Below are positions 1-32,229 of a stretch of 32,229 nucleotides of DNA, one piece after another; position 1 is the first letter of the stretch, and the number at the start of each line of letters is the position of its first letter. Source of the stretch: Clostridiales bacterium (GTDB taxonomy: Bacteria > Bacillota > Clostridia > Christensenellales > Pumilibacteraceae). The notes below the pieces were generated by a model. That model was not told where the DNA came from. It was given only the letters and a program-made list of their open reading frames with translations, and made no database searches. Made by a program: the position numbers and the translations under genes. Location of the stretch: positions 1 through 32,229 of the forward strand of contig JAFLVI010000001.1 in NCBI GenBank assembly GCA_022508405.1, read 5' to 3'.

Positions 1-14
1 TTTGGAGGAGAATT

Positions 15-293
15 GTGGAAATCACCGAGGTAAGACTCCGCCTCGTTAAAGAACCCGGCAAGCTCAAAGCCGCTGCGTCCATCACAATAGATGACTGTTT
101 TGTGGTGCATGACTTGCGAGTGGTAGAAGCCGAGGGCGGTCTTTTTGTGGCAATGCCCAACAAAAGAATGGGCACAGGCGAATTCCGCGACATCGCACAC
201 CCCATAAACAACGAAACTCGCGATTATATTGCTAAACTGGTAATCGAAAAGTACAAAGAAGAATCAGACCACGCTAATTCTGCTCCGCAATAA
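15..293 (+). CDS. spoVG: SpoVG, RNA-binding regulator of septation and sporulation
   Basis: 92-aa protein with the SpoVG family layout. The N-terminus begins MEITEVRLR, the middle contains SITIDDCFVVHDLRV, and FVAMPNKRM followed by FRDIAHPI is the family core. In Firmicutes SpoVG is a small dimeric RNA-binding protein that affects asymmetric septation, sporulation and surface or virulence gene expression. The start is a GTG at 15; GGAGG lies just upstream at the window edge, and no ATG fits the conserved N-terminus. The acidic tail after about residue 80 is typical and variable. A hairpin with a T-rich tail at 351-382 probably ends its transcript, separating it from secG. Anything upstream is outside the window. 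Identification is firm. Confidence 0.96.
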   Translation: MEITEVRLRLVKEPGKLKAAASITIDDCFVVHDLRVVEAEGGLFVAMPNKRMGTGEFRDIAHPINNETRDYIAKLVIEKYKEESDHANSAPQ

Positions 294-350
294 TACTTTC
301 TAAGTACAAATCGGGTGATTTGTCGCCGCTACATATTTTTGTATTTAAAG

Positions 351-382
351 CCATACAACGTGTATGGTTGGTTTTGTTTTTT
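351..382 (+). terminator. Rho-independent terminator after spoVG
   Basis: CCATACA (351-357) and TGTATGG (361-367) form a 7-bp stem with an ACG loop, followed by a T-rich tail to about 382. It sits 58 nt after the spoVG stop and before the secG promoter. Confidence 0.7.
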
Positions 383-464
383 AAAAATTTGGAGTAATTT
401 TAATATTTTTGCTCGTTTTTTACAAAAATCAAGTAAAGTTTTTTGTATTATAGTCAAAAAATGC

Positions 465-493
465 TTGCTATTTGGATTTTGGTATGATACAAT
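465..493 (+). promoter_or_regulatory. Sigma-A type promoter of secG
   Basis: TTGCTA (465-470), a 17-bp spacer and TACAAT (488-493) with an extended TGA just upstream. Transcription should start near 500, about 20 nt before the secG ATG, leaving room for the AAGGAG ribosome binding site at 508-513. Confidence 0.75.
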
Positions 494-519
494 AGTTAGG
501 CTGTAAAAAGGAGATTATT

Positions 520-783
520 ATGTATTCCGCTTTATCGTACGTAAGAATAGTCATTATATCGCTCATGGTGCTTATTGCACTGGCGTTGATTGTTGTTATT
601 ATGTTTCAGCCTTCGTCGTCGTCCGGTATGGGCGCGCTCACAGGTCAGCGCGACACCTTTTACGCAAAGGATAAGTCAAAGTCGCTCGAGTCGGTCATGA
701 AAAAGCTTACCGTTATACTCGGTATTATCGAGGGTCTCTTGGCGGTAGGGTTCTTTGTGACGTTGCTGTTTGCACAATGGTAA
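520..783 (+). CDS. secG: SecG, protein translocase subunit
   Basis: 87-aa membrane protein with two hydrophobic helices, roughly residues 8-28 and 63-85. They are joined by a Ser/Gly-rich loop (PSSSSGMGALTGQRDTF) matching the SecG loop, whose usual signature is a GL-GG/A-x-FF-like stretch. SecG is the small accessory subunit of the SecYEG channel and helps SecA-driven insertion and export. An AAGGAG site lies 7 nt before the ATG. The secG-rnr order is common in Firmicutes; smpB, which often comes next, is not here. A strong terminator at 792-818 separates it from rnr. Confidence 0.93.
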   Translation: MYSALSYVRIVIISLMVLIALALIVVIMFQPSSSSGMGALTGQRDTFYAKDKSKSLESVMKKLTVILGIIEGLLAVGFFVTLLFAQW

Positions 784-791
784 TCAAAGCT

Positions 792-818
792 GTGGAGCGA
801 TACGCTCCACTTTTTTTT
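792..818 (+). terminator. Rho-independent terminator after secG
   Basis: GTGGAGCG and CGCTCCAC form a perfect 8-bp stem with an ATA loop, followed by eight T residues (811-818). It lies 8 nt after the secG stop. Confidence 0.93.
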
Positions 819-851
819 GCGGTAATTTATAGGATATAATTAGGATATAAC

Positions 852-2789
852 ATGAAAAATACCAAGCATTACAAACATCCGCGCGGAATATTTGACGGCG
901 GAATAGATATTGTTACCGGAGTTATCGACTGCAAGGGCGACAGGTTCGGGTTTGTCGGCACCGAAAAGGGCGACGTGTTTATTGGCGGCAACAGCCTTTT
1001 CGGCGCTCGGCACGGCGATACCGTAAGGGTGCTTATTACCGAAGACAGACCGTCGTCGCGCGGAAACGGCAGACGGCGCGAAGGGCGCGTTATAGAGATA
1101 CTGGAAAAGAATCCCATGGGCATTGTCGGAACGGTGGTTTATTTTGACAATAGTTTTTTTGTTCTGCCCGACGACAAACACTACGGGGAAAAACTGGAGC
1201 TTGTCGCGTCTAACGGAGCGAGCGTACACGATAAAGTTGTAATAGAGCTTGTTATTACTTCCATGGGCGATAAGGCCAAAGTTGTGTCCGTGTTGGGACG
1301 GTCCGACGAGATCGGCATGGACGTTAAATCGGTTATAGCGTCGCACAACCTTCGCACAGAATTTCCCAAGGGCGCAATAGACGAAGCCGAGCGCTTCGGC
1401 GATAAGATAGACCAAACAGAAGCTAACGCGCCGTACCGCCGTGACTTTAGGGACAAGATAATATTTACCATAGACGGCGCGGACAGCAAGGACTTTGACG
1501 ACGCGGTGTCTATTGAAAGGACTGCGGACGGGTACACACTGGGCGTGTATATTGCGGACGTAGCGCAGTACGTTACGGAAAAGTCGTTTTTGGATAGGGA
1601 AGCGTTGCTTCGCGGGACAAGCGTGTATCTTGCCGATCGCGTTATTCCCATGCTGCCCGAAACGCTGTCTAACGGACTGTGCTCGCTAAACGAGGGGGAG
1701 GACCGACTGGTGCTTGCCGCAATAATCGAGCTGGACGACGACGGCAACCGCATTAAGTCCGAAATTTGCGAAGGCGTAATAAGATCCGCCGCGCGGCTTA
1801 CTTACACCGGCGTGCAAGCAATGCTGGACGGCGACGATAATCTCAGGCAAAAGTTTACTCACGTCGTGCCGTCGCTTGAGATAATGAAGGAGCTTGCGAT
1901 TAAGCGCATGAAGCTGCGCAAAAGTCGCGGGTCTATCGACTTTGATTTGACCGAAGCGGAAATCAAGTTTGACGAGTTTGGGCGGGTTACCGATATAGCC
2001 AAAAAACAGCGGCTTTTATCCATGCAGATAATAGAAGAGTTTATGATACTCGCCAACTGCGCCGTTGCCGAAAGGTTTAACGGAATAGCCAAAATGCCGT
2101 TTGTGTACCGCGTCCACGAGCGCCCTTCTGCCGAAAAGATTGTCGCGCTCAACGACTATCTGGAAGCGGTGGGAGTAAGGCTCAGCTGTCCCGTCTGTCC
2201 CGTGCCTTCGCAGGTGGCAAAGCTACTGGACAGCGTACCCGATGATATTTCGGCGGCGGTAAGCAAGGTTACGCTTCGCGCCATGCAAAAGGCCGATTAT
2301 CAGCCGGTAAACAAAGGTCACTTCGGACTGGCGGAAGAATATTACTGCCACTTTACTTCGCCCATACGCAGATATCCCGACCTTGCCATTCACCGCATTA
2401 TCAAGGCGTATCTGCACGGCGGATTTAAAGCAGCCGTAAAGTACAGGGATTTTGTGGAAGACGCCGCCAAAAAAAGCTCTAAGGCCGAGCGCATAGCGCA
2501 GGACTGCGAGCGCAAGGTGGATGACTTTAAAAAAGCGGAATACATGTTGCACCACATAGGCGAAAGGTACGGCGGCACAATAAGCTCGGTGACAGACTTC
2601 GGATTTTTTGTGGAGCTGAGTAATTCCGCCGAAGGGCTTGTGCGCATGAACACTCTTCCGCCCGCCGCTTCTTTTGACGGTAAGCGCATGTGTATTTCCT
2701 GCGGCAGAGCCTCGTTCGGTCTGGGCGACAAAGTGAATATAATCGTGGACAAAGTGGAAGGCGACAGAATAGACTTTCTCTTGGCATAG
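852..2789 (+). CDS. rnr: Ribonuclease R (RNase II/R family 3'-5' exoribonuclease)
   Basis: 645 aa. RNase R degrades structured RNA processively from the 3' end and takes part in rRNA and tmRNA quality control. An N-terminal OB/cold-shock region (GDRFGFVGTEKGDVFI) is followed by the RNB catalytic domain with the metal-binding motif DGADSKDFDDAVS near residue 210. The HFTSPIRRYPDL signature is near residue 507, and a C-terminal S1 domain starts at GGTISSVTDFGFFVEL. It is shorter than the roughly 750-800 aa of many RNase R proteins because it lacks the N-terminal helix-turn-helix and the long basic tail. A TATAAT lies at 835-840, giving a leader of only about 5 nt from that element; the nearest Shine-Dalgarno-like stretch is AGGA at 842-845. 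The stop codon sits in the loop of a hairpin (see 2771-2803). Confidence 0.95.
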   Translation: MKNTKHYKHPRGIFDGGIDIVTGVIDCKGDRFGFVGTEKGDVFIGGNSLFGARHGDTVRVLITEDRPSSRGNGRRREGRVIEILEKNPMGIVGTVVYFDNSFFVLPDDKHYGEKLELVASNGASVHDKVVIELVITSMGDKAKVVSVLGRSDEIGMDVKSVIASHNLRTEFPKGAIDEAERFGDKIDQTEANAPYRRDFRDKIIFTIDGADSKDFDDAVSIERTADGYTLGVYIADVAQYVTEKSFLDREALLRGTSVYLADRVIPMLPETLSNGLCSLNEGEDRLVLAAIIELDDDGNRIKSEICEGVIRSAARLTYTGVQAMLDGDDNLRQKFTHVVPSLEIMKELAIKRMKLRKSRGSIDFDLTEAEIKFDEFGRVTDIAKKQRLLSMQIIEEFMILANCAVAERFNGIAKMPFVYRVHERPSAEKIVALNDYLEAVGVRLSCPVCPVPSQVAKLLDSVPDDISAAVSKVTLRAMQKADYQPVNKGHFGLAEEYYCHFTSPIRRYPDLAIHRIIKAYLHGGFKAAVKYRDFVEDAAKKSSKAERIAQDCERKVDDFKKAEYMLHHIGERYGGTISSVTDFGFFVELSNSAEGLVRMNTLPPAASFDGKRMCISCGRASFGLGDKVNIIVDKVEGDRIDFLLA

Positions 2790-2803
2790 CCAAAAGAAAG
2801 TCT
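2771..2803 (+). repeat. Hairpin centred on the rnr stop codon
   Basis: AGACTTTCTCTTGGC (2771-2785) and GCCAAAAGAAAGTCT (2789-2803) are inverted 15-bp arms with one mismatch and a 3-nt ATA loop. The TAG stop (2787-2789) straddles the loop, so the last rnr codons pair with the 3' UTR. There is no T-tract immediately after it. It may protect or end the mRNA, or be the scar of an inverted-duplication mutation. Confidence 0.85.
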
Positions 2804-2977
2804 TAATTCGGAATTTCTAATTAAAAATAGTTTGAGATTGTTCGGCGTTGCATCATAATGATAAAACAATAATGTGCAATAATTTTTTTTGTCATAATGA
2901 GAAAGATTGCAATCTCATATATAATGCCGTTTGGCGGCTGATTACACATTCTTAATTTCGCATTGAATTTGCTTTGC

Positions 2978-3006
2978 TTGACATGATAATTTATATATTG
3001 TAAAAT
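2978..3006 (+). promoter_or_regulatory. Sigma-A promoter of ychF
   Basis: TTGACA (2978-2983), 17-bp spacer, TAAAAT (3001-3006). Start expected near 3013, about 20 nt before the ychF ATG. Confidence 0.85.
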
Positions 3007-3032
3007 ATATTCAATATTTACTTGGAGCGAGT

Positions 3033-4124
3033 ATGAAAATCGGAGTTGTAGGTCTTCCCAACGTGGGCAAGAGTACGCTGTTTAACGCCATTACAGAAGC
3101 CGGCGCGGAGTGCGCAAATTATCCGTTTTGCACAATCGAGCCCAATGTGGGCGTTGTCGCCGTTCCGGACGAGCGTCTTGGTGTGCTTGAAAAAATGTAC
3201 AATAGCAAGCGCGTCGTGCCCGCCGTCATCGAGTTTGTGGACATTGCGGGGCTTGTAAAAGGCGCGTCGCACGGCGAAGGACTGGGCAATAAGTTCCTGT
3301 CGCATATCCGCGAATGCGACGCCATTATAGAAGTTGTGCGTTGTTTTGACGACGAGAATATAATCAACGTGTCCGAATCGGTGGATCCGGTGCGCGACGC
3401 CGAAACGATAAACACCGAGCTCATGCTTGCAGACCTTGAAAGCATAGAAAAGCGCCGTGCGCGGTTTGAAAAGGTTGTTAAAAGCGGTGATAAAAAAGCG
3501 GCGGAAGCATTGGAGCTTTTGACGCGCATGACCGAGTGCATAAACAACGGCAAGTCCTTGCGTTCGCTCAATCTCGATTACGAAACGCTGTGCACGGTTG
3601 ACGGACAGTTTTTGCTTTCCGTAAAGCCCATTATTTACTGCGCCAACATTTCCGAGAGCGACATCGGCGCGGCGGCAAACAAGTACGTGCAGGCAATAAC
3701 CGAATACGCCAAAGCCGACGATGCGGCGGTAATAGATATTTGCGCCAAGGCGGAAAACGAAATATCGCAGCTGCCCAAAGACGAGCGCGCCGAATACCTT
3801 GAAGCGCTGGGGCTTTCCAAATCCGGCTTGGAGCGCGTAATCACGTCCGGATACGAACTTTTGGGGCTTATGAGCTACCTTACCGCGGGCGAAAAGGAAG
3901 TGCGCGCGTGGACGATAGAAAAGGGCACTACCGCACCTAAAGCGGCGGGCAAAATCCACTCCGACTTTGAACGCGGATTTATTCGCGCGGAAATCGTATC
4001 CTATTCCGACCTAATCTCTTGCGGCTCGCTTGCCGCCGCCAAAGCCGCAGGCAAGCTAAGGAGCGAAGGTAAGGATTATGTTATGAAAGATGGGGATGTG
4101 GTTGAGTTTAAATTTAATGTATAA
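3033..4124 (+). CDS. ychF: YchF/OLA1-family ATPase
   Basis: 363 aa, the usual family length. A P-loop, GLPNVGKSTLFNAIT, is at residues 7-21. FVDIAGLVKGASHGEGLGNKFL is the switch-II/G3 region, where an Obg-family GTPase would have DTPG. A C-terminal TGS domain ends DGDVVEFKFNV. YchF is a ribosome-associated P-loop NTPase that prefers ATP over GTP and is linked to translation and oxidative stress responses. A GGAG site (3024-3027) precedes the ATG, and a consensus promoter lies at 2978-3006. No terminator is visible between it and argS, although a 200-nt repeat-rich gap separates them. Confidence 0.96.
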   Translation: MKIGVVGLPNVGKSTLFNAITEAGAECANYPFCTIEPNVGVVAVPDERLGVLEKMYNSKRVVPAVIEFVDIAGLVKGASHGEGLGNKFLSHIRECDAIIEVVRCFDDENIINVSESVDPVRDAETINTELMLADLESIEKRRARFEKVVKSGDKKAAEALELLTRMTECINNGKSLRSLNLDYETLCTVDGQFLLSVKPIIYCANISESDIGAAANKYVQAITEYAKADDAAVIDICAKAENEISQLPKDERAEYLEALGLSKSGLERVITSGYELLGLMSYLTAGEKEVRAWTIEKGTTAPKAAGKIHSDFERGFIRAEIVSYSDLISCGSLAAAKAAGKLRSEGKDYVMKDGDVVEFKFNV

Positions 4125-4331
4125 TTCGAGCGCGTATATGCATCGTTATGCGGCGTTAACCTTCGCGGCGTCTCGAGTCATGTAGGTGGTTGCACACTCC
4201 TCTTCGCCGCCGCTCGGTTGCCTTGCCTAACTGCTTCTCCGCGCTCTCATATACGTTCTAAGAAAATTTAACTATAATTCCGAATTCCGAATTCCTCATT
4301 CCGAATTTACTACATATTCACAGGTGAACAT
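4125..4331. other. Non-coding gap before argS with a GC-rich element and AATTCCG repeats
   Basis: The left part (about 4129-4258) is GC-rich and bounded by loosely complementary ends (GAGCGCGTATATG and CGCGCTCTCATATACG). It carries no ORF with a start and ribosome binding site. The right part (4275-4308) contains copies of the AATTCCGAATTCC repeat that recurs across the window. I see no sigma-A promoter, T-box core or terminator that I would defend. Confidence 0.5.
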
Positions 4332-5981
4332 ATGTTCGATTATAAGACTTTAATATACAATTCGGCAAAAGACGTGCTGGAAGGGTTGGAGATAAGCGAC
4401 GTTGCCGCATCCGACGAGTTTTGCGACTACTGCATTCCGTGCTTTAAGTTTGCCAAGATTTTGCGTAAAGCGCCCGCAATGATTGCTGCGGACGCCGTAT
4501 CTCGCATTAAAATAGACGGAATAAAGGCGGAGGCACTAAACGGCTATCTCAATTTTACTATCGAGCGCAACGCGTTTGTCAGGCGTGCGTTTGAAAGCGG
4601 CGGCGAGTACAAGCCGCTTGCCGGCAAAACCGTGTGCCTTGATTATTCATCCGTCAACATAGCCAAGCCATTCCATATAGGACATCTTATGACGACAGTC
4701 ATAGGCGGATCGCTGTGCAAAATCTTTCGCGAGCTGGGTGCGCGGGTAGTAGGCATTAACCACTTGGGCGACTGGGGCACGCAGTTTGGCGGGCTTATTT
4801 CCGCATACAGGCGTTGGGGTGACGAAGGTCGGCTGAACGCGCGCGGACTGGACGAACTTTTGGAATTGTACGTTCGCTATCACAGCGAGTCGGAAAAGGA
4901 CGAGGCCGTTGCCGCCGAGGCGCGCGAGTGGTCCAAAAAGATAGAAAGCGGCGACCCCTACGCGGTGGGACTGTTTGAGCGGTTTAAAGCGATTACGCTC
5001 GAGCAGGCCAAAAAGGTGTACGCTCGGCTTAACATAGAGTTTGACAGCTATCTCGGCGAAAGCTTTTATGTGGACAAGGTTCCGGCAGTCGAAAAAAAGC
5101 TGGAGCAAAAGGGCTTGCTTAAGATGAGCGACGGCGCGGAAATAGTGGAGCTTACAGGCGACATGCCGCCCGCGCTTATAAGGCGGAGCGACGGCGCTTC
5201 GCTGTATATTGCGCGCGATCTTGCCGCGGCGTATTACCGTCACGAAAATTATAATTTTGATAAATGCCTGTACGTGGTTGCAAGCCATCAGGCGCTGCAC
5301 TTTAAACAGCTTTTTAAGGTGCTGGAGCTACTTGGCGAGCCGTGGGCGAGCGATATGATACACGTCAGCTTCGGCATGGTGTCCGTGGAAGGCATGGCGT
5401 TGTCCACTAGGCGGGGCAATGTTTTGTATCTTAGCGACGTGCTGGATTCGGCTGTGGAAAAGGCGGCTGCAATCATTGCCGAGCGCAATCCCGACCTGCA
5501 GGACAAAACGCGCGTTGCGGAAAGCGTTGGCGTGGGTGCGGTCGTATTCGGCGCGCTGTACGACGGCAGACAAAAGGACAAAAACTTCTCGCTGGAAAGT
5601 GCGCTCAACTTTGACGGCGAAACAGGTCCGTACGTGCAGTATACGCACGCGCGCTGCCGCTCGGTGCTTGCCAAGGCAAATTACGGCTGTTCGCAAAACG
5701 TGGATTGCAATTTGCTTACGGACGACGAGGCGTACGAAGTTGTTAAACTGCTTGCCGACTTTGACGAAAACATACTCGCCGCCGCTGTCAAGTACGAGCC
5801 GTCCGTAGTGTCGCGTAGGCTTGTAAAAATCTGTCAGGCGTTTAACAGATTTTACAACGCGGACAGAATTATGTGCGGTGGGGAAACGGAAAAAGCAAGA
5901 TTGGAGCTTACCTTACGCGTAGCGGACGCATTAAAGCGCGGGCTGTCCCTTGTGCTACTTGACGCGCCGGAAAAAATGTAG
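4332..5981 (+). CDS. argS: Arginyl-tRNA synthetase
   Basis: 549-aa class I aminoacyl-tRNA synthetase that charges tRNA-Arg with arginine. The N-terminal additional domain covers about residues 1-95. The HIGH motif appears as AKPFHIGHL at 111-119, and INHLGDWGTQFG at about 143-154 is the strongly conserved ArgS signature. MALSTRRGN near residue 357 stands in for KMSKS, as is normal for ArgS. The C-terminal DALR anticodon-binding domain includes GPYVQYTHARCRS. Upstream AGGTG (4321-4325) is the likely ribosome binding site for ATG 4332. A terminator at 6061-6100 follows. Complete and ordinary. Confidence 0.97.
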   Translation: MFDYKTLIYNSAKDVLEGLEISDVAASDEFCDYCIPCFKFAKILRKAPAMIAADAVSRIKIDGIKAEALNGYLNFTIERNAFVRRAFESGGEYKPLAGKTVCLDYSSVNIAKPFHIGHLMTTVIGGSLCKIFRELGARVVGINHLGDWGTQFGGLISAYRRWGDEGRLNARGLDELLELYVRYHSESEKDEAVAAEAREWSKKIESGDPYAVGLFERFKAITLEQAKKVYARLNIEFDSYLGESFYVDKVPAVEKKLEQKGLLKMSDGAEIVELTGDMPPALIRRSDGASLYIARDLAAAYYRHENYNFDKCLYVVASHQALHFKQLFKVLELLGEPWASDMIHVSFGMVSVEGMALSTRRGNVLYLSDVLDSAVEKAAAIIAERNPDLQDKTRVAESVGVGAVVFGALYDGRQKDKNFSLESALNFDGETGPYVQYTHARCRSVLAKANYGCSQNVDCNLLTDDEAYEVVKLLADFDENILAAAVKYEPSVVSRRLVKICQAFNRFYNADRIMCGGETEKARLELTLRVADALKRGLSLVLLDAPEKM

Positions 5982-6060
5982 CAAATGCAGAATTTAGAAT
6001 GCAGAATGCAGAATGTAAAATAATGATTTAATTTATTGGAATTTAAAAAACGAAAAATGT

Positions 6061-6100
6061 AAAACAGTAGTTGCCGTGTCACCGACAAACTACTGTTTTT
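6061..6100 (+). terminator. Terminator after argS (possibly bidirectional)
   Basis: AAAACAGTAGTT (6061-6072) pairs perfectly with AACTACTGTTTT (6088-6099), a 12-bp stem with A-rich left and T-rich right flanks. It ends argS and could also act on the opposite strand. Confidence 0.85.
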
Positions 6101-6133
6101 GTAATGCGAATATTTTACGGTTTATCGGAGTGA

Positions 6134-6160
6134 CAAAAACCACACAGTTTATAACTGTGT
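6134..6160 (-). terminator. Terminator for the small - strand gene
   Basis: On the - strand ACACAGTT-ATA-AACTGTGT (6160-6142) is followed by GGTTTTTG. It lies about 70 nt beyond the stop of the 59-aa gene, which reads towards it. Confidence 0.7.
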
Positions 6161-6230
6161 AGCAACAACGCAATGCAAAATGGCAAGCCGTACCAACTTT
6201 CATTCTGCATTCTTAATTCTTAATTCTTAA

Positions 6231-6410
6231 TTAGAAAGTGTATCCGTCGTCGCGCCTGCACCGGTGGTAATTGTTGTTATTGTTGTCGCCGTCGTTGTTT
6301 TGCGCGTTCATCAGCAAAAACATGAGTATAAGCTGGTTTATGTTTTCCGTGCCGCCGCCGTTTTCCATCATCAGGATTAACATTAAAAGATTGAAAATAT
6401 TGTCCTGCAT
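6231..6410 (-). CDS. Small Asn/Met-rich protein, function unknown
   Basis: 59 aa, no family recognised. The ORF track starts at 6434, but TGGAGG lies 5 nt before the internal ATG at 6410, so MQDNIFNLL is the likelier start. Two Leu/Met-rich stretches (IFNLLMLILMM and INQLILMFLLM) are separated by a Gly-rich turn (NGGGTEN). They are followed by a very Asn/Asp-rich linker (NNDGDNNNNN) and a basic tail YHRCRRDDGYTF. The hydrophobic stretches are too short for confident membrane helices and may form a helical hairpin. It diverges from arsR, and the shared 156-bp gap contains two Spo0A-box matches. That suggests, but does not prove, sporulation-linked expression. A terminator lies downstream. Confidence 0.65.
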   Translation of the reverse strand: MQDNIFNLLMLILMMENGGGTENINQLILMFLLMNAQNNDGDNNNNNYHRCRRDDGYTF

Positions 6411-6451
6411 ATGAACCTCCACATTACTCGCCAAAAGTGTATATGCAAAAA

Positions 6452-6501
6452 TTGTCGAAATTGTGCAGGTGCACGCTCATAATACTATAACGGTTTCGAC
6501 A
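6452..6501. promoter_or_regulatory. Two Spo0A-box matches between the divergent small gene and arsR
   Basis: TTGTCGAA (6452-6459) matches the 0A-box consensus exactly, and TTCGACA (6495-6501) is the same 7-mer inverted. Together they are an inverted pair (TGTCGAAA/TTTCGACA) with a 33-nt gap that also contains a small palindrome, GTGCAGGTGCAC (6463-6474). Assignment to Spo0A rests on the consensus only. Confidence 0.55.
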
Positions 6502-6531
6502 TTATTCGTGTCGGCTCGAATTTTTTCGGCG

Positions 6532-6560
6532 TTGACAAACAACGATATATATGTTATATT
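6532..6560 (+). promoter_or_regulatory. Strong promoter giving a leaderless arsR transcript
   Basis: TTGACA (6532-6537), 17-bp spacer, extended TGT, TATATT (6555-6560), then a 6-nt discriminator GCTCAT and the ATG at 6567. The predicted +1 is the A of the ATG. AACAACG (6538-6544) and CGTTGTT (6574-6580) are inverted and flank the core promoter, so they could be a repressor site. Confidence 0.8.
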
Positions 6561-6566
6561 GCTCAT

Positions 6567-6911
6567 ATGAACACGTTGTTATTGGACAGTCTTACCGCCG
6601 CAAAGGTGGAAAACAGCTTGCCGTCTCGGTCGGGATTGTTGGCGCTTTCGTCATTTTTCGGCGCGCTGTCCGACGTCACGCGGCTTAAAATTCTTTCTGC
6701 GCTTACCGTGTCCAAAATGTGCGTAAACGATATTGCCGCCGTTACCGGTCTTAACCAGACCACTGTGTCCCACCAGCTGCGCATACTACGCGACGCTCGC
6801 ATAGTGGACGGCGTTCGTCAAGGCAAAGTCATTTTTTACGGTGTGGATAATACCGACATCTCAAGCATAATGAACGCCGCAGTCCGTGCCATCATGGCGT
6901 CCGAATATTAA
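6567..6911 (+). CDS. ArsR-family transcriptional regulator
   Basis: 114 aa winged-helix protein. The core ALSDVTRLKILSAL starts near residue 33, and the recognition helix is in TGLNQTTVSHQLRILRDA. The segment where arsenic sensors have ELCVCDL reads KMCVNDI here, with one Cys, and there is no alpha-5 His/Asp pattern, so a metal ligand is doubtful. Two starts are possible. ATG 6567 coincides with the predicted transcription start and has no ribosome binding site (leaderless). TTG 6618 (codon 18) has AAAGGTGG at 6602-6609 and would give 97 aa, closer to typical ArsR length. The ung gene follows 16 nt later with its own AAGGA, so the two probably share a transcript. The target is unknown. Confidence 0.88.
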   Translation: MNTLLLDSLTAAKVENSLPSRSGLLALSSFFGALSDVTRLKILSALTVSKMCVNDIAAVTGLNQTTVSHQLRILRDARIVDGVRQGKVIFYGVDNTDISSIMNAAVRAIMASEY

Positions 6912-6927
6912 CCAAGGAAAAAATTTT

Positions 6928-7644
6928 ATGATCATCACCGAAAAATGGGACGAAAAGTTATCCGCCGAATACGAAAAGCCGTATTTTAAATCGCTAATGG
7001 AAGCGGTCGACCGCGAGTACAGTAGATACACCGTGTACCCGCCGCGCGACCGCATTTATGCCGCGTTGCAGCTTGTGGACTACGACGCCGTGCGCGTTGT
7101 CATCTTGGGTCAGGATCCGTACCACGGCGCGGGTCAGGCAAACGGGCTTGCCTTTGCCGTCAATAACGGCGTGGAAATGCCGCCTTCGCTTGTAAATATC
7201 TTTACCGAGCTCAAGTCCGACCTTAACGTTCAGCCGAGTGACGACACCACGCTTGTCGGGTGGGCCAATCAGGGCGTACTGCTGCTTAACGCGTCGCTCA
7301 CCGTCCGCGCCGGCGAGGCGCAGTCCCATGCAAGCTTGGGCTGGCACCAGCTGACCGACGCGGTTATCCGCTCGCTTAACGACCGAGAAAAGCCGGTGGC
7401 ATACATTCTTTGGGGTATGAGCGCGCGCGAAAAGACTGCGCTCATTTCCGACCGCAATTTTATTGTGACTTCCGCGCACCCCAGTCCGCTTTCGGCGTAC
7501 CGCGGATTCTTTGGCTCCAAGCCGTTCTCCAAGGTGAACAGCTGGCTGGTAAATAACGGCATGCCGCCCATTCACTGGCAGATGACCGGAAGATTCCAGC
7601 CCGCCGACTACTACAAAAATTCGCATAAGATTTTCCGAGCTTAA
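6928..7644 (+). CDS. ung: Uracil-DNA glycosylase, family 1
   Basis: 238 aa. It removes uracil from DNA to start base excision repair. GQDPYHGAGQANGLAF at 61-76 carries the catalytic Asp63, and HPSPLSAYRGFFGSKPF at 184-200 is the DNA-intercalation loop with His184. The uracil-recognition strand reads VLLLNASLTVR. The track starts at 6886, but AAGGA (6914-6918) lies 9 nt before ATG 6928 and the protein aligns from there. It sits 16 nt after an ArsR-type regulator, an unusual partner for ung. A terminator at 7668-7694 follows. Confidence 0.96.
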   Translation: MIITEKWDEKLSAEYEKPYFKSLMEAVDREYSRYTVYPPRDRIYAALQLVDYDAVRVVILGQDPYHGAGQANGLAFAVNNGVEMPPSLVNIFTELKSDLNVQPSDDTTLVGWANQGVLLLNASLTVRAGEAQSHASLGWHQLTDAVIRSLNDREKPVAYILWGMSAREKTALISDRNFIVTSAHPSPLSAYRGFFGSKPFSKVNSWLVNNGMPPIHWQMTGRFQPADYYKNSHKIFRA

Positions 7645-7667
7645 ATTGTACTGTTGCAAAACCTTGC

Positions 7668-7694
7668 CCGCCGCAAAAAATGCGGCGGTTTTTT
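7668..7694 (+). terminator. Rho-independent terminator after ung
   Basis: CCGCCGCA and TGCGGCGG form a perfect 8-bp GC stem with an A5 loop, followed by TTTTTT (7689-7694). Confidence 0.95.
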
Positions 7695-7714
7695 ATTGCG
7701 TTTTTACGCCGTAA

Positions 7715-7831
7715 TGTCGAAAAAGGCGAGTACTTATTAAGTTCGACAATCAGTTGTTTAATGTCGAAAATAACGGGTATTACAACAATTCGACATATGT
7801 CGAATACATATAATACTCGACGTAATCGACA
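7715..7831. promoter_or_regulatory. Array of six Spo0A-box-like half sites
   Basis: TGTCGA or its inverse occurs at 7715, 7743, 7762, 7790, 7798 and 7826. They form three inverted pairs (7715/7743, 7762/7790, 7798/7826), each TGTCGA-N22-TCGACA with a 28-bp offset. Five of the six extend to the full 7-mer TGTCGAA; the last is TGTCGAT read on the - strand. The middle is a perfect 18-bp palindrome, ATTCGACATATGTCGAAT (7788-7805). A further near match, TCGACG, is at 7817. TGTCGAA is the published core of the Spo0A box. The array ends 36 bp before the -35 of the protease promoter. Confidence 0.8.
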
Positions 7832-7867
7832 ATTATTTCGTTACGCCCATCCGGTCGCGCATTGATG

Positions 7868-7896
7868 TTGACAATATCCTGTAATTGTGGTAAAAT
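7868..7896 (+). promoter_or_regulatory. Strong promoter giving a leaderless protease transcript
   Basis: TTGACA (7868-7873), 17-bp spacer, extended TGG, TAAAAT (7891-7896), 6-nt discriminator ACCGAT, then ATG at 7903. Predicted +1 is the A of ATG. No Shine-Dalgarno is present. Confidence 0.82.
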
Positions 7897-7902
7897 ACCG
7901 AT

Positions 7903-9327
7903 ATGGACGAACAAAAGCAAAATCCGGATTTTAATATTGAAAGCGAATCAAAAGCGCCTGCGCCCGTCGACGCCGTGCCGCCTATAAGCGACATGATGCT
8001 TCCGCGCGATCAATTACCGCTTGTCGCCGTTAAACCCGAATTGCCGGCAGAGCCCGCGCATGTAACTAGGTTGGAAGACGACGGTGCGGATGAGAGCATG
8101 CACGGCGGATATGCGTCCGTAAAAGGCACACCTGTACACAAGCGAGAGAATCGACTTGTTTGGATTGTGATTGCCGTTATGACAATCATGTGCATTGCAG
8201 TGGGCATTTGCTCGTCAGTCATCACCGCAAGGCTGGTGCAAAAGGGTATGAAGCCATGGTATGTCAAATCGGACGGGGAAGTTCAGCAGCACATTTCCGC
8301 TATTGTAACCTTGCGCAAGGACAGCATTGTGGAAGTGCAGTGCGGTACTCTTAGCGGCAGCGGAATTGCAATGAAGCGAGACGGCAAAGAAGTTACGGTT
8401 TTGACCAATGCTCACGTTATTACTCAGTATGTGGACGGAGTCTTGTCCGTAAAGCCACAAGTGCGGTTTGCAGGCTATGACGATTTCTATATTGGAGACG
8501 TCAAGGGCTATGACGAGCATTACGACGTGGCGGTGATTATAGTTACCGTCGATGACGAACTTCCTATCTACGATATAGACGGCAGCTACGTTGTGTCGCC
8601 CGACGTAACGTTTAAAGAAGGCGACTATGTTGTTTCCATAGGCAATGCCATGAGCATGGGCATTGCTTCGTACGACGGCATAATATCGCGCAAGGCCGAA
8701 CTTTTCGACTGCGACAAACTGTTTGGAAAAGGCGGAACAAAGACCGTGCCGGTATTTCGTACCACAGCCGTAATCAACGCCGGCATGAGCGGCGGCGGCG
8801 TGTTTGATATGGAAGGCAGGCTTGTGGGACTGGGCACGTACAGAATGAGCAGTTCCGTCGACTTTAACCCCGATGACCCGTCAACTCATAATCCGGCGTT
8901 CGATGTGGAAAACACAGGCTTTGCCACGCCGATATCCATTGTGTATCCGGTGTATAAGCGCATACTCGCAAGCAGCGGCGGTCAGGTGGGATTGTTTTCG
9001 GTAGAGAACAAAAAAACAAATTCCGCCATAGGACAGGTGGACTTGTCGCAGATAGGCGTAACTTGCGAATATAAAAACGGCAAGCTTGTAGTAGTCGGCG
9101 CAAACAGCGGAAGCGGAATTCAAGTAGGCGATATTATTACCAAGATTGGAAATATCGAAGTCTATAAAAAGGTATCCGGCGTAGAAGTAGTAGCGGATAT
9201 CTGCGAGGTGACGGGAGCGTTTTTAAGGTATCACCGCAGCGGATCGGGCGACGTGCTTAAATTAACCGTTTTGCGCGGCGACGTAAGCAAAACCGCCACG
9301 TTTAACGGATTCCGTTATGCGATTTAG
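7903..9327 (+). CDS. Membrane-anchored HtrA-like serine protease with PDZ domain
   Basis: 474 aa. An acidic, Pro-rich cytoplasmic segment (1-80) precedes one transmembrane helix (about 85-107); the trypsin-like domain follows outside the membrane, and a PDZ-like domain covers about 385-465 (IQVGDIITKIGNIEVY). The triad can be read as His171 (LTNAHVI), Asp208 (HYDVAVI) and Ser296 (GMSGGG, where HtrA usually has GNSGGP). Family members degrade or process misfolded or specific envelope proteins. The ATG coincides with the predicted transcription start, so the mRNA should be leaderless. The start of the next gene overlaps its stop by 11 bp, so the two are probably co-expressed. The upstream Spo0A-box array points to sporulation or stationary-phase control. 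Confidence 0.9.
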   Translation: MDEQKQNPDFNIESESKAPAPVDAVPPISDMMLPRDQLPLVAVKPELPAEPAHVTRLEDDGADESMHGGYASVKGTPVHKRENRLVWIVIAVMTIMCIAVGICSSVITARLVQKGMKPWYVKSDGEVQQHISAIVTLRKDSIVEVQCGTLSGSGIAMKRDGKEVTVLTNAHVITQYVDGVLSVKPQVRFAGYDDFYIGDVKGYDEHYDVAVIIVTVDDELPIYDIDGSYVVSPDVTFKEGDYVVSIGNAMSMGIASYDGIISRKAELFDCDKLFGKGGTKTVPVFRTTAVINAGMSGGGVFDMEGRLVGLGTYRMSSSVDFNPDDPSTHNPAFDVENTGFATPISIVYPVYKRILASSGGQVGLFSVENKKTNSAIGQVDLSQIGVTCEYKNGKLVVVGANSGSGIQVGDIITKIGNIEVYKKVSGVEVVADICEVTGAFLRYHRSGSGDVLKLTVLRGDVSKTATFNGFRYAI

Positions 9328-10411
9328 CCGAAAGCTGTTTTTGTGTTTTGCGGCGATTGTTGCTTCGGCCGTAATGCTGTGCGGCTGCGGCATGGATATT
9401 ACTTCACCCGACATACAGCCGCATATTTCCGCGGCAAAATCCGCGCATGCCGTGCCCATAGACGGGTACGAGCAATTTATAATGCCCGAGTTTTCCGGAG
9501 CGCTTTCCGCCAAGCAGTATCGCGAGCGCGTTTCGCTTTTGTACGACGCTGTGGTGTATGACGGCAAAAAACCGGTTTTTATAGACGGCGATCCCGTCAA
9601 ACCGATATACGACACTGCGCATAATTTTTTGTCGACATACATTCACGACGAATGGGACGAATCGGTGCGCGAGATAAACACCGTGCATGCAATTCACGAC
9701 TGGCTGATTTACACTACCGACTACGACTTTGCGCTTTACGATTCGTACAAGGCGGGCGGCACCGACTATGCGGATAATCCCGCCTTCAACATAGACGGCG
9801 TGCTGTTAAACGGCAAGGCGGTGTGCGACGGACTGGCGCGGGCGTTTAACTTTTTGTGCGCTATGGAAGGGCTGCAAAGCGTGCGCGTTACCGGCTCGTT
9901 TGCGTCTTCGCTTCACGCATGGAACAAGGTGAAAATAGGCGGGGAGTGGCTAAACGTGGACGTCACGTCGGACGCGGTGCATTACGCCGTAAGCGGCAAA
10001 AGTTACAAGCAGATTGCGCACGGCTTTATGCTTGTGTGCGACGATACGCTAAAAAGCTTTGCGCCCAACGGACACGACTTTGTGGATACGCCGTTTACAG
10101 CAAACGCCGATTACGATTACTTTTCGGGCGAAATAATAAAGATAGGGAACAAAACGTATTCGCGCGTGGTTAAGTCGCAATCCGAGCTTAACGCAATTTT
10201 TTCCGCCGTGTCCGCGCAAAAGGGCAAGATAGGCAAGATAGAACTCAAGCTGGAATTTTCCGGCAAAACGCAGGTGAACAGCGCCGATATGTACTCCGCC
10301 GAAATACGCAAGGCGTACGGCAAGGTGGACAACATAGGTTTCGATATATCCAACGGCTACCCGTATTTTCGCTTTCCAAACGGAGTATATCTGTTTCTTA
10401 TCTACAAATGA
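9317..10411 (+). CDS. Transglutaminase-like lipoprotein
   Basis: 364 aa. The N-terminus has a lipoprotein-type signal peptide with lipobox-like LCGC (Cys24). A transglutaminase-like fold follows, with a readable triad Cys170 (GKAVCDGLA), His200 (SLHAWNKV) and Asp215 (WLNVDVTSD). Such extracellular domains act as proteases, peptidases or cross-linkers on envelope substrates; the substrate cannot be read from sequence. A C-terminal region of about 120 aa has no family I recognise. The ATG overlaps the protease gene by 11 bp in another frame, suggesting translational coupling. The last six codons and the stop form one arm and the loop of an 18-bp perfect hairpin (10392-10430). Confidence 0.87.
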   Translation: MRFSRKLFLCFAAIVASAVMLCGCGMDITSPDIQPHISAAKSAHAVPIDGYEQFIMPEFSGALSAKQYRERVSLLYDAVVYDGKKPVFIDGDPVKPIYDTAHNFLSTYIHDEWDESVREINTVHAIHDWLIYTTDYDFALYDSYKAGGTDYADNPAFNIDGVLLNGKAVCDGLARAFNFLCAMEGLQSVRVTGSFASSLHAWNKVKIGGEWLNVDVTSDAVHYAVSGKSYKQIAHGFMLVCDDTLKSFAPNGHDFVDTPFTANADYDYFSGEIIKIGNKTYSRVVKSQSELNAIFSAVSAQKGKIGKIELKLEFSGKTQVNSADMYSAEIRKAYGKVDNIGFDISNGYPYFRFPNGVYLFLIYK

Positions 10412-10430
10412 AATTTGTAGATAAGAAACA
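10392..10430 (+). repeat. Perfect 18-bp hairpin centred on the transglutaminase stop codon
   Basis: TGTTTCTTATCTACAAAT (10392-10409) is followed by a GAA loop and its exact reverse complement (10413-10430). The TGA stop (10409-10411) lies at the loop. No T-tract follows, so it is not a textbook terminator. It has the same layout as the hairpin at the rnr stop. Confidence 0.93.
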
Positions 10431-10466
10431 ATTCGTAATTCGGAATTAAGAATTAGAAAAGGTTGA

Positions 10467-10499
10467 AAAATAAAACCGACACCGCAACGCGGTGTCGGT
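10467..10499 (-). terminator. Terminator after the acyl carrier protein gene
   Basis: ACCGACACCGC (10475-10485) and GCGGTGTCGGT (10489-10499) form a perfect 11-bp stem with a 3-nt loop. On the - strand it is followed by TTTATTTTT. It ends the ilvD-like/ACP transcript. Confidence 0.92.
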
Positions 10500-10516
10500 A
10501 ATTGTTTTTAAAAGTT

Positions 10517-10735
10517 TTATTTTTCCAGCATGTCGCTAAGGTCGCCGACGGTTACGATTTTGTCCATTACGTCGTCGTCCAGCGTTTTGCCAGTTTCGGA
10601 TTCCAGACTGAACATAAGTTCCATCAGCGCGAGTGAGTCGGCTTTTAGGTCGTCCTTAAAAGTGGTTTCGCGTGTGATTTTGCTTGCGTCTATTCCAAAG
10701 TAGTCGGCAAGCTCTTGTTGGATTTTTTCAAACAT
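10517..10735 (-). CDS. Acyl carrier protein
   Basis: 72 aa. The phosphopantetheine attachment motif is DLKADSLALMEL with Ser34, and the acidic four-helix layout is typical (MFEKIQQELADYFGID at the start). ACPs carry acyl chains as thioesters on the 4'-phosphopantetheine arm. An AAAGGAG-type site lies before the ATG. It follows the ilvD-like gene by 18 bp on the same strand with no terminator between them, so they are very likely co-transcribed. No fab genes are nearby, so it may be a specialised ACP and not the main fatty-acid one; that is inference. Confidence 0.93.
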   Translation of the reverse strand: MFEKIQQELADYFGIDASKITRETTFKDDLKADSLALMELMFSLESETGKTLDDDVMDKIVTVGDLSDMLEK

Positions 10736-10753
10736 GATATATCTCCTTTTTGA

Positions 10754-12406
10754 TTAAAATTTCTTTTTGAGAACCGCGCCTTCCGCGGCGGTGGTGACTA
10801 GATTTTGATACCTTAACAGCCAGCCTGTGGCGTTGGGGTCTTTGGGACGAAGCTTTTTTTGTCTGGCCTGAAGCTCCTTTGCGGGAACTTCCAGCGACAC
10901 CTTGCCGCCCGCTATGTCTATTTTGATTATATCGCCGTCCTTGACGAGCGCAATCTTGCCGCCGTCCGCAGCCTCGGGGCAGACGTGGCCTATTACCGTG
11001 CCGCGCGTTACGCCGGATATCCTGCCGTCCGTGACTATTGCCACGTCGTCTTCAAGACCCATGCCGACTATTGCCGCCGCCGCGGCGATCATTTCGCGCA
11101 TGCCAGGGCCGCCCTTAGGTCCTTCGTAGCGAATTACCACTACGTCGCCCTTTTTGATTCTGCCCGAATATATGGCTTCTACGGCGTCTTCTTCGCGGTC
11201 GAAGCACTTTGCTTTGCCGCTTATTGTGCCTTTGCTTGCATTTGTGCGCTTTGCCAGCGCGCCCATTTCCGCAAGGTTGCCTTTTAATACAGCTATGCCG
11301 CCGGTAGCGATCGGATTATCTATCTTGTGTATTACCGCGCTGTCCTTTACGTGCGCATGCTCGTAAAGGTCGGAAAGCGAACTGCCTGAAACGGTGCGCA
11401 GCGAGCCGTCTATAAGGTTGCTTTTTGCAAGTTCGTGCAACACCGCTTGCACGCCGCCCGCGCGGTGGAAGTCCGCCATGTCCGCCTCGCCGTACGGCTG
11501 AAGGGATACAAGCGTGGGGGTAGCGCTCGATACGGTTTGAACATAGTCAAGGTTAAGCGGGATATTGCATTCCGCGGCAACCGCCATTAAATGCAAGACC
11601 GTGCCCGCCGAGCCGCCTAGCGCCGAGTCTAACCTAAGCGCGTTGGTAAATGCGCGCTTATTGAGTATCATTTTGGGCGTTTCCGCATTGCGCACTAGAT
11701 CGCAAACGCAAAGTCCGCTTGTTTTGGCAATGCGCGTGCGCTCACTGCCGATAGCCGGCGCCGTTCCGTTGCCGGCAAGCGCCATACCCAGCGCTTCCAG
11801 TACGCAACCCAAAGGATTGGCCGCATACATGCCGTTTGCACTGCCCGCCGCGGAGCAGGCTATTGCTTCGGCATTTGTCAATTCGTCAAGGCTAACGGAT
11901 CCGCGCTTTACATTGCCTACGCCTTCGTACAAAGACGCAAATCCGATTTTTTTGCCGTTTAGTATGCCGCTTTCCATGGGGCCGCCCGTCACGAATACGG
12001 ACGGAATGTTTACGCGCGCCGCGCCCATAAGCATGCCCGCAACGGCGTTTTTGCTGTTTGGAATAAACACCGCGCCGTCAAACCCGTGCGAGATGAGCAT
12101 TGTTTCCACGCTGTCGGCAATCAGTTCGCGCGTGGGCAGGGAGTAGCGTAGCCCTGCGCCGCCCGCCGCTATGCCGTCGCACACGCTGATAGACGGAAGC
12201 GTTACCGGCGTGCAACCGCCCGCGCAAATGCCACGCTTGACCGCATCCGCTATTTCGTCCAAATGCATATGCCCCGGCACAATGTCCGAGCGCGAAGAAA
12301 TTACGGCGATGAGCGGCTTGTTCAGCTCTTCGTCCGTAAGCCCGAGCGCCTTGAGCATGGCACGTTGCGGCGCTTTTTCCATTCCTGTGTAAAGTTCCTG
12401 CGACAT
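10754..12406 (-). CDS. IlvD/Edd-family dehydratase homologue lacking Fe-S and Mg ligands
   Basis: 550 aa, full length for the family of dihydroxy-acid and sugar-acid dehydratases. Retained: [39 protein letters not shown] and VTDGRISG with its Ser. Altered: the PNCDKIVPG motif (Fe-S Cys, Mg Asp, carbamylated Lys) reads PNSKNAVAG at 116-124, and GSCAGM (second Fe-S Cys) reads GSANGM at 188-193. CDGIAMGHEGM reads [11 protein letters not shown]. The cofactor site therefore appears lost, so IlvD activity is unlikely despite the family match. AAGGAAG precedes ATG 12406, and a consensus promoter lies at 12433-12461. An ACP gene follows in the same transcript. The function is unknown; it could be a binding or non-Fe-S enzyme. 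Confidence 0.88.
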
Positions 12407-12432
12407 AAAAACTTCCTTTATTGATATACTTT

Positions 12433-12461
12433 ATTTTAACACTAACGCCGCCGTTTGTCAA
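12433..12461 (-). promoter_or_regulatory. Promoter of the ilvD-like/ACP operon
   Basis: On the - strand TTGACA (12461-12456), 17-bp spacer, extended TGT, TAAAAT (12438-12433). Start near 12426, about 20 nt before the ATG. Confidence 0.85.
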
Positions 12462-12473
12462 TTTTTAAACAAC

Positions 12474-12509
12474 AAAAAAGGACTAAAACAATGCGTTTAA
12501 GTCCTTTTT
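12474..12509. terminator. Bidirectional terminator hairpin
   Basis: AAAAAAGGACT (12474-12484) and AGTCCTTTTT (12500-12509) form a 10-bp stem with A and T flanks, so it can work in both directions. It ends the - strand membrane-protein gene before the ilvD-like promoter. Confidence 0.85.
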
Positions 12510-12537
12510 ATGCCCATTTTTTACTGTTTTTTGGATT

Positions 12538-12852
12538 TTACAGCATCAGCGGGATGTTATTGTTGGCAAAAATGTAGTTGTAAACCGTAGGAACGCGAAT
12601 GGCTATTGCGCTTGCTATCAGGAATAACGCCAGCGTCAAAAACACCAAACGCAAAATCCAGCTTTGCGTCCACCCCAGCGCGTTGTACAGCACCACTACG
12701 TACATAAGGCACAGCACCACCGTGCGCGTTATTGCCATGGCGGTTATTACACCTTCGGGCACCGAGTTGTACGCCATTATCCAAGATATCACCCATAGCA
12801 CTGCGTACGCGACTAAAATTATAACCGATAACGTTCTGTCAAGTTTTTTCAT
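12538..12852 (-). CDS. Small three-helix membrane protein, function unknown
   Basis: 104 aa. Three hydrophobic segments are visible at about 9-29, 36-58 and 65-86, with a short polar C-terminus (YNYIFANNNIPLML) and a basic N-terminus (MKKLDR), suggesting the N-terminus is inside. A strong AAGGAG lies 8 nt before the ATG, and - strand TATAAT-like elements are just upstream (about 12870-12885). No family is recognised. A terminator downstream makes it a single-gene unit, separate from the ilvD-like/ACP pair. Confidence 0.8.
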   Translation of the reverse strand: MKKLDRTLSVIILVAYAVLWVISWIMAYNSVPEGVITAMAITRTVVLCLMYVVVLYNALGWTQSWILRLVFLTLALFLIASAIAIRVPTVYNYIFANNNIPLML

Positions 12853-12961
12853 GATTAACTCCTTGTCTTAATTATAAACATTATAGCACTTAATTCTTAA
12901 AAAACAATATGAGCAAGATTAGAAAACGATTAGAAATGCAACGCCGCCTATACGCATGCGG

Positions 12962-12990
12962 TTGACAATGATTCGGGCAGGGTATATAAT
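12962..12990 (+). promoter_or_regulatory. Consensus sigma-A promoter of the thioesterase gene
   Basis: TTGACA (12962-12967), 17-bp spacer, TATAAT (12985-12990), both perfect matches. AAAGGAGAAGG lies ahead of the ATG at 13020. Confidence 0.92.
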
Positions 12991-13019
12991 GACTATACGT
13001 TTGCGCAAAGGAGAAGGTT

Positions 13020-13514
13020 ATGAAGGTTTTGTCTAAGCAGAATAATTCGCATATGTGCCTTATTTGCGGCATGGAAAACACCGCGGGAGTGCGCGGTCAG
13101 TTTTACAATATGGAAGACGGATCGGTGGGCGCACTGTTTACATTCCGCTCCGAACACCAAAGCTACCCGGGAAGAGTGCACGGCGGAATGCTTGCCACCA
13201 TGATTGACGAGCTTGCGGGCAGAGTGCTTTGGACAGATCATCCCGACCTAATCGCCGTCACTATGGACATAAACGTAAAGTACCGCAAGCCCGTGCCGTA
13301 CGACGTGCCGCTCAAGGGTAGGGGCATGTATGTGGAAAAGCTGTCGCGCGCGTATTCCGCAAAGTGCTATGTTATGGATATGGACGGAAATATCCTTGCC
13401 GACGGCGAAGCCAAGTACTTGATTTTGCCTGCGGAAAAGGTTTCCCCCGATACGACCTTGCAAAAGGAACTTGATATTTACATACCGGACGACGTGACGG
13501 AAATAGAATTTTAA
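13020..13514 (+). CDS. PaaI-type hotdog-fold thioesterase
   Basis: 164 aa. The motif GRVHGGMLATMIDELAG at about 57-73 is the hotdog helix of the PaaI/YigI group, with the catalytic acidic residue in IDE. These enzymes hydrolyse acyl-CoA (sometimes acyl-ACP) thioesters. The N-terminus has a Cys pair, CLICG, of a kind seen in some clostridial members and perhaps metal-binding. A consensus promoter and a strong ribosome binding site suggest good expression. It lies 2.3 kb from an ACP gene but in a separate unit, so a functional link is only possible. Confidence 0.9.
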   Translation: MKVLSKQNNSHMCLICGMENTAGVRGQFYNMEDGSVGALFTFRSEHQSYPGRVHGGMLATMIDELAGRVLWTDHPDLIAVTMDINVKYRKPVPYDVPLKGRGMYVEKLSRAYSAKCYVMDMDGNILADGEAKYLILPAEKVSPDTTLQKELDIYIPDDVTEIEF

Positions 13515-13562
13515 TTCTGAATTCGGAATTCGGAATTAAGAGTGAGCCGCTAAAACGGCATT

Positions 13563-13595
13563 AAAAAAACGGACGTGAAAATCACGTCCGTTTTT
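13563..13595. terminator. Bidirectional terminator between thioesterase and rubrerythrin
   Basis: CGGACGTGA (13570-13578) and TCACGTCCG (13582-13590) form a 9-bp stem extended by AAAAA/TTTTT flanks. It lies between two convergent genes. Confidence 0.93.
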
Positions 13596-13617
13596 GCTTT
13601 GGTTTAAATTTATTCGA

Positions 13618-14142
13618 TTATTTGCCGAAGTAGCGTTTAAGAAGACCCGCAAAGCCGGCGCCGTGACGAGCCTCGTCCTTTGCCATTTCGTGCACGGTGT
13701 CGTGAATGGCGTCGTAGCCGAGTTCTTTAGCGCGCTTAGCCAGCATGAGCTTGCCTTCGCAAGCGCCCGCTTCCGCCGCCGCTCTGAGCTCAAGATTCTT
13801 CTTGGTGGAATCGGTAACCACTTCGCCCAAAAGTTCGGCAAACTTGGAAGCGTGATCTGCCTCCTCGTAAGCGTAGCGTTTGTATGCTTCGGCGATTTCC
13901 GGATAGCCTTCGCGTTCGGCAACGCGCGCCATGGCAAGGTACATGCCCACCTCGGTGCATTCACCCATAAAGTTGGCCTTAAGCCCTTCCGTGACTTCCT
14001 TGTCCTCGACCTTACCGTCGCCCACGTGGTGCTCGCAAGCAAACTTTGCTTCGACTACGGGCACAAATTTTGTCGCCTTGCAGACGGGGCAGACGTCCAC
14101 GCCGTCTTCTACGATTTCACCGCAAACTGCGCATCTTTTCAT
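13618..14142 (-). CDS. Reverse rubrerythrin (N-terminal rubredoxin-like domain)
   Basis: 174 aa. A rubredoxin-like zinc-ribbon or iron knuckle ([15 protein letters not shown]) comes first, followed by a ferritin-like four-helix domain with EEADH at about 92-96 and DEARH near 158. This domain order defines the reverse rubrerythrins of anaerobes, which reduce hydrogen peroxide and oxygen with NAD(P)H-derived electrons. The track runs on to 14604, but MKRCAVCG at 14142 is the natural start, with AAAAGGAG upstream. It has its own promoter (14183-14211) and diverges from the MATE gene. Confidence 0.94.
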
Positions 14143-14182
14143 GTTTATGTAACTCCTTTTGTAAGAATTTTTTGTTAAAGTA

Positions 14183-14211
14183 TTTATAGCATAAACCCTT
14201 TGGTTTGTCAA
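14183..14211 (-). promoter_or_regulatory. Promoter of the rubrerythrin gene
   Basis: On the - strand TTGACA (14211-14206), 17-bp spacer, extended TGC, TATAAA (14188-14183). Start expected about 35 nt before the ATG. Confidence 0.85.
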
Positions 14212-14251
14212 TCGTTTTTGTGCGACTGCTTGCTTTTGCGTCGGCAAAGAT

Positions 14252-14280
14252 TTGACATTTTTTTGTTGCGGTGCTATGAT
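14252..14280 (+). promoter_or_regulatory. Strong promoter giving a leaderless MATE transcript
   Basis: TTGACA (14252-14257), 17-bp spacer, extended TGC, TATGAT (14275-14280), 6-nt discriminator GATTTT, then GTG at 14287. Predicted +1 is the G of the GTG start. Confidence 0.8.
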
Positions 14281-14286
14281 GATTTT

Positions 14287-15738
14287 GTGAGCGATACGCA
14301 GGAGAAAAATATAGAAAATACCGGTACGGCAAAACACAAGCAAATGGATATGCTTAACGGCCCTATGCTTAAGAATATCCTTATTTTTGCGTTGCCGCTG
14401 GCGCTGTGCGGAATATTGCAACAGCTTTTTACTTCCGCCGATATGGCGGTTGTTTTTTGGTTTGACGGGAGCGTTGCGCAAAGTGCGGTCAACAGCAACG
14501 GCGCTTTGGTCAACCTGCTTATAAATCTGTTTTCCGGAATGTCGGTGGGCGTTACGGTGCTGATTGCCGCATATGTCGGCAAAAAACAGACTGACGACCT
14601 GCACAGCGTTGTTTTTACTTCGCTTGTTATCGCTACGGTCAGCGGCGTCATCTTGCTTGGTTTGGGCATAGGTGTTTCCGCGCCGCTGTTAAAGGCGATG
14701 AATACGCCCAAGGACGCGCTTCCGCTGGCTACAAAGTACCTGCGCATTTATTTTATAGGCATGCCGTTTCTTATGGTTTACAACTTTGGCGCGGCGGTGT
14801 TGCGCGGAGTGGGGGACACCAAAAAAGCGCTTATTATTCTTTTGGTGACAGGCGTGCTAAACGTCGGGCTTAACGTGCTGTTTGTGGCGGCGTTTAAAAT
14901 GAGCGTTGCCGGCGTTGCGCTGGCTACCGTAATATGCAACATCGCTTCCGCCGCACTCGTTATGGTGTTTATAATGAAGGACGGACTGTTTAAGATACGC
15001 AAGTCTTCGCGCGTCAAAAAAGATTATATTTTAAGTATTGTAAAAATCGGAATGCCTGCCGGTCTGCAAGGCGTGGTGTTTTCGGTCGCCAACGTGCTTA
15101 TTCAGTCGGCGGTTAATGGATTCGGCGCACAGGCGGTTGCGGGCAACGGCGACGCTGTCAACTTTGAAATGTACGTTTACTTTTTTATAAACGGGTTTGC
15201 GCAAGCCACCGTTACATTTTTCGGACAGAACTACGCGGCGGGCAAATTCGACCGGTGCAAACAGGTTTTTAAAATCAATATGCTTTGCTCGCTTGTGATT
15301 TCGGGCGTGCTGAGCGCTCTGTTTGTACCGCTGGCAAAAGTGTTTATTCGCATTTACACCAACGACGGTGTTGCAATAAAGTTTGCCGTTATGCGAATGT
15401 GGTGCGTGCTGTCCGGATCTTTGCTGTCCTGTTTGTACGAAATCCCCGGCGGTGCGCTTCGCGGCATGGGACACTCCATGCTGCCTGCGGTGTTTACCGT
15501 AATCGGATCGTGCGTGCTGCGCATAATTTGGATTTACACCGTATTCGCCGCGCACAAGGTGTTTTGGCTGTTGATTATTATATATCCGATTAGCTGGCTG
15601 GTAACTGGACTCGCCATGATTATAAGCTACTACATAATCTGCGTTAAGGCCGGTTTTTATGCGCGCAATCAGCAATCGGAAACAATCGAAACAGAAGACG
15701 TTATACTCGAAAATTCGGATATTGACATAGCGGTGTGA
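14287..15738 (+). CDS. MATE-family efflux transporter
   Basis: 483 aa from GTG 14287. The track's longer ORF from 14200 would start upstream of the promoter, so it is rejected. About 12 hydrophobic helices are present, and the MATE layout is clear: [19 protein letters not shown] at the start, [10 protein letters not shown], and [14 protein letters not shown] in the first half with its counterpart [17 protein letters not shown] in the second. MATE proteins export drugs, metabolites or organic cations using Na+ or H+ gradients. The start has no Shine-Dalgarno and coincides with the predicted transcription start. A sigma-A-like promoter for the next gene lies inside its last codons (15722-15749). 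Confidence 0.93.
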
Positions 15739-15749
15739 TGTGATATAAT
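15722..15749 (+). promoter_or_regulatory. Promoter inside the end of the MATE gene
   Basis: TTGACA (15722-15727), 16-bp spacer, TATAAT (15744-15749). A second TATAAT with an extended TGA is at 15829-15834, nearer the following gene but without a good -35. Confidence 0.65.
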
Positions 15750-15856
15750 ATAATAAGTCGCTATTATGGACAGAATTGTCAATACCGAAAAACGGTAAAG
15801 ACACAAAACAACCAATCTGTGATTGTGATATAATAGAAAGGCAGAGGTTAACCGTT

Positions 15857-16681
15857 ATGACGCGAAAGATAAGACTGACGTGGCTATTCCGCGCTATGGC
15901 AATCCCGCTTGCCGTGGGCGTTGTTTTTTTGCTTTGCGGCTTAAAGTTAAATATAAGGCCTTTGATGATAACAGGCATTGTCGTGTTTGTCGTGGGCACG
16001 GCGTGCGGCGTGGCAATAAAGATAATTTCCAGACATCCGCCGATAAAGCTTGTAAAGCGGTGGAAGGCATACATAGCGCTGAAAGAAGATCCGATCACCG
16101 ATTACGCCGCCGAACTGGATATGATCGACGGCAACTACCGCGCGGACAAGAGCAAGGACAAAAACATTTTCGACAAGCCCGTAATCAACGACGTACAGTC
16201 GTTTTGCGATTTTTCAGCACTGCAAAACGGAAAACTTTATTACGGATACCTTATGCGTGCCAACGAGAAGTTGTTTTTGCCGTCCGAAAATATCGACGAA
16301 GCTTTTCCCGCTATGCTTCTTTACAGCCGCGACGAGTACTACAAGGTTAATCCGCAAGAGCTTATAAAAATCGTTGACGCGCTTTACGCGGACAAGGATA
16401 ACAACTTTTTGCGCTACGAAACGCTGTACCATTTTAACGAGCTGCTGGACAAAGGCCTGACGGACGGCAGGGAAGTGTTTGTTACCGACGTGCTTGCTTG
16501 CCGCGCGCACCTGCCCATGGGAATGCTTGGGAACTTGCGCATTATTCCGATTATTGCCGACCCCGAAAAGAGCAAGTCTTGTTTTGTGGTGGATTGTAAG
16601 TACTGGACAAACAGGTTTATTCATGCTTATATCACCGCCGGCGTGGACGAACCAAATACCTTACCCAAAGACTCGGACTAA
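15857..16681 (+). CDS. Membrane-anchored protein, function unknown
   Basis: 274 aa. The track begins earlier (15776), but AGAGG (15844-15848) precedes ATG 15857, and MTRKIRLTWLF gives a normal positive-inside N-terminus. Two transmembrane helices lie at about 11-29 and 36-56, followed by a cytoplasmic or soluble region of about 215 aa with no family I recognise. The region is rich in aromatic and acidic residues (for example LYSRDEYYKVNPQEL). The next gene starts 15 nt after its stop with its own AAAGGTG, so the two are likely a unit. Confidence 0.82.
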   Translation: MTRKIRLTWLFRAMAIPLAVGVVFLLCGLKLNIRPLMITGIVVFVVGTACGVAIKIISRHPPIKLVKRWKAYIALKEDPITDYAAELDMIDGNYRADKSKDKNIFDKPVINDVQSFCDFSALQNGKLYYGYLMRANEKLFLPSENIDEAFPAMLLYSRDEYYKVNPQELIKIVDALYADKDNNFLRYETLYHFNELLDKGLTDGREVFVTDVLACRAHLPMGMLGNLRIIPIIADPEKSKSCFVVDCKYWTNRFIHAYITAGVDEPNTLPKDSD

Positions 16682-16696
16682 ATTAAAGGTGCGATT

Positions 16697-17005
16697 ATGA
16701 GAAAACTGACGGTAAAACGCAAGTGGAGCATTGTGGAGTGCTTTCCCAAAATCTATCTGTACGTGCAGTGCGAAAGAAAGCATTCCACACACAACGTAAA
16801 CGGAAATTACTTTATACGCATCCGCATCAAAAACGGCAAGACCGTCACGGCGGATATTACGGACGAGCCTACTATTATAATGATAGGCTCTAACACGGCA
16901 TACACTCCGTACACCGTCCCCGCGGGTACGGACGACGTTAACCTGCTTACAAAACCGCACTACAGTCCCGCAAAGGGCAACCCGTTCACTTTTGAGAAAT
17001 GTTAA
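16697..17005 (+). CDS. Small conserved-looking protein, function unknown
   Basis: 102 aa, no family recognised. AAAGGTG lies 7 nt before the ATG, which supports translation. It is basic in its first half (MRKLTVKRKWS) and looks beta-rich (YFIRIRIKNGKTVTADI), with no signal or membrane segment. It follows the preceding membrane protein by 15 nt in the same direction, so a joint role is plausible. Its stop TAA falls in the GTTAA that marks the left end of the inverted-repeat element at 17001-17190. Confidence 0.72.
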   Translation: MRKLTVKRKWSIVECFPKIYLYVQCERKHSTHNVNGNYFIRIRIKNGKTVTADITDEPTIIMIGSNTAYTPYTVPAGTDDVNLLTKPHYSPAKGNPFTFEKC

Positions 17006-17190
17006 TCGGCTGTCTGACGCCAAAAGCCCAAGCGCCGCATTTTTGGCTATTTTGCCCCGTATGTCGCTTGACGTACGGCAAGGGTACGCCTGCGCTCCAT
17101 AAGTGTCAAACTATCTCAAAACTTCGGTGCTTGGGACAAGCAAATAGGCGATATTTGCCACTGACACCTTTTGGCGCCGCCGCCGTTAAC
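17001..17190. repeat. 190-bp element with imperfect inverted ends
   Basis: The left end GTTAATCGG...GCCAAAAG (17001-17026) is mirrored at the right by CTTTTGGC...CCGTTAAC (17168-17190). CGCCAAAAG/CTTTTGGCG is a perfect 9-bp match. Smaller hairpins are inside (for example GGCGATATTTGCC). A 69-aa ORF spans it but has no ribosome binding site. It could be a MITE-like repeat or a structured RNA. Confidence 0.5.
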
Positions 17191-17232
17191 ATAATGCGAT
17201 TTTGTTAACGATTTTTGCACGGAAACTGTCCT

Positions 17233-17784
17233 ATGGAACGAAAATTTAAAGGGAAAAGCCTGTTCGCGTTTCCGCCCGACTACACCGTTGTGGATATAGA
17301 AACAAACGGAATGGGGGATTTTTGCGAGATTATAGAAGTGTCGGCGCTTAAATGCCGCAACTTTGAAGTTGCGGACTCCTTTTGTTCGCTTATAAAACCG
17401 TCCGCGCCGATAGGGTGGTTTATTACCAATCTTACCGGCATAACGGACGAAATGGTGTCGGATGCGCCCGAAGTACAAAGCGTTTTGCAGGAGTTTTACG
17501 ACTTTGTGGGTGATGATATAATCATAGGACACAACGTAAACTTTGACGTGAATATGCTGTACGACAAGCTGTGGCTGCACAATGGGCTTGTGCTTGACAA
17601 TTCCTTTGTGGACACGCTTCGCCTTGCGCGAAAAGCTCTGCCCACGCTTTATAACCACAAGCTGGCTACCGTTGCCCAATACTACGGCATTGATACACGC
17701 GGCGCACACCGCGCGTTGAGAGATTGCGAGATTTGCAACTCCTGTTATATAAGCCTAAAAAGGGAACTGCAAAAAAATTTGTAA
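17233..17784 (+). CDS. DnaQ-like DEDDh 3'-5' exonuclease
   Basis: 183 aa. The exonuclease motifs are present in order: VVDIETNG (ExoI), IIGHNVNFDVNML (ExoII) and HRALRDCEI (ExoIII, His and Asp). This fold is found in the DNA polymerase III epsilon subunit, PolC proofreading domains and stand-alone DNA or RNA exonucleases. With no polymerase or helicase domain it is a free-standing enzyme. The track starts at TTG 17215, but ATG 17233 has a weak GGAAA at 17221-17225 and fits better. The next unit has its own promoter. Confidence 0.9.
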   Translation: MERKFKGKSLFAFPPDYTVVDIETNGMGDFCEIIEVSALKCRNFEVADSFCSLIKPSAPIGWFITNLTGITDEMVSDAPEVQSVLQEFYDFVGDDIIIGHNVNFDVNMLYDKLWLHNGLVLDNSFVDTLRLARKALPTLYNHKLATVAQYYGIDTRGAHRALRDCEICNSCYISLKRELQKNL

Positions 17785-17801
17785 AATTTTGTAAAAAACT
17801 G

Positions 17802-17830
17802 TTGACAATACCGATTGTATTGTATATACT
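17802..17830 (+). promoter_or_regulatory. Promoter of the SmtB/CzrA-type repressor gene
   Basis: TTGACA (17802-17807), 17-bp spacer, TATACT (17825-17830). The operator-like sequence at 17838-17862 begins where transcription should start, a good position for autorepression. Confidence 0.88.
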
Positions 17831-17837
17831 TATATTG

Positions 17838-17862
17838 AACAGTTGAAAGATTGTTCAAATAT
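17838..17862. promoter_or_regulatory. Metal-repressor operator, copy 1
   Basis: TTGAAAGATTGTTCAA (17843-17858) is a dyad inside AACAGTTGAAAGATT..., and TTGAACA/TGTTCAA forms a wider one. The same pattern recurs at 18275-18298 before the HMA gene, as expected for an ArsR/SmtB regulon. Confidence 0.72.
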
Positions 17863-17874
17863 TGGAGGCCAAAC

Positions 17875-18216
17875 ATGGCGGAGAATATTAAAAGTACGGA
17901 CGCGATAGAGAATATAAAAAGCAAATTGCCGCCCGACGACGTGATATACGACCTTGCGGATTTGTTTAAGATGTTCGGCGATTCCACGCGCGCAAAGATT
18001 CTGCAATGCTTGCAAATCAGCGACCTAAACGTGGGGGAGATAGCCGACGTTTTGGGCATGAGTATATCGGCTGTTTCGCACCAACTGCGCGTGCTGCGTG
18101 CCGCAAAGCTTGTAAGAGGCACCAAAGAAGGCAAGGAAGTAAAGTATTCGCTGGACGACGATCACGTAACAAAAATCTTGGAATACGGCTTGACGCACGT
18201 AAACGAGGATAAGTAA
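17875..18216 (+). CDS. SmtB/CzrA-type zinc-responsive repressor (ArsR family)
   Basis: 113 aa. Winged-helix core DLFKMFGDSTRAKILQCL and recognition helix in GMSISAVSHQLRVLRAAKLV. The C-terminal helix has Asp95-x-His97-x10-His108-x2-Glu111, exactly the alpha-5 metal site of SmtB and CzrA, so it should sense Zn(II) or a similar ion. The Cys-based alpha-3N site is absent, arguing against a Cd/Pb CadC type. These proteins repress efflux genes until metal binds. The track's earlier TTG is rejected because GGAGG lies 6 nt before ATG 17875. A terminator (18229-18266) follows, so the efflux genes are a separate unit with a matching operator. Confidence 0.95.
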   Translation: MAENIKSTDAIENIKSKLPPDDVIYDLADLFKMFGDSTRAKILQCLQISDLNVGEIADVLGMSISAVSHQLRVLRAAKLVRGTKEGKEVKYSLDDDHVTKILEYGLTHVNEDK

Positions 18217-18228
18217 AATACTTAATCG

Positions 18229-18266
18229 ACAGGGACAAATTAAGTCAATGTAAATCCCTGTTTTTT
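18229..18266 (+). terminator. Terminator after the repressor gene
   Basis: ACAGGGA (18229-18235) pairs with TCCCTGT (18255-18261), followed by a T run to 18266. CTTAAT/ATTAAG nearby may form an alternative hairpin. Confidence 0.75.
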
Positions 18267-18274
18267 AACGGACA

Positions 18275-18310
18275 ACAGTTGAACGATTACTCAATAATAA
18301 AAACGTTCAA
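18275..18310. promoter_or_regulatory. Metal-repressor operator, copy 2
   Basis: ACAGTTGAACGATTACTCAA aligns with copy 1 (ACAGTTGAAAGATTGTTCAA) with few differences. A wider dyad, TTGAACG (18279-18285) and CGTTCAA (18304-18310), surrounds it. It lies just upstream of the HMA gene; I cannot place the promoter core with confidence. Confidence 0.7.
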
Positions 18311-18340
18311 TAATCATATTTAAACTTTGGGAGTGTTATT

Positions 18341-18559
18341 ATGAAAAAGGTTTTTAAACTTCAGGACTTGGAATGTGCAAACTGCGCCGCAAAGATGGAG
18401 CAGGCTATTGCCAAAATCGACGGCGTGACTTTTGCCAACGTCAATTTTATGACGCAAAAGCTGACCATAGAAGCGGACGAGAGCGCTATGGACGACATTG
18501 TCAAACAGGCCGCCAAAATCTGCAAAAAGATAGAACCGGACTGCAGGATAGTAATGTAA
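18341..18559 (+). CDS. Stand-alone heavy-metal-associated (HMA) domain protein
   Basis: 72 aa, one HMA domain with the metal-binding motif CANC at residues 12-15 (LECANCAAKMEQAI) and the usual ferredoxin-like length. Such proteins bind soft metals and hand them to P1B ATPases. GGGAG lies before the ATG. The ATPase gene follows 62 nt later and lacks its own N-terminal HMA, so this looks like that domain as a separate polypeptide. The acidic Glu before CANC is of the type seen in Zn/Cd domains more than in copper chaperones; that is a weak argument. Confidence 0.92.
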   Translation: MKKVFKLQDLECANCAAKMEQAIAKIDGVTFANVNFMTQKLTIEADESAMDDIVKQAAKICKKIEPDCRIVM

Positions 18560-18621
18560 TTCGGAATTCGGAATTGAAAATACGGTTAGGATTTTAGGCG
18601 CGTTATCGCGACTTCATTTTT

Positions 18622-20562
18622 ATGACAAGACGCCAAAGGAAAAATTTAATACGCATACTTGCTTCGCTCGGCGCGTTTGCGGTGATATTTATTGTCGACA
18701 AGATAGTCGGGCTTGACGGCGTGTTTGACAGTCGCTACGGATTTTTGTTTCCGTTTGCGCTGTATCTGTGCGTGTACATCGTCATCGGATACGACGTGCT
18801 GTGGAAGGCTGTGCGTAACATAGCGCACGGACAGGTGTTTGACGAAAACTTACTTATGGGCATTGCAACGCTGGGCGCGTTTGCGCTTGCGCTCTACCGC
18901 GGCGCTACGGGACTGGAAATAGAAGGCTTTGACGAAGCGTGCGCCGTATTGTTGTTCTATCAGGTGGGCGAGTGGTTCCAGTCCTACGCTACGGGACGGT
19001 CGCGCAATTCGATTGCTTCGCTCATGGATATTCGCCCCGATTACGCCAATGTTGTGCGTGACGGCGGAGCGGTGTGCGTTGACCCCAGCGAAGTGCAAGT
19101 CGGCGAAACGATAGTGGTTAGCCCCGGGGAAAAAGTGCCGTTGGACGGCGTTGTTGTCAGTGGCGCGACTACTCTCGACACCAAGGCACTTACGGGCGAA
19201 TCTCTGCCGCGCGACGTCTCCGAGGGCGGCGAGATAATAAGCGGCTGCGTCAACCTTACTTCCCAAATAGAAGTGCGAGTGACTAAGGCGTTTTACGACA
19301 GCACGGTAAGTAAAATACTCGACCTTGTGGAAAACGCGTCGTCGCAAAAATCCAAGGCGGAAAACTTTATTACCAAGTTTGCAAGGTTCTATACTCCCGC
19401 GGTGGTCGGTGTGGCAGTGCTGCTGGCGGTAATCTTCGGCGCGGTTACTTCCGATTGGTCTACCGGCGCGTACCGCGCGCTCAGCTTTCTTGTTGTGTCC
19501 TGCCCGTGCGCGCTTGTCATATCCATTCCGCTGTCGTTTTTTGCGGGAATCGGCGCGGCGTCACGGTACGGCATACTGATTAAAGGCTCCAACTATTTGG
19601 AAAAGTTTAACAAAGCCAATATATTTGTGTTTGACAAAACGGGTACGCTCACCAAGGGCAATTTTGCCGTTACTTCGGTTTCGCCCGAAAGCGACAGAGA
19701 AAAAATTTTGTATCTTGCCGCGATCGCGGAGCGCGACTCGGTTCACCCGATAGCGCAATCCATTGTATCCGCATACGGAAAAGATGTGCCCAGCGGTTAC
19801 GTACTTACCAATGTTGCCGGCGCGGGCGTTATGGCCGAAAACGGCAATGATGTAATTCTGTGCGGCAACGAAAAGCTTATGGCGCAAAACGGTATAGAGT
19901 TTGCGGCAGTCGCCGACACGGGAACCGTGGTGTATGTGGCGCACAACGGAAAGTACGTCGGGTCGTTGCTCATTGCCGACGAGATTAAGGACGAGACTAA
20001 GCAGGTGATAGGCGAGCTAAACGGCATGGGCTGTAAGACCGTAATGCTTACGGGCGACAATGAGAGTACGGCTAAAAGCGTTGCAGGTCAAATCGGACTC
20101 ACTTCTTACAAGGCGTCGTTGTTGCCGCAGAACAAGGTGTCGGAAGTGGAGTCTATGCTTGCCGCAAAAGAAAAGAGCGACGCGCTGTGCTTTGTGGGCG
20201 ACGGCATTAACGACGCGCCCGTGCTTATGCGATCGGATATAGGAATAGCCATGGGCGGCGTGGGGAGCGACGCGGCAATCGAAGCTTCCGATATTGTTTT
20301 GATGAAGGACGACCTAAATGGTATTTCGCTTGCCAAGCGCATTGCCAAAAAAACCATGACGATAGTCAGAGAGAACATAGCGTTTTCCCTGATTGTAAAG
20401 CTAGCCATACTCGTGCTTTCCGCACTTGGCATTACCAATATGTGGGTGGCGGTGTTCGGCGATGTGGGCGTAGCCGTCATAGCCATACTCAACGCTATGC
20501 GAGTTAACGGTAAATACGGTGTAGAAAAAAACTTGAAAGAAAAATCGAAATCGAAAGCTTAA
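18622..20562 (+). CDS. P1B-type Zn/Cd/Pb-exporting ATPase
   Basis: 646 aa. ATP-driven exporter with phosphatase motif TGES (191-194), membrane metal site CPC (294-296, VVSCPCALVIS), phosphorylated Asp338 in DKTGT, the His375-Pro pair (SVHPIAQS) and GDGINDAP. The last helices carry the Lys (LIVKLAIL) and Asp (FGDVGVAV) that mark the Zn/Cd/Pb subgroup (ZntA/CadA). The N-terminal HMA domain is missing and occurs as the preceding gene. The start lacks a good ribosome binding site. The gap before it contains the AATTCGG repeat and a CGCG hairpin, so translation may be weak or the true start uncertain. Its stop overlaps the convergent Nudix gene by 4 bp. Confidence 0.95.
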   Translation: MTRRQRKNLIRILASLGAFAVIFIVDKIVGLDGVFDSRYGFLFPFALYLCVYIVIGYDVLWKAVRNIAHGQVFDENLLMGIATLGAFALALYRGATGLEIEGFDEACAVLLFYQVGEWFQSYATGRSRNSIASLMDIRPDYANVVRDGGAVCVDPSEVQVGETIVVSPGEKVPLDGVVVSGATTLDTKALTGESLPRDVSEGGEIISGCVNLTSQIEVRVTKAFYDSTVSKILDLVENASSQKSKAENFITKFARFYTPAVVGVAVLLAVIFGAVTSDWSTGAYRALSFLVVSCPCALVISIPLSFFAGIGAASRYGILIKGSNYLEKFNKANIFVFDKTGTLTKGNFAVTSVSPESDREKILYLAAIAERDSVHPIAQSIVSAYGKDVPSGYVLTNVAGAGVMAENGNDVILCGNEKLMAQNGIEFAAVADTGTVVYVAHNGKYVGSLLIADEIKDETKQVIGELNGMGCKTVMLTGDNESTAKSVAGQIGLTSYKASLLPQNKVSEVESMLAAKEKSDALCFVGDGINDAPVLMRSDIGIAMGGVGSDAAIEASDIVLMKDDLNGISLAKRIAKKTMTIVRENIAFSLIVKLAILVLSALGITNMWVAVFGDVGVAVIAILNAMRVNGKYGVEKNLKEKSKSKA

Positions 20563-21041
20563 TTTAATTCCGCAATGAATTGCTGCATTCTTTCGGTTAA
20601 AAGCCCGTCTTTCATGTTTATCAAGTCTGCTTGGCTTACCCACTTGTATGCTATTGTTTCGCCTTGTTGCAGCGTTATGCTGTCTTTTGCGCAGTCTGTG
20701 ATACAAAGAAATTCCACGTAAATGGAATGGTTGGCGTTGTCTACCACACAGCCAACTTGCGTGAGATTGGAAGAATCAATGCCTGTTTCTTCCAAAAGCT
20801 CTCTTTTTGCGCACTCTAAAGGTTTTTCGCCGAGTAGCGCCGAGCCACCCGCGGTCGCTTCCCACATACCGCCGTAGGCTTTGCGCAAATCCCGTTGCAT
20901 AAGCAAGTACGTTCCGTCGGTGTGCTTCACCAGAATATCGCAAACAAGATGGAACACTCCGTCCGGAATGTCTTGTCCGCGCACAAGCGTCATGTTTTCT
21001 ATTTTGTTTAAATTCGCATCATACCCGTCCCAAATTTCCAT
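20559..21041 (-). CDS. Nudix hydrolase
   Basis: 160 aa. The Nudix box fits G-x5-E-x7-REUxEExGU: GSALLGE followed by RELLEETGI, at about residues 71-93. These enzymes hydrolyse nucleoside diphosphate-linked compounds; the N-terminus (MEIWDGYDANLN) resembles isopentenyl-diphosphate-isomerase-like or YfcD-like Nudix proteins, but the substrate is not readable. The track starts at 21143; GGAG 7 nt before ATG 21041 supports the shorter form. It converges on the ATPase gene with a 4-bp stop overlap and no terminator between them. Confidence 0.92.
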   Translation of the reverse strand: MEIWDGYDANLNKIENMTLVRGQDIPDGVFHLVCDILVKHTDGTYLLMQRDLRKAYGGMWEATAGGSALLGEKPLECAKRELLEETGIDSSNLTQVGCVVDNANHSIYVEFLCITDCAKDSITLQQGETIAYKWVSQADLINMKDGLLTERMQQFIAELN

Positions 21042-21252
21042 CGCGATACTCCGATTACCATAATGTGTATTGAAAATGATTATAACATAAATGTACTGAT
21101 AAGGCAAGGGCGCGGACTGATATATCACACAAAGATAATACACGCAGATAGCGCGCTAGTCGAGTTTTGCAAACTATTTATGTGCTCAAGATATAATGGC
21201 ATATTTTGAGAATCTTTTTCCGACTTCATCTTTGTCAATTTTACGCTAAAGT

Positions 21253-21286
21253 AAAAAAGTAACGGCGAAAACAAAAAAGTAACGGC
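21253..21286. repeat. Two direct repeats upstream of the XRE gene
   Basis: AAAAAAGTAACGGC occurs at 21253-21266 and 21273-21286, exactly 20 bp apart (about two helical turns). It ends 9 bp before the promoter. This spacing suits a DNA-binding protein. Confidence 0.6.
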
Positions 21287-21294
21287 ATACTGTA

Positions 21295-21324
21295 TTTACT
21301 TTTTTTAGGCAGTTATGATACAAT
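21295..21324 (+). promoter_or_regulatory. Promoter of the membrane XRE regulator
   Basis: TTTACT (21295-21300) or TTACTT (21296-21301), then TACAAT (21319-21324) with an extended TGA. Start near 21331, with AAGGAGG before ATG 21351. Confidence 0.65.
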
Positions 21325-21350
21325 TTCTATAAACTAAAAAGGAGGCAGTT

Positions 21351-22184
21351 ATGCAGTTTAGCGAAAAGCTTAAAGAATTACGTGCTCAAAAAGGCGTGTC
21401 GCAATCCGAGCTTGCCGAAAAAATTTACGTAAGCCGTAGCGCCGTAGCCAAATGGGAAAATGGTTGGGGATTGCCAAGTAACGAGTCGCTTGGGTTGCTT
21501 TCCGAATACTTCGGCGTGAGCAAGGAAGAATTGTATTCGGACGAACCCACCGAAAATGTTATAGTACAAAAGAACAAAGTAATATCGCACTCGCGCAAGT
21601 TGATAATTATAATTTCAACCGTGTGCGCTGTGGCATTAACCGCAATCATAGTTTTGTCTTTGGTTTTCGGCCTTAAATCTTCCGCACCTGCTAAGCCCGT
21701 CACGCCCAACCGCGATGTAAAAGAATTTACGCCTACCAAAATCAAAGGCACGTTGTATGGCGGCGCACAGTATGACCACGACGAAGGGTGTTGGACTACG
21801 CCGCATGAGGAGTGGAAGCGAAGGGGCTACAGAGATTTGGCGGCATCGGGTGAACAACTCTATTGGGAAAAGTATACGTTTACCACGGGTGACGAGCTTG
21901 CTATGATTGTAAGGTTCGATCCATACCGTATTGACGTCATTAGGGATTACTGGATTAACGCAGCGTGTGTGGGGTTAAAATATAACAGCGATGTCTTTGA
22001 TATTGTTCGCGCAGGCGCCGAGGATGAATGTGAACACGGCGAATATAACCCGATATATTTGATTACAGTAAAAAAACCTTGCCAAAACGAGGAGATTGTT
22101 TTGTACATAGTAATGCCCGGAATGGAAATAACCAAAGACTCCAAGCCGTCGAGTAAGCTTATCATAACCGTCTTGCCGAGCTAA
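21351..22184 (+). CDS. Membrane-anchored XRE-family regulator
   Basis: 277 aa. The N-terminal helix-turn-helix of the Cro/C1 type spans about 5-62 (LKELRAQKGVSQSELAEKIYVSRSAVAKWENG). A single transmembrane helix follows at 84-107, then an extracytoplasmic domain of about 165 aa with several Cys and aromatic residues and no family I recognise. The arrangement suggests signal sensing outside coupled to DNA binding inside. A strong AAGGAGG precedes the ATG, and two 14-bp direct repeats lie just upstream of the promoter and could be its own sites. It is followed by a bidirectional terminator. Confidence 0.9.
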   Translation: MQFSEKLKELRAQKGVSQSELAEKIYVSRSAVAKWENGWGLPSNESLGLLSEYFGVSKEELYSDEPTENVIVQKNKVISHSRKLIIIISTVCAVALTAIIVLSLVFGLKSSAPAKPVTPNRDVKEFTPTKIKGTLYGGAQYDHDEGCWTTPHEEWKRRGYRDLAASGEQLYWEKYTFTTGDELAMIVRFDPYRIDVIRDYWINAACVGLKYNSDVFDIVRAGAEDECEHGEYNPIYLITVKKPCQNEEIVLYIVMPGMEITKDSKPSSKLIITVLPS

Positions 22185-22262
22185 GAAACCGCATAAACTC
22201 ATTAAGCAAACAGTGAATACCAAAAGCATATTTTGTGTACGGCGCATTACTCATTCCACGAT

Positions 22263-22309
22263 TGCACCACCAAAAAAACACGCACAAGGCGTGTTTTTTT
22301 GGTGGTGCA
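22263..22309. terminator. Bidirectional terminator fused to the tRNA 3' end (21-bp perfect hairpin)
   Basis: TGCACCACC-A7-CACGC (22263-22283) pairs exactly with GCGTG-T7-GGTGGTGCA (22289-22309), loop ACAAG. The inner CACGC/GCGTG with A7/T7 is a bidirectional terminator. The outer 7 bases on the right (22303-22309) belong to the tRNA 3' end including CCA. Confidence 0.92.
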
Positions 22310-22379
22310 CCCAAAGAGACTCGAACTCCCAACCTTCTGGTCCGTAGCCAGACGCTCTATCCAATTGCGCTATGAGTGC
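22303..22379 (-). tRNA. tRNA-Arg (anticodon ACG)
   Basis: 77 nt with encoded CCA. The acceptor stem is GCACTCA/TGGGTGC. The anticodon arm TCTGG-CTACGGA-CCAGA gives anticodon ACG, which reads CGU and, as inosine, CGC and CGA. The T arm contains GTTCGAGTC. All cloverleaf arms pair. It has its own promoter (22461-22489) and a terminator beginning at its 3' end. Confidence 0.97.
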
Positions 22380-22460
22380 ATAAATTATTTAGTTGTTGTG
22401 TAAGCAATGTACATATTTTGCGCTAAAGCGCATCATTTGTTATTCTTGCTTACGGTGATT

Positions 22461-22489
22461 ATTATAAACCACACATTGCGCTTTGTCAA
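22461..22489 (-). promoter_or_regulatory. Consensus promoter of tRNA-Arg
   Basis: On the - strand TTGACA (22489-22484), 17-bp spacer, TATAAT (22466-22461), both perfect. A 5' leader of about 75 nt contains a TGCGC/GCGCA hairpin near 22420-22433. Confidence 0.93.
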
Positions 22490-22519
22490 GCGTTGTGACG
22501 CGGTTAATTTAAATTCGTT

Positions 22520-25141
22520 TTATTCGACAATGCTTTCGTAATCTTGCTTTATTTTGCGGACGGTGTATACGGCGACGAGTATAAGCGCGGTTGCCGCCGC
22601 AACGGAAGATACTATCATGCCGGCGTTGAGAAGCGGGGTTTGGTATTTGAATTCTATTTTGTGACTGCCTTGCGGCACAGCTATGCTCATAAAGCCGACA
22701 TTGGCGCGGTTGACCTTTACCTTTTTGCCGTCTACGTACGCCGTCCAGCCTTTGGAATAGGTGATGGGTATAAACATTTCTCCGCCGTCGCTTTCTATTG
22801 TGCCGCTGAAGCCGTTGGGGTGGAATTTTGTATCTTGCAAGTATGGATTGGATTTTGCCTGTTCTATTTTGTTTAGAATCTCGGCGTTGTCCGCCGTGAT
22901 CACCTTTACTTCCTTAAAATGCAGAGTGTTGCCGTAATTTGTTGTGATCGTTATATTTTCGCCGTGCTCGTCCAGCTTGATCAGAAAGTCCGTTTGTCCG
23001 GTATACATGTTTTCGCCGCGCGGCATTAAAAACTGAGATATATTCGTCTTTCCGCACGACACGGTAAATCCGGTCATGGCCTTTACTTTGTCGTATATTT
23101 TAAACGACAGATAAAGTTCGTTGTTTTTGCCGCCGAGTACCGGTATGGTTTTGCTTGTGCCGGCGCTGAGAGTAAGGTTTTTCATCTCGCTTTGCACATT
23201 TGTTATGGGGGAATATTCTATCTCTTTTCCGCCGTCTATTGTTACGGCGCTGAGCATGGCGTACTGGCGCTCTACCGCAGGCAGGCTTTTGTACTGCTTG
23301 GCGCTCATGGTGCTGCCGAACACCGTGCCGAACCGAATATACGTATCTGTCACATACAGGTCTTTTGTGTCGGTCGCTTTGTAGTGCTGCGGAACGTATT
23401 CGTCGCCGTTTGTCCTATAATACTTGCAGGCTAGAAGTGCCTGAAGCGCCGCTCTGCCGTTTACGCCCGACATGCCTAGATTTGTAGAGAACGAGAGTAA
23501 GTTGTTGGACGTTATAAAGTCGCCGGTGGCGCTCGCCGTCATAGTATTGTATATCATGTTGCCGCGGTAGCCGTTGTTGAGCGGACGGTTTTCCGAGTCG
23601 CTCCATCTGCCGTGCGTAACATTGTCCAGCCTATAAAACTCGTCGTCCTTTTCCATAAGCCGAGCGACAGTTTGTTCCGCTTCGGTGTTAAGCGCCGCGT
23701 AAAGAGTGCCGTCGTCGAAAATAGCGGAGTACGTAATATTGTGCGCGACCGCGCCCGCCAGCACGAGAATGGCAAAGCTTATAAACAAGTGTCGGTAGTT
23801 GAATATCTTGAGCGTTTTTATCGAGCGGAAGTCCTTTTTGAATATTATGTTGAGAACAAACGCGCTTAACAGCACTACGGCAACGGCGGCGATATATACA
23901 ACCGCTTTTAAGCCGGCGGAAAGTCCGTCGGTAAACAATTCCGTACAAGCAAATAGCGCGGTGTCTATTATTAAAGCCAGTGTGAACGCACTGCCTTTTA
24001 CAATATAGTTTGCGGAGTTTAGCGTTCTGTCCGAGCTGTCGTTTATGTGGAAGGCTATCATGGAAAACGCGCTGAATGTCAGCATAAAGCAAAAGCGATT
24101 GTTGGCGTAATTGAACATGTTAAGCGCATAGCCGACAAACGGCAAAAACGTGCAAACCGCTATCGCTGCCGCCATAACCTTGTGCGCGCTGCGCTTGGGC
24201 GTGGCAAACGCCGCAAGCGCAAGCAGTATTACAAACGGGCTGAACATTATAGGCGAGTACTTTGCGCCGGTTATGGGAAAGATAAAGCTTGCCGCTATGG
24301 ACACCAGCTCGCCGAAGTTGTACGCGCTAAGTCCCTTTGACGAGCCGCGAGACGCCGTTAAATAGCCGTAGGCGACGGGGAACAGCACAAACGACGCGAG
24401 CAGCAGCCCTATAATGTAATACGCCGCGGTGGGGAAGACCACGGCAAAAAAGCTTTTTGCCGTCACCTTTTTGCCTTGTTCTTTTTGTTTGTACACAAAA
24501 TACAGCGCGGCGTACGCCACCGCGTACACCGTAACCATAAACGCCATATAGAACGAGCTTGCCGTCATTACAAACACCGAAATAATCAGCAGAAACGGCG
24601 GCTTTTTGTCTATAGCCTTTTCCAGTCCGAGCGTGACTAGCGGCAGATACATTGCGCCCGCAGTCAAATCGGGGTGGCGCGTAAAAGTGTACAGCATGTA
24701 TCCGCCCAGCATGTATGCCACCGCAAACACCGTTGCCGTGACAAAACGCACGCCGTGCTTGCCGAGATATACGTACATGAAAGTTGCGGTCAGCATAAAC
24801 TTGACTGCAATCAATATCGAGTATGACAAAAGAAAGTTGTCGCGCGGCAGGATAAACAGCAAAAGGTTTATCGGGTCGAAAAGCATGTAGTACGAAAATG
24901 ATACCGCATAGTCGCCGCCGTGACCGATATTATAATCGAATTCGCCAACGCCGCCGTAAAGGTTGCGGCCTGACATATACTGCAAAAAAGTTGCGTGCTG
25001 TCTCACTCCGTCATCGTACAGCACCAAATAGTTACCGCGAAAAATGTACGGCAACAGCGATACAAACAGCGCCGCCGCCGCAATGCCCAAAAACAACAGT
25101 ATTCGTTTAAAAGTGAACGGGGAGTGTTCTGTTACGGTCAT
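22520..25141 (-). CDS. YfhO-family membrane protein (putative GT-C-like glycosyltransferase)
   Basis: 873 aa. A large polytopic protein with about 12 helices in the first 550 residues, then a long extracytoplasmic region of about 300 aa and a final helix (AGMIVSSVAAATALILV) with a short tail. YVLYDDGVRQH-type acidic loop (LVLYDDGVRQH) after helix 1 and the C-terminal GWTAYVDGKKVKV motif are YfhO features. In Firmicutes such proteins decorate lipoteichoic acid or other surface polymers with sugars. The track runs to 25411; ATG 25141 with AAAGGACGG upstream is the likely start. It follows GT2 by 14 nt in the same operon. Confidence 0.92.
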   Translation of the reverse strand: MTVTEHSPFTFKRILLFLGIAAAALFVSLLPYIFRGNYLVLYDDGVRQHATFLQYMSGRNLYGGVGEFDYNIGHGGDYAVSFSYYMLFDPINLLLFILPRDNFLLSYSILIAVKFMLTATFMYVYLGKHGVRFVTATVFAVAYMLGGYMLYTFTRHPDLTAGAMYLPLVTLGLEKAIDKKPPFLLIISVFVMTASSFYMAFMVTVYAVAYAALYFVYKQKEQGKKVTAKSFFAVVFPTAAYYIIGLLLASFVLFPVAYGYLTASRGSSKGLSAYNFGELVSIAASFIFPITGAKYSPIMFSPFVILLALAAFATPKRSAHKVMAAAIAVCTFLPFVGYALNMFNYANNRFCFMLTFSAFSMIAFHINDSSDRTLNSANYIVKGSAFTLALIIDTALFACTELFTDGLSAGLKAVVYIAAVAVVLLSAFVLNIIFKKDFRSIKTLKIFNYRHLFISFAILVLAGAVAHNITYSAIFDDGTLYAALNTEAEQTVARLMEKDDEFYRLDNVTHGRWSDSENRPLNNGYRGNMIYNTMTASATGDFITSNNLLSFSTNLGMSGVNGRAALQALLACKYYRTNGDEYVPQHYKATDTKDLYVTDTYIRFGTVFGSTMSAKQYKSLPAVERQYAMLSAVTIDGGKEIEYSPITNVQSEMKNLTLSAGTSKTIPVLGGKNNELYLSFKIYDKVKAMTGFTVSCGKTNISQFLMPRGENMYTGQTDFLIKLDEHGENITITTNYGNTLHFKEVKVITADNAEILNKIEQAKSNPYLQDTKFHPNGFSGTIESDGGEMFIPITYSKGWTAYVDGKKVKVNRANVGFMSIAVPQGSHKIEFKYQTPLLNAGMIVSSVAAATALILVAVYTVRKIKQDYESIVE

Positions 25142-25155
25142 GCCCATCCGTCCTT

Positions 25156-26160
25156 TTAGGCGTCTATTTTGTCGGTTTCTTTTGTATCTGAGACGGTGTA
25201 GTCGTCGCAAGTGATTTTTATATCCGCATTGCGGTCGAGGTCGGCGTCCGTTTCCCTTACCAAATAAATGGGGCGCGCCTTGACCTCCCTGAATATCTTT
25301 TTTACATATTCGCCGATTACCACCAATCCCACTGCGAGCAGTGCGGCGACAAACAGCATGATGGGAGTTATTATAAACCATTCGTACATGGCATTCCCCA
25401 AGCACCACCACACGATGTCGAACACGGTAAACGCGAGCGACGAAACAAACAGCGAAATCGCAAGTATCAAGTTAAACTTGAGCGGGGCGGTGGAAAAGTC
25501 TTCTATACCGTTTACCGCGTATTTTGTAAGACCGCTGAAGCTCCATTTGGTTTTGCCCGCAACGCGCTCGGTGTTTTTGTATTCCAGCCACTTGGTTTTG
25601 AATCCCACCCAGCTGAATATGCCTTTACTGAACCGCTCGCGCTCCGAAAGCTCGAGTACCGCATTTGTCATAGTGCGAGTCATAAGCCTGTAGTCGCGCG
25701 CGCCGTCCACAATTTCCACGTCGCTCATCTTGTTAATAAGCCTGTAAAACATACGTGCAAACGCGCTTCGGATTTTGCTTTCGCCCTTGCGCGTAGTACG
25801 TCGGCAGCCTACGCAGTCGTATTCGCCGCTTTGCAGTCCTTCGTACATTTCAAGCAGCATTTCCGGCGGGTCCTGTAAGTCCGCGTCCATGAGCCCCACG
25901 TAGTCGCCGGTGGAGTTTTTTAGCCCTGCGTAGATTGCGGCTTCCTTGCCGAAGTTGCGCGAAAAGGAGACATACCGCACCTCGCTGTCCTTTAGTGCAA
26001 GCGCCTTTACAAGGTCGAGCGTTTTGTCGGTGCTTCCGTCGTCCACAAAAATGTACTCGAAATCGACGTCCAGCTTTTGCCGCACCGGCCGCATTGCGTC
26101 GTAGTATTTGTTGATGCACTCCTCTTCGTTGTGGCAGGGGATTATTATACTTACCTTCAT
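25156..26160 (-). CDS. GtrB/DPM1-like family 2 glycosyltransferase
   Basis: 334 aa. The GT2 domain has IIIPCHNEEECI at the start, a VDDGSTDKT nucleotide-binding loop at 39-47 and DADLQDPPE (92-100) for metal and sugar binding. Two C-terminal transmembrane helices are typical of enzymes that load a sugar onto undecaprenyl phosphate. The start ATG overlaps the gtrA stop by 4 bp (ATGA), so translation is probably coupled. With GtrA and YfhO it makes the classic three-component route: load lipid carrier, flip it, transfer the sugar outside. Confidence 0.95.
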   Translation of the reverse strand: MKVSIIIPCHNEEECINKYYDAMRPVRQKLDVDFEYIFVDDGSTDKTLDLVKALALKDSEVRYVSFSRNFGKEAAIYAGLKNSTGDYVGLMDADLQDPPEMLLEMYEGLQSGEYDCVGCRRTTRKGESKIRSAFARMFYRLINKMSDVEIVDGARDYRLMTRTMTNAVLELSERERFSKGIFSWVGFKTKWLEYKNTERVAGKTKWSFSGLTKYAVNGIEDFSTAPLKFNLILAISLFVSSLAFTVFDIVWWCLGNAMYEWFIITPIMLFVAALLAVGLVVIGEYVKKIFREVKARPIYLVRETDADLDRNADIKITCDDYTVSDTKETDKIDA

Positions 26161-26738
26161 AGTTTTTCGCCTTGCTCTTGATTTTGCGCTTCGCTTGCAT
26201 CCTGCGTGTCGCCGCTGTCTTGCGTGCCGTCGCTGTTTTGCGCGTTTGCATTGCGCGCCGGAATGAACAACACCAAGCGTTTTGATATATAGTTGTAAAT
26301 CAGGACTACTACCGTCAGAAAGATTTTTACAATCCATTCGTTTATGCCGAGCAGTGTGTAGCCTATATACATTCCGCCGGTGTGAATGCCCAGTCCGATT
26401 GCGCTGAGCCCCGCAAACACCGCAAAGCCGAACACCGATTTGCTCTTGCCCTTGTTGATAAACACGAACAGGACGGACAGCACATAGTTGATTATAAGCC
26501 CCGATAGAAAGCCGCAGCACGTGCCCACCACGGTTGCCGCCGTAGATGGGGATAATCCGCCGTACCAGACGTTGTAAAAAGCGGGGTACAGCGAAGGATC
26601 GAACGCGTACAGAACCACACCCATTACAAACATGTCTACAACCGTGGCAAGTCCCCCTACGATTATAAATCTGGCAAACTCGCACAAGGTAGGGTGCGCG
26701 GCAATAAAGGTATTAAGCTTGTCCTTTGTTTTAGACAT
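26157..26738 (-). CDS. GtrA-family lipid-linked sugar flippase
   Basis: 193 aa with four transmembrane helices. The family signatures are FARFIIVGGLATVVDMF near the start and GLIINYVLSVLFVF in the second half. GtrA proteins are thought to move undecaprenyl-phosphate-linked sugars across the membrane. The C-terminus has a Gln/Asp/Ser-rich tail (about 160-193, for example TQDSGDTQDASEAQNQEQ) not needed by the family. AAGGA lies 8 nt before ATG 26738. First gene of the operon, with a promoter at 26759-26788. Confidence 0.93.
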   Translation of the reverse strand: MSKTKDKLNTFIAAHPTLCEFARFIIVGGLATVVDMFVMGVVLYAFDPSLYPAFYNVWYGGLSPSTAATVVGTCCGFLSGLIINYVLSVLFVFINKGKSKSVFGFAVFAGLSAIGLGIHTGGMYIGYTLLGINEWIVKIFLTVVVLIYNYISKRLVLFIPARNANAQNSDGTQDSGDTQDASEAQNQEQGEKL

Positions 26739-26758
26739 AAATGCGGTCCTTGCGTTTT

Positions 26759-26788
26759 ATCGTATCATTTTGTATAGCCGTTTGTCAA
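26759..26788 (-). promoter_or_regulatory. Promoter of the gtrA-GT2-yfhO operon
   Basis: On the - strand TTGACA (26788-26783), 18-bp spacer, TACGAT (26764-26759). Start about 14 nt before the ATG. Confidence 0.7.
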
Positions 26789-26870
26789 GTAATATGGTCA
26801 AAAAGCGGCGTTGCGAGCCGTATAAAAGCCAACTTATTATAATATAGCGCATGCAAATTTTTGAAAACAC

Positions 26871-26899
26871 TTGATTTTAATATGGTTGTGTTGTATAAT
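26871..26899 (+). promoter_or_regulatory. Promoter of the 197-aa protein gene
   Basis: TTGATT (26871-26876), 17-bp spacer, TATAAT (26894-26899). Confidence 0.78.
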
Positions 26900-26934
26900 T
26901 TTTGTGTAAAATAATTTCCGATTGAGAGGAGTTT

Positions 26935-27528
26935 ATGAACGCTAAACAGATTAAACAGTACGAGATTTTGAGCGAGTTTTTTAATTCCGACATGCTAAAG
27001 CAGGCGGCGGTGGATAAGTACTTCGGCGCTATGCTCAAGCTGGACTACGGCTTTGCCGAGGACCTTTGGGAATTTATGCTGATAAGAAACGACGCAGACC
27101 TTAAAAATTCTGCGTTTGCGGCGCTTTATATAGACCACATCTTTGGGCTTTTCCTTGACGCAGCGGCGCCTAAGGCGTTAAAGACCGTGATAGACCGCGC
27201 CGTTATAAACAGAGCTGTGTTTGCATTTTCGCCCACGGCGGACAAGGGCGAACTGTTTAATCTGCCCATAAATCTGCTTGTGGCAAACAAGGTTGATACC
27301 GTGGACGGTATCTTTAAAAACGCCATAAAGAACGAAGCCATGTCTTGCTCGTTTGGACACTACATGCTTGAATTCCTTGATAAGTTCTTTATTGAGATGA
27401 TGAAAAAGAATGTGCAACGCAAAGTCGAGCTTAACCGCAAGCAGTCCACGCTTTTAATGTCGTACGCGCAAAAGGTGAAAGGCGACGAAAAAGCCATGCT
27501 TATTCAAAGGATTAAGGAAATACTGTAA
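26935..27528 (+). CDS. Helical cytoplasmic protein, function unknown
   Basis: 197 aa, no family recognised. It has no signal or membrane segment and appears mostly alpha-helical, with hydrophobic and charged residues alternating (for example LDYGFAEDLWEFMLIRND) and a basic C-terminal third (KKNVQRKVELNRKQS). GAGAGGAG before the ATG and its own promoter support expression. It precedes pyk, but a repeat-containing gap of about 100 nt separates them. Confidence 0.85.
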   Translation: MNAKQIKQYEILSEFFNSDMLKQAAVDKYFGAMLKLDYGFAEDLWEFMLIRNDADLKNSAFAALYIDHIFGLFLDAAAPKALKTVIDRAVINRAVFAFSPTADKGELFNLPINLLVANKVDTVDGIFKNAIKNEAMSCSFGHYMLEFLDKFFIEMMKKNVQRKVELNRKQSTLLMSYAQKVKGDEKAMLIQRIKEIL

Positions 27529-27533
27529 ACAAT

Positions 27534-27580
27534 GCAGAATTAAGAATGCAGAATGCAGAATGAGCCGCTTCGCGGCATTA
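27534..27580. repeat. Interspersed repeat copy with GCCGC hairpin
   Basis: GCAGAATTAAGAATGCAGAATG units followed by GAGCCGCTTCGCGGCATTAA (hairpin GCCGC-TTC-GCGGC, 27564-27576). A near-identical copy follows pyk at 29058-29105. Confidence 0.8.
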
Positions 27581-27632
27581 ACAATAATAAAACCAATCAT
27601 AGATACCTTTTATTTACTCGGAGGAAAAGGCT

Positions 27633-29054
27633 ATGCGCAGAACAAAAATCGTTTGCACACTGGGACCGGCTACCGACGATTACGCGGTGCTGAAAAGCAT
27701 GATACGCGCCGGTATGAACGTTGCTAGGCTCAATTTTTCGCACAGTACATACGACGAGCACAAGCGGCGTATGGACATGGTAAAACGCGCGCGCAAAGAG
27801 CTTGGCGTGCCCGTTGCCATACTGCTGGATACAAAGGGCCCTGAAATCCGCATAAAGACGTTTAAAGACGGCAAGGTGGAGCTTAAAAAAGGCAATAAGT
27901 TTACACTTACCACGCGCGAGATAGAAGGCGACGAAACGGCCGTATCTCTGTCGTATTCGGAATTGCCGCAGTACGTAAAAAAGGGTGCGCGCATACTCGT
28001 AAACGACGGGCTTATCGAGCTTTCGGTGGACAGCGTAAACAAGACCGATATTGTAACCACCGTTATGAACGACGGGTTTCTTTCCAACCGCAAGAGCATT
28101 AACATGCCCGACACGTTTATCGATATGCCGTACATGTCGGACGGCGACCGCGCCGATATAGAATTCGGCATATCGCAGGACGTGGATTACATAGCCATGT
28201 CGTTTGTCCGCTCGGTGGAGGACGTGCGCATAGTAAAGCGGCTATTAAACGAGAACGACGCCAACAATATTCAGCTTATTGCAAAGATAGAAAACCGCTC
28301 GGGCGTGGATAACGTTATGAGTATTCTTGCCGAGTGCGACGGCGTTATGGTTGCGCGCGGCGACATGGGCGTGGAAATTCCGTTTGAAGAACTCCCCGGC
28401 ATACAAAAGGACATAATCTCGCGGTGCTACCGCAGCGGAAAAAAGGTTATTACCGCCACGCAGATGTTGGAGTCCATGATTAACAATCCGCGCCCCACTC
28501 GTGCGGAAATATCCGACGTGGCAAACGCCGTGTACGACGGGTCGTCCGCCATAATGCTATCCGGCGAAACCGCCGCCGGCAACTATCCCGTGGAGTCGGT
28601 GCGCACAATGGCGACCATTGCCGAGCGCGCCGAAAACGGCATCAACTACAAAAAGCGGTTTAACGCGCTGGACGCGGATATAAAATCCATAACCGACGCG
28701 GTGTCGCACTCCGCGTGCGCGGCGGCGTTCGATCTGGACGCAAAGGCGATAATCGCCGTGTCGCAGTCAGGCTACACCGCGCGCAAGATTTCGCGCTTCC
28801 GTCCGTCCGCGCCGATAATAGCGCCCACAACATCGCACAAGGCGTACAACCAACTCGCCATGAACTGGGGCGTTGTGCCTGCCATAAGCAAAAAGCAGGA
28901 GTCGTCAGACGAGCTGTTTAAACACGTAATCAACTGTGCGCTCAATACCGGCATGGTGGAGGAAGGCGATCTTGTGGTGATTGCCGCGGGCGTGCCCGTT
29001 GGCGTGTCGGGCAATACCAATACAATGCGCATTGAGACGGTTAAAAGATTTTAG
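27633..29054 (+). CDS. pyk: Pyruvate kinase
   Basis: 473 aa. It catalyses phosphoenolpyruvate + ADP to pyruvate + ATP, the last ATP-yielding step of glycolysis. MRRTKIVCTLGPATDD starts the barrel; VARGDMGVEIPFEELPGIQK and TATQMLESMINNPRPTRAEISDVANAV are the active-site signatures, the latter holding the Thr and metal-site residues. The C-terminal allosteric domain is complete (VSGNTNTMRIETV). It lacks the extra PEP-utilising domain seen in Bacillus enzymes. CGGAGGAAAAGG precedes the ATG. A repeat with hairpin (29058-29105) follows. Confidence 0.97.
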   Translation: MRRTKIVCTLGPATDDYAVLKSMIRAGMNVARLNFSHSTYDEHKRRMDMVKRARKELGVPVAILLDTKGPEIRIKTFKDGKVELKKGNKFTLTTREIEGDETAVSLSYSELPQYVKKGARILVNDGLIELSVDSVNKTDIVTTVMNDGFLSNRKSINMPDTFIDMPYMSDGDRADIEFGISQDVDYIAMSFVRSVEDVRIVKRLLNENDANNIQLIAKIENRSGVDNVMSILAECDGVMVARGDMGVEIPFEELPGIQKDIISRCYRSGKKVITATQMLESMINNPRPTRAEISDVANAVYDGSSAIMLSGETAAGNYPVESVRTMATIAERAENGINYKKRFNALDADIKSITDAVSHSACAAAFDLDAKAIIAVSQSGYTARKISRFRPSAPIIAPTTSHKAYNQLAMNWGVVPAISKKQESSDELFKHVINCALNTGMVEEGDLVVIAAGVPVGVSGNTNTMRIETVKRF

Positions 29055-29057
29055 CAA

Positions 29058-29105
29058 ATGCAGAATTAAGAATGCAGAATTCAGAATGAGCCGCTTCGCG
29101 GCATT
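29058..29105. repeat. Interspersed repeat copy with GCCGC hairpin
   Basis: Second clear copy of the unit at 27534-27580: GCAGAATTAAGAATGCAGAATT, then the GCCGC-TTC-GCGGC hairpin (29090-29102). The stem has no T-tail, so it is not a standard terminator. Confidence 0.8.
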
Positions 29106-29137
29106 AAAGATTGTACAATTACGCTGAGGCAAATACA

Positions 29138-29806
29138 GTGGATAAAAAGAGCATACTTATAGTCGAGGACGAGGCGCAGATTTCGCGGTTTTTACAGCTT
29201 GAGCTGGAACACGAAAACTACGCATGTACCATTTGCGGCGACGGGCGGGAAGCGCTTAATATTGCGCTTGCTACCGACTTTGACTTGATCATTTTGGACG
29301 TTATGCTTCCGTCGCTTAACGGCATAGAAGTTTTGCGCCGCTTGCGCCAATCCAAGCAGACGCCCGTTATTATCCTTACGGCGCGCGATCAGGTGGTGGA
29401 TAAGGTTACCGGACTGGATATAGGCGCAAACGATTACATGACAAAACCGTTTGCCATAGAAGAGCTTTTGGCGCGCATTAGGCTGCATACAAAAAACAGC
29501 GCGGTTGTCTCCGACAACATGGTGTGCGGAAAGCTTTCCGTCAATCCCGAAGCGAGAGTGGCAACATACGCCGGACACCCCATTGACCTTACCAAAAAGG
29601 AATTCGACCTGTTGTTGTATCTTATGCAACACCGCAACGTGGTTGTTTCGCGCGAGACCCTTCTCGACGAAGTGTGGGGATTTGCCTTTTACGGCAGTAC
29701 CAATGTGGTGGACGTGTACATAAGGTATCTTCGTGCCAAGATTGACAATACTTTTAATGTGGAAATTATAGAAACCGTGCGCGGCGCGGGCTATGTTATA
29801 AGATGA
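29138..29806 (+). CDS. OmpR/PhoB-type response regulator
   Basis: 222 aa. Receiver domain with acidic pair VEDE (9-12), phospho-acceptor Asp54 (LIILDVMLP) and the conserved Lys in MTKPF; the C-terminal winged helix ends YIRYLRAKID...VRGAGYVIR. The track starts at TTG 29111; GTG 29138 with GAGG 8 nt upstream gives the natural MDKKSILIVEDE. It overlaps the kinase gene by 4 bp (ATGA). The target genes are not visible. Confidence 0.95.
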   Translation: MDKKSILIVEDEAQISRFLQLELEHENYACTICGDGREALNIALATDFDLIILDVMLPSLNGIEVLRRLRQSKQTPVIILTARDQVVDKVTGLDIGANDYMTKPFAIEELLARIRLHTKNSAVVSDNMVCGKLSVNPEARVATYAGHPIDLTKKEFDLLLYLMQHRNVVVSRETLLDEVWGFAFYGSTNVVDVYIRYLRAKIDNTFNVEIIETVRGAGYVIR

Positions 29807-31053
29807 ACGGGGACGACAAGCACAACGCTTTCGGCGAAGAAAACAAGGAAGCCGTAAAGCAGACAATATCGGAAATCAAATCCGCAAATTCGGAGCGCGT
29901 GGATCAAAAATCCAAGTCGCGCTCTATTGCGTTTAAGGTGATTTGCATAATTTTCTTTCCCATAACGCTGTGCGTAATAGGGTTTAGACCGCTGATTAAA
30001 AAGCTTAAAATGGGCATAACCGCCAAGACTACCGTAGTCTTTACCGTAGTCTTCGGGCTTATGCTTATAGGCTACGCCGCGTTTGTGCTTGCCAGTATAG
30101 GCACGCTGGAAGGCGGCGTCGTTTCCGAAGAATACATGCAGCGGCTTGTTATAACATCCGCCGTTGTTGTGCTTGTGTTTATTGTGCTGGGCGCGGTGCT
30201 TGGCGGCTTTTCCAGCCAGTATATGATAGAGCCGGTGCGCAAGATAACGCATAGGGTAAAGGAAATTTCCGAAGAGAATATTTCGGCGCGGCTCGATCCC
30301 GTGGACACGCAGGACGAGCTTATGGAGCTTACCAAGCAGATAAACTCCATGCTCGATTCGCTTCAACAGGCGTTTGAACGGCAGGAAAACTTTGTGTCCG
30401 ACGCTTCGCACGAGCTTAAAACGCCGCTGGCCGTTATAGCCGGTTACGCCAACCTTTTGCGGCGGTGGGGCAAGGACGACCCAAAAGTGCTGGACGAAGC
30501 GGTAAACGCCATTTCCAGAGAGAGCGAAAACATGAAGCGCATTGTGGAACAGCTTTTGTGGCTGGCTAAGCTGGGTGACTTTGCGCTTAACTGCACGGTG
30601 TTTAATCTGTACGAAACGGTCGCCGACGTTGTGGAAGGATATAAGCTGCTAAACACCGGTCATCAAATAGAGCTTTCCGGCGAGCTGTCCGTTACGCTTA
30701 ACACCGACAAAAACCTGCTTACCGAGGCGGTGCGCACGCTTGTGGACAACGCCATAAAGTACACGCCGGCGGATAAGGGCGTCATTAAGCTGTTTATAGA
30801 ACTGGTGGAAGGCGGCGTGGAAATAGCCGTGCAGGACAACGGTATGGGCATATCTGAGTCCGATCAGGCGCAGATTTTCGATAGGTTTTACCGTTGCGAC
30901 AAGGTGCGCGGCAGGGAGTCCGGCTCGAGCGGACTCGGTCTTACTATCTGCAAGCAAATAGTGGAAATGATGGGCGGAAGGATTTCCGTAGAAAGCGTTT
31001 TGGGCAAGGGAAGTACATTTACCATTTCGCTAAACTGCGTGGTGGAAAATTAA
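29803..31053 (+). CDS. Sensor histidine kinase
   Basis: 416 aa. Three hydrophobic segments lie at about 44-62, 76-98 and 117-139. A HAMP domain follows (MIEPVRKITHRVKEISEENI), then HisKA with phospho-acceptor His203 (DASHELKTPLAVIAGYAN) and HATPase_c with N, G1 and G2 boxes (DNAIKYT, DNGMGI, GSSGLGLTIC). The extracytoplasmic loop between helices 2 and 3 is only about 18 residues, so there is no room for a ligand domain. It probably senses within the membrane or through a partner protein. Partner of the preceding regulator through a 4-bp overlap. Confidence 0.95.
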   Translation: MNGDDKHNAFGEENKEAVKQTISEIKSANSERVDQKSKSRSIAFKVICIIFFPITLCVIGFRPLIKKLKMGITAKTTVVFTVVFGLMLIGYAAFVLASIGTLEGGVVSEEYMQRLVITSAVVVLVFIVLGAVLGGFSSQYMIEPVRKITHRVKEISEENISARLDPVDTQDELMELTKQINSMLDSLQQAFERQENFVSDASHELKTPLAVIAGYANLLRRWGKDDPKVLDEAVNAISRESENMKRIVEQLLWLAKLGDFALNCTVFNLYETVADVVEGYKLLNTGHQIELSGELSVTLNTDKNLLTEAVRTLVDNAIKYTPADKGVIKLFIELVEGGVEIAVQDNGMGISESDQAQIFDRFYRCDKVRGRESGSSGLGLTICKQIVEMMGGRISVESVLGKGSTFTISLNCVVEN

Positions 31054-31134
31054 GAATTAAGAATGCAGAATGAACCCCTTTCGGCGCGTTCACACCACTC
31101 CAATGCCCCCCAAGTGGGGAATGTTAATAACTTT

Positions 31135-31164
31135 GCGCGCTAAACAGCGCGCTTTATTATTTTT
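31135..31164 (+). terminator. Terminator after the kinase gene
   Basis: GCGCGCT (31135-31141) and AGCGCGC (31146-31152) form a perfect 7-bp GC stem with AAAC loop, followed by TTTATTATTTTT. Confidence 0.88.
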
Positions 31165-31211
31165 GACAATATTCGTATAATTGCGCGTGCGGATTATTCA
31201 TATATTACAGT

Positions 31212-31466
31212 ATGAAGTTTGTCGAAACGGTTTTAATCTTTACCGCGGCGGTGATGTTGGTTGCCGTTGTAGGGTGGGTGATGCACCTTAAAACGCGCGG
31301 AATATTGCGCATTGTAATAAACTCGCTCGCCGGCGGCGCACTTATTGCGGGGCTGTCGGCGTTTAATATTATCGCTCTGCCGCTTAACGTGTTTAACGCG
31401 CTTTTGGTCGGCATATTGGGTCTCCCCGGGGCGGGGATAGTGATAGGCGCGGCAATATTGCTGTAA
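31212..31466 (+). CDS. bofA: BofA-family protein (pro-sigma-K processing inhibitor)
   Basis: 84 aa with two or three hydrophobic stretches. The C-terminus (NALLVGILGLPGAG) matches the BofA signature. In Bacillus BofA sits in the outer forespore membrane with SpoIVFA and holds the SpoIVFB protease inactive until engulfment. The promoter region is unusual: a TTGACA at 31163 lacks a -10 at the normal distance, while CATATATT (31199-31206) lies only 5 nt before the ATG with no Shine-Dalgarno. This hints at a sporulation-sigma or leaderless start. TTGTCGAA, a perfect Spo0A box, covers 31219-31226 inside codons 3-5. A terminator (31606-31631) lies downstream. Confidence 0.87.
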   Translation: MKFVETVLIFTAAVMLVAVVGWVMHLKTRGILRIVINSLAGGALIAGLSAFNIIALPLNVFNALLVGILGLPGAGIVIGAAILL

Positions 31467-31476
31467 ATTCGGAATT

Positions 31477-31604
31477 CGGAATTCGGAATTAAGAATTGAA
31501 AATAAGGATGAAATTAAAAGATAATTTTTTCTCTTTTCTGCGTTAATTTATAATCAGAAATGCTGAGCATAATCCATATCATTCCGAATTCATAATTCCG
31601 CATT
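31477..31604. other. Short gap with AATTCGG repeats, otherwise empty
   Basis: Repeat copies (AATTCGGAATTCGGAATT) after bofA, then AT-rich sequence with no ORF, promoter or hairpin I would defend. Confidence 0.5.
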
Positions 31605-31605
31605 A

Positions 31606-31631
31606 AAAAAACCGCCGTATGGCGGTTTTTT
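31606..31631. terminator. Bidirectional terminator between bofA and the - strand gene
   Basis: AAAAAACCGCC (31606-31616) and GGCGGTTTTTT (31621-31631) form an 11-bp stem with GTAT loop; A and T flanks serve both directions. Confidence 0.93.
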
Positions 31632-31634
31632 GTT

Positions 31635-32229
31635 TTAGATGTTGTAGCTTAGCTTGCCGTCCTTGTTGTGGACTATAAGTTGTGCTTCCAACTTTTTGGC
31701 TTGCTCGCGTGCTACCGGCAACGCTTCTTGCTTGGTTGCAAAGCGTCTGAACGCTTTGCCGGCAATGTCCGAGCGGTAGATTGCCCAGTTGCCTTTTTCT
31801 TCATCAAACTTGAGCGTTACTTTGATTTCGGAGTTTTCGTCGCCGAACTCGTTGTCGTACTCGTCATCGTTATCGCTTGCTTCGGGCGCCTTGGCTGCCG
31901 CAGCTTCCTTAGCCGCTACCTTAGCGGTCTTTTCCGCCGTTTCTTTTGCGGCCTTTTGCGCTACTTCCTTGGCTACCTTTTCCGCGGCTTCTTTAGCTAC
32001 CTTTTCCGCGGCTTCCTTGGCGGCTTTTTCGGCAGCTTCCTTAGCCGCTTTTTCGGCGGCTTCCTTGGCGGCCTTTTCCTGCTTGGCCTTTTCCTGCGCT
32101 TCCTTTTGCTTGGCGGCTTTCTCTGCGGCTACTTGTTTTGCTTTTTCCGCAGCGGCCTTTTCCTTAGCGGCTTTTTGCTCCGCCGCTACCTTTGCTTTTT
32201 CCGCCGCCGCTTTTTCCTGCTTTGCTTTT
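31635..32229 (-). CDS. Lys/Ala-rich protein with DUF2188-like C-terminus (5' end outside window)
   Basis: Missing from the ORF track because no start codon lies inside the window. Reading the - strand from 32228 gives 197 aa to TAA at 31635. About the first 115 residues are highly charged Lys/Ala/Glu repeats (units such as KEAAEKAA, a 24-bp DNA period), predicted to form a long helix or coiled coil, like histone-H1-like or TolA-like linkers. A short acidic linker (DNDDEYDNEFGDEN) leads to a compact C-terminal domain with KVTLKFDEEKGNWAIYRS and LIVHNKDGKLSYNI, which resembles DUF2188. No membrane segment is visible. Possible roles include nucleoid binding, but this is inference. Confidence 0.82.
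   Translation of the reverse strand, partial: KAKQEKAAAEKAKVAAEQKAAKEKAAAEKAKQVAAEKAAKQKEAQEKAKQEKAAKEAAEKAAKEAAEKAAKEAAEKVAKEAAEKVAKEVAQKAAKETAEKTAKVAAKEAAAAKAPEASDNDDEYDNEFGDENSEIKVTLKFDEEKGNWAIYRSDIAGKAFRRFATKQEALPVAREQAKKLEAQLIVHNKDGKLSYNI

Follow-up and report, generated by a model that had tools for sequence, protein, structure and literature searches.

What reads the cluster of TGTCGA half sites that precedes a protease/transglutaminase operon in a Clostridiales bacterium, and does this cluster control the operon? The locus lies in the window analysed here, the first 32,229 bases of contig C1 of a 1.51-Mb assembly that is 82% complete. The original prediction had described six half sites within 117 bp, paired into three inverted repeats that each have a 28-bp offset, and had inferred Spo0A as the binder.

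Layout of the array and the adjoining promoter

The window contains three TGTCGA-N22-TCGACA dyads at 7715-7748, 7762-7795 and 7798-7831, with half sites starting at 7715/7743, 7762/7790 and 7798/7826, so that the predicted number of sites, the pairing and the constant 28-bp offset all hold. The array occupies -188 to -72 relative to the protease ATG at 7903, also as predicted, and five of its six half sites carry the full TGTCGAA or its complement, while the sixth reads TGTCGAT. Units 1 (TGTCGAAAAAGGCGAGTACTTATTAAGTTCGACA, plus strand, with an inner CGAGTA and a central TA at 7731-7732) and 2 (TGTCGAAAATAACGGGTATTACAACAATTCGACA, plus strand, with an inner CGGGTA) are in direct orientation to each other. 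Unit 3 is inverted relative to both, since its minus-strand sequence (TGTCGATTACGTCGAGTATTATATGTATTCGACA) fits the left-half consensus. The perfect 18-bp palindrome ATTCGACATATGTCGAAT at 7788-7805, previously singled out as the centre of the array, does exist at the junction of units 2 and 3, and it is a by-product of two abutting units: the spacer between them is not conserved and unit spacings vary.

When up to one mismatch is allowed, TGTCGA-N22-TCGACA occurs in the assembly only at the three array positions, each time exactly, versus two matches for a reversed control. Together with the presence of an orthologous array in all 20 genomes of the genus, this bears out the claim that the regular spacing exceeds chance. 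The genome-wide count that had been proposed gave a divided answer, in that 28-bp inverted pairs are confined to the array, whereas TGTCGAA itself is not enriched (184 sites in G000 versus 519 for the reversed word). Thus, the clustering is the signal and not the word. That TGTCGAA is rarer than its reversed word may reflect codon preference for the control word rather than avoidance of TGTCGAA. Two further inverted boxes, TGTCGAA and TTCGACA, lie at 6453-6459 and 6495-6501, in the region that separates the ArsR gene from a small divergent gene; they have a 42-bp offset and do not form a full unit, and boxes of either orientation recur in the same intergenic region of several relatives.

The following four genes of the locus are on the plus strand. 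The conserved upstream neighbours encode an ArsR-family regulator (6567-6911), kept also where the array is absent, and a uracil-DNA glycosylase (UDG, 6886-7644), whose intrinsic terminator at 7668-7694 separates the UDG gene from the array. Downstream lies the gene for a membrane-anchored, trypsin-like (HtrA-type) protease (7903-9327; Trypsin_2, 2.8e-17) with a PDZ-like C-terminus that falls below the PDZ_6 cut-off. It overlaps the gene for a lipoprotein with a transglutaminase-like domain (9317-10411; Transglut_core, 1.4e-7).

Between the array and the protease gene we found a strong predicted promoter on the plus strand, TTGACA-17-TAAAAT at 7868-7896, whose -35 hexamer (7868-7873) begins 36 bp after the array and whose -10 hexamer (7891-7896) ends 6 nt before the ATG. 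A TATAAT is indeed present at 7809-7814, but the second promoter proposed there did not hold up, as no acceptable -35 pairs with it. A sigma-A promoter was called before the protease start in 15 of the 20 genus genomes, the other five giving no call, and exactly 6 nt separate the -10 from the start codon in 14 of the 15, the last having 9 nt. Because a -10 placed 6 nt from the start codon puts the predicted transcription start on or near that codon, the protease operon mRNA is predicted to be leaderless. A leaderless-type sigma-A arrangement is also seen by eye before the ArsR gene start at 6567. The gap from the end of the last called unit to the -35 is 11-38 bp in 13 of the 15 genomes that gave a promoter call, against 95 and 152 bp in the remaining two. 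For those 13, the promoter calls put the nearest dyad centre about 64-91 bp ahead of the predicted start, which is the zone of class-I activators.

A conserved 34-bp unit and its distribution

To follow the array beyond this genome we combined a pattern search of 151 relatives with a profile scan of the DNA preceding the protease gene. Every one of the 20 genus genomes has two to four units (three as a rule) in the interval from UDG to the protease orthologue, whose protein identity to the protease of the window is 44 to 65%, and this constancy makes it very likely that the array is functional. The original prediction would have been refuted had orthologous operons in relatives lacked the array, and it withstood this check. 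An alignment of six close genomes shows the arms, the unit centres and both promoter hexamers standing out against a diverged background.

The 60 units define a 34-bp dyad with the consensus TGTCGAAAAnGnCGAGTAYTn7TTTCGACA. C4, G5, A6, T17 and T29 are invariant (60/60), A7 and A18 are found in 59 units and T20 in 57, and G2 of the left arm is kept in 59. The inner CGAGTA and the central TA are conserved about as well as the outer arms. The description of the array as pairs of Spo0A-type boxes therefore captured the arms and missed the inner CGARTA element and the near-invariant central TA, which make the unit a 34-bp entity and not two boxes. In six genomes that we call subclade B (G001, G003, G012, G015, G018 and G019), the right arm is mostly CGCG-like and not GACA. 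Units follow one another with a period of mostly 35-37 or 47-49 bp, with a 96-bp gap in two genomes. A coding repeat is ruled out, since periods of 35, 36, 37 and 47-49 bp break the reading frame.

The dyads could also be thought to act as RNA hairpins, in a terminator, a leader or a processing element: the array RNA folds better than shuffled sequences (z = -3.9), and two sites in genus g18 are near-perfect hairpins, one of them followed by a T run. Despite this good folding we rejected the hairpin reading, which we regard as very improbable, for lack of covariation. At none of 17 position pairs does complementarity between the halves exceed the expectation from column frequencies by more than 2 of 60 units, and there are no compensatory changes. 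The right arm is often unable to pair fully with the left, and the array of this genus (g1) sits after the UDG terminator and before the predicted start site. The independence of the two halves favours DNA binding, with each half read separately, over an RNA hairpin.

How far does the array extend? In the order (396 genomes), a strict pattern of two units was found in at least six genomes of this genus and as one off-consensus match elsewhere; because this pattern misses several known arrays, the counts are lower bounds. The two-unit match elsewhere, in G178, was rejected as unlike the consensus, and a match in G073 is a chance match in coding sequence. Half-units gave 33 matches in the 20 genomes, about half of them inside arrays, versus 21 control matches, so that outside the array they occur at about the control level. 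No further copies were found at other promoters of the genome, and a regulon of several operons is thus not seen. The 3' coding stretch of UDG (window 7580-7640, encoding ADYYKNSH) resembles a unit in several genomes and ranks high among background matches, probably through codon chance. A derivation of the array from the 3' end of the UDG gene was rejected, as a clean profile scores UDG tails at about 11 or less versus about 20-40 for most units. Among the matches listed in the literature, there was no relevant operator with the arm and core sequences.

The unit also occurs in genera g15, g4 and g5, weakly in g16 and singly in g18. In g15, g4, g5 and g16 a small SpaA/prealbumin-like gene lies between the array and the protease gene, with the array at its 3' end, and contact with the protease promoter is therefore not universal. 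In g18, where the SpaA-like copy matches PF17802, the unit follows the SpaA gene and is itself followed by TTGACA-17-TATACT or TTGACA-17-TAAACT, a promoter-like sequence with its end 6 nt ahead of the ATG of a gene for a small membrane protein. In other genera, a small SpaA/prealbumin-like gene repeatedly has an array or a single unit at its 3' end (loci L065, L066, L067, L068, L122, L301 and L314). In G020, of genus g2, the gene order is the same, the array is absent and about 16 bp separate the UDG and protease genes. We infer that the array predates the genus and that loss of SpaA brought it next to the protease promoter.

Candidate binders and proposed mode of control

Taken together, the data make it highly probable that the array is an operator for a DNA-binding protein. 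Each 34-bp dyad would be bound by one dimer or a pair of dimers, and, arranged next to one another ahead of the sigma-A promoter, these proteins would control the protease/transglutaminase operon. Given the position of the nearest dyad centre relative to the predicted start in 13 genomes, the simplest mode of control would be a class-I-type activator scaffold, that is, activation rather than repression.

A major question is whether Spo0A is the protein that binds. Spo0A contacts G2, C4 and G5 of TGTCGAA, its established core, and a perfect box was predictive of Spo0A binding in C. difficile (PMC3485338). The spo0A gene itself is known to have several 0A boxes that interact (PMC12090719). The organism encodes a Spo0A with canonical DNA-binding residues (Spo0A_C match of 1.1e-42 in G000), whose DNA-binding domain aligns over its length with PDB 1lq1, VERAIRHAIEVAW being common to both. 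Judged by its genes, the genus appears to form spores, with Spo0A, SpoIIGA in 20/20 genomes and a SpoIIE-like protein in 20/20, none of the latter scoring above the family's curated cut-off. TTCGACA lies near -50 of the spoIIGA promoters in 18 of the 20 genomes and upstream of spoIIE in seven of the 18 loci that were read. The left arm of the unit has the TGTCGAA (TGNCGAA) core of Spo0A-regulated promoters, including G2, C4 and G5. The two inverted boxes beside the ArsR gene point the same way.

Other features do not fit plain 0A boxes, namely the inner element, the divergent right arm of subclade B and the single-locus distribution. The fixed TA and T20 fall outside any 0A box, and the right arm of subclade B mostly lacks the G2 contact. 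Known tandem 0A boxes are 10 bp apart, and here the step from the outer box to the inner element is 9 bp. No box sits beside the -35 as for activation: the array ends at least 11 bp upstream of it, and the zone just upstream of the -35 that is used at spoIIG contains no array box. The occurrence of one array per genome is not explained by Spo0A alone. We therefore see about an even chance that Spo0A is the main binder, with another regulator ranked next; the Spo0A part of the original prediction stays plausible.

One alternative is that the array is the operator of a regulator other than Spo0A, whose full site is the 34-bp unit with a partial likeness to 0A boxes, and which controls only this operon. 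Such a regulator would account for an inner CGAGTA and a central TA that are conserved much like the outer arms, for half-units that stay near the control level outside the array, and for a strict pattern that has one off-consensus match in the order besides this genus. Against it, the left arm follows the 0A-box rules closely, and none of the regulator genes is restricted to loci with an array. The ArsR protein encoded nearby was rejected as the binder because there are only isolated TGTCGAA boxes and no full unit at its own promoter, and because its gene persists without the array in G020. A candidate is a domain-only Spo0A_C paralogue of about 108 residues (G000:C21:10861-11184, L130), which is present in 17 of the 20 genus genomes and almost nowhere else in the family. 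It was not found in the array-bearing genomes G011, G012 and G013, nor in g4, g5 and g18, and so its presence does not fully track the array, for which it was set aside. A further, weak Spo0A_C-like protein is encoded at G000:C57. Overall we consider a regulator other than Spo0A possible and somewhat doubtful, at clearly less than an even chance.

The array could instead be a structural or recombination site that is kept for itself, such as a resolvase-type res site, a replication-fork site or a nucleoid site. There is one array per genome, which in several genera is flanked by convergent UDG and SpaA genes, and its 117-bp, three-subsite layout is res-like; serine-recombinase crossover sites have a fixed central TA. 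Yet in g1 the array has a fixed place before a conserved promoter, in g18 it again precedes a promoter-like sequence, the number of units varies from two to four and their spacing is variable, the centre is fixed in all units and not in one, and no recombinase gene was seen among the window genes. We regard this possibility as unlikely.

Our preferred reading, to which we give only slightly less than an even chance, is that the array is a lineage-specific operator that controls the protease/transglutaminase operon, with phosphorylated Spo0A the likeliest single binder. Contacts of phosphorylated Spo0A with the outer TGTCGAA arms would couple the operon to the onset of sporulation, and recognition of the inner CGAGTA-TA would fall to a partner protein or to a second protomer that binds in a non-canonical register. 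A broader formulation, which we hold tentatively and below even chances, is that the 34-bp unit is a composite site of an undescribed assembly (a regulator other than Spo0A, perhaps the domain-only Spo0A_C protein, or Spo0A with a partner) that would form on two to four dyads spaced at 35-37 bp and govern a single leaderless protease operon. If Spo0A binds, the array represents a new arrangement of 0A boxes, and the sporulation regulon in this uncultured gut lineage gains an envelope protease/transglutaminase operon; with another protein as the binder, the array is the operator of that regulator and offers a conserved 34-bp target suited to pull-down. The array, the promoter and the apparently leaderless start are conserved well enough for testing in a heterologous spore former.

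Comparison with known operators and sites

The array resembles three known systems in part. The res sites of Tn3-family serine resolvases have three inverted-repeat subsites in about 115 bp, with TGTC ends and a central TA, like the array. In contrast to res sites, the units of the array are all of equal length, their number and spacing vary between species, and the array sits at a promoter with no adjoining resolvase gene seen among the window genes. The operators of QacR-type TetR regulators, which bind as a dimer of dimers, are dyads of about 34 bp in which each side has an outer and an inner half site, as in the array unit; this likeness is one of layout, no TetR-family gene was seen linked to the array, and multi-unit arrays of fixed period are untypical of QacR-type operators. 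Finally, the outer arms of the array have the same TGTCGAA core as the 0A boxes of Bacillus abrB, spoIIG and spo0A and of C. difficile spo0A and sigH. Known 0A boxes are single or head-to-tail, whereas the array has inverted pairs with a fixed 28-bp offset around an extra CGAGTA-TA, and these pairs are repeated two to four times upstream of the -35.

Follow-up and report, generated by a model that had tools for sequence, protein, structure and literature searches.

A conserved gene pair for an HtrA-like protease and a transglutaminase-like lipoprotein in a family of uncultured gut Clostridia

Proteases of the HtrA/DegS type are regulated by envelope signals, and the superfamily represented by PF01841 includes, besides transglutaminases, proteases and other amidases. 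In Bacillus subtilis, a transglutaminase (Tgl) and a protease (YabG) both serve spore-coat assembly (PMC6490927, PMC10681294). A protease is likewise combined with a transglutaminase-like protein at the locus described here, which lies in a window of 32,229 nt (the whole stretch of DNA analysed) from an assembly of 1.51 Mb that is 82% complete. To our knowledge, Tgl and YabG belong to families different from those of the two proteins studied here, are not extracytoplasmic lipoproteins or membrane proteins, and are not encoded in an operon. Both protein types at the locus are known, but their fixed pairing is undescribed in the papers searched, and, in line with the earlier note, which knew of no named system of this kind, the part of the literature searched contained no paper describing a pairing of such a protease with a transglutaminase-like lipoprotein.

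The upstream gene of the pair (Table 1) encodes a protein with a Trypsin_2 domain (PF13365) at residues 152-310 (E 2.8e-17). Its profile retrieved PDB chains of DegP, DegQ, DegS and HtrA with a best E of 1.9e-13, and Foldseek also returned DegS/HtrA, a supporting observation from a poor, low-confidence AlphaFold model (mean pLDDT 49.8). The predicted layout comprises a long cytoplasmic N-terminus, a single helix that would serve as the membrane anchor (about residues 84-113, nt 8152-8241), the trypsin-like domain and a weak PDZ-like C-terminal region. With its predicted tether, trypsin-like domain and weak, PDZ-like C-terminal region, the protein resembles the HtrA/Deg proteases DegS, DegQ and M. 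tuberculosis HtrA1, which give its best sequence and fold matches, and it has the His-Asp-Ser triad (His171, Asp208 and Ser296) that, together with the trypsin-like domain, is characteristic of the HtrA/Do type. The triad is kept in 34 of 35 loci, the remaining one being a truncated contig. Unlike HtrA/Deg proteins, however, the protease falls well short of the NCBIfam cut-offs (for TIGR02037, 73 bits against 416.2), has a weak PDZ region, carries the long cytoplasmic N-terminus in the genus of the window (g1), and has a fixed transglutaminase-like partner. Because the curated HtrA cut-offs were failed, the protease is labelled HtrA-like here and is not filed as a member of that family. The trypsin domain of the membrane-anchored trypsin/PDZ protease that had been proposed from the sequence is upheld and its anchor helix is predicted; the PDZ part is less secure, with PDZ_6 at 20.4 bits against a cut-off of 27, PDZ_2 matching 4 of 9 orthologues, and the HtrA family profile match extending to residue 458.

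The downstream gene encodes a protein with a Transglut_core domain (PF01841) at residues 120-215 (E 1.4e-7, 32.2 bits against a cut-off of 23), which was detected in 9/9 orthologues and holds the Cys-His-Asp triad typical of the transglutaminase-like superfamily. Cys170, His200 and Asp215 are retained at all 35 loci, and the intact triad that the earlier note had read from this one sequence is therefore a property of the whole set. A lipobox, LCGC with Cys24, marks the protein as a bacterial lipoprotein and is present in 33/35 orthologues; in the versions from genus g17, a long N-terminus followed by a membrane segment takes its place. Both proteins are predicted to face outside, as the earlier note proposed.

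The nearest solved structure to the lipoprotein, by sequence profile (E 2.9e-17) and also by fold with a moderate AlphaFold model (pLDDT 70.5), is S. pyogenes TglA (PDB 9crn). The lipoprotein shares its triad and transglutaminase/papain-like core with TglA, with TGase 4xz7 and with the weaker matches P. aeruginosa TgpA and Legionella LapG, but it aligns with these proteins over the core alone (about 100-150 residues), and its C-terminal domain gave no match in Pfam. A related core is also found in the MAG6410 family transglutaminase-related lipoprotein (NCBIfam NF045980, E 1.3e-13), though at 50 bits against a cut-off of 450 and over positions 157-286 of a 622-position model.

Table 1. Positions of the genes, catalytic codons and non-coding elements in the window.
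Feature	Position (nt)	Strand	Basis or remark
Uracil-DNA glycosylase (UDG) gene	6886-7644	+	NCBIfam NF003592, 294 bits; neighbour in most loci
Array of three 34-bp palindromes	7715-7831		Units 7715-7748, 7762-7795, 7798-7831
Predicted sigma-A type promoter, TTGACA-N17-TAAAAT, extended -10	7868-7896	+	Sequence, conserved across genera
HtrA-type membrane-anchored (predicted) serine protease, 474 aa	7903-9327	+	Pfam PF13365, PDB profile matches, Foldseek
Protease catalytic His171 codon	8413-8415	+	34/35 orthologues, the other truncated
Protease Asp208 codon	8524-8526	+	Triad member
Protease Ser296 codon	8788-8790	+	Triad member
Overlap of both reading frames, 11 bp	9317-9327	+	Coordinates
Transglutaminase-like lipoprotein, 364 aa (lipobox Cys24, Transglut_core, C-terminal domain)	9317-10411	+	PF01841, 9crn
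Lipoprotein catalytic Cys170 codon	9824-9826	+	35/35 orthologues
Lipoprotein His200 codon	9914-9916	+	Triad member
Lipoprotein Asp215 codon	9959-9961	+	Triad member

The two reading frames overlap exactly as the earlier note had it, and in nearly all relatives the genes overlap or are separated by no more than 19 bp. Among the 74 genomes of the GTDB family searched, the lipoprotein is full-length in all 20 genomes of g1 and in 13 genomes of g4, g6, g8, g9 and g16, and g17 has two divergent copies. The protease gene lies directly upstream on the same strand at every one of the 35 family loci with the lipoprotein, which come from seven genera and include the window, and adjacency therefore extends well beyond the genome in which it was noticed. 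The pair is present in 35/74 family genomes and was not found outside the family in 396 genomes of the order. In the same 396 genomes, the protease profile at E<=1e-30 retrieved 20 family genomes and a single genome from outside, in which there is no transglutaminase-like gene beside the match. Two family genomes, G030 and G062, also have the protease without such a gene next to it. Of the best 80 GTDB relatives, the remaining 72 share only the transglutaminase core, in other architectures, and no protease of this type was present in the flanking sequence of up to 4 kb available on either side.

The order ArsR-like gene, UDG, protease gene, lipoprotein gene is maintained at most loci. As the ArsR-like and UDG genes adjoin the pair in most of the same loci, part of the adjacency would be plain vertical inheritance; g17, however, keeps the pair although UDG, ArsR and acyl carrier protein neighbours were not detected there. 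In g4/g6, the next gene closely downstream of the lipoprotein gene and in the same direction encodes an acyl carrier protein (L056:4962-5177, L059:2973-3185, L064:4238-4450); in g1 the orientation of this acyl carrier protein gene is reversed. In g6/g9/g16 (L305:1569-1847, L306:1419-1772, L308:1369-1689), a gene divergent from the operon encodes a small protein that has a SpaA domain (PF17802) and no evident signal peptide. This gene was not found at the protease-lipoprotein locus in g1; its product is a possible substrate or partner of the pair. The first bases of one contig (L051:1-46) resemble sequencing-adapter sequence and are an artefact.

The -10 box of the promoter upstream of the pair ends 6 nt before the protease ATG. 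The arrangement TTGACA/TTTACA-N17/18-TGnTAnAAT, usually 6-10 nt before the start, is kept in most g1 loci and in g4, g6, g9, g16 and g17, and no Shine-Dalgarno-like sequence was found at the promoter and start in these genera. The promoter is missing in g8, where the protease gene closely follows UDG. Sigma-A promoters with a -10 box exactly 6 nt before the start were seen in the window at genes 6567, 7903 and 14287, with 0.025 such arrangements expected per strand, and at loci L309-L328; 6 nt is also the commonest distance between the -10 box and the start in a 399-kb contig of a relative. The protease mRNA is predicted to be leaderless and, given the recurrence of this spacing in the window and in the 399-kb contig, leaderless transcription looks common in the lineage.

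The best explanation of the locus, to which we assign a probability of about one half, is a vegetative, lineage-specific pair of extracytoplasmic enzymes acting on shared envelope proteins. A vertically inherited, family-specific operon would encode a tethered serine protease of the HtrA/DegS-like kind and a lipid-anchored cysteine enzyme with a transglutaminase fold, both presumed to sit on the outer side of the cytoplasmic membrane. Transcription would proceed from the sigma-A promoter, most likely starting at the protease ATG, and since this promoter is an ordinary one, the pair would be made in growing cells, with the overlap probably coupling translation of the lipoprotein gene to that of the protease gene. 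The lipoprotein may modify envelope proteins via Cys170, by amide cross-linking, deamidation or cleavage, and the protease may trim or remove misfolded or modified products from what would be the same pool of envelope proteins. The unbroken association of the two genes across seven genera, including g17 with its different surroundings, argues for this reading, as do the triads in all complete copies, the lack of such a protease near transglutaminase-domain proteins of other architecture, the near confinement of the protease to the family and the near-consensus promoter kept at the start codon across genera. The palindrome array considered below, which follows UDG rather than the protease, points the same way. 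Against it, stable vertical inheritance may account for a large share of the adjacency, two genomes have the protease with no lipoprotein gene next to it, and the structural model is poor for the protease and moderate for the lipoprotein.

A closer dependence of the two enzymes on each other, in which the protease chiefly acts on the lipoprotein and, by cleaving it, switches the transglutaminase-like activity on or off, would fit the invariant order, the overlap, the common presumed location and the control of HtrA/DegS proteases by envelope signals. We consider it unlikely; the protease persists in G030 and G062 with no lipoprotein gene adjacent, and no conserved propeptide or cleavage site was noticed. 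It is also rather improbable that the genes are neighbours only, with a stable chromosomal address and a common promoter and no joint function. The conserved order from the ArsR-like gene to the lipoprotein gene in most loci, and the protease genes that occur without the lipoprotein gene, speak for mere proximity, but g17 retains the pair where the ArsR-like and UDG neighbours were not found, and no lipoprotein locus in the family lacks the protease directly upstream. Two enzymes working on shared envelope proteins are thus preferred over both alternatives.

The DNA between UDG and the promoter had been described as an array of Spo0A boxes, with the suggestion that the pair may act during sporulation or on the envelope in stationary phase. 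The 0A core has been defined by experiment as TGTCGAA, and in C. difficile exact copies of it were predictive of binding (PMC3485338). Five exact cores do lie within 100 bp (at 7715-7804, spanning 96 bp), compared with two or fewer in any of 300 simulated windows, but they are the outer arms of strict 34-bp palindromes and not ordinary 0A boxes. Each unit reads TGTCGAA-N20-TTCGACA around a centre AnT|AnT, the right arm of the third unit being ATCGACA, and the array starts 71 bp past the UDG stop. A wider-spaced inverted pair of TGTCGAA cores was also seen at 6453-6501 of the window, in the gap before the ArsR-like gene.

About three units are found at every g1 locus with upstream sequence available, the right arm being degenerate in some. 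An exact search of the 74 family genomes placed the unit in 20 of them, almost always at the UDG/protease locus. In G019, a close relative, the array starts 70 bp past the UDG stop and ends ~600 bp ahead of the protease match. In g6/g9/g16, the gap between UDG and the convergent SpaA-domain gene contains one or a few units immediately 3' of UDG, and the protease lies beyond the SpaA-domain gene, separated from the array; one g9 genome with an inverted UDG has no unit in this gap. UDG and the protease gene almost abut in g8, where the unit is absent and the pair, Spo0A and SpoIVA are present. The array is therefore tied to gene ends, above all that of UDG, and probably is not part of the control of the operon. 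That it sits near the protease promoter in g1 is most likely a consequence of the missing SpaA-domain gene in that genus.

Several roles for the array were rejected. Its position in relatives, where it stays with the 3' end of UDG when the protease is distant or behind another gene, led us to reject a promoter operator of the pair. RNA hairpins were dismissed, as complementarity at the non-core positions of 29 units did not exceed what column composition gives and no Rfam family matched the array. The 399-kb contig had no GC-skew switch of the kind expected at an origin or terminus mark, and five of its seven profile hits were the array itself, which argues against a common dispersed repeat. 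Related single units 3' of spoIIID and hprK are exceptions to the single locus: a variant, TGTCGTAAAAGGCGAGTATTATAA-N3-TTTCG, occurs in the convergent prs/spoIIID gap of three genomes (L250:2031, L251:1503, L252:1657), and two genomes have related units in the convergent gap that follows the 3' end of an HprK-like gene (L259:1501, L260:1501). In g2, a genus without the pair, the unit is found elsewhere, and an almost perfect copy was seen upstream of a small lipoprotein gene cluster (L303:2004, L304:1997). Tentatively, the array could be a new kind of chromosomal site, consisting of about three 34-bp palindromes, TGTCGAAA-N6-AnT|AnT-N6-TTTCGACA, with a fixed address across those members of the genus that have upstream sequence and one or a few units in three sister genera, and bound by a dimeric protein that uses Spo0A-like cores for a purpose other than promoter control of the enzyme pair.

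Genes for sporulation were found in every genus of the family. Spo0A is present in 72/74 genomes and SpoIVA in 63/74, as against 35/74 for the pair, so that the presence of the pair does not track sporulation, and a sporulation-linked distribution was rejected; the sporulation role suggested earlier is not supported. Spo0A may bind the cores of the array, judging from their sequence, and a canonical Spo0A gene is present in the assembly of the window. In g1, however, the exact core is missing within 250 bp of the start in 17 of 19 spo0A upstream regions and present in the other two. As no gene exceeded the cut-off in a TIGR02859 search for sigH, that gene was unusable as a Spo0A control. The boxes are also not conserved at the promoter of the operon itself, being absent in g8 and set apart by another gene in g6/g9/g16. 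Control of the operon by Spo0A~P bound to the array is consequently the least supported reading and quite improbable, since its exact, five-fold repeated core and the available Spo0A gene are outweighed by an array that goes with UDG, by g8, which has the pair and the sporulation genes and no array, by the palindromic 34-bp spacing with its own centre, by the scarcity of the core upstream of spo0A, by a promoter that is already near consensus and by the distribution of the pair.

These results show that clusters of perfect 0A cores are insufficient for calling Spo0A control. The palindrome array, which is perhaps more novel than the enzyme pair, and the apparently common leaderless promoters are testable features of the lineage in their own right. 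For the two enzymes that would act on shared envelope proteins, the fixed pairing of an HtrA-like protease with a transglutaminase-fold protein suggests an unstudied form of envelope-protein modification or policing in uncultured gut Clostridia.
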